Assembly: GCA_017857825.1 (NCBI GenBank)
Contig: JAFMCK010000004.1
Coordinates: 1 to 36,977, forward strand
From: Rhodospirillales bacterium
GTDB taxonomy: Bacteria; Pseudomonadota; Alphaproteobacteria; Rhodospirillales; Casp-alpha2
Direction: 5' to 3'
DNA: 36,977 bases
Below the pieces are notes generated by a model, which was not told the DNA's origin, did not search any database, and was given only the letters and a program-made list of their open reading frames with translations. The position numbers and the translations under genes are program-made. Positions 1 to 36,977 of the stretch are shown piece by piece (within the stretch, counting starts at the first letter, position 1; each line of letters opens with the position of its first letter).

Positions 1-282
1 CCAGTGTTATTGGATGGTTACGTCTGTGGCGCGGCGGCGGCGGCGTTGGCGCACGCGGCGCCGGGCGCGCTTGATCACACCGTCGCTGCCCACGTATCCG
101 CGGAACCCGGCCATCAGCGGCTGCTGGATGCGCTCGGTCTAAAGCCGTTGTTGGATTTGAATATGCGCTTGGGCGAAGCGTCCGGCGCGGCGTTGGCGAT
201 AAATATCGTGCGTGCCGCAGCGGCGTGTCATGCGGGTATGGCGACGTTTGCCGATGCCGGCATCAGCGGTAAAGACGCCTGA
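1..282 (+). CDS. cobT: Nicotinate-nucleotide--dimethylbenzimidazole phosphoribosyltransferase, C-terminal end (partial)
   Basis: This is the last ~93 codons of CobT, which transfers the phosphoribosyl group of nicotinate mononucleotide to 5,6-dimethylbenzimidazole to build the lower ligand of cobalamin in the cytoplasm. The frame is open from the first base and ends with TGA at 280-282. Recognisable family blocks are LLDGYVC, the SAEPGH segment, [11 protein letters not shown] (which carries the catalytic Glu of the family) and the terminal [11 protein letters not shown]. The 5' part lies outside the window, so length and start cannot be judged. The gene is convergent with the EAL-like gene that ends at 293, leaving about 10 bases between the stops. 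The assignment rests on a short but very characteristic C-terminus. Confidence 0.88.
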
Positions 283-292
283 TCGACGTGCC

Positions 293-1576
293 TCAATCCG
301 TTTCCGGCTCGGAGCTCCGTTCAATACGACGTTTCAGGCGCAAAAGCTCGCGACGGCGATTGTCTTCAGCAATCAGGTTTTCCACGAAGCGCCCTTGGAA
401 TTGATTGATGCCCACCGAGCGCCCGAAGTCGATGGCTTCGCGGTTGTCGCAGCGACATAATATCCACTTCTCCGGCCCATCGCGTTCAAGCATGCCGCTC
501 AACTGGTTGTGCACTTCTTCGCCACCATCGACCAGATTCGGATGCCAGACCAATTTCACCATGTCGGTGCCCAGACGCTCGCGGTCGATGACCGGCAAGG
601 TTTCAAGGGTGAGGCCGTCCAGCAACAAACGATAGCCTTTGGTCTGCACAAACTCGCGTGCGAACAAATACGACGATAGGTCCGAGAAGATATCTTCTTT
701 CTGCAATTCGATGACGATGGCGCCGCGTCGCGCTGCCGAAAGGTTGTCGTCGAACACTTGAAACTGGTTGGACAAAAGGGTTTTGACGTTGATGTTGAAG
801 CTGATGTCGCCGGAGATCGACACCGCGTCGGTTTTCATCAGCATCGATAAAACGCGCCGATCCAAAGTCTCGGTCAAATGCTGGAATAGCCAGCGGTTCG
901 ACACCAGGTTGACGCCTGGCAAAATTGTTTCGCGCAAATCTTGAATTGAAATAAACAGTTCGCTGAACCGTTGCTCAGGCACCATTTTTTCATCCACCAT
1001 GCAGATGAATTGACGGCGGACCAAGTTTGAAAGGTCGGCGCGTGACAAGGCGTCTTCGACTTTGGCCAACACGCTGGGGGTCAGCGGCTCGCCCTTTTTT
1101 TGTTTTTCCTTCAGCCGTTGGCGCGCGTCCATGCGACTGCGTGTTTCGGTCTGGCGCTTTTCCTCGGCCTCGGCCAGGCCTTGCGCCAGTTGGACGATTT
1201 CGTCGTACTGCGTCGCAGCGTCATACCAACTGGCGAAAACGCGCCCATCCGTGCCTTCATCTTCTACCAAGGGGTCATCGCCGAATAGGAAACGAATCTT
1301 TTGAACTGTGGTTTCCACCTGCGGCTTTATGGAATTTTTAAAGATAAAGAACAGATCTGAATTCTTCAGCGTGATCAGCTGGCCGCTCATGTCTTTGACC
1401 ATTTGCTCAAAGTGTCCACTGGCCGTCCGGATATGCTGCTCACGCCGATTAAATGGGCGCAGTTGAGACAGGTGCACTTGCACCACGCCGCGTCCGTCCT
1501 TGTGCTTCTCGAGCCGATGAATGTAGTCGACGAGCAGCTTTTCCTGCGACGGCATTTTATCCGGTGGCGTTGTCAT
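293..1576 (-). CDS. Degenerate EAL-domain-like protein (downstream member of a tandem pair)
   Basis: A 427-residue soluble protein, paralogous to its upstream neighbour (1599-2876). Both share an N-terminal block with VHLSQLRP (VHIHLSQLRP in the neighbour), a middle charged helical region and a C-terminal half laid out like an EAL phosphodiesterase. Positions matching EAL landmarks are NINV for the usual VNLS, VIEL for LEITE, LLLDGL for LDDFG, VKLVWHP for KIDRSF and a final FQGRFVENL for QGYLF. The EAL signature and most metal ligands are absent, so I infer it does not hydrolyse cyclic di-GMP and may be a binding or scaffold protein. The frame extends upstream to 1654, but ATG at 1576 is preferred: a GGAGG sits 11 bases upstream and this start lies just past the neighbour's stop. 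A two-gene operon is likely. Confidence 0.7.
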   Translation of the reverse strand: MTTPPDKMPSQEKLLVDYIHRLEKHKDGRGVVQVHLSQLRPFNRREQHIRTASGHFEQMVKDMSGQLITLKNSDLFFIFKNSIKPQVETTVQKIRFLFGDDPLVEDEGTDGRVFASWYDAATQYDEIVQLAQGLAEAEEKRQTETRSRMDARQRLKEKQKKGEPLTPSVLAKVEDALSRADLSNLVRRQFICMVDEKMVPEQRFSELFISIQDLRETILPGVNLVSNRWLFQHLTETLDRRVLSMLMKTDAVSISGDISFNINVKTLLSNQFQVFDDNLSAARRGAIVIELQKEDIFSDLSSYLFAREFVQTKGYRLLLDGLTLETLPVIDRERLGTDMVKLVWHPNLVDGGEEVHNQLSGMLERDGPEKWILCRCDNREAIDFGRSVGINQFQGRFVENLIAEDNRRRELLRLKRRIERSSEPETD

Positions 1577-1598
1577 ATGCGTTACTGCCTCCGCCGTC

Positions 1599-2876
1599 TC
1601 ATGCCGAGCCTGCCTTTGCTGCAGGTGCCTTCGGCTTTGCCTTCGGTTTGACATTGGACTTCATCATGGCTTGAACGAGCTTATCGATGAAATATCCCTG
1701 AAAGCGAGATACCCCGAGCCCCAGCCCGAATTTGACGGCTTTTTCACTGTCGACTCTGGCTAACACAATGCTGTCTTTGCCGGCTTGGCGCACCGTCTCT
1801 TTGAACATTTTTATGCGCCCGGCATCGTCAGCATCGTCTTCAAACGCCTTATCCCATGCGATTTTGATGAAATCTGGCTTCAGTGTCGAAGGATCAAAGA
1901 ACTGTATTGCTAAGGGGTTTGCGCCATCCACAATAACGCGATAGCCTCGGTCTTGTAGCATGTCGCGGGCATAGCCATAGGTGTTCATGTCGGCAAATAT
2001 ATCGATAACTTGGAACTCAATCAGCATCTTTGAGGCATGCTCGCCGACCACGCGATTGAAGTTGACAAAATCTCTGGAGAGCACAGTGCCGATATTCAAG
2101 TTCAGACTGATCGGGTCTTTCAACTCGGCAAAGTTCTTACGCCCGATTACGGCGAGTACGCGTTTGTCCAGTGTTTCCGTCAGATATTGAAATAGCCACG
2201 GGCTGGTAAACAGATTAACAGCCGGTGCGACGCGCTCTTTAAGTTCGCCCATCGCAACAAAATGTTCGCGAAATACCAATTCGCCCGCTTTGCCGGGCGA
2301 AATGCGGATGCAGGTCTGCTGGCGGATTAGGTCGGCAATGCGCGTCGACTGGAGCGTTTGATTGATGGCGGCAAGGTTCCGCGCGGTCAACGGATCACCG
2401 GCGTTCTGGCCTTCTTGTTCTGCACGGGTGCGCTTCATCTCATCGATGATTGCTTCGGCTTTAACGACCAGTTCTGAACTGACGGAGAAGAACGCTGCAA
2501 AATCTTCTTTTGAGGCGAGATCGTACCAAGTCGACAGTCGATCTTCGTATTCGTCTTGATCGCTTGCGAGCGGGTCCTCGCTAAATAGCGTGCGGACCTT
2601 CTCAATATACGGATCAATTTCTTCGACCATGACTTCGCGACAGACCAGCACGAGGTCTTGGTTCATCATCGGATAAAGTATCGCATCGGTGCTGTTGATT
2701 AAGTTATCGAAAGCGCGTGTGGCAATATTGATAAAGTGCGGTTGTCGGTTATTCGGCCTGAGTTGCGACAGATGTATATGCACGGCAAAGCAGCCTGTCG
2801 GATTTTCTTCAATCCGAGTAAGCTTTTCCAGGAGGGCAGCCTCCTGTGTCATGGATTTATCGAGTGGTTCGACCAT
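1599..2876 (-). CDS. Degenerate EAL-domain-like protein (upstream member of a tandem pair)
   Basis: A 425-residue protein with no signal peptide or membrane segment. The first ~100 residues include VHIHLSQLRP and a block resembling a ruined GGDEF-type fold (DLVLVCREV ... VRTLFSEDPL). The C-terminal half follows the EAL fold order: SLNLNIGTV, LIEFQVIDIF, VIVDGA, FIKIAWDKAF, LARVDSEKAVKFG and VSRFQGYFIDKL. The EAL signature itself and the DD motif are missing. It ends in a Lys/Ala/Pro-rich tail (about residues 405-425). The start is uncertain: ATG at 2876 has no clear ribosome-binding site, and an in-frame ATG at 2852 is possible. It is followed after 22 bases by its paralogue, so the pair probably arose by tandem duplication and is co-transcribed. 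Function is inferred only as non-catalytic and EAL-related. Confidence 0.68.
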   Translation of the reverse strand: MVEPLDKSMTQEAALLEKLTRIEENPTGCFAVHIHLSQLRPNNRQPHFINIATRAFDNLINSTDAILYPMMNQDLVLVCREVMVEEIDPYIEKVRTLFSEDPLASDQDEYEDRLSTWYDLASKEDFAAFFSVSSELVVKAEAIIDEMKRTRAEQEGQNAGDPLTARNLAAINQTLQSTRIADLIRQQTCIRISPGKAGELVFREHFVAMGELKERVAPAVNLFTSPWLFQYLTETLDKRVLAVIGRKNFAELKDPISLNLNIGTVLSRDFVNFNRVVGEHASKMLIEFQVIDIFADMNTYGYARDMLQDRGYRVIVDGANPLAIQFFDPSTLKPDFIKIAWDKAFEDDADDAGRIKMFKETVRQAGKDSIVLARVDSEKAVKFGLGLGVSRFQGYFIDKLVQAMMKSNVKPKAKPKAPAAKAGSA

Positions 2877-3125
2877 CGTTAACTTGTAGTGCGACGTGTT
2901 TCACAAACCGTTAACGTTAACATGGGTATGGACCCGTAATTAATCGCCTAACTATTGTGTCAGCGCATGGGATAGCATACCAGAAATTACCGAATACATG
3001 ATCTTTTGATCGAAATATATGCGTATTTCTACGAGTTAAGTGTTTGGAATAATAGCCTTTCGCCTTGGCCGCACCGGTCGCTGGTGTTAGTTTCCGTTTA
3101 CATCAACGGTGGGGTACTCAACGAC

Positions 3126-4079
3126 ATGAGCGTAAACGCACTTTTAGCAAAAAAAGTCCTGGTGACTGGTGGGGCAGGTTTTATCGGGTCTCACCTGTGC
3201 GAACGCTTGGTGGCGCGCGGGAACGATGTCATTTGTATCGATAATTTTTTTACCGGCAACAAAGCGAATATCTCGCATTTATTGGATGCGCCAAACTTTG
3301 AGCTTATCCGTCACGACGTAACGTTCCCACTTTACGTCGAGGTTGATGAAATCTTCAATTTGGCATGTCCGGCATCGCCTGTGCACTATCAGCATGACCC
3401 GGTACAAACGACTAAAACCAGTGTCCATGGTGCGATCAACGTGCTGGGCTTGGCGAAGCGGACTGGGGCGAAAATTTTACAAGCTTCGACCAGCGAAGTT
3501 TACGGTGACCCCGAAGTGCACCCTCAGCCAGAAAGTTATAAAGGCAACGTCAATCCGATTGGTCCGCGCGCATGCTACGACGAAGGCAAGCGCTGCGCTG
3601 AGACTCTCTTTTTCGACTATCACCGCCAACATGACTTAAACATTCGTGTGTGCCGTATTTTCAATACGTATGGTCCACGGATGCACCCGAACGATGGACG
3701 CGTGGTGTCCAACTTCATCATTCAAGCATTGCGGGGCGACCCCGTAACCCTGTTCGGTGATGGCGCGCAGACCCGTTCGTTCTGTTTTGTAGATGACTTG
3801 GTCGACGGTATGATGCGTTTGATGGATGCCGACGACGAGGTCACCGGGCCGATGAATCTCGGCAATCCGGGAGAATTCACGATTCGCCAATTGGCTGAGA
3901 TTGTCATTGAGCTGACCGAATCGAAATCCGAAATCATATTAAAGCCGCTGCCTGAAGACGACCCGATGCAGCGATGCCCGGATATCACGTTTGCGAAGTC
4001 GACCTTGGATTGGGAGCCGACGATCCAATTGCGCGAAGGTCTTGGACGGACGATCAAATATTTCCAAGACGTGATTTAA
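3126..4079 (+). CDS. UDP-glucuronate decarboxylase (UDP-xylose synthase), SDR family
   Basis: A 317-residue NAD-dependent short-chain dehydrogenase that would oxidise and decarboxylate UDP-glucuronate to UDP-xylose (or the 4-keto intermediate), supplying a sugar nucleotide for surface polysaccharide. The N-terminal Rossmann motif [10 protein letters not shown] is near residue 15. The catalytic set is the Thr/Ser cluster STSEVYG (~121-127) and YDEGK (Tyr151, Lys155). Family-typical [10 protein letters not shown] and DGRVVSNFI blocks follow. The frame opens at 3006, but the extra 40 residues look unlike the family, so ATG at 3126 (N-terminus [16 protein letters not shown]) is chosen; a weak GGTGGGG lies upstream. 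The next gene begins 29 bases later, suggesting one operon through hldE. It could act on a related substrate, but the sequence matches the UXS branch well. Confidence 0.88.
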
Positions 4080-4108
4080 ACTTAAACAAACTTGGTAAAT
4101 CAGACTCC

Positions 4109-6268
4109 ATGAAGCAGGTCATTCAATCACGTCGGACCGGCAAGCTGGCACTTAAAGATGTGCCAGCACCAGGTGTGCGCGCTGGGCATCTCTTGGTCCG
4201 CACGAAAGCCTCGTTGATTTCGGCAGGCACCGAACGGATGGTCGTCGACTTCGCCAAAAAAAGCTTGGCCTCGAAAGCAAAGGCACGCCCGGATCTGGTT
4301 AAGAAGGTCCTTGAAAAAGCAAAAAAAGAAGGCCTTTGGAATACATGGAAAGCGGTCATGGCACGCTTGGATGAACCGTTGCCGTTGGGCTATTCGGCTG
4401 CCGGTGAGGTGGTCGCAGTTGGTGCCGGTCTTGAAGGCGAGTTTCGCGTCGGCGACCGGGTTGCGATGGCCGGTGCCGGGATCGCCAATCATGCAGAATT
4501 AAATGCCGTGCCGCGCAATCTGGTAGCGCGCATTCCAGATACCGTGACCGACGAAGAGGCATGCTACGGCACGGTTGGCGCCATCGCCATGCACGCGGTT
4601 CGCAATATGCAGGTCGGGCTTGGTGACGTTGTTGCCGTGATCGGGTGTGGCCTAGTCGGGCAGATGGCGATGCGGTTCTTAGCGTTGGCCGGTGCGCGGG
4701 TCGTCGCGTTGGATTATGCCGAAGACCGCTTGCAACTCGCCCAAGGTTTGGGGGTTGAGTTGGCGCTCAAGCCGGATGCCGACGCTGCCAGGGCTGTGAT
4801 GGACTTGAGCGATGGGCGCGGCGCGGATGCGGTGTTGAATGCAGCCGCGACCAGTTCCAGCGAGCCGCTTTCCTTGGCCGCCGATTTGGCCCGCGACCGT
4901 GCACGGATCGTCATGGTCGGCCTGACCGGGACTGAATTTCCGTATCAGACATTTATGCAAAAAGAACTCAATCTAACGGTTTCAAGGTCCTATGGCCCCG
5001 GCCGGTACGATCCTGATTTCGAAGGTCGCGGGGTCAAGTATCCCGAAGGTTGGGTGCGTTGGACTGAAACCGAAAATTTGGCAGAAGTATTACGCTTGAT
5101 GGTGCCGACGCGCGCGTCCCGGTTGGACGTCGGTCTTTTGACGACGCATACGTTTCCGATTGAAACCGCTGAAAAAGCGTATGATCTGGTCACTGGCGGG
5201 ACCGAGCGCTGCCTTGGCGTTGTTTTAAGTTACAGCGGTATATCCGATCAGGCCGACCGCACAATGACCATCAATGCGGTCGCGCGGGCATCGTCGTCGG
5301 GCGCAGGGTCTTGCGTGATTGGCATGATCGGCGGCGGTAACTTTGCCCGCGCGGTTTTGCTGCCGGCGTTAAAATCCGATGGTGCGGTTCGGCTCAAGAC
5401 TCTGGCCACAGCGCGGGGCGTGAATGCGGAGCATGGTGCCGACACATTTGGCTTCGAAGTTGCCAGCAGCGATCCAGATAGTGTCTTCACCGATGCCGAT
5501 ATCAATGCCGTCGTCATCGCCACCCGCCATGACAGTCATGCCGCGTTGACCGCTGCGGGACTCCGCGCGGGAAAGTCGGTTTTTGTCGAAAAACCATTGG
5601 CACTCGATTTGGATCAATTGAACGATGTGATCGCTGCGCTGAACGAAAGCACGGGCTTTGTACAGGTCGGCTTTAACCGACGTTTCGCACCACAGGTCGC
5701 GGAAATGACCGCCCACTTTGTTAAAACCAAAGGTCCCCGCGTGGTCACCCTTCGCGTCAACGGGGGTGCCATTGATGGCGCCCATTGGACGCAATCTGCG
5801 AGCGAGGGCGGTGGGCGCGTGTTGGGTGAAATGTGTCATTTCATTGATTTGGCCCGCCATTTGGTCGGCCAGCGGATCGAAAGCGTTGATGCACAGGCGG
5901 CGACGGTCGCCGGTGGCAGTGGGGATGACGTCGCCGCGCACATCCGGTTCGTAGATGGTAGCCTCGCCAGCATTGTCTATACCGCGCTTGGCGATACCGC
6001 GCTGGCAAAAGAACGGATTGAAATGTTCGCAGGCGGGCGCGCGGCGGTACTTGATGATTTTCGCACATTGACGTTGGTCGCTGACGGAAAATCGTCTGAA
6101 CGATCCGCGACGCAAAACAAAGGTCATGCAGCGCAATTGGCCGCTTTCGTCGCCGCTGTACGTGACGGTACCGTTGCCCCTATTGATGAAGCCGAATTGA
6201 TCGAGACGTCGACGGCAACGATTGCCGTGGTCGAAAGTCTCAGGACCGGCACCCGGATCTCGGTGTAG
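4109..6268 (+). CDS. Bi-domain oxidoreductase: zinc-independent MDR dehydrogenase fused to Gfo/Idh/MocA domain
   Basis: A 719-residue fusion of two dehydrogenases. Residues ~1-370 form a medium-chain dehydrogenase/reductase with LGYSAAGEVVAVG, GDRVAMAG and a cofactor motif VIGCGLVGQM near residue 172; the catalytic and structural Cys clusters of zinc alcohol dehydrogenases are absent. Residues ~400-719 form a Gfo/Idh/MocA domain with a second dinucleotide motif IGGGNFAR (~404) and the diagnostic EKP triplet at ~494. Proteins of this arrangement occur in polysaccharide and sugar-nucleotide clusters, but I know of no firmly assigned reaction. I infer a sugar redox step in surface-glycan synthesis from its position between UDP-xylose synthase and gmhA. 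ATG at 4109 is chosen because the longer frame overlaps the upstream gene. It ends 9 bases before gmhA. Confidence 0.85.
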   Translation: MKQVIQSRRTGKLALKDVPAPGVRAGHLLVRTKASLISAGTERMVVDFAKKSLASKAKARPDLVKKVLEKAKKEGLWNTWKAVMARLDEPLPLGYSAAGEVVAVGAGLEGEFRVGDRVAMAGAGIANHAELNAVPRNLVARIPDTVTDEEACYGTVGAIAMHAVRNMQVGLGDVVAVIGCGLVGQMAMRFLALAGARVVALDYAEDRLQLAQGLGVELALKPDADAARAVMDLSDGRGADAVLNAAATSSSEPLSLAADLARDRARIVMVGLTGTEFPYQTFMQKELNLTVSRSYGPGRYDPDFEGRGVKYPEGWVRWTETENLAEVLRLMVPTRASRLDVGLLTTHTFPIETAEKAYDLVTGGTERCLGVVLSYSGISDQADRTMTINAVARASSSGAGSCVIGMIGGGNFARAVLLPALKSDGAVRLKTLATARGVNAEHGADTFGFEVASSDPDSVFTDADINAVVIATRHDSHAALTAAGLRAGKSVFVEKPLALDLDQLNDVIAALNESTGFVQVGFNRRFAPQVAEMTAHFVKTKGPRVVTLRVNGGAIDGAHWTQSASEGGGRVLGEMCHFIDLARHLVGQRIESVDAQAATVAGGSGDDVAAHIRFVDGSLASIVYTALGDTALAKERIEMFAGGRAAVLDDFRTLTLVADGKSSERSATQNKGHAAQLAAFVAAVRDGTVAPIDEAELIETSTATIAVVESLRTGTRISV

Positions 6269-6277
6269 GATAACTTG

Positions 6278-6856
6278 ATGGATATTGATGCCTTTTTCGC
6301 GAGCGAATTTGACGAGCATGAAGATGTCGTCGCAAAAACCCGTTTGGCGTGCGGCCCGTCGTTTGCGCAGTTGTTGGAACGCGCTGCGGAATGTTTGCGC
6401 CACGGCGGTAAACTGATGTTCTTCGGCAATGGAGGCAGTGCCGCCGATTGCCAGCATCTGGCGACGGAACTCACGATCCGCTACAAGACCGACCGCGCAC
6501 CTTTGGCAGCGATTGCGTTGACCACGGATACCTCGGCGCTGACCGCTGGTGGTAATGACCTCGGCTTCGAGAATATTTTTGCGCGTCAGATCGAAGCTTT
6601 GGGCAAGCCTGGCGATATGGCCATCGGCATTTCAACTTCGGGAAATTCTGAAAACGTTTTGCGTGCTTTGCACGTTGCGAAAAGTATGGACATCACGCCG
6701 GCGGCGCTTGGTGGCAAAGACGGCGGAAAGTTGGTCGGCATTGCCAGCCCGTTGGTGATCGTGCCGAGCGAAACCACGGCGCGTATTCAGGAAATGCATA
6801 TTATGCTTGGTCAGATGCTGTGCGGCGCATTGGAAATCGAGTTGGGATTGGTATGA
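6278..6856 (+). CDS. gmhA: Phosphoheptose isomerase (sedoheptulose 7-phosphate isomerase)
   Basis: A 192-residue SIS-fold enzyme that converts sedoheptulose 7-phosphate to D-glycero-D-manno-heptose 7-phosphate, the first step of ADP-heptose synthesis for lipopolysaccharide core or other heptosylation. Visible motifs are FGNGGSAADCQHLATEL (phosphate loop plus the His/Glu metal ligands), TSALTAGGND, GISTSGNSENV and the C-terminal RIQEMHIMLGQ that supplies the remaining ligands. Length is normal for the family. ATG at 6278 has AGGA seven bases upstream; a TTG one codon earlier is less likely. It overlaps hldE by four bases (ATGA at 6853-6856), indicating translational coupling with the next pathway enzyme. 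Confidence 0.93.
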   Translation: MDIDAFFASEFDEHEDVVAKTRLACGPSFAQLLERAAECLRHGGKLMFFGNGGSAADCQHLATELTIRYKTDRAPLAAIALTTDTSALTAGGNDLGFENIFARQIEALGKPGDMAIGISTSGNSENVLRALHVAKSMDITPAALGGKDGGKLVGIASPLVIVPSETTARIQEMHIMLGQMLCGALEIELGLV

Positions 6857-8331
6857 CGGATCGCTCCAACCTTATTCCATGGTTTGAAAAGCTTGAGGGT
6901 GCGCACATCCTCGTTGTTGGTGATGCGATGTTAGATCGTTTCGTCAGTGGCGATGTTGAACGAATTTCACCGGAAGCACCGATCCCGATCCTGCGGGTAC
7001 GTCATGAGAGCGCAATGCCGGGTGGGGCAGGGAACGTGGTGCGGAACTTGGCCGCACTTGGTGCGTCGGCGACGTTTATCGGGGTTGCGGGAACGGATGC
7101 GGCTGCCGATGAATTGCAATCCGCGTTGGCGGCGCATGCTGGTGTGTCGGTTGATTTGATCGCTGATACGACACGACCGACGACGATTAAGGTGCGCTAC
7201 CTTGCCGGCAGTCAGCAAATGCTGCGGACCGATTGGGAAGCGAGCGAACCGTTTTCAGAACAGATTGGCGATGCGGTTCTAAGCGCGGCACTGGCGGCGA
7301 TCCCGAACTGCAACGCGGTGGTTTTGTCGGACTATGACAAGGGTGTGCTTGCCGATGGACGCGCCGCGAAAATTATTGCCGCTGCCAATAAAGCGGGCAA
7401 GCCGGTGATCGTCGATCCCAAGGGCGATGATTTCGGGCGTTACCCGGGGGCGGAATTGATTACGCCCAACCGCAAAGAGTTGGAACACGCGGCAAACACG
7501 ACGGCTGGCGATGATGCTGCGATCACGGCAGCGGCGCTTTCGTTGATTTCAAAGCATTCACTCGGCGGTATGTTGGTGACAAGAAGCGCCGATGGTATGA
7601 CTTTGATTGATGCTGATGGCAGCGCCCAGCATCTGGCCGCCGAAAGCCGCGAGGTGTTTGATGTTTCTGGCGCAGGCGACACGGTTGTTGCTGCGGTTGC
7701 GGCGATGATTGGTGCGGGCGCCATGGTCGCCGATGCTGCCCGCGTCGCCAACACTGCGGCCGGTATCGTCGTCGCGAAGGTCGGCACGGCGGTCGCGTAC
7801 GCCTCTGAGGTTATTGCAGCTTTGCATCACCAAGATATCTCGGATGCCGAAGCTAAAGTGCTCACCGCAACTGAAGCCGTGGACCGCATCGCGCGGTGGC
7901 ATCGACAGGGGCATAAGGTCGGCTTTACCAATGGATGTTTTGATTTATTACACCCGGGCCACGTCGCGCTGTTGGCGCAGGCGCGGGCTGCGTGTGACCG
8001 GTTGGTTGTCGGGCTGAACGCGGACGTATCGGTCAAGCGCCTCAAAGGTGACGAACGACCGGTGCAAAACGAAGCCGCGCGCAGCGCCGTGTTGGCCTCG
8101 TTGGGCTCGGTCGACCTAGTGGTGATTTTTTCTGAAGACACGCCTTATGAGTTGATCGGTGAATTACACCCGGATGTTTTAGTCAAAGGGGCCGATTACA
8201 CCATCGACGAAGTCGTCGGTGCGGATCTGGTGCAGGGGTGGGGCGGGCAGGTCGTGTTGGCCGAGTTAAAACCCGGACATTCGACGACCGATACCATCCG
8301 CCGGATGAATACCCCCCCTAGAGAAACATAA
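6853..8331 (+). CDS. hldE: Bifunctional heptose 7-phosphate kinase / heptose 1-phosphate adenylyltransferase
   Basis: A 492-residue two-domain enzyme. Residues ~1-330 are a PfkB-type kinase (GDAMLDRFVSGDVERISPE near the N-terminus; anion-hole motif GAGD at ~273-276) that makes heptose 1,7-bisphosphate. Residues ~345-492 are a nucleotidyltransferase with GCFDLLHPGHV at ~362 and the KGADY block, which makes ADP-D-glycero-D-manno-heptose. ATG at 6853 overlaps the gmhA stop, and two upstream in-frame alternatives fall inside gmhA. The phosphatase that acts between its two steps (GmhB) and the epimerase HldD are not in this window and must be elsewhere. Full length and intact motifs make this assignment secure. 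Confidence 0.95.
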   Translation: MTDRSNLIPWFEKLEGAHILVVGDAMLDRFVSGDVERISPEAPIPILRVRHESAMPGGAGNVVRNLAALGASATFIGVAGTDAAADELQSALAAHAGVSVDLIADTTRPTTIKVRYLAGSQQMLRTDWEASEPFSEQIGDAVLSAALAAIPNCNAVVLSDYDKGVLADGRAAKIIAAANKAGKPVIVDPKGDDFGRYPGAELITPNRKELEHAANTTAGDDAAITAAALSLISKHSLGGMLVTRSADGMTLIDADGSAQHLAAESREVFDVSGAGDTVVAAVAAMIGAGAMVADAARVANTAAGIVVAKVGTAVAYASEVIAALHHQDISDAEAKVLTATEAVDRIARWHRQGHKVGFTNGCFDLLHPGHVALLAQARAACDRLVVGLNADVSVKRLKGDERPVQNEAARSAVLASLGSVDLVVIFSEDTPYELIGELHPDVLVKGADYTIDEVVGADLVQGWGGQVVLAELKPGHSTTDTIRRMNTPPRET

Positions 8332-8340
8332 GGCTATTTG

Positions 8341-8961
8341 ATGTCGACGCCGTTGCCGCTCATTGACGTTGCCGTGTATGGAGTCATGTGGGCGGCTTTC
8401 GGGTTGGCGCATTCTTTGTTGGCGAGCGAGACCATCAAAGCATGCCTACATCGCTGGCTCGGTGCAGGGTATCGGCTGGCGTATAACGGTTTTGCCATTG
8501 TCACGCTGGTTGTCGTGTTCTGGGGCGGTCACGTAGTATTGGGTGATTTGCCTGCATATGACCTGTCCGGCACATATAAAGTTGTGCTGGGTGTGCTCGA
8601 AATTTCCGGTTGGTTTTTGATGTTTTGGGCGCTCGGTGGGTACGACCTTGGGCGGTTGGCTGGAACCGCGCAGGTACGTGCCGCTGAAGGCGGACGTCCG
8701 TTGGATGAAGACGAGCCGTTGCGCGTGGACGGTTTACATCGATATGTGCGCCATCCGCTTTATAGCGCTGTATTTCTTGTTTTATGGGGTGCCGTTTGGT
8801 CGCCGCTTGGTTTGATGACCGCATTTTTCGGCAGCATATACTTAGTCATCGGTACGTGGCTTGAAGAGCGCCGATTGATCGCACGTTATGGTGATGACTA
8901 TGCTGCATACCGGGCGCGGGTGCCGGCGTTCATACCGTGGCGCGGTCGGGCTCGACTCTAG
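8341..8961 (+). CDS. Integral membrane methyltransferase of the isoprenylcysteine/phospholipid methyltransferase type
   Basis: A 206-residue protein with about five hydrophobic segments. The C-terminal signature is that of ICMT/PEMT-like S-adenosylmethionine methyltransferases: YVRHPLYSA (the RHPxY block), a hydrophobic helix, then EERRLIARYGDDYAAYRARV (the EE(R)L...Y..Y block). The N-terminal part has NnrU/MddA-like features (GLAHSLLAS). The substrate cannot be told from sequence: lipid, thiol or another small molecule are possible. ATG at 8341 follows AAGG by seven bases; the hldE stop is 9 bases upstream, so it may be transcribed with the heptose genes. Its 3' end overlaps the stop of the convergent penicillin-binding protein gene by four bases (CTAG). 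Confidence 0.75.
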   Translation: MSTPLPLIDVAVYGVMWAAFGLAHSLLASETIKACLHRWLGAGYRLAYNGFAIVTLVVVFWGGHVVLGDLPAYDLSGTYKVVLGVLEISGWFLMFWALGGYDLGRLAGTAQVRAAEGGRPLDEDEPLRVDGLHRYVRHPLYSAVFLVLWGAVWSPLGLMTAFFGSIYLVIGTWLEERRLIARYGDDYAAYRARVPAFIPWRGRARL

Positions 8962-10985
8962 TTTCGGTCCGACAGGCCTGCTGGAAGCGAGTTGTCGTTT
9001 GCCGGCGCCGAAGTTCCGCGCTGAGGAGCGCTTGTTGCATCCGGCTGGATGGTCTCAAGTTTTTTTACGGCATCTTTTTTTGCATCTTCTATCGTCGCAA
9101 ACAGACGCGAGAAGAAACCAGGATCACTATCGCCTCCGCCGTCGGAGTTGCCTGGCAAAATTAAGTCGCGGGGCGGGAGTCCGGCGTGCGCAGACATCAT
9201 CACACTTTGCCATAGACGTGCAGGCATGCTGCCGCCGGTGACGCCCTTCATGGCTGCGCCATTATCGTTGCCGAGCCAAACGCCTGCGACATAATCCGCC
9301 GTATAGCCCATAAACCAGGCATCGCGATAATTCTGCGAGGTACCCGTTTTGCCGGCAGCGGGCCTGTCGAGTTTTGCGCCACGGCCTGTGCCACCATCAA
9401 TCACGCCTTTCATCATGGCGTTCATCGATGCGATGTAGTTAGGTGCGACAACTTGGCCGAGTCCGCTGCCGCTGCGGCGATAAATAATGGCGCCGCCGCC
9501 ATCGCGAATTTCTTCGATGCCAAAGGGAATAATGCCGTTGCCGCCGTTGGCGAACGCGGCATAAGCCGCCGTAATGTTGAGAAGTGTCGTCTCCGCCGTT
9601 CCCAAGGCAATCGAAGCATCGGGTTTGTCACCCGGGTCGAGGCCGAGTGCGCGGGCGGTTTTGGCGACCCGATCAATACCCGCCGCGAGCGCGATGCGCA
9701 CGGCAACGGTATTTATCGATTTTGCGAGCCCCTGCGCCATGGTGACGTCGCCGATGTATTTGTTGTCGAAGTTGCCGGGCGACCAGGCCCCGATCCTAAC
9801 CGGGGAGTCGCTAATGATATCGCTTGGAGTTATGCCGGACTCCAGGCCCGCTAAATAGACCACCGGCTTAAACGCAGAACCCGGTTGCCGGGAGGCCTGG
9901 GTCGCGCGATTGAATTGGCTGGCCCCGTAATCGCTGCCGCCAACCATGGCGCGCACCGCCCCGTCGAGGGACATCACAAGCACTGCGCCATCGCCCACAT
10001 TACGCCCCTTTGCGGGACCTTTAAGCGTTTGGATCAAGCTTTGCTCGGCATCGTACTGCACTGTTGGCGATAACGTTGTTTTCACGATCAAGTCGCGATC
10101 GCGGGCGCCGACGTAATCGCGCACTTGATCCAATACCCAATCAACAAAGTAAGGGGCGCGGCGGCCAGGGCGGATGTTGTTTGCGGCCATGGTCTTCATG
10201 TGCGCTGCCTTGGCGTCGTTTTCGCTCAAATACCCTGCGGCAACCATATTCGAGAGCACAACCTTGGTGCGCGCATCTGCGCGTTCGTCGCTGCTGTGCG
10301 GGTTGTAACGGCTGGGGGCCTTCAACAGGCCGGCCAACATCGCCGATTGCCAGATGCTGAGGTCAACTGCCGGTACGCCAAAATATTTACGTGCCGCTGC
10401 ATCGACGCCGTAGGTGCCGGCGCCCAAGTAAACCCGGTTTAGATAAAGTTCCAAGATTTGATCTTTGGAAAATCGATTTTCCAGCCAAAATGCCAGCATC
10501 ACCTCTTGGATTTTGCGCTTTATCGTGCGCTCTGGGCTCAGGAATAGATTCTTCGCGACCTGCTGAGTGATGGTGCTGCCGCCCTGCACGATGTAGCCGG
10601 CGCGAATATTGATGACCATGGCCCGCGCAAGACCAATCAAGTCGATGCCGAAGTGGTCATAGAAACGGCGATCCTCTGTTGCCAGCACCGCTTGCGGCAG
10701 CGATGGCGGAAGGTCTTTCAGCCGAACGGGGATGCCATAAAGATCGCCGGCGGCGGCAAGCTCGCTACCGTCACTCGCCATGATCCAAACCGTTGGGCGG
10801 CGCGAAGGGGCGAGGCTGTCTTCGACATCTGGCAGGTCCGTATAAAACCAACCCACGGCGAACAGGCCAAGGATAAACGCCCAAACGCCAAGGGTTGCCG
10901 TCCATTTGCCAAGACGGCGCAATGCCGACGGGCGCGGGGTGTCGGTTTTTGTTGTACGGGCACGTGTGCTTTTACGTTTGGCCAT
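8958..10985 (-). CDS. Class A penicillin-binding protein (PBP1A-like glycosyltransferase/transpeptidase)
   Basis: A 675-residue bifunctional peptidoglycan synthase anchored in the inner membrane. It has a basic cytoplasmic N-terminus (1-28), one transmembrane helix (~30-48) and a GT51 glycosyltransferase domain with ATEDRRFYDHFG (catalytic Glu104) and GGSTITQQ (135-142). The transpeptidase domain shows QPGSAFKP (Ser370, Lys373), KSIN (Ser423, Asn425) and GKTGTS (Lys546). All catalytic motifs are intact. The C-terminus after ~residue 615 is a low-complexity Asp/Pro/Ala-rich tail. The ATG at 10985 begins a Lys/Arg-rich cytoplasmic segment normal for the family. It is monocistronic by appearance, convergent with the methyltransferase gene and divergent from the MscS-like remnant. 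Confidence 0.93.
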   Translation of the reverse strand: MAKRKSTRARTTKTDTPRPSALRRLGKWTATLGVWAFILGLFAVGWFYTDLPDVEDSLAPSRRPTVWIMASDGSELAAAGDLYGIPVRLKDLPPSLPQAVLATEDRRFYDHFGIDLIGLARAMVINIRAGYIVQGGSTITQQVAKNLFLSPERTIKRKIQEVMLAFWLENRFSKDQILELYLNRVYLGAGTYGVDAAARKYFGVPAVDLSIWQSAMLAGLLKAPSRYNPHSSDERADARTKVVLSNMVAAGYLSENDAKAAHMKTMAANNIRPGRRAPYFVDWVLDQVRDYVGARDRDLIVKTTLSPTVQYDAEQSLIQTLKGPAKGRNVGDGAVLVMSLDGAVRAMVGGSDYGASQFNRATQASRQPGSAFKPVVYLAGLESGITPSDIISDSPVRIGAWSPGNFDNKYIGDVTMAQGLAKSINTVAVRIALAAGIDRVAKTARALGLDPGDKPDASIALGTAETTLLNITAAYAAFANGGNGIIPFGIEEIRDGGGAIIYRRSGSGLGQVVAPNYIASMNAMMKGVIDGGTGRGAKLDRPAAGKTGTSQNYRDAWFMGYTADYVAGVWLGNDNGAAMKGVTGGSMPARLWQSVMMSAHAGLPPRDLILPGNSDGGGDSDPGFFSRLFATIEDAKKDAVKKLETIQPDATSAPQRGTSAPANDNSLPAGLSDRN

Positions 10986-11181
10986 GCTGCTTTATGCCCG
11001 GTGGGACGTTAGGATCGTGTTAATACGACAGGCATGTATTAAGGTAAAAATATGGAAGATTTTACACAAACCGTTCTTGGCCTCCCATGGAGAGATATTG
11101 GCGCGTCGACGCTTTTGACCACGATCATCCTGTTGGCCCGCTGGGGACCAAACGCACGATTACACCGGGCACATCATCACC

Positions 11182-11586
11182 ATGCCCAATGGGATGATTT
11201 TGCCCCACAACATCGTTAACTTGAACATCCGCAAGCATTACGTTTTTCATACCTTTGCCATTACGATTGATGCGCTCGATAAATTGCGACCCAAAGAAGA
11301 CTTAGCGTTTCTTTGTGACGAGATTGAGGCCGAATGGACGGCCTATGACGAAGAAGCGACGAAGTATTGGACCGGGGTCCGCCGTCATATGGCGCTTGAT
11401 ATCCGCAAGCCGGATCCGCAGGTGCGCATGCACACGACGGACCTTGCCCACGTCATGTTTGATATTCGACTGCTATGTCCGCGCGAGCAGGCGCTGTCTA
11501 TTGAGCAGCGCGTCACGACGCGGTTTCTTACGCGTGTCCAAAAGCGGATGGATGCGGCAGCCGTGACGAAATCAGACGCGCCATAG
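11182..11586 (+). pseudogene. Probable C-terminal remnant of an MscS-type mechanosensitive channel
   Basis: An open frame of 134 codons whose start GHIITMPNGMILPHNIVNL (counting in-frame codons just upstream of ATG 11182) resembles the beta-domain of MscS channels, where a (V/I)xIPN segment is typical. The rest resembles the soluble alpha/beta C-terminal domain. The transmembrane part expected upstream is missing: the same frame has a stop at 11116-11118, only about 60 codons of other short frames separate this from the PBP start at 10985, and a neighbouring frame reading LGTKRTITP may continue the domain with a shift near 11161-11170. I infer a truncated, possibly frameshifted gene; an expressed short soluble protein from ATG 11182 cannot be excluded. 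Family assignment is moderate because the fragment is short. Confidence 0.42.
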
Positions 11587-11604
11587 ACCAAACGCGCTGG
11601 CGCT

Positions 11605-13938
11605 TTAGCGATAAATATAGATCGGGCTGGTCCAGCAAAGCGTGCCGTCTTCCTGCGTCAAACGAATGAAGATCGGATTGTCACCCTCGGACTTTAGTTC
11701 AAGGCGTCTGGTAAGTGAAAATGTCCGATGTTTGTTTTCCGATGGCATCCGGAAGATTTTCAAATACCGCGGCAATACATCGCTTTGATCGAACACTTCG
11801 TCTTCAAAGCCAATTTCCTCAAGTGGCACGCCCGCTTTGACCAGCGGGGTTTCGATTTTCAGCGTGCCGGCGTAGGGATCTTTGACCCATACATCAAAGC
11901 CGCCGATGTTGCCGGTCGTGAGTGCGCGCCATGCAAGCTCGGTTTCCGAGACGATATCCAGGGTCTTGTCGCGATTAAAGAAGTTGATGGCTTTGGCTTC
12001 GATGATGGCATTGTCAGATAAATGCGCGGTACCGTCCCAAATTACCTGACGGAAACGACCGCGGTATTCAGCGCCTTCCCACATTACGCGTAAGCGGTTG
12101 CCGAGTTCTTCTTGAGTATAGGGTCGGACGGTCTCGATAAGGTCGAGACCGTTGAAAATGTCGACCCGTTCAATCGGGCTTGCGGCGTGAATGTCGATGT
12201 TAAAGTCAACCTCGCCGCTCGGCAGATGCACGATATCGCCCATCATCGCACTGTCAGATGTCTGGCTGTCTGTGGGGCCGTTCCGAGGGTCATCGTGATA
12301 CAGGGTGCCGGCTTCCGTGAAATTTGCCTTCACGTCGATCATCATGCGGCCGCCGTGCCCGCCGGTGGTGGCATAGTGACGGCGTCGACGCATGCTTTCC
12401 ATAATGGCGTCGCGGCTTAGTTCCGGTGCTAAAAAGCAGGTCAGCCCGCCGACGGCGCCGAACAACGACGCCCCCGGATAACTCGCGCCCGGGCGGCCTT
12501 TGTGGCCGTCGGAGTTGGCGACGATACCGATCCGATAGCCCATTTCAAAGGCATCTTGGACCAGCCATTCAAAAGTGCCCCAACTGGAATGCACTTCCAT
12601 TGATTTCTCGAACCGCCCGTCATGGGCCATTTTGACGTCGGCGTATCTGCCGCCGCAGTGCGCGTAGCCGACTACGTCCCATTCTTTATCGCGGGCGAGG
12701 GCTTCGAACAATTCGGCAGCCGAGTTGCAGTCGGTGCTGATGTCCGAGCGGTCCGCGACCAACGCGTGGGATGAACGCCGCAGCGTGCGGCCTTCATCCG
12801 GGAAGTAAATGTTTCGGTCACCGCCAAGCCCGGTGTTGCCGGACCATTCGTAGCCCGGGATCGCGATGAATTCACCGGTTATGTCATAATGCGCGCACAT
12901 ATCATCAAGTTCGGACCAGAACGGGGATGTGATCTGGAAATCGTTACCCTGGTGGCCGGTGGCATCGACGAATGCGAGATCGCGGGCGAAACGGAAATAT
13001 TCATCCGCGCTGCCGGTGCCGATGGTCTCTTCCGACTGACCGTGCAGGTCGCCCCAATAATGCTTGAGCGCCGGGGCATCGGCAAAGCGGATCGGGTTTG
13101 TGGTGGTCACGACATCGCCGTTTTCATCCAAGAATTCGATGCATGCATCGCCGGCAGCACTGCCGCTGAGCCCACTGACTTCGACGGCGCGGGTGCCGGG
13201 TTGGATGCTGACGCTGGCGGGCATGCCGTCAACCGGACCGTTGGCGCGCAGCTTGAACGTGCGATCACATTGATCAGACGGATTGCCCCATTTGTCTTCG
13301 CCCTTGAATTTGACGGAGAACGTTTCACCCACGGCGCGCAGGGTCGGTGCGACGGCGACATAGGTTTCAGGCGCGCCGGGTACGATGTGGATCGTCGGTT
13401 GGTTCGGCACCGGCTGGTAGCAATAGGTGGCGATCGGATCAATCAGGGTGTGGAATTCGTAGCTTTCTTCGCAGAACGTTTGCAATCGCATGCCGGGCGA
13501 GCCTTGCGACGTGTCGCCAAGCTTGACGGTGATGGTATCGCCTTCACGTAGAAAGCCGCGTACGACCTTGATGTATAACGCACGGTCCCACGGGCGGACG
13601 TTGCCCTTTGGATCGTAGTGATATTGCAGCACGGCATCGTTGGAGGCGGTAATCGTGGTGAAGTTCGGACCGGTCGGGTTCTCGAACTGGGGGCGTGTTT
13701 GATCGCTGGCGAAACGGAAGCAAATGCGGATCGAACCGGAATCGTCGATCCCGAATTTACCGGCGGTGTAAACGAGGGTGAAGGTTTGATAGCTGCCGGC
13801 TTCGAAATCACCGGTTGGACTTAATGCGACCGTGCCGACCTCGTGCATAGGAACGGTGGCATCGATAGGTGTGCTGACCAGGCCGCCGGCCGGCGCGCCT
13901 GCTGCATCGTCCGGGCTGCCAAGCGGTTGCTCCGACAT
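11605..13938 (-). CDS. DUF3604-family, PHP-like metal-dependent protein
   Basis: A 777-residue protein without signal peptide. The first ~290 residues look like beta-rich, Ig-like structure. The middle carries a PHP-type metal site: YWGDLHGQSEET (first His pair), FVDATGHQGND, IPGYEWSG, VGYAHCGGRY and IVANSDGHKGRPG (His/Asp ligands), followed by RRRRHYATTGGHGGRMMID. This order matches DUF3604 proteins, whose function is not established to my knowledge; a phosphoesterase-like hydrolase is the family-level guess. The C-terminal ~200 residues are again beta-rich. ATG at 13938 is supported by GGAGAG nine bases upstream. It stands alone: the MscS remnant ends 18 bases beyond its stop, and the copper chaperone gene lies upstream in the same direction 132 bases away. 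Confidence 0.75.
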   Translation of the reverse strand: MSEQPLGSPDDAAGAPAGGLVSTPIDATVPMHEVGTVALSPTGDFEAGSYQTFTLVYTAGKFGIDDSGSIRICFRFASDQTRPQFENPTGPNFTTITASNDAVLQYHYDPKGNVRPWDRALYIKVVRGFLREGDTITVKLGDTSQGSPGMRLQTFCEESYEFHTLIDPIATYCYQPVPNQPTIHIVPGAPETYVAVAPTLRAVGETFSVKFKGEDKWGNPSDQCDRTFKLRANGPVDGMPASVSIQPGTRAVEVSGLSGSAAGDACIEFLDENGDVVTTTNPIRFADAPALKHYWGDLHGQSEETIGTGSADEYFRFARDLAFVDATGHQGNDFQITSPFWSELDDMCAHYDITGEFIAIPGYEWSGNTGLGGDRNIYFPDEGRTLRRSSHALVADRSDISTDCNSAAELFEALARDKEWDVVGYAHCGGRYADVKMAHDGRFEKSMEVHSSWGTFEWLVQDAFEMGYRIGIVANSDGHKGRPGASYPGASLFGAVGGLTCFLAPELSRDAIMESMRRRRHYATTGGHGGRMMIDVKANFTEAGTLYHDDPRNGPTDSQTSDSAMMGDIVHLPSGEVDFNIDIHAASPIERVDIFNGLDLIETVRPYTQEELGNRLRVMWEGAEYRGRFRQVIWDGTAHLSDNAIIEAKAINFFNRDKTLDIVSETELAWRALTTGNIGGFDVWVKDPYAGTLKIETPLVKAGVPLEEIGFEDEVFDQSDVLPRYLKIFRMPSENKHRTFSLTRRLELKSEGDNPIFIRLTQEDGTLCWTSPIYIYR

Positions 13939-14070
13939 AGCTGATATCTCTCCAAAATCGCCGACCGTTTATGGCCGATCCCCTCATCATCAGCTATACG
14001 TTACGGCGGCGCTTATCCCCAATCAAGCGAGGGGTTTTCAAGGTTCATGACCGGAACTCATGCTTTTTGC

Positions 14071-14577
14071 CTAATGATTTGGATGTTGCATGGTCGGCAT
14101 GGCATCGCCGCGGTTCAAAACCCCAACGTCGAGCGTTTTTGTATGGCCGGTTTCGAATGTGAAGGTCATTTCAATGTGCGAAGCACTTTTGGCGCCGACT
14201 GTCGGACCAATCAGCATCAAATGCAGGCCGTTTGGTTCAAACGTCACCATCTCACCGGCCGGAATATCAATCGTCGACAATGCGCGCATTTTTGAAACGC
14301 CGCCTTCAAGATAGCTCTCATGAATTTCAACGCGCTCAAACATGGGGCTGGAAACGCGAGTTAAGCGCTGCAACTGATCCGACTGATTGTGTAGCGTCAC
14401 ATAGCCCGCCATGACGCGCGCCGTCGGCGGCGCTGCGCGCACCCATGGTGCCATGATCATGACCGCGTCGTCTGACATATCGTGCGTGTGCTTTGCCGGG
14501 TCGGCGTTCGTCGGTATCGCGAAGACAAAAAGGCTGATCACTGCAAATGCGCGCAATAAGGTTGATGGTCCGGACAT
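14071..14577 (-). CDS. Periplasmic copper chaperone of the PCu(A)C family
   Basis: A 168-residue secreted protein that binds Cu(I) and, in the family, delivers it to the CuA centre of cytochrome c oxidase. An N-terminal signal peptide is evident (hydrophobic 7-21, likely cleavage near residue 25). The canonical copper motif H-X10-M-X21-H-X-M is perfect: His86, Met97, His119, Met121. A His/Met-rich segment (KHTHDM, 29-34) just after the signal peptide and a terminal MQHPNH could add metal sites. ATG at 14577 has AGGAG eight bases upstream. No Sco/SenC or oxidase gene lies nearby, so it appears to be a stand-alone unit rather than part of a cox operon. Confidence 0.9.
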   Translation of the reverse strand: MSGPSTLLRAFAVISLFVFAIPTNADPAKHTHDMSDDAVMIMAPWVRAAPPTARVMAGYVTLHNQSDQLQRLTRVSSPMFERVEIHESYLEGGVSKMRALSTIDIPAGEMVTFEPNGLHLMLIGPTVGAKSASHIEMTFTFETGHTKTLDVGVLNRGDAMPTMQHPNH

Positions 14578-14681
14578 GATGGGAACTCCTGGTGATGAAT
14601 TGCGCGCACACTAAGCCTGAGACGGGGTTGGGTCCAGCATTGCGGTGGGGTGTCATTTTGAGGGATTTTCTGAGCATTTGA

Positions 14682-14710
14682 TTGACTTTTGGCCGAAATT
14701 AACGCATCAT
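14682..14710 (+). promoter_or_regulatory. Candidate promoter of the cold-shock gene, giving a long leader
   Basis: TTGACT (14682-14687) and CATCAT (14705-14710) are spaced by 17 bases. If used, transcription starts near 14717 and leaves a 5' leader of about 140 bases before the csp ATG. Long structured leaders are typical of cold-induced csp genes. The leader includes a small hairpin, ATGTTA-tcgt-TAACAT, at about 14786-14801. The -10 match is only four of six, so this is an inference. Confidence 0.38.
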
Positions 14711-14855
14711 GAAACAACGAGATACATTTGATGCGTGTTACCTAAAATTATGCGGACTACCGCTTAGCTTAGTTATCCCCTGAGAATGTTATCGTTAACA
14801 TGCGTTTGGCTACACGGTGTGGCGCGGCGCAACCAATTGTCAGAGGAATATCGAC

Positions 14856-15065
14856 ATGGCTAAAGGTACCGTGAAGTGGTTCAACACCACCAAAGGTTAT
14901 GGTTTTATTGAGCCGGAAGACGGCTCCAAGGATGCATTCGTTCACATTTCGGCTGTTGAGCGTGCGGGCATGAATTCGCTGCGCGAAGGCCAGAAGGTGT
15001 CTTACGAACTGCAAGAAGGCCGCAACGGTAAGTCGTCCGCCGAGGATCTCGTCGCGCTCGACTAA
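14856..15065 (+). CDS. Cold-shock domain protein (CspA family)
   Basis: A 69-residue single cold-shock domain that would bind single-stranded RNA or DNA as an RNA chaperone. It starts MAKGTVKWFNTTKGYGFI, containing the RNP1-like KGYGFI; RNP2 appears as DAFVHIS. Length is exactly that of the family. ATG at 14856 has AGAGGA eight bases upstream; the longer open frame from 14817 adds residues unlike the family and is rejected. It is monocistronic, ending at a clear intrinsic terminator. It shows the usual paralogue-like features, so the particular csp letter cannot be given. Confidence 0.95.
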   Translation: MAKGTVKWFNTTKGYGFIEPEDGSKDAFVHISAVERAGMNSLREGQKVSYELQEGRNGKSSAEDLVALD

Positions 15066-15087
15066 CACCGCAATGCGCTTTTAAAGG

Positions 15088-15124
15088 AAACCGCCGTCGG
15101 CATCGTTCGATGGCGGTTTTTCTT
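15088..15124 (+). terminator. Intrinsic terminator of the cold-shock gene
   Basis: Stem CCGCCGTCG (15091-15099) pairs with CGATGGCGG (15108-15116), with one G-U pair and an 8-base loop, followed by TTTTTCTTT. It lies 22 bases after the csp stop. Confidence 0.85.
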
Positions 15125-15179
15125 TCTGCGCATGGTTTTGATTGCGCTATAGACCACGTTGCGGTTTGTGCGCTTGGGA

Positions 15180-16058
15180 TTATTGGTGCGACGCATCCAG
15201 GATTATCGGTAGCAACGCATTTGGGAAGCGGCGTTCCAAGGTGACCGCGTAGAAAGTTTCAAACACCCCCTTTAAGGGGTAAGCCTCTATCAACTGTCCA
15301 CTCGACAGCTCGTCCTGCACGACAACCGGCGGCAACACGGCGATACCGATATCTTCACGTGCGAGCAAGCGCATCATGGCCATATCGTCTGCTTCTGCGA
15401 CGACGTTTGGCCTCACACCCAGCCTTTGGATCAGTGCGTCAAAGCCGGTTCGTATTGAGCCGTGCGTTGTCGGAAGTATCAGCGGATGCTGGCTGAGCAC
15501 CTCTTTGAGCGAGCCTTTTTTGCCCAGGCGCTTCGGCGTGCCAATGACGCTGACTTGCTGTTCAGAAAGGCGGTGTGATCTGAACGTTGCGGCATGGCCA
15601 CTGCCTGTGGCCGTGTTCAACAACACGACATCGAGCGCAAGCGCCTCCAATTCTTCAAGCAGGTCTTTTGGGCTGCCGGATCTTAGAACAATGCTCGCAT
15701 TGCTCTGTTCCAGAACGGGGCGCAGCAGACCAATCTGAAAGTTCCTGGACAACGTTGCCATTGCGCCGACCCGAAGCACGGGGCGGGTCGCGATATTTCC
15801 TGCCAGGGTGCCAACAAGTTCGTCGCCCGCCGCAAAGATTGCATCCGCATGATCGAGTGCGATCCGGCCCGCTTCGGTTAAATGCAGTCGCCGCCCTTTG
15901 CGGTCAAATAACGAATGGCCGAGCTGTTCTTCAAGTTTGCGGATCTGCACCGACAGTGCCGACTGTGAGATATTTAATTGATCTGCAGCATGCGTCAGAT
16001 TTCCATCATGCGCGACCGCCCAAAAATACCGAAGATGCTTAAAATTGATCTGTACCAT
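15180..16058 (-). CDS. LysR-family transcriptional regulator (NhaR-like N-terminus)
   Basis: A 292-residue LTTR. The winged helix-turn-helix occupies residues ~4-63 (FKHLRYFWAVAHDGNLTHAA, then SQSALSVQIRKLEEQLG). The N-terminus resembles the NhaR branch more than the CysB/CbbR branches. Residues ~90-290 form the periplasmic-binding-protein-like effector domain (VLRVGAMATLSRNFQ, LPTTHGSIRTGF, DIGIAVLPPVVV). The inducer is unknown. It diverges from the HutD-family gene at 16178 across a 119-base AT-rich gap that holds an inverted repeat suitable for an LTTR site, so I infer it regulates itself and that gene. ATG at 16058 is the natural family start. Confidence 0.88.
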   Translation of the reverse strand: MVQINFKHLRYFWAVAHDGNLTHAADQLNISQSALSVQIRKLEEQLGHSLFDRKGRRLHLTEAGRIALDHADAIFAAGDELVGTLAGNIATRPVLRVGAMATLSRNFQIGLLRPVLEQSNASIVLRSGSPKDLLEELEALALDVVLLNTATGSGHAATFRSHRLSEQQVSVIGTPKRLGKKGSLKEVLSQHPLILPTTHGSIRTGFDALIQRLGVRPNVVAEADDMAMMRLLAREDIGIAVLPPVVVQDELSSGQLIEAYPLKGVFETFYAVTLERRFPNALLPIILDASHQ

Positions 16059-16070
16059 TGTTCATAAAAA

Positions 16071-16088
16071 TAGAATATTTTATTTCTA
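16071..16088. promoter_or_regulatory. Candidate LysR-type operator in divergent promoter region
   Basis: An interrupted inverted repeat TAGAA-N8-TTCTA lies in an AT-rich stretch 13 bases upstream of the LysR start and about 90 bases before the HutD-family gene. Dyads of this size containing a T-N11-A core are typical LTTR sites. The surrounding DNA is AT-rich, so a chance match is possible. Confidence 0.35.
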
Positions 16089-16177
16089 ATAATCAATTTT
16101 TATTATTTAAATAATGTCACGCGCCCCGCACCTTAGCGTATTAATCGTCAACGGGATTTAGAACGGTCGTATCGGCG

Positions 16178-16771
16178 ATGGACATCATCAGGTTTAGTGA
16201 GCTAACAGAAAGTACCTGGAAGAATGGAGGCGGGATTACCCGCGAAATCGCCTGCGCGACCCTCGGCGAAAACCGAATATGGCGGTTAAGTATGGCAGAT
16301 GTCACATGTGATGGGCCATTTTCCGCGTTCGCTGAATATGTTCGGATTCTCACAGTCGTGAAAGGTCAGGGCATGGTGTTGCAGAATGACGGTGGCAACA
16401 TTGATGCGGATCTTTGGCATCCTGTCCAGTTCAGCGGTGCTTTGAACGTAAATGCGCAGCTAAAATCGGGCCCCTCAACCAATTTAAACCTCATGTTTAA
16501 TCCGGCGTATTGCACCGGGGATGTCACGGCGCTCCATGGCCCGTGCAATAGGTCATTGGCCTTGGCCGAACAGCGCCTATTTGCCGTGCATAGCTTGGCG
16601 GGCGCCTTGGGGGTGAATGGGTGTTCGCCGCTTTTGCCGGGCGATACGGCGATCATCACTTCGGATGTTGGCCAGGTGGACTTGGCCGATGGCGACGCAG
16701 CACTGTTGATCCAAATAGATTTAAGCCGTCACGTCAGTTCCAATTCCGTGGTCTTCACCGCACGCCTTTAG
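16178..16771 (+). CDS. HutD/Ves-family protein
   Basis: A 197-residue cupin-fold protein. The family signature TWKNGGGITREIA is at about residues 13-25, followed by WRLSMADV and PFSAFAEYVRILTVVKGQGM, which match the double cupin HutD/Ves family. HutD is linked in some bacteria to histidine utilisation and is thought to bind N-formimino-glutamate or related ligands; Ves is a low-temperature-responsive homologue in E. coli. No hut genes are present here, so the metabolic link is not supported by context. ATG at 16178 lacks a strong ribosome-binding site but gives the family N-terminus. It is divergent from a LysR regulator and overlaps the convergent orphan gene by four bases. Confidence 0.82.
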   Translation: MDIIRFSELTESTWKNGGGITREIACATLGENRIWRLSMADVTCDGPFSAFAEYVRILTVVKGQGMVLQNDGGNIDADLWHPVQFSGALNVNAQLKSGPSTNLNLMFNPAYCTGDVTALHGPCNRSLALAEQRLFAVHSLAGALGVNGCSPLLPGDTAIITSDVGQVDLADGDAALLIQIDLSRHVSSNSVVFTARL

Positions 16772-17472
16772 CCGCGCGCCGGTGGTGCCGTGTCTGCATA
16801 GGCCGAAGAGTCGTATGACTCCGTATCCATCAGCGCATCCAGCCAGTAACCGGAACTGATGACCTCAATCTGCATCGCATCGTCACTCAGCGGATGCGTG
16901 TTGACAATCCACACCACTTCGCTGGCATTCGGAAAAGACGTTCCGACAAGTTCGTCATGATATAAGCGATGCAGGGCCGCTCGGTCATCCATGCCGTCGG
17001 CCAGCAGACGAGCCAGAAATGACTCGTTCAGTGCTGGCGTCAAAAGTGCTTTGGAGCGGGCGTCGTTGGCGGTGACGCTTAAGACAACACGAACTGCATC
17101 GGGCTTCGGGAACGAGCCCGGAAAAGCGGCATAGAGCAAACTGCCGGCGTTGAACATCCGCTCGTGCAGCGATGAGTCTGCATATTCTTCCCATAGCTTT
17201 TCATCAAGCATCTCCGTTGCGGCATTCCGCATCTGCCCGTCGCGAAGAATATCGGACATATCGTGTTTCAACACATGATAAGCCGCGTCCGCAGGTTTGT
17301 GATCCTGCAAAGACATCAGGCACATTTCGCGCTTTTCGTCGTCGCTCAATCCAGACTGATCGCCATATTCCAGGGCGTCGAGGAGGGTTGTATACTGTTC
17401 GGCTGTGCGGGCGCCCTCTATTTCAAGAATGTTCGAGAAACTGAGCACCTGAACATGAAAAGAATTTCCCAA
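16768..17472 (-). CDS. Protein of unknown function
   Basis: A 234-residue soluble, acidic protein that I do not recognise. It has no signal peptide or membrane helix and looks mainly helical. Notable stretches are LSDDEKREMCLMSLQDHK, DEKLWEEYADSSLHERMFNAG, VLSVTANDARSKALLTPAL and a C-terminal part with VVWIVNTHPLSDD. The start appears to be TTG at 17472, supported by GAAGG about nine bases upstream; no ATG near the N-terminus is in frame. It is transcribed towards the HutD-family gene, with the two stops overlapping, and lies 54 bases from the tRNA gene on the same strand. Codon composition resembles the neighbours, so it looks like a real resident gene. Confidence 0.65.
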   Translation of the reverse strand: MGNSFHVQVLSFSNILEIEGARTAEQYTTLLDALEYGDQSGLSDDEKREMCLMSLQDHKPADAAYHVLKHDMSDILRDGQMRNAATEMLDEKLWEEYADSSLHERMFNAGSLLYAAFPGSFPKPDAVRVVLSVTANDARSKALLTPALNESFLARLLADGMDDRAALHRLYHDELVGTSFPNASEVVWIVNTHPLSDDAMQIEVISSGYWLDALMDTESYDSSAYADTAPPARG

Positions 17473-17525
17473 TCACTTGGACCTTCAAAGAAGAAATAAG
17501 TTGTACGAATGCATCAGGGCGAAAT

Positions 17526-17602
17526 TGGTGGGCCCGGCAGGACTCGAACCTGCAACCAGACGGTTATGAGCCGTCGGCTCTAACCAGTTGAGCTACAGGC
17601 CC
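17526..17602 (-). tRNA. tRNA with CAT anticodon (Met elongator or Ile2)
   Basis: A 77-base cloverleaf including an encoded CCA. The acceptor stem GGGCCTG pairs with CGGGCCC (one T-G pair), the D arm is GCTC/GAGC, the anticodon stem GACGG/CCGTC encloses the loop CTCATAA, and the T arm is GCAGG-TTCGAGT-CCTGC. The anticodon complement lies at 17566-17568. There is a long enough D loop and a G1-C72 pair, so it is not an initiator tRNA. C4-G69 and C5-G68 are pairs that favour modification to lysidine by TilS in E. coli, so it could be the AUA-reading tRNA-Ile2 rather than elongator tRNA-Met; sequence alone does not settle this for me. Confidence 0.93.
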
Positions 17603-17703
17603 ACCGTGTCGGCACGTATGCGGACCGGGAACAGATACCCAACCGACTGCCTTATGTCACGCGCTTCTATGCTGAATGCAGCCTGGCAGTCACATGTGGA
17701 TAC

Positions 17704-17736
17704 GAAAAAAGGAGATGCCCCGGCATCTCCTTTTCC
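17704..17736 (-). terminator. rpoD: Intrinsic terminator of the rpoD operon
   Basis: A perfect inverted repeat GGAGATGC-CCCG-GCATCTCC (17711-17730) lies 24-48 bases beyond the rpoD stop. Read on the minus strand it is followed by a run of six T residues. Four T residues flank the other side, so it may work in both directions. Confidence 0.85.
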
Positions 17737-17758
17737 AAATTCGGTCGTGACGAGAAGA

Positions 17759-19834
17759 TCAGTAGTCCAAGAAGCTCCGCAGTTTGCGGGACCGGGACGG
17801 GTGTTTGAGTTTGCGCAACGCCTTGGCTTCGATCTGACGAATACGCTCGCGTGTCACCGAAAACTGCTGGCCGACCTCTTCGAGGGTGTGATCGGTATTC
17901 ATGCCGATGCCGAAACGCATCCGCAGCACGCGTTCTTCACGCGGCGTCAGGCTGGCGAGCACGCGGGTCGTGGTTTCGCGCAGATTGGCCTGAATGGCGG
18001 CGTCCAGCGGTTGCACGGCCAGCTTGTCTTCGATGAAGTCGCCGAGGTGGCTGTCTTCTTCGTCGCCAATCGGGGTTTCCAGCGAAATCGGCTCTTTTGC
18101 GATCTTCAACACCTTGCGCACTTTTTCGAGCGGCATGGAGAGCTTGGTTGCCAATTCTTCCGGCGTCGGCTCGCGACCGATTTCATGCAACATCTGGCGC
18201 GACGTGCGGACCAGCTTGTTGATGGTCTCGATCATGTGCACCGGAATACGAATGGTGCGAGCCTGATCGGCAATCGACCGCGTGATCGCTTGGCGAATCC
18301 ACCAAGTGGCATAGGTCGAGAATTTATAGCCACGACGGTATTCAAACTTATCAACGGCCTTCATCAGGCCGATGTTGCCTTCTTGGATCAGGTCCAGGAA
18401 CTGCAGGCCACGGTTGGTATATTTTTTAGCAATCGAGATCACGAGACGAAGGTTTGCCTCGATCATTTCCTTTTTCGCTTTTGCAGCCTCGCGCTCGCCT
18501 TTTTGCACGATACCGACGATGCGACGGAATTCCATGATCGGCAGGCCAACGGCGGAGGAAACCTCAGCGACGTCGGCACGGATTTCTTTGACCTCGTCAC
18601 GATAACGTTCGGCAAAGCGCTGCCAGTTTTTGGTCGGCATCTTGGCGCACCGCTTGAGCCAATCAGGATCAAGCTCGCTGCCGCGGTATTGTTCAAGGAA
18701 GTCATCGCGGCGCACCCGCGACGAAGTCGCCATACGCAACAACTTACCTTCAAGCCCAACCAAGCGACGATTGAGGCCATACAATTGATCGACCAGCGCT
18801 TCGATGCGGTCGTTGTTGAGGTGAACACCCTCCATCAATTCAATGAGTTCTTGGCGCAGCTTGGAATGGCGTTTTTCCTGCGACGATTTAAACTCGCCGC
18901 TGCCCTGCATCGCTTCGATGCGGATGATCTGCAGGCGTTGGAATTTTTTATAGGTCTTTGCGATCTCTTCAAACGTCTCGATGACTTCAGGTTTTAGTTT
19001 TTCTTCCTGAGCCGCGAGCGACATGTTGATTTGATCGTCATCATCTTCGTCATCATCTTCGTCGTCGGGTTTGTCGGTGCTTTCTTCGCCGTCTTCAGAC
19101 TTCGCCTTTTTGTCATCGGATTTGTCATCTGCAGCAGCGGTTTTTTTATCTTCCGGTGCTTTTACCTCAGCGGTTTTCGCTGTCGTCGACTCGCTGTCGT
19201 CGCTGTCATCATCATTATCGGTTGCAACGGGGGGTTGGCCTGGGCCACCGCCCATGGTGGCGTCCAGATCGATCACATCGCGCAGTAGAATTTCTTCAGC
19301 GACCAGCGCATCGTGCCAACGTACGATGGCTTGGATCGTTAACGGGCTCTCGCAGATCCCGCCGATCATCATGTCGCGGCCGGCTTCGATCCGCTTGGCG
19401 ATGGCGATTTCGCCCTCGCGTGACAGCAGTTCCACCGAACCCATTTCGCGGAGATACATGCGCACCGGATCGTCGGTACGGCCTAGGTCGCTTTCATCGA
19501 CGTTTCCGGACGCAGAGGCCGTTTCTTTCGGCTCGTCCTCTTCATCGTCGTCGGTCGCGCTCATCGTTTTGGTCTCGGCGGCAGCGTCTTCCTGCTCTTC
19601 GTTCTCCACGACGTTGATGCCCATTTCGGACAGCATCGCCATGGTATCTTCGATTTGCTCGGAGCTGACCTCTTCGGGCGGCAGTGCGGCGTTCAGTTCG
19701 TCATAGGTGACGTACCCGCGCTCCTTACCCTTGGTCACCATCTTTTTGACGGCGGCGCCCATGGTGTCCAAAAGCGGACCGTCTGCGTTTCCGTCGCGGG
19801 CGTCCCGCGCTTCGCTTGCTTGTGCTTTAGCCAA
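17759..19834 (-). CDS. rpoD: RNA polymerase primary sigma factor (sigma-70)
   Basis: A 691-residue housekeeping sigma factor. Region 1.1 (residues ~20-80: [10 protein letters not shown]), region 1.2 ([21 protein letters not shown], ~122-142), a long non-conserved region, region 2 ([33 protein letters not shown]), region 3 and region 4.2 ([20 protein letters not shown]) are all present. The non-conserved region holds a very acidic low-complexity tract at about 205-270 with runs of Asp. The frame opens at TTG 19840, but TTG at 19834 is preferred because GAGGGG lies eight bases upstream of it and only two from the other. It is the last gene of the yqeY-dnaG-rpoD operon and ends before a strong terminator. 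Confidence 0.97.
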
Positions 19835-19888
19835 TATCAAAACCCCTCAGCGTCCGCGCCGATGATCGGCGTCGGAACCCCGCAAACT

Positions 19889-21718
19889 TCATGTGACTTT
19901 CAATGCTTTAACGCGTTCAAAAGCCATCGCTGACGTATCTTCCCCCAGAGCCGCTTCGACCTTTTGTAACTCGGTCTCGACGGACTTCGCCGTCAATCTT
20001 TCAAACGTATCAATCCAACCTGCCAGCACTTCTTCGATGGGCGTGTCCTCGCGCGCAAATCGCGCATGCATGTACACGCTGCTGCTCAAAAGTGCCTGTA
20101 GGGTCGTTGAAAACCCTTCAGACAGAAGGTGGGCGCGCAGAGCTTCGGAATCAAGTCCGTCGTCCGCAGCGAGGCTGTTTAAGGCCTGCTGGCGTAACTT
20201 GTCAAGCTCAGGCGCTGAAAACTCAACGGTTCCAAGGTGTTCTTCGACCTCATCAAAGATATTGGGATGATTGATCAGCGCTGCCAGCAAGATTCTTTCG
20301 CGGAGTTGATCTGCGGGCGCGGCTTTTGACGTCTCGGCGCGGGCATCCATATCCACGGCGCCTTCTGTTTTACGGTTAAATTTCCCGCCTTTACGCCATT
20401 TGTCCTTGCCCCATTGGCCCTTGTTGCTGTTTTGGCCGACAGCCGCGTTGGGCGGTGGACGGTCCCCCCAAAGTTTTCGGGTAAAATAGTCGGAAAAATG
20501 ACGGCGAAACGTGGCGTCAGAGATATCCCGCGCTTTGTCATCCAGCTTTTTTTGCACATCGGCACGATCTTCGGGGCTGGTTGGCATGCGCCCACCGGTC
20601 ACTTCGCGCCAAATCAGTTCAGAAAGCGGTGCCGCCTGGTCGAGCAATTCATCGAATGCGGCGCGGCCTTGCTTTTGGACCACACTGTCCGGGTCTTCGC
20701 CGGGAGGCAGGAGCGCGAAGCGGAGCGCCATGCCGGCCTGCATGATCGGCAACGCCCGTTCTGCGGCGCGAAATGCGGCGCGTTGGCCCGCCGTGTCGCC
20801 GTCAAAGCACAACACAGGCTCGCGCACCACGCGCCAGAGGTCTTTGAGATGGTCATCGGTTAAGGCGGTGCCGAGTGGGGCCACCGCATAATCCAGCCCG
20901 CCCCGGTCGAGGCCGATGACATCCATATAGCCTTCACACACGATCATCCGGCCTGCTTTGCGGGCGGGGGCGGCAGCGCGATGAATGCCATACAAAGCGT
21001 GACGCTTTTTAAACACCGGTGTTTCCGGGCTGTTGAGGTATTTCGGCTCGCCGTCGCCGATGATCCGCCCACCGAACGCGATCACTTGGCCGCGACGGTC
21101 TTGGATCGGAAAGATTACCCGCCCGCGAAACCAATCATAAGGTGAGCCGTTGTCCGGCACGCGCAGCAGGCCAGCCTCGATCAGCAATGCGTCCGGTACG
21201 TTTTCGCGCGCCATAAACGCTTTCAGTGCGCCGCGCCCATCGGGCGCATAGCCGAGCCGCCATTTTTTGATCAGCGCGTCATCTAAACCGCGACGGCGCA
21301 GGTATTCTAGGCCCGCCTTGCCCTCGGGTGCGCGGAGGGTTCTTTCGAAGAACGCACAGGCCATCTCGTTGACCTCGGTCAGGCCTTTGCGTTTTTCTTG
21401 GCGTGCGCGGTCTTCGGGGGTGTCTTGTGGCATTTCCAGGCCGGCTTCCGCGGCCAGTTGTTCGACGGCCTGCGGGAACGCCAGACCCTCCACCTCAATC
21501 AGCCAGGTAAATATATCGCCTGAATTTTCGGTCGAAAAACACTTATAAAAGCCTTTGTCTTCCATCACGTGGAAGGACGGCGTTTTTTCTTTGGTGAAGG
21601 GGGATAAGCCCCAAAAATCGCCCCGCGCGCGTTCTTTTAAGCGCACAGTTCGCCCGACGACATCGACGATCGAGACGCGTCTGCGAATTTCGTCAAGGAA
21701 TTCGGGACTAAAATTCAT
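19889..21718 (-). CDS. dnaG: DNA primase
   Basis: A 609-residue primase that lays RNA primers for the replication fork. The RNA polymerase core shows the TOPRIM motifs VCEGYMDVIGL and CFDGDTAGQRAA, and the C-terminal ~130 residues look like the helicase-binding domain. The N-terminal zinc-binding domain is recognisable in outline (GLSPF..EKTPSF, GFYKCF...GDIF) but three of the four ligands are replaced: the usual C-x2-H is Ser39/Thr42 and the usual C-x2-C is Cys60/Thr63. Bacteroidetes primases, as I recall, show a similar loss. ATG at 21718 is chosen over 21742 because GGAG lies five bases upstream and the family N-terminus begins there. rpoD follows after about 54 bases. Confidence 0.95.
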   Translation of the reverse strand: MNFSPEFLDEIRRRVSIVDVVGRTVRLKERARGDFWGLSPFTKEKTPSFHVMEDKGFYKCFSTENSGDIFTWLIEVEGLAFPQAVEQLAAEAGLEMPQDTPEDRARQEKRKGLTEVNEMACAFFERTLRAPEGKAGLEYLRRRGLDDALIKKWRLGYAPDGRGALKAFMARENVPDALLIEAGLLRVPDNGSPYDWFRGRVIFPIQDRRGQVIAFGGRIIGDGEPKYLNSPETPVFKKRHALYGIHRAAAPARKAGRMIVCEGYMDVIGLDRGGLDYAVAPLGTALTDDHLKDLWRVVREPVLCFDGDTAGQRAAFRAAERALPIMQAGMALRFALLPPGEDPDSVVQKQGRAAFDELLDQAAPLSELIWREVTGGRMPTSPEDRADVQKKLDDKARDISDATFRRHFSDYFTRKLWGDRPPPNAAVGQNSNKGQWGKDKWRKGGKFNRKTEGAVDMDARAETSKAAPADQLRERILLAALINHPNIFDEVEEHLGTVEFSAPELDKLRQQALNSLAADDGLDSEALRAHLLSEGFSTTLQALLSSSVYMHARFAREDTPIEEVLAGWIDTFERLTAKSVETELQKVEAALGEDTSAMAFERVKALKVT

Positions 21719-21848
21719 GCGGGCTCCGGGTACGGCATGCACGCAAAGCTGCGCACAGAGGACGACCTAACATAGCACATGTAATGTAGTCTGCCCGGCC
21801 CGCTTCGCAAAGCGTCTAGGCATGAGGGTTATCCCGAGATTTTGCAGT

Positions 21849-21857
21849 TTATCCACA
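21849..21857 (+). promoter_or_regulatory. Single consensus DnaA box upstream of dnaG
   Basis: TTATCCACA matches the strong DnaA-binding consensus exactly and lies between yqeY and dnaG. One isolated box is not an origin; it may be chance or could tie dnaG transcription to DnaA. Confidence 0.3.
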
Positions 21858-21881
21858 GGCCGCCCTGCGGCGCGCGGTGGA

Positions 21882-22340
21882 TTATGCCGTCAGACGTTCT
21901 TTGACGTTACCGGATACCCGTGAAAAGTCCATGCGCCCGGCGTAGTTCTCTTTTAAGAAGCTCATCACCTTGCCCATGTCTTTGATGCAGTCAGCACCGC
22001 TTTTGCTGATTGCTTCGTTGATTGCCGCATCGACTTCGTCCGCAGACAGCTGTTTCGGTAAAAACGTCTCAATACATGCAATTTCTTCGGCTTCTTGCTG
22101 CGCGAGATCGGCACGACCGCCCTTCGAATAGGCTTCGATGCTGTCGCGGCGCTGCTTTACCATGGATTGCAGAAGGCCGAGGATCTCAGAATCCGGGATG
22201 CCATCTCTGTTGCCGTTGCTGCGTGCCTGGATATCGCGATCCTTGAGGGCCGCGTTGATCAGGCGAATGGTCGAAACCTTGCGCAATTCTTTGGCGCGCA
22301 TGGCGGTTTTGAGCATGTCATTTAACTGCTGGCGGAGCAT
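21882..22340 (-). CDS. GatB/YqeY-family protein
   Basis: A 152-residue protein of the YqeY family, related to the C-terminal tRNA-binding domain of the GatB amidotransferase subunit. Characteristic segments are LNDMLKTAMRAKELRKVSTIR, SMVKQRRDSIEAYSKGGR, FLPKQLSADEVDAAI and MGKVMSFLKENYAGRMD. Its exact role is not established; a tRNA-related function is inferred from the domain. ATG at 22340 has AGGTGA close upstream and gives the usual family length, whereas the frame open from 22400 adds a non-family hydrophobic stretch. It is the first gene of the operon with dnaG and rpoD, and diverges from carA. Confidence 0.9.
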   Translation of the reverse strand: MLRQQLNDMLKTAMRAKELRKVSTIRLINAALKDRDIQARSNGNRDGIPDSEILGLLQSMVKQRRDSIEAYSKGGRADLAQQEAEEIACIETFLPKQLSADEVDAAINEAISKSGADCIKDMGKVMSFLKENYAGRMDFSRVSGNVKERLTA

Positions 22341-22458
22341 GGAATCACCTATCAATCTAACGAAGCGGCGGACGATAACGTAAAAGCATTCAAATAACAA
22401 CGCGAATTAGTCTTGTAACCCATTGTTTTTAAATGATAAAAATAATCGGCTGTGGCGC

Positions 22459-22487
22459 TTGACTGATCTCCAGTGTTTGCTTATACC
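22459..22487 (+). promoter_or_regulatory. carA: Candidate carA promoter
   Basis: TTGACT (22459-22464) and TATACC (22482-22487) are spaced by 17 bases, predicting a transcript start near 22494. This would leave the upstream GTG at 22473 untranscribed and supports translation starting at GTG 22524 or later. Confidence 0.5.
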
Positions 22488-22523
22488 CCGTCCAATCTCA
22501 ACCAGACCGGGTTGGCCATTACC

Positions 22524-23750
22524 GTGAGCGATCAAATAGACACCTCCGCACCCAAAAACAAGGGTGCGGAATCTTTGTGCGCGCCAGAGTCTCCCTCTGA
22601 GCTTGCTGAAGCCCCCAAGGGTGCTACCGCCGTCATCGTGCTCGGCGACGGCACCATTATTTGGGGCCGTGGCATCGGCGCTGCGGGATCATCCGTCGGC
22701 GAGGTGTGCTTCAACACCTCAATGACCGGCTATCAGGAAATCCTGACCGATCCCAGTTACGCCGGTCAAATCATCACCTTCACGTTTCCGCACATCGGCA
22801 ACGTGGGCACCAATCCCGAAGATATCGAAACCATCACACCGGTAGCGCGCGGCCTTATTCTCCGTGCCGATATCACCGAGCCTGGGAACTGGCGCGACAC
22901 CCAGCATTTGGATGGCTGGTTGAAGTCGCACAATTTGGTCGGTGTGTCCGGCATCGACACCCGGCGCCTGACGCGGCGTATTCGCGACGGTGGCGCACCC
23001 AATGGGGTGATCTGTCATGCACCGGACGGCGTGTTTGATATTCCGGCGTTGCTCGCCGAAGCCCAGGCGTGGCCCGGCCTTGAAGGCATGGACCTGGCCA
23101 AAGACGTGACCTGCCGGCAAAGCTACGGTTGGGATGAAACCCGCTGGGTGCTGGGCTCCGGTTTCGGCAAGCTGGAAAATCCGAAATACAACGTCGTCGC
23201 CATCGACTACGGCATCAAGCTTAACATTCTGCGCTGCTTGGCGAGCGCCGGCTGTAAAGTCACGGTCGTGCCGGCATCTGCCAGCGCCGAAGACATCATG
23301 AGCCACAATCCGGACGGCATCTTTTTGTCGAACGGTCCGGGCGATCCTGCCGCCACCGGCGAATATGCGGTGCCTGTGCTGCAAGATCTTCTTAAGACCG
23401 GCAAGCCGATCTTTGGCATATGCTTAGGCCACCAATTGCTGGCCCGCGCGCTCGGCTGCACGACATCGAAAATGCATCAGGGCCACCGCGGCGCCAATCA
23501 ACCGGTGCAGGACCTGGAAACGCGCCGCGTCGAAATCACCAGCCAAAACCACGGCTTCGCGGTTGACGGCAAAAACCTGCCAAAAGGCGTCTCCGAGACC
23601 CACGTATCGTTGTTCGACGGTTCTAACGAAGGCATCAAGTGGGACGGCCATCCGGTATTTTCTGTCCAATACCACCCGGAAGCGTCCCCGGGCCCCACCG
23701 ACAGCCACTATTTATTCGAACGCTTCACCAAACTGATGGACGAGGCGTGA
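22524..23750 (+). CDS. carA: Carbamoyl-phosphate synthase small subunit (glutaminase)
   Basis: A 408-residue subunit that hydrolyses glutamine and passes ammonia to CarB for carbamoyl phosphate, feeding pyrimidine and arginine synthesis. The N-terminal domain shows GEVCFNTSMTGYQEILTDPS, and the class I amidotransferase domain has SNGPGDP, the nucleophile Cys in GICLGHQLLA and the His/Glu pair in QYHPEASPGP. The start is uncertain. The frame opens at GTG 22473, which falls inside a likely promoter; GTG 22524 is preferred, although neither has a clear ribosome-binding site. About 30 residues precede the conserved domain. Unusually, carB does not follow directly: a foreign-looking gene starts on the last base of the carA stop codon. 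Confidence 0.93.
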   Translation: MSDQIDTSAPKNKGAESLCAPESPSELAEAPKGATAVIVLGDGTIIWGRGIGAAGSSVGEVCFNTSMTGYQEILTDPSYAGQIITFTFPHIGNVGTNPEDIETITPVARGLILRADITEPGNWRDTQHLDGWLKSHNLVGVSGIDTRRLTRRIRDGGAPNGVICHAPDGVFDIPALLAEAQAWPGLEGMDLAKDVTCRQSYGWDETRWVLGSGFGKLENPKYNVVAIDYGIKLNILRCLASAGCKVTVVPASASAEDIMSHNPDGIFLSNGPGDPAATGEYAVPVLQDLLKTGKPIFGICLGHQLLARALGCTTSKMHQGHRGANQPVQDLETRRVEITSQNHGFAVDGKNLPKGVSETHVSLFDGSNEGIKWDGHPVFSVQYHPEASPGPTDSHYLFERFTKLMDEA

Positions 23751-24484
23751 TGATCTCCCGACCGACCGTCGATTACGAAATCGCCGAAAAGTTAATTTTA
23801 TTTCGCCTTCATCTCGCTTTGGTGAAATTTGAAAATATCAATACGGAAATTGGTATGTTGGGGACTAAAGTAGGTGTCCCAACGCAGCTTTCGAATATTT
23901 GTGCCCAAAGATTAGTTCAGAGATCTTTTGTTGATATTGAGAGTGTTTCAAGTCTAATGGAGCATCCTCAAACGGGAGATCTTGTTGACTATGAAGAGAA
24001 GCGATTGAGTATTACTGAGGAAGGTATCAAAGAAGTTGAGGGGTGGTCGGATGATAGCTATCAGGCGATTGCATATCGAGCTTTGTTGTCGCCAGACGAC
24101 ACTGAGGATGAAGTTAATCAAAAACTAGAAGACAATATGCTTTCTAGTTTGAGGGGCATTGCACCGGCAGCAAATCGGTTCGTTTTAAAATCAGATAATG
24201 AAGACGTATGGAATGAAGCGAAGGCTTCGTTAAATGACGTTATTAATGCCCTAGAGAGTGAAAAATCATTAGATAATGAATTGGGCTCAGAAAAGCCCGC
24301 TGTTTTGAATGCGCTCAAATCAGCAAGAGCCCTTTTTGACGATACGAAAATGAAAATTGATATCGCGGTAGCGCTCATGGTTGAGCCATTGAAAGTGCTT
24401 GCTGTGCGTTATGAACAAACGGCTGCTGGTGCAGTGCTTACGACAGCTTTGGCAGTTATCGCGAAGTTTCTAGGATTATTATGA
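23750..24484 (+). CDS. Orphan winged-helix protein with hydrophobic C-terminal tail, inserted between carA and carB
   Basis: A 244-residue protein I cannot assign to a named family. Residues ~10-98 read as a winged helix: helices around ILFRLHLALVKFENINTEIG, PTQLSNICAQRLVQRSFVDI, then a wing ending KRLSITEEGIKEVEGW. Residues ~100-215 are charged and helical, rich in Glu, Asp, Ser and Leu. The last ~20 residues are hydrophobic (TAAGAVLTTALAVIAKFLGL), like a C-terminal membrane anchor. The ATG overlaps the carA stop by one base (TGATG), so it may be translationally coupled. The gene is visibly richer in A+T than all its neighbours, suggesting acquisition. It is intact, with no internal stops. 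Function is unknown; a regulator or defence-type membrane-linked protein are only guesses. Confidence 0.72.
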   Translation: MISRPTVDYEIAEKLILFRLHLALVKFENINTEIGMLGTKVGVPTQLSNICAQRLVQRSFVDIESVSSLMEHPQTGDLVDYEEKRLSITEEGIKEVEGWSDDSYQAIAYRALLSPDDTEDEVNQKLEDNMLSSLRGIAPAANRFVLKSDNEDVWNEAKASLNDVINALESEKSLDNELGSEKPAVLNALKSARALFDDTKMKIDIAVALMVEPLKVLAVRYEQTAAGAVLTTALAVIAKFLGLL

Positions 24485-24500
24485 CTTTTTCCTCACGCTC

Positions 24501-24570
24501 GTTATTTCTGCGCAGGCGTGAATCCATGCTCCGGGTAGCGATAGATTTCCGCCTACGGGAGAATGGCGAC
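24501..24570. repeat. Degraded palindromic intergenic repeat
   Basis: The left arm (TTATTTCTGCGCAGGCG, from 24502) and the right arm (ending GAATGGCGAC at 24570) are imperfect reverse complements around CCGGGTAGCG. This resembles the dispersed bacterial repeats built on CGGGAATCCATG / GGATTCCCGCCTGCGCGGGAATGAC-type arms. Several mismatches show that it is old. Confidence 0.5.
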
Positions 24571-24608
24571 GTTGGTGTGCGAAGTAATAACGGGGATTTC
24601 AAAAAATT

Positions 24609-24631
24609 CCCTCCCCCCTCGAGTGGGAGGG
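24609..24631. repeat. CTCGAG-centred GC-rich palindrome, copy A
   Basis: CCCTCCC and GGGAGGG arms surround CTCGAG (24618-24623). It is one of three similar elements between carA and carB and the most diverged of them. Confidence 0.65.
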
Positions 24632-24697
24632 TTTGGGTGGCGGGGCTTTGGGCGCGTTGCTTGGTGGCTTTCTTTTTGGACTCCCCTCCTCCTCAGT

Positions 24698-24718
24698 CCT
24701 CCCCCTCGAGGGGGGAGG
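24698..24718. repeat. CTCGAG-centred GC-rich palindrome, copy B
   Basis: CCTCCCC and GGGGGAGG arms surround CTCGAG (24705-24710). It lies 38 bases before the DUF559 pseudogene and could be its left boundary. Confidence 0.7.
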
Positions 24719-24755
24719 CTTTTCTTTTGGCGGCTGACGCTGATAGCATTTATGC

Positions 24756-25088
24756 ATGGCCAACGAGAATGCGTGCAGCTTACGTTAGAACCCGACCGAA
24801 GCGGAAAAGCGGCCTGGGGCGCGGGTGCGGCGTAAGCAAGTGGACGGTGCGCGGTTCCAACGCCAAGTCCCGATGGGACCATATATCGTCGATTTCTTCT
24901 GCCCAGATGCCAAACTCATCATTGAACTTGATGACGGGTAATACGCCGAGCAAGCCGATGCCGATGCGCGCCGCACCGATTGGCTGCAGGTGCGCCGCTA
25001 CACAGTTGTCCGGTTTTGGAACAACGACATTTTCGAAGACATCGAGGGCGTCTTGGCGTCGATATCCAGCCATCTTCGGGACGGTTGA
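24756..25088 (+). pseudogene. DUF559 (Vsr-like endonuclease domain) pseudogene
   Basis: One frame of 110 codons encodes a DUF559 protein broken by two in-frame stops: TAG at 24786-24788, just before NPTEAEKR, and TAA at 24939-24941, where the family normally has Gln in a GGQHAEQ-like motif. Between and after them the frame reads ARFQRQVPMGPYIVDFFCP, AKLIIELDD and VRFWNNDIFEDIEGVLASI, all diagnostic of the PD-(D/E)XK-like DUF559 family. A conserved Leu-Trp after KR is also altered to Pro-Gly. No indel is needed to keep the frame, so decay is by substitution. It lies between palindrome copies B and C and shares the carAB gap with other inserted DNA. Confidence 0.85.
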
Positions 25089-25114
25089 TCGTGCGACGCA
25101 GGCCCCCTCCCTAG

Positions 25115-25134
25115 CCCTCCCCCTCGAGGGGGGG
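25115..25134. repeat. CTCGAG-centred GC-rich palindrome, copy C
   Basis: CCCTCCCC and GGGGGGG arms surround CTCGAG (25123-25128), 27 bases after the DUF559 stop and 23 bases before carB. With copy B it brackets the pseudogene. Confidence 0.7.
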
Positions 25135-25157
25135 CGTGACTGAGTCGGGAATCAACA

Positions 25158-28100
25158 ATGCCTAAACGTACAGATATTAAATCGATCATGATCATCGGCG
25201 CGGGGCCGATTATTATCGGTCAGGCGTGCGAGTTTGATTATTCGGGTGCACAGGCGTGTAAGGCGCTGCGTGAAGAGGGCTATCGGGTGATCTTGGTGAA
25301 CTCCAACCCGGCCACCATCATGACGGACCCGTCGATGGCGGACGCGACCTATATCGAGCCGATCACGCCGGAATTTCTGGAAAATATCATTGCCAAGGAA
25401 CGTCCGGACGCATTGCTGCCGACGATGGGTGGGCAGACCGGCCTGAACGCGGGCATGGCGCTGGCGGAGCTCGGTGTCTTGGAAAAATACGGCGTTGAGC
25501 TGATCGGCGCCAATGCCGAGGTGATCGCCAAGGCCGAAGACCGGCTGCTGTTCCGCGATGCGATGACGAAAATTGGTCTCGGTACGCCGAAGTCGGAAGT
25601 CTTCACGGGCGAGTACGAGTTGATCGAAATTCCCGATCAAGGCGGCAACACCAAAGAAATGACTGTGCTGTCGTCGGCGTCCAAGCAAAAGGCGCTGGTC
25701 GCATTGCAGTCGGTAGGCTTGCCGGCTGTTATTCGCCCGGCCTTTACCTTGGGCGGCACCGGTGGGGGGATTGCCTACACCGCTGAAGAATATGAGCGCA
25801 TCGTCACGTCCGGCGTGTTGGCGTCGCCGATCAACCAAGTATTGATCGAAGAAAGCGTGCTCGGCTGGAAAGAGTTTGAGATGGAGGTCGTCCGCGACCG
25901 TGCGGACAACTGCATCATCATCTGTTCCATCGAAAACGTCGATCCGATGGGCGTGCATACGGGGGACTCCATTACCGTCGCCCCGGCGCTGACGCTGACC
26001 GACAAAGAATATCAAATCATGCGCGATGCCTCGATTGCGGTGTTGCGTGAAATTGGCGTCGATACCGGCGGCTCGAACGTGCAGTTCGCCGTCAACCCGG
26101 AAGATGGCCGCTTGGTCGTGATCGAAATGAACCCGCGTGTGTCGCGCTCGTCGGCATTGGCGTCAAAAGCGACCGGCTTCCCGATTGCCAAGGTGGCGGC
26201 GAAGCTGGCCTGCGGCTATACGCTGGATGAATTGCAGAACGATATCACCGGTGTGACGCCGGCATCGTTCGAACCGACCATCGACTATGTGGTCGTCAAA
26301 ATCCCGCGCTTCACGTTTGAAAAATTCCCGGGCACCGAAGCCTTGTTGTCGACGTCGATGAAGTCTGTCGGTGAAGCGATGGCGATGGGTCGGACCTTCG
26401 AAGAAGCGCTGCAGAAGGGCTATCGGTCGATGGAGACCGGCTTGAACGGCCTCAATGAGATCGAGATTGAAGGCGGCGTCAAATCCGACGGCAGCATGGA
26501 CAAAGACGTGATCAAAGCAGTGCTCAGTGAAGCACGTCCGGACCGTTTGCGTTATTTGGCGCAAGCGATGCGCTTAGGCATGTCGCTCGAAGACATTGCT
26601 GCGGCCAGCCATTACGACATGTGGTTCTTGCAGCGCATCGAAAACATCGTCAATGCCGAGGCCGAGGTTCGCGCCAATGGTTTGCCCGTTGACATGCAGG
26701 GCATGGCACGATTGAAGAAAATGGGTTTTTCAGACGAGCGTTTGGCCGAGTTGGTCGACGTTCAACCGACGGACGTTGCTAAGGCACGCCGCGCACTCAA
26801 TGTGTTGCCGGTCTATAAACGGGTCGACACCTGTGCCGCCGAATTCGCCTCGCAGACGTCGTACATGTACGGCTGCTATGAGGGTGATGGCCTAAATGCG
26901 CCGGAGTGCGAGTCCAATCCGACCGACCGTGAAAAGGTTGCGATTTTAGGCGGCGGGCCGAACCGCATCGGGCAGGGGATCGAATTCGATTACTGCTGTG
27001 TGCACGCGGCCTATGCGCTGAAAGAAGCCGGTTACGAGACCATCATGATCAACTGCAATCCGGAAACCGTGTCGACCGATTACGACACGTCGGATCGTTT
27101 GTACTTCGAGCCGCTGACCGCCGAAGACGTAATCGAGGTTTTGCGTAAAGAACAAAGCAACGGCACGCTCAAGGGCGTGATCGTGCAGTTGGGCGGGCAG
27201 ACGCCGCTGAAACTGGCGGCGGCCCTCGAAGAAGAAGGCATCCCGATTCTCGGTACTTCGCCAGACGCTATCGACTTAGCCGAAGACCGTGAGCGCTTCC
27301 AGGTACTGCTTCAGGAAACTGGGCTCTTGCAGCCTGCCAACGGTTTGGCGCGTTCCATGTACGAAGCCAAAGCGGTGGCGCAAAAAATCGGCTATCCGCT
27401 GGTGATCCGCCCAAGCTATGTGCTAGGCGGCCGCGCCATGGAGATCGTTCACGACGACACAGCGCTCGATCGCTATATGCGCGAAGCCGTGGTGGTATCC
27501 GGCACCAGCCCCGTGTTGTTGGACAGCTATCTGCAAGATGCCATCGAAGTTGACGTGGATGCGTTGTGTGACGGTGAGAATGTTTATGTTGCCGGCATCA
27601 TGCAGCACATCGAAGAAGCCGGCATCCATTCCGGTGACAGCGCATGCTCGTTGCCGCCGTTCTCGCTCAGTGACGCGATCATCGAGGAGCTTGAGGTGCA
27701 GGCCAAAGTGTTGGCCAAGGCGCTCAGCGTGGTCGGCTTGATGAACGTGCAGTTCGCCATCAAAGACAACGATATTTATATTCTCGAAGTGAACCCGCGC
27801 GCCTCGCGTACCGTACCGTTCGTTGCCAAAGCAACCGGCGTGCCGATTGCAAAAATTGCGGCGCGCTTGATGGCAGGCGAGAAGCTCTCGTCGTTTACGT
27901 TGCCGGTGTTGGGGGCGTTGGACCACATTGCCGTTAAAGAAGCCGTGTTCCCATTCTCGCGCTTCCCAGGTGTCGACACGTTGCTCGGCCCGGAAATGAA
28001 ATCCACCGGCGAGGTGATGGGCATCGACAAAGACTTCAGCTTGGCGTTCGCAAAGTCGCAGTTGGGCGCAGGCATGGTTTTGCCGACATCGGGCACCGTG

Positions 28101-28505
28101 TTTATCTCGGTCCGTGACCACGATAAGGACAAAGCGCTCGTCGTCGCGCAGACATTAGCCGAGATCGGCTTTAAGGTGATGGCGACGGGCGGCACGCAGC
28201 GGTTTTTGGAAGAAAACGGGGTGCCGGCGTCTAAGGTGAATAAGGTTTTAGAAGGCCGTCCGCATTGCGTTGATGCACTTAGCAATGGCGACGTGCAGCT
28301 GGTCATCAACACCACCGACGGCGCGCAATCGATTGCCGATAGTTATTCGATCCGTCGTACGGCGCTGGTTCAAGCGGTGCCGCACTACACGACGATGACG
28401 GCCGCGCTGGCTGCCGCACAGGCAATTGCAGCCATTCGTGCTGCCGGTGGTAGCGGCGGGCTTGAAGTTGCGCCCCTGCAAGCGTATTTTAAAGCCTCGT
28501 ATTAG
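25158..28505 (+). CDS. carB: Carbamoyl-phosphate synthase large subunit
   Basis: A 1115-residue synthetase made of two homologous ATP-grasp halves that phosphorylate bicarbonate and then carbamate, with an allosteric MGS-like domain at the C-terminus (~970-1115). The N-terminal half opens [24 protein letters not shown], and the second half has the equivalent [20 protein letters not shown] near residue 593. Conserved ATP-grasp blocks ([13 protein letters not shown] and [35 protein letters not shown] and [20 protein letters not shown]) are intact. It is somewhat longer than the E. coli enzyme, as in other alphaproteobacteria. ATG at 25158 has GGGA eight bases upstream. It is separated from carA by about 1.4 kb of inserted DNA, so its expression may need read-through or its own promoter. 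Confidence 0.97.
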
Positions 28506-28613
28506 GGCTTTCCTGAAATGAGAACTGGTGGCTGGTCACCTTTTAGGTGACGGGCTTAGTTTTAGTTCGGCTTTTTGAGTGACGAGGAGGGCTGCACACG
28601 CAGCCAAGACGCT

Positions 28614-29090
28614 ATGGAACGTGTACCGATGACCCGGGAGGGCTTAACTGTCCTCGAACATGAACTGCGACGCCTCAAGTCTGAGGAGCGCCCCGCCGTG
28701 ATCAAAGCGATCGCTGAAGCACGCGAACACGGCGACCTGTCTGAGAATGCTGAATACCATGCGGCCCGTGAACGTCAGAGCTTCATCGAAGGCCGCATTG
28801 CTGAACTCGAAGACGTTACCAGTCGCGCCGAGGCAATTGATACGTCTGAGATGTCGGGCGATACCGTGCGCTTTGGCGCGCATGTGTTAGTTGCCGACAC
28901 GGATACCGACGAAGAGACCGAATACCGCATTGTTGGTGCCATGGAAGCGGATTTGGAACTCGGCAAGATTTCCGTGACCTCGCCGTTAGCCCGCGCCTTG
29001 ATCGGCAAGACCATCGGCGACGTCGTCGAAGTGGCGACGCCGGGCGGCGGCAAATCCTATGAAATCTGCAAAGTCCTTTGGAAAAACTAG
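28614..29090 (+). CDS. greA: Transcription elongation factor GreA
   Basis: A 158-residue factor that enters the RNA polymerase secondary channel and stimulates cleavage of backtracked RNA. The N-terminal coiled coil holds MTREGLTVLEHELRRLK, HGDLSENAEYHAARERQSFI (with the acidic tip Asp-Leu-Ser-Glu), and the C-terminal FKBP-like domain ends GKTIGDVVEVATPGG and YEICKV. ATG at 28614 gives the normal alphaproteobacterial N-terminus and length; TTG at 28575 has a nearby GAGGAGG but on the wrong side, and ATG at 28629 is also possible. A short hairpin (28535-28551) without a T run lies between carB and greA. greA is convergent with the Lrp gene 23 bases away. Confidence 0.94.
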   Translation: MERVPMTREGLTVLEHELRRLKSEERPAVIKAIAEAREHGDLSENAEYHAARERQSFIEGRIAELEDVTSRAEAIDTSEMSGDTVRFGAHVLVADTDTDEETEYRIVGAMEADLELGKISVTSPLARALIGKTIGDVVEVATPGGGKSYEICKVLWKN

Positions 29091-29113
29091 GCTTTTAGCG
29101 GCTTAGTTTCTGG

Positions 29114-29614
29114 TCACGCTTCGTCATCTTCATCATGCAGCACGTCGGTGTTGATCGGCACGCCCGGCAGGTTTTTCGATGTCCGGATGGTTTCCAGCGT
29201 CGATACGGTGGTGACGTGGGGGGCTTCGGTAATGCCCATGGTCAGCTTGTCGCGATGTTCTTTGTCGCGCGCCACAATCTTCAATAAAAAGTCGCCGCCG
29301 CCGCGAATCATGTGGCATTCGCGGATTTCCGGCCAGTCGGCCATGAGATCTTCGAAACTTTTGAGGACGGCCTGTGATTGGCTGTCGAGCCCGACCAAGG
29401 CAAAATAAACTTCCTTGAAGCCCATCAGTGCGCCGTCGATCTCGGCATGATAGCCGTGGACGTAGCCGGATTCTTCGAGTGCGCGGACGCGGCGTAGGCA
29501 CGGCGGCGCGGAAATGCCGGCGCGTTGCGACAGCTCGACATTGGTCATGCGACCGTCATCTTGAAGATCACGGAGAATCCGTAAATCGATGGCGTCGAGT
29601 TTCACCCGTTGCAC
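29114..29614 (-). CDS. Lrp/AsnC-family transcriptional regulator
   Basis: A 166-residue feast/famine regulator. The N-terminal helix-turn-helix (LDAIDLRILRDLQDDGRMTN, then SQRAGISAPPCLRRVRALEE) is followed by the RAM ligand-binding domain (YHAEIDGALMGFKEVYFALV, CHMIRGGGDFLLKIVARD) and an acidic tail. The ligand is presumably an amino acid but cannot be read from sequence. GTG at 29614 is chosen: GGGGG lies six bases upstream and the family N-terminus begins there; the frame open to 29716 adds a Cys-rich segment unlike Lrp proteins. It diverges from trxB across ~190 bases, so it may regulate itself or trxB. Confidence 0.9.
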   Translation of the reverse strand: MQRVKLDAIDLRILRDLQDDGRMTNVELSQRAGISAPPCLRRVRALEESGYVHGYHAEIDGALMGFKEVYFALVGLDSQSQAVLKSFEDLMADWPEIRECHMIRGGGDFLLKIVARDKEHRDKLTMGITEAPHVTTVSTLETIRTSKNLPGVPINTDVLHDEDDEA

Positions 29615-29773
29615 AGAACACCCCCATTGTTTAGATGCTATCTCGTTACACCAAGGCGGCTTCACGCGCAATATCCTTGCGCAACATAATTCCCCGCTTT
29701 GATTATCCGCCTCCATCGTTGCGTCCAGCAGCGGAACGGCTTATTTAGGGAGGCTCACGCATTTAATGGTTAA

Positions 29774-30775
<1,002 letters not shown>

Positions 30776-30806
30776 TCGGCGCAGCTAACAGCCAAAAGGG
30801 GGCACG

Positions 30807-31703
30807 ATGCCGATCGATTGGGATAAGCTTCGTGTCTTTCACGCGGTCGCGGAGGCGGGTAGCTTCACCCATGCGGGTGAGAAGCTGAATCTCAGCCAGT
30901 CTGCGATCAGCCGTCAGATCAGTGCCCTCGAACAAAGTCTCGGCACGCCGCTGTTTCACCGTCATGCGCGTGGTTTGTTGCTGACCGAGCAGGGCGAGAC
31001 GCTACTTGAGACCGCGCGGAGCGTGTTCTCGCAGTTGGCGCGCGTGCAGGCGCAACTAGCTGAAAATAAACAACGTCCGCAAGGGCCGCTCAAGGTTTCG
31101 ACGACGGTCGCTTTCGGCTCGGTATTTCTGGCGCCACGGATGAAGGAATTTGTCACCCAGTATCCGGAAATCGATGTGTCGTTGGTGCTGGCCGATACCG
31201 AGCTGGATCTGTCGATGCGCCAAGCCGACGTGGCGATCCGCCTGACCCCGCCGACACAGCCGGATCTCGTGCAACGCCATTTGATGACGCTGCGCTACCG
31301 CGTTTATGCCGCCCCCGAATACCTGCAGCAGAACGGGATGCCGAAATCGCCGAAAGACCTGGATAAGCATAAGATTGTCGTCTATGGCGACGATGCTAGG
31401 CCGCCAGCGATGAATTTGAACTGGCTTTTGGCAGCGGGTCGTAAAGACGGATCGGTCCGAAACCCCGTGCTCAGGCTGAATTCGATCTATGGTATCTTGC
31501 GTGCAGTGCAGAGCGGACTGGGTGTCGGCGCGCTGCCGGAATACATGGGGCGCGAGCTTGGCAGCCTCGTTGAAATCATGCCTGAACTCGAAGGACCTGA
31601 GTTGGATATGTTCTTCGTTTACCCGGAAGAACTGAGAGAATCTGCCAGAATCGGCGCATTTCGCGATTTTATTGTCGCGAAGCTTGCGGCGGTAAAACGC
31701 TAA
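30807..31703 (+). CDS. LysR-family transcriptional regulator downstream of trxB
   Basis: A 298-residue LTTR with an intact winged helix-turn-helix (residues ~4-63: WDKLRVFHAVAEAGSFTHAG, SQSAISRQISALEQSLG) and an effector domain (VSTTVAFGSVFLAPRMKEF, DVAIRLTPP, GILRAVQSGLGVGALPEYM). ATG at 30807 follows a purine-rich AAAAGGGGGC. Adjacency to trxB suggests a redox-linked role, but this is inference only. Next to its 3' end lies a ~180-base stretch with two inverted repeats and then the candidate small RNA. Confidence 0.92.
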   Translation: MPIDWDKLRVFHAVAEAGSFTHAGEKLNLSQSAISRQISALEQSLGTPLFHRHARGLLLTEQGETLLETARSVFSQLARVQAQLAENKQRPQGPLKVSTTVAFGSVFLAPRMKEFVTQYPEIDVSLVLADTELDLSMRQADVAIRLTPPTQPDLVQRHLMTLRYRVYAAPEYLQQNGMPKSPKDLDKHKIVVYGDDARPPAMNLNWLLAAGRKDGSVRNPVLRLNSIYGILRAVQSGLGVGALPEYMGRELGSLVEIMPELEGPELDMFFVYPEELRESARIGAFRDFIVAKLAAVKR

Positions 31704-31883
31704 ATCTATTGGTGACCTTTGGTTTGCGTTAGATATGCGTGAAATGCATGGCTGGGTTGCCGCTTTGGCTCTGGTGTGCAGCCACAACAAATCTATATAC
31801 CCTATGTAGTCGATGTTGCATTGCAGCAAGACGTAAGGTTTTGAGGCGTCGTTACAGATCGATTGATCGCAGATAATTCGCTG

Positions 31884-32020
31884 ATCTTGATCCGCCTCCA
31901 GCAGTTTCCGGGCTCCCTGTCCGGAATGAGGGACCGGTTTCCGGCCCCTCGCGTCTCCCAGACGTGAAACCTCCCTGTTTAAACTCGCCCCCGGGGTTTG
32001 TCCCCGGGGGATTTTTCTTT
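31884..32020 (+). ncRNA. Candidate structured small RNA with repeated CCUCC/CUCCC motifs
   Basis: Four hairpins stand in a row on the plus strand. Hairpin 1: TTCCGG (31906-31911) with CCGGAA (31921-31926), loop GCTCCCTGT. Hairpin 2: GAGGG/CCCTC plus CCGG/CCGG (31928-31950), loop TTT. Hairpin 3: CGTCT-CCC-AGACG (31952-31964). Hairpin 4: the terminator. The unpaired parts carry pyrimidine motifs that could pair with Shine-Dalgarno sequences: CCTCC at 31895-31899, CTCCC in loop 1, TCCC in loop 3 and ACCTCCCTG before the terminator. A good -10 hexamer GATAAT lies at 31872-31877, predicting a start near 31884; the -35 is weak. From memory the CCUCCCU linker recalls MmgR/suhB-type alphaproteobacterial RNAs, but I cannot confirm that. 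No protein frame fits. Confidence 0.55.
31988..32020 (+). terminator. Very strong intrinsic terminator
   Basis: A 9-base-pair perfect GC stem CCCCCGGGG (31988-31996) and CCCCGGGGG (32002-32010) with loop TTTGT is followed by ATTTTTCTTT. It is the 3' end of the candidate small RNA and could also stop read-through from the LysR gene. Confidence 0.93.
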
Positions 32021-32240
32021 TCTGGGAACAGCAAGCGCCTTTATAGCGGCACCCGGCTTGTCGTGACGAACCCGCGGATAGATGCTATCGTACCTATCGG
32101 TTTTAGAAGGAACTGGGTTTCTTCTGTCCGAACCGTTCATTTTCGCAGCAAATCTGCGCGCGGGGTCTTTAAATCCGTGTGCGTGGGCTTACCTGCAGTG
32201 TACCCAGAAAAATGTGACCAGGAAAAAGGAGCTCCAGCGC

Positions 32241-32957
32241 ATGGCTGACAGCAAACGTATTCTCATTATCGCAACCTCGCACGCCGATCTCGGTGAGACC
32301 GGCAAAAAGACCGGCTTTCATTACGAGGAGTTGGCGACCCCGTATTTTGCCTTTACCGACGCAGGCTACCGGGTCGATTTCGCCTCGCCCGAAGGCGGCA
32401 TGATTCCGTACGACCCGAACAGCTACGCAGAGACCGAGGCTGACCGCCCGGACAGCGTTAACCGCTTCGTCACAGATATGGACGCACTGACAAAAGTGCA
32501 GGTGACCAAACGGATCGAACATGTGAACGCCGAAGACTACGACGCAATTTATCTGCCAGGCGGCCACGGCACCATGTGGGACCTGCCGGAAAACGAGCGC
32601 CTCGGCCAGCTTATCGTCGATGCGATGGAACGTGATATTCCTGTCGCCGCCGTCTGCCACGGCCCGGCCGGCCTGATTGCGGCCACCTACGCCGACGGCA
32701 CGCCCGTCGTCAAAGGTCGCAAGGTGAACAGCTTTACCGATGCCGAAGAGCACGCGGTCGAGCTCGAGGAAGTTGTGCCGTTCCTGCTCGAAGCCAAACT
32801 CCGTGAGTTGGGTGCCGAGTTCGAAGGCGGCGAAAACTTCACGCCGAAGGTTGTCGTCGACGGCAATCTGATCACTGGCCAAAACCCGATGTCGGCAGCC
32901 CCGCTTGCTGACGCCGTGTTGACGGCCATCGACGCACGCCGCAAAAAAGCCGCGTAA
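32241..32957 (+). CDS. DJ-1/PfpI-family protein (type 1 glutamine amidotransferase-like)
   Basis: A 238-residue cytoplasmic protein of the DJ-1/PfpI superfamily, nearest in style to Hsp31/HchA-like members that act as glutathione-independent glyoxalases, deglycases or chaperones. The nucleophile elbow AVCHGPAGL carries Cys139 followed by His140, and the acidic partner is likely a Glu in an early strand. Other blocks are GYRVDFASPEGG, YDAIYLPGGHGTMWDLPE and GQNPMSAAPLADAVL. ATG at 32241 has AAAAAGGAG upstream; the frame open from 32082 adds non-family residues. It follows the candidate small RNA and ends before a bidirectional terminator. Enzymatic activity cannot be predicted from this alone. 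Confidence 0.9.
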   Translation: MADSKRILIIATSHADLGETGKKTGFHYEELATPYFAFTDAGYRVDFASPEGGMIPYDPNSYAETEADRPDSVNRFVTDMDALTKVQVTKRIEHVNAEDYDAIYLPGGHGTMWDLPENERLGQLIVDAMERDIPVAAVCHGPAGLIAATYADGTPVVKGRKVNSFTDAEEHAVELEEVVPFLLEAKLRELGAEFEGGENFTPKVVVDGNLITGQNPMSAAPLADAVLTAIDARRKKAA

Positions 32958-32976
32958 GCGTCGCGATCAATCGACG

Positions 32977-33007
32977 AAAAAGGCCGGCAATTTGCCGGCC
33001 TTTTTTT
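32977..33007. terminator. Bidirectional intrinsic terminator between DJ-1 and EncFtn genes
   Basis: Stem GGCCGGC (32982-32988) and GCCGGCC (32994-33000), loop AATTT, has seven T residues on the right and AAAAA on the left, so it can terminate both convergent genes. Confidence 0.92.
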
Positions 33008-33024
33008 GTGCTGAGTTCGCTTGC

Positions 33025-33315
33025 TCAGTGTCCGCCCGTGATCGGACCTTCTTTGTACAACCATTCTTTGAGTTGGCCGGCGAAGTCTTCGTTGTTGCGG
33101 CGCATCCATTCCAGGACCATGCAGGCGTGTTCCATTTCTTCGCGCATGTTGTGCAGCAGGATTTCTTTGAGCTCTTCGTTTTCGCAGTCGTCGGCGCGCT
33201 GACGGTACCAGTCCACGGCCTCCATTTCTTCCATCAGTGAAACGATGGCGTGGTGAAGTTCGAGCGTTTCTTTGCTCAGGCGTTCGCGTGGTGCGTGCAG
33301 ATTGTCGCTGGCCAT
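33025..33315 (-). CDS. Encapsulated-ferritin-like (EncFtn) protein without targeting tail
   Basis: A 96-residue two-helix ferroxidase subunit. It aligns closely with the EncFtn domain of Rhodospirillum rubrum. By that alignment the di-iron ligands are Glu30 (in MEEMEAVDWY), Glu60 and His63 (in REEMEHAC), and the neighbouring Trp36/Tyr37 are also kept. EncFtn oxidises Fe(II) as a ring of dimers and is normally packed inside an encapsulin shell. Here the protein ends at YKEGPITGGH: the C-terminal extension with its Leu/Gly-rich encapsulation peptide is absent, and no encapsulin gene is adjacent. ATG at 33315 has AGGAG 11 bases upstream. It is convergent with the DJ-1 gene. Confidence 0.9.
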   Translation of the reverse strand: MASDNLHAPRERLSKETLELHHAIVSLMEEMEAVDWYRQRADDCENEELKEILLHNMREEMEHACMVLEWMRRNNEDFAGQLKEWLYKEGPITGGH

Positions 33316-33404
33316 GGGTATTTAACTCCTAAAACGGTGGGTCCTCTCATATGCATTATGGTGATCGGTGCCCTGGCCTGCAACCGGCGGCTCTAGCAGA
33401 ATAC

Positions 33405-33587
33405 TTACGCGGCGACAGCGACCATGGCTGGCAGGCGTTTCTTCTGCCACGCGCGCACCACATCGATCACGTCAACAACCTTGAGTCCATCGCGCGCCAG
33501 CAGTTTATGCATCAACGGATCGTTCAGCAGTTCGGTGAGGCAGGGCTCGATCCCGGCTTCGGCGGGAAAAGGATAGGGACGGGGCAT
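33405..33587 (-). CDS. Small protein of 60 residues, function unknown
   Basis: A short frame encoding MPRPYPFPAEAGIEP then TELLNDPLMHKLLARDGLKV and DVIDVVRAWQKKR. AGGAG lies six bases upstream of the ATG at 33587, a textbook spacing that supports translation. The pattern ELLxDPLxxxLLxRDG resembles small proteins seen in other alphaproteobacteria, though I cannot name the family. It appears soluble and helical. It lies on the same strand as the EncFtn gene, which starts 90 bases further on, and diverges from the agmatinase-family gene at 33739. Co-transcription with EncFtn is possible. Confidence 0.6.
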   Translation of the reverse strand: MPRPYPFPAEAGIEPCLTELLNDPLMHKLLARDGLKVVDVIDVVRAWQKKRLPAMVAVAA

Positions 33588-33738
33588 GGTGGTCTCCTTT
33601 TAGGGCACATGCGTGGGTGGTCTCGCAGGGTGGGTATACGCACGAAGCGTGTCAGGAATATGACGCTGGTTTGACCTTTTACCGTCGCGTGCAGATGCCC
33701 TAGTCTCAGATCAGCAACAGCAACCATTGCGAGGTATC

Positions 33739-34722
33739 ATGAGCGACGGCAAACACGCCTTTTATCGTCCGCGTTCGGGCGCAGACCTGCCGCGCTTCGC
33801 CGGTATTCCGACGTTCATGCGCCTGCCCCACGTTGATCTGCCGAAGGCCACCGCTGAGGTCGACATCGGCCTGATCGGCGTCCCGTGGGATGGCGGCACA
33901 ACGAACCGCCCGGGCGCACGCCACGGGCCGCGTCAGATGCGGGATCTTTCAACAATGATGCGAAACGTGCACCATGTGACCGGCACCATGCCGTTTAACA
34001 TCGCAAGTTGTGCAGACCTGGGCGATACGTCGGTCAACCCGGTGGATCTGTTGGATACGTTAGCGCGTGTCGGGGCGTTCTATAAAGATCTGAAAGCCGC
34101 CAATATCATGCCGCTGACTGCGGGGGGCGATCATCTGATCACACTGCCGGTGATGCGCGGCATTGCCGAACCGGGGCAACCGCTCGGCATGGTTCATTTT
34201 GATGCACACACCGATACCTGGGACCGTTACTTCGGCGGCCATGAATATACCCACGGGACCCCGTTTCGCCGCGCCATTGAAGAGGGGCTGTTGGACCCCA
34301 AGCGCGTGATCCAGATCGGTATTCGCGGCGCGCTCTATACCCCCGATGATAAAGATTGGGGCTTGGAGCAGGGCATTCGTGTAATCGAGATCGAGGAATA
34401 TTTTGATCTGGGCCCGGAAAAAGTCGCCACTGAAGCGCGCCGCGTGATCGGGGACGGTCCATGTTATGTGAGTTTTGATGTGGACGGTTTGGACCCGGTA
34501 TATGCGCCCGGCACCGGCACGCCCGAGATCGGCGGCTACACCACCCACGATGCGCAGGTGATGCTGCGCGGCCTTCGCGGTTTGGATATCGTCGGCGGCG
34601 ATGTGGTCGAGGTCTCGCCGCCATTTGATATGTCGGGCAGCACAGCCCTGGTCGGGGTCACTTTGATGTTCGAGATTTTATGCTTGATGGCCGAGCGGAT
34701 CGAGATGCGGGGGCGGAAGTAG
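33739..34722 (+). CDS. Agmatinase/guanidinobutyrase-family ureohydrolase
   Basis: A 327-residue manganese ureohydrolase that would cleave a guanidino compound such as agmatine or guanidinobutyrate to urea and an amine. The binuclear metal motifs are intact: GGDHLIT (~129-135), HFDAHTDTWD (~154-163) and SFDVDGLDPVYAPGTGTPE (~245-263). The conserved VPWDGGTTNRPGARHGP near residue 50 is typical of the agmatinase/guanidinobutyrase branch. The precise substrate cannot be read from sequence, so no gene symbol is given. ATG at 33739 has GAGG four bases upstream; TTG at 33727 is less likely. It is convergent with the DUF1223 gene with only eight bases between stops. Confidence 0.9.
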   Translation: MSDGKHAFYRPRSGADLPRFAGIPTFMRLPHVDLPKATAEVDIGLIGVPWDGGTTNRPGARHGPRQMRDLSTMMRNVHHVTGTMPFNIASCADLGDTSVNPVDLLDTLARVGAFYKDLKAANIMPLTAGGDHLITLPVMRGIAEPGQPLGMVHFDAHTDTWDRYFGGHEYTHGTPFRRAIEEGLLDPKRVIQIGIRGALYTPDDKDWGLEQGIRVIEIEEYFDLGPEKVATEARRVIGDGPCYVSFDVDGLDPVYAPGTGTPEIGGYTTHDAQVMLRGLRGLDIVGGDVVEVSPPFDMSGSTALVGVTLMFEILCLMAERIEMRGRK

Positions 34723-34730
34723 AATCACGC

Positions 34731-35459
34731 TCAAGATTGCGGCGGGAACATGACCTTCGCGGCGCCGAGGATGCGGCCGGTCTTGGTTGATTGCACCAAG
34801 ACGGCACAGCCGTTGCGGCCGGTCATCTCGATTTGTTGCTCGGTCACTTTGAGCGACAGCGCGTCACCCGACCACACGCCGATGTCGACCATGTCGCGAA
34901 CCACATTGTAATACGCCAAGTCGCGTCCGGCGTTTTCACCGCGTTGAACATCTGTCACATGTTTCGAATCAAACGCGGCGACCAGGATGCGGGCGTCTTC
35001 GTTGTCAAAGGTGCCGCCGGGGATTTTGATGTTAAGCGCATCGCCGGCATGGGTGACTTCGACATCCAAGCGCTTGGCGCCGCGCAGATCATTGATCAGA
35101 TTTTCCACAGTGTCTTTGTTCGAACCCGTGGTGTGCGCCATGCCTTGCACGACCATTTGCGGGGTATAGACGTACCCCATGCCGAGATTGCGGGCATAGG
35201 CGCGCTGGCGCACGGTGTTGGCGGGGAATGCGAATTTGTCTTTCCAGCCGATGTAATCCCAGTAATCCACGTGCAACGAAAGCGCCAGGATGTCATCACG
35301 CTCAGCCAATTTGCCGAGATAGGCATCCGCCGGCGGGCACGACGAGCAGCCCTGGCTGGTATAAAGCTCGACCACCGTTAACGGCTTGTCTGCGGCTTGC
35401 GCGTTTGCTGCGATCAGCGCGACAACCAGCACAGAAAATATGTAAGCGATCCGTTTCAT
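34731..35459 (-). CDS. Exported DUF1223 thioredoxin-like protein
   Basis: A 242-residue secreted protein of the DUF1223 family. A signal peptide occupies residues 1-23 (MKRIAYIF then a hydrophobic core, AQA-AD cleavage site). The mature part begins with a thioredoxin-like strand and VELYTSQGCSSCPPADAYL, giving a Cys38-x-x-Cys41 pair, followed by LSLHVDYWDYIGWKD and YTPQMVVQG. Oxidation or reduction of an envelope partner is the family-level inference; no substrate is known to me. The start at ATG 35459 is chosen for its clean signal peptide; the longer frame from 35495 adds residues in front of it. No obvious operon partner is present. Confidence 0.85.
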   Translation of the reverse strand: MKRIAYIFSVLVVALIAANAQAADKPLTVVELYTSQGCSSCPPADAYLGKLAERDDILALSLHVDYWDYIGWKDKFAFPANTVRQRAYARNLGMGYVYTPQMVVQGMAHTTGSNKDTVENLINDLRGAKRLDVEVTHAGDALNIKIPGGTFDNEDARILVAAFDSKHVTDVQRGENAGRDLAYYNVVRDMVDIGVWSGDALSLKVTEQQIEMTGRNGCAVLVQSTKTGRILGAAKVMFPPQS

Positions 35460-35616
35460 GCCTACAGTCATAGCGAAAACCCGTATCACGGCCAAATCAC
35501 AACGAGGTGATGGTTTCGTGTGACCGGCACCGGCAGACTGAAACGACGTTCATGATCGACGTTTTAAGCGGACCCGAGATGCGCTATGCAGGGGCCGAAC
35601 TTTTTCGGAGAGCCAG

Positions 35617-36432
35617 ATGATTGAGACCGTCGGCGCAATGGTCGCGGCGAAAGCCTTGGTGTCGATTGGCATCGTCGTAGCGCTGTCGCTGATTGCCGAA
35701 CGCGTCGGACCGAGGGCCGCGGGCCTGCTGACCGGGCTGCCGTTGGGCGCCGGCATGGTGATTATTTTTACCGGCATTGAACAAGGCCCGGTGTTTGCGG
35801 CCGAAGCCGCACATCACATGGTGCCGGGGTTTTCCACGACGCTCGTTTTCATCGTCATTTATGGGGCCGTGGCCGCCAGCCGAAATGAAGGCGGCCTGAA
35901 AGCGATCATCGCGCCGTCGACTGCGGCGATCTTGGGGTATGCCTTGGCGGCTTATGCCGTCAGCCTGACCCAGATTCCATTGATCTTCTCGTTGCCGGGG
36001 ATCGCTGTGCTGTTGATTGCAACGTCAAAGCTGATGGCGTATTTGCCCAACACACCGATTGTCACGCGGGTGCGGTTCGGCTGGGGTGTGTTGATGTTTC
36101 GGGCGTTGATGGCGGCGACGTCAATCGTCATCATCAGTGCCGCTGCGCGGGCCATCGGCCCGCAATGGACGGGCATTCTGACCGCGTTTCCGATTACGCT
36201 GTATCCACTGATCTTGGTCATTCATATCACCTATCGGGGCGAAGAAATCGCCGCCGTCCTAAAACATGTGCCGCTGGGCTTGGGCGGTGTGATCTCGTTT
36301 TGTTGGGCGGTGACCTGGGGGCTGCCGACCTTGGGCTTGTTTTGGGGCACGGTGCTGGGCTACAGCGCGGCCGCCGCGTATCTGTCCGCCTTTGCCTGGG
36401 TTAGCCGGGCTTGGCGGCAGCGCGCCCGCTAA
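35617..36432 (+). CDS. Internally duplicated multi-spanning membrane protein, function unknown
   Basis: A 271-residue inner-membrane protein with about eight hydrophobic segments. It contains an internal duplication: residues ~8-68 and ~158-218 line up, with GPRAAGLLTGLPLGAGMVII at 31-50 against GPQWTGILTAFPITLYPLIL at 181-200, and AAEAAHHM against AAVLKHV soon after. Such two-repeat architecture is common in transporters, but I recognise no specific family; GlpM-like small membrane proteins are a faint resemblance. ATG at 35617 has GGAG seven bases upstream. It is monocistronic and ends at a strong terminator shared with the aconitase gene. Confidence 0.75.
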   Translation: MIETVGAMVAAKALVSIGIVVALSLIAERVGPRAAGLLTGLPLGAGMVIIFTGIEQGPVFAAEAAHHMVPGFSTTLVFIVIYGAVAASRNEGGLKAIIAPSTAAILGYALAAYAVSLTQIPLIFSLPGIAVLLIATSKLMAYLPNTPIVTRVRFGWGVLMFRALMAATSIVIISAAARAIGPQWTGILTAFPITLYPLILVIHITYRGEEIAAVLKHVPLGLGGVISFCWAVTWGLPTLGLFWGTVLGYSAAAAYLSAFAWVSRAWRQRAR

Positions 36433-36433
36433 G

Positions 36434-36472
36434 AAAAAAAGGGCGCCCAGCCGAAGCCGGACGCCCTTTTCG
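36434..36472. terminator. Bidirectional intrinsic terminator between membrane protein and aconitase genes
   Basis: GGGCG (36441-36445) pairs with CGCCC (36462-36466), continuing inward as CC/GG and GC/GC around a CGAA loop with two mismatches. A run of seven A residues precedes it and four T residues follow, so it suits both convergent genes. Confidence 0.82.
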
Positions 36473-36490
36473 TCACGTCTCGCAGATCGT

Positions 36491-36977
36491 TTACGCTGCC
36501 TGCAGTTTCGTCAGCACGTACTGCAAGATGCCGCCGGCGAGGTAGTAATCGACCTCGTCCACGGTATCGATGCGGCACAGCAGATCGGTTTCTTCGGTCG
36601 AGCCGTCTTTGCGGGTGATCGTCAGGTGCACGTCCATGCGCGGCTTGATGCCGTCTTTGAGGCCGGTCAGATCAAACGTCTCGGTGCCGTCCAGTTTCAA
36701 AGTTTGGCGGGTTACGCCGTCTTTGAACTGTAGCGGCAAAACGCCCATGCCGACCAGGTTGGAGCGATGGATACGCTCAAAGCTCTCCGCCACGACCGCT
36801 TTGACGCCGAGCAGACGCGTGCCCTTGGCGGCCCAGTCGCGGCTGGACCCGGTGCCGTATTCGGCGCCAGCAAAGATCACCAGCGGCACATTGTCTTGTT
36901 TGTAGCGCATCGCAGCTTCATAGATCGACAGCACTTCGCCGCTCGGCTGAAGCGTGGTCCAACCGCCTTCGGTGCCC
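36491..36977 (-). CDS. acnA: Aconitate hydratase, C-terminal part (partial)
   Basis: The last ~162 codons of an aconitase, the citrate-to-isocitrate isomerase of the TCA cycle. The frame runs off the right edge of the window and stops at 36491. The C-terminal swivel domain is clear: [16 protein letters not shown] and [17 protein letters not shown] contain the conserved substrate-binding Ser-Arg and Arg residues of the AcnA/IRP branch. The iron-sulfur cysteines lie outside the window. It is convergent with the membrane protein gene, with the shared terminator between. Confidence 0.95.

Follow-up and report, generated by a model that had tools for sequence, protein, structure and literature searches.

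A tandem pair of predicted degenerate GGDEF-EAL proteins with a half-erased EAL active site, conserved across an alphaproteobacterial order

Introduction

GGDEF and EAL enzymes make and break, respectively, the bacterial messenger c-di-GMP. The window analyzed here, which is the whole stretch of 36,977 nucleotides from contig JAFMCK010000004.1 (Rhodospirillales bacterium, assembly GCA_017857825.1), carries near its start two adjacent genes that raise the question of what an EAL protein does once its catalytic motifs have been altered. An earlier note, made from the sequence alone, proposed that they encode EAL-fold proteins with the catalytic signature erased, possibly a heteromeric assembly that senses c-di-GMP or has left that signalling altogether. 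We followed up this proposal by structure prediction, a residue census and a survey of related genomes.

Results

Gene pair

The two genes lie head to tail on the minus strand, and the tandem arrangement that had been described was found at the expected place:

1599-2876, minus strand: protein A, predicted degenerate GGDEF-EAL protein, upstream gene of the pair, open reading frame of 425 amino acids
293-1576, minus strand: protein B, predicted degenerate GGDEF-EAL protein, downstream gene, 427 amino acids from a conserved ATG at 1576
296-367, minus strand: conserved basic C-terminal helix specific to B, EDxRRRxLLxLKRRIER (alignment and AlphaFold2)

In the list of open reading frames that of B is open as far as 1654, and a start there would overlap A. 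The start is most likely at 1576, 22 nt past the stop of A, because aligned orthologues begin at the residue encoded at this position (MTTPPD..PSQE). Pairwise comparison of A and B gave 30% identity along their length (E 1e-73), which bears out their description as two divergent copies, and the N-terminal HLSQLRP segment is indeed common to both. The basic C-terminal helix of B has no counterpart in A or in the single-copy relatives examined.

Fold and domains

The Pfam EAL model matched both proteins below its cut-off of 31.3 bits (A, 24.7 bits, 1.8e-5; B, 19.2 bits, 8.5e-4), and a phmmer search of A against the PDB returned no match. AlphaFold2 models built from 86 (A) and 88 (B) family members had mean pLDDT values of 90.2 and 87.4. 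The structure prediction and Foldseek comparison that had been suggested as a check confirmed an EAL-type beta/alpha barrel in the C-terminal part of each protein, and hhalign with EAL domains encoded elsewhere in this genome gave a probability of 89.

The barrel is not the only domain. The top-ranked PDB matches of both models were GGDEF-EAL double-domain proteins, aligned over 430-460 columns and thus along the whole chain: the GGDEF-EAL module of Vibrio cholerae LapD for A (E 6.5e-13) and PA0861 for B (E 1.1e-12), together with MorA, DosP and PA0575. Single EAL domains ranked after them, with E values down to about 1e-8 at a probability of 1.00, mostly superposing at about 5-7 Å with a TM score of about 0.6 on the target. 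The whole-chain RMSD to the double-domain matches was high (13-20 Å), as expected if the two domains sit at another angle.

In the models the N-terminal part runs helix, strand, two helices, beta hairpin, helix, strand, long helix. The HLSQLRP segment supplies the first strand and has His and Ser in place of the Asp through which cyclases bind metal, and the hairpin at the GGDEF position reads MNQDL in A and KNSDL in B. The GG(D/E)EF motif and the metal-binding Asp are without a match in the family, which has xNxD(L/I) and HLS instead. Since the predicted secondary structure is GGDEF-like and the whole chain, when searched with Foldseek, aligned in full length, the N-terminal block, previously called unusual, is best read as part of a degenerate GGDEF domain. 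By these predictions A and B are degenerate GGDEF-EAL proteins, with both domains present by fold and both without their catalytic residues:

2517-2846, minus strand: predicted degenerate GGDEF domain of A, residues ~11-120 (secondary structure, Foldseek, conserved S37, L39 and D74)
1680-2336, minus strand: predicted degenerate EAL domain of A, residues ~181-399 (residue mapping and alignment)
1217-1546, minus strand: predicted degenerate GGDEF domain of B, residues ~11-120 (AlphaFold2, Foldseek, alignment)
365-1036, minus strand: predicted degenerate EAL domain of B, residues ~181-404 (alignment)

Active site

In structures of PA3825, metal-1 is held by Glu39, Asn98, Asp130 and Asp160, and metal-2 by Asp161, Asp183 and, with calcium, Glu217 (PMC5301497); TBD1265 provided the reference list of active EAL residues (PMC6629876). 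The corresponding positions were counted over 86 family sequences. The C-terminal part of the EAL domain was mapped by hhalign onto other EAL domains of this genome, and the Glu of EAL and the SPxxF segment were placed from the multiple alignment and our reading of it.

The metal-1 ligands were conserved almost without exception (Glu of EAL, Asn and the following Glu in 86/86, first Asp in 85/86), and so were the Lys of KID, the Gln of QG and the Trp of KxxW, each found in all 86 sequences. In A these are E204, N259, E287 and D317 for metal-1, with K338, W341 and Q393; their counterparts in B are E206, N261, E290, D320, K341, W344 and Q394. The second Asp is Gly in 81 of 86 sequences and otherwise Ala, Ser or Thr. 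At the Asp of KID most sequences have Ala, Ser, Ile, Val, Gly or Asn, and the place of the catalytic Glu is mostly taken by Cys, Ser, Ala or Gly. The Arg of ExLxR is replaced throughout (Ser 65, Ala 20, Gly 1), and the DFGTGYSS loop behind the first Asp is completely different. A new Arg, R374 in A and R375 in B, stands one position after the old catalytic Glu in 79 of 86 sequences by the hhalign mapping. Single-copy relatives from other orders follow this pattern too, with few exceptions.

The alignment thus points to a half-erased active site, in which the metal-1 side is kept and the metal-2 side is lost together with the ExLxR Arg. That the same half is erased everywhere speaks for selection on the remaining one. 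The reading of these proteins as non-catalytic is well supported because the metal-2 ligands are gone across the aligned members. The catalytic signature had been called erased, which overstates the case when half of it is perfectly conserved: the EAL, DD and KID motifs are altered as described, but the Glu, the first Asp and the Lys within them are retained. Intact metal ligands had been named as evidence against the proposal, and over the 86 sequences the metal-1 site is intact and the metal-2 site is not.

Distribution and ancestry

Relatives were found in 176 of 199 genomes of the order and, at E 1e-15, in 82 of 289 genomes of the class. Matches in a phylum-wide sample were limited to members of the same class, Alphaproteobacteria. 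Given this class-wide conservation, the pair is far beyond chance. Eighty loci were then compared, from named genomes that include Rhodospirillales metagenome-assembled genomes, Terasakiella, Magnetovibrio, Magnetospira and others. A stands directly ahead of B in 74 and is joined to it in a single frame in one (L106); the remaining five are cut by a contig end, so that all 75 loci with enough upstream DNA are paired. The genes are separated by a median of 14 nt, with an overlap of 4 in several pairs. In a tree of 66 sequences A forms one clade (support 98/94) and B another (100/94), with the single-copy proteins of other orders outside both. A single clade for each copy and constant adjacency indicate that the two-copy design is real and ancient.

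In the order the neighbours, on the opposite strand, belong to the cobT/cobS/cobC side and to the sugar-nucleotide genes. They yield no functional clue to the pair, which would form a transcription unit of its own since the neighbours are on the other strand; A and B are probably co-transcribed.

The joined frame of L106 (2097-4688) encodes 863 amino acids in one metagenome-assembled genome, and in trial alignments every A and B row aligned to its B half. It is possibly a natural fusion, a lost stop codon or an assembly error; either of the last two may apply because the start of B seems retained. A second apparent fusion, G184, has the same joined frame on a contig whose length (5345) equals that of the L106 contig, and the two were counted as one case.

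The genome of the window also holds a third, distant paralogue of 400 amino acids (C166:10032-10721; L003 ORF 1483-2685), whose EAL score is below the cut-off. By our reading, its neighbours resemble genes for a folate-dependent dehydrogenase and a urea-carboxylase-associated protein.

Relation to c-di-GMP signalling

The source genome encodes seven EAL and eight GGDEF domains above the cut-off, and therefore possesses ordinary components of c-di-GMP signalling. GGDEF proteins were present in 74 of 74 tested genomes with the family and in 29 of 39 without it (Fisher p = 1e-5), a difference that is an association and not a proof because the genomes are related and the sets were hand-picked, with small genomes favoured among the positives; shared ancestry or genome content may be its source. 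A search for family-positive genomes without GGDEF proteins found 0 of 74, whereas six lacked a clear EAL phosphodiesterase. The association with the flagellar protein FliM was weaker (35/41 versus 22/39, p 0.006). The GGDEF counts disfavour the suggestion that the proteins have departed from c-di-GMP signalling.

Discussion

Degenerate GGDEF-EAL proteins are already known as a kind, and the known ones differ in what they keep. Degenerate EAL domains that retain ExLxR, such as those of LapD and FimX, bind c-di-GMP; YdiV and STM1697 have no such binding or cleavage activity and work through protein contacts (PMC10333796). LapD of Pseudomonas fluorescens and V. cholerae has both domains degenerate and in the same order as A and B, and was their best or near-best full-length Foldseek match. 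It is, however, a transmembrane protein with a HAMP domain and a signalling helix, while A and B begin directly at the GGDEF domain and occur as a tandem pair. Their active sites are also the reverse of that of LapD, which has KVL at the EAL motif and so has lost the metal Glu (PMC3032553) but retains the c-di-GMP-binding arginine of the motif (PMC10333796); in A and B the Glu is kept and the Arg lost. The EAL domain of FimX resembles theirs in being non-catalytic and in retaining the Lys of KID and the Glu that coordinates metal in the EAL motif (PMC3527489), but FimX has the ExLxR arginine, binds c-di-GMP and carries REC and PAS parts. YdiV and STM1697 share the EAL fold and the lack of c-di-GMP cleavage; unlike A and B they are gammaproteobacterial, consist of EAL only, without GGDEF, and form no tandem pair. 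By the ExLxR criterion A and B are nearer to these two, although they have a GGDEF domain in addition and their metal-1 site is complete.

That position favours non-catalytic adaptors. We consider it about an even bet (probability roughly 0.5) that A and B are catalytically dead GGDEF-EAL regulators that cooperate as a pair and act by protein contacts in the c-di-GMP network. Each would be a cytoplasmic pseudo-cyclase fused to a pseudo-phosphodiesterase, belonging to an alphaproteobacterial family of which A and B are an adjacent pair, and would not hydrolyze c-di-GMP by the two-metal mechanism. Adjacency and the asymmetry of the copies suggest that A and B probably pair, in agreement with the heteromer envisaged earlier, and contact might be made through the EAL faces, the GGDEF faces or both. 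The preserved pocket, whether its role is structural or sensing, could bind a single metal and perhaps also a ligand with a phosphate group; the new Arg possibly fills the vacated metal-2 site, and the pair may contact its target through the basic tail of B. The metal-1 pocket is conserved more strictly than a pure adaptor requires, and this would fit ligand binding or residual chemistry.

Alternatively, A and B could be the halves of a dimeric receptor of the LapD or FimX type, whose degenerate EAL pocket changes shape and still uses one metal to bind c-di-GMP. The overall architecture equals that of LapD by Foldseek, the metal-1 ligands, Lys and Gln are retained in the 86 sequences, every family-positive genome tested has GGDEF proteins, and YkuI, reported as single-metal in PMC3527489, was solved with bound c-di-GMP. 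Nonetheless, the Arg called determinative for binding (PMC10333796) is replaced in 86 of 86 sequences, so canonical c-di-GMP sensing, one of the two roles first suggested, is not favoured; with the loop past the first Asp replaced as well, we regard such a receptor as unlikely. The chance is somewhat slimmer that another ligand, for example pGpG or another phosphorylated nucleotide, is bound or cleaved by means of a single metal together with the conserved Lys and Arg. The invariant metal-1 set with K338, Q393 and W341, the newly conserved Arg adjoining the old catalytic Glu position and the persistence of the pattern in other alphaproteobacterial orders argue for it, but there is neither a candidate ligand nor a general-base Glu, and we know of no case of one-metal catalysis in EAL barrels. 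Slightly slimmer again is the chance that the two proteins are one-metal pseudo-phosphodiesterases joined in an obligate heterodimer, and that this heterodimer senses not c-di-GMP but some other ligand, for instance pGpG or a redox-related metabolite; if true, it would couple another input to c-di-GMP control.

CsrD, like A and B, is degenerate in both its GGDEF and EAL domains, and a comparable role in steering RNA decay, with the basic tail of B touching RNA or RNase E, was considered. The sole NCBIfam match of B is CsrD (NF008281, E 0.0068), but its score is 14.7 bits against a cut-off of 663 and may reflect the EAL signal alone, and a search of the window for Csr RNA families found none. 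CsrD is also a single transmembrane HAMP protein (PMC3032553), unlike A and B, and that of Escherichia coli retains an ExMxR motif yet does not bind c-di-GMP (PMC10333796). A function of this kind is quite improbable. That the genes are decaying and functionless, for which the Pfam scores under the threshold could be cited, is hardly conceivable and is refuted by the open frames, the fixed adjacency and the residues invariant in the order and beyond. Order-wide adjacency, the preservation of half of the site and the uniform loss of the other half make conserved regulatory binding proteins, rather than decaying enzymes, most likely.

A search of the open-access literature for a description of this family found none. 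The family, its order-wide tandem duplication and the combination of metal-1 kept, metal-2 lost and Arg lost are new. It occurs in nearly all genomes of the order, yet its EAL domains are here sub-threshold for Pfam, and a census drawing its sequences from Pfam lists, such as that in PMC9756655, is expected to miss such members for this reason. The clean split, with metal-1 kept and both metal-2 and the c-di-GMP Arg lost, is a natural test of what else EAL barrels do apart from catalysis and the binding of c-di-GMP; being duplicated in tandem, the genes offer a genetically simple system.

In the other alphaproteobacterial orders, a RegA/PrrA/ActR-like response regulator and a RegB-like kinase are frequent tail-to-tail neighbours of the single-copy relative. 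Such neighbours were seen at 13 of 40 loci, within about 2 kb at 10 (L165, L166, L167, L168, L171, L174, L175, L181, L182, L189) and further off at L159, L164 and L173. The pair at L159 was confirmed by NCBIfam NF033791 and NF033792, and the others were assigned by sequence clustering. The proximity could be old synteny or a functional tie to redox control.

Elsewhere in the window, the Pfam search gave no match for the frames at 16768-17472 (minus strand, 234 amino acids) and 23639-24484 (plus strand, 281 amino acids). The minus-strand gene at 11605-13938 encodes a large protein of DUF3604, a family without an assigned function (Pfam 4.7e-7).
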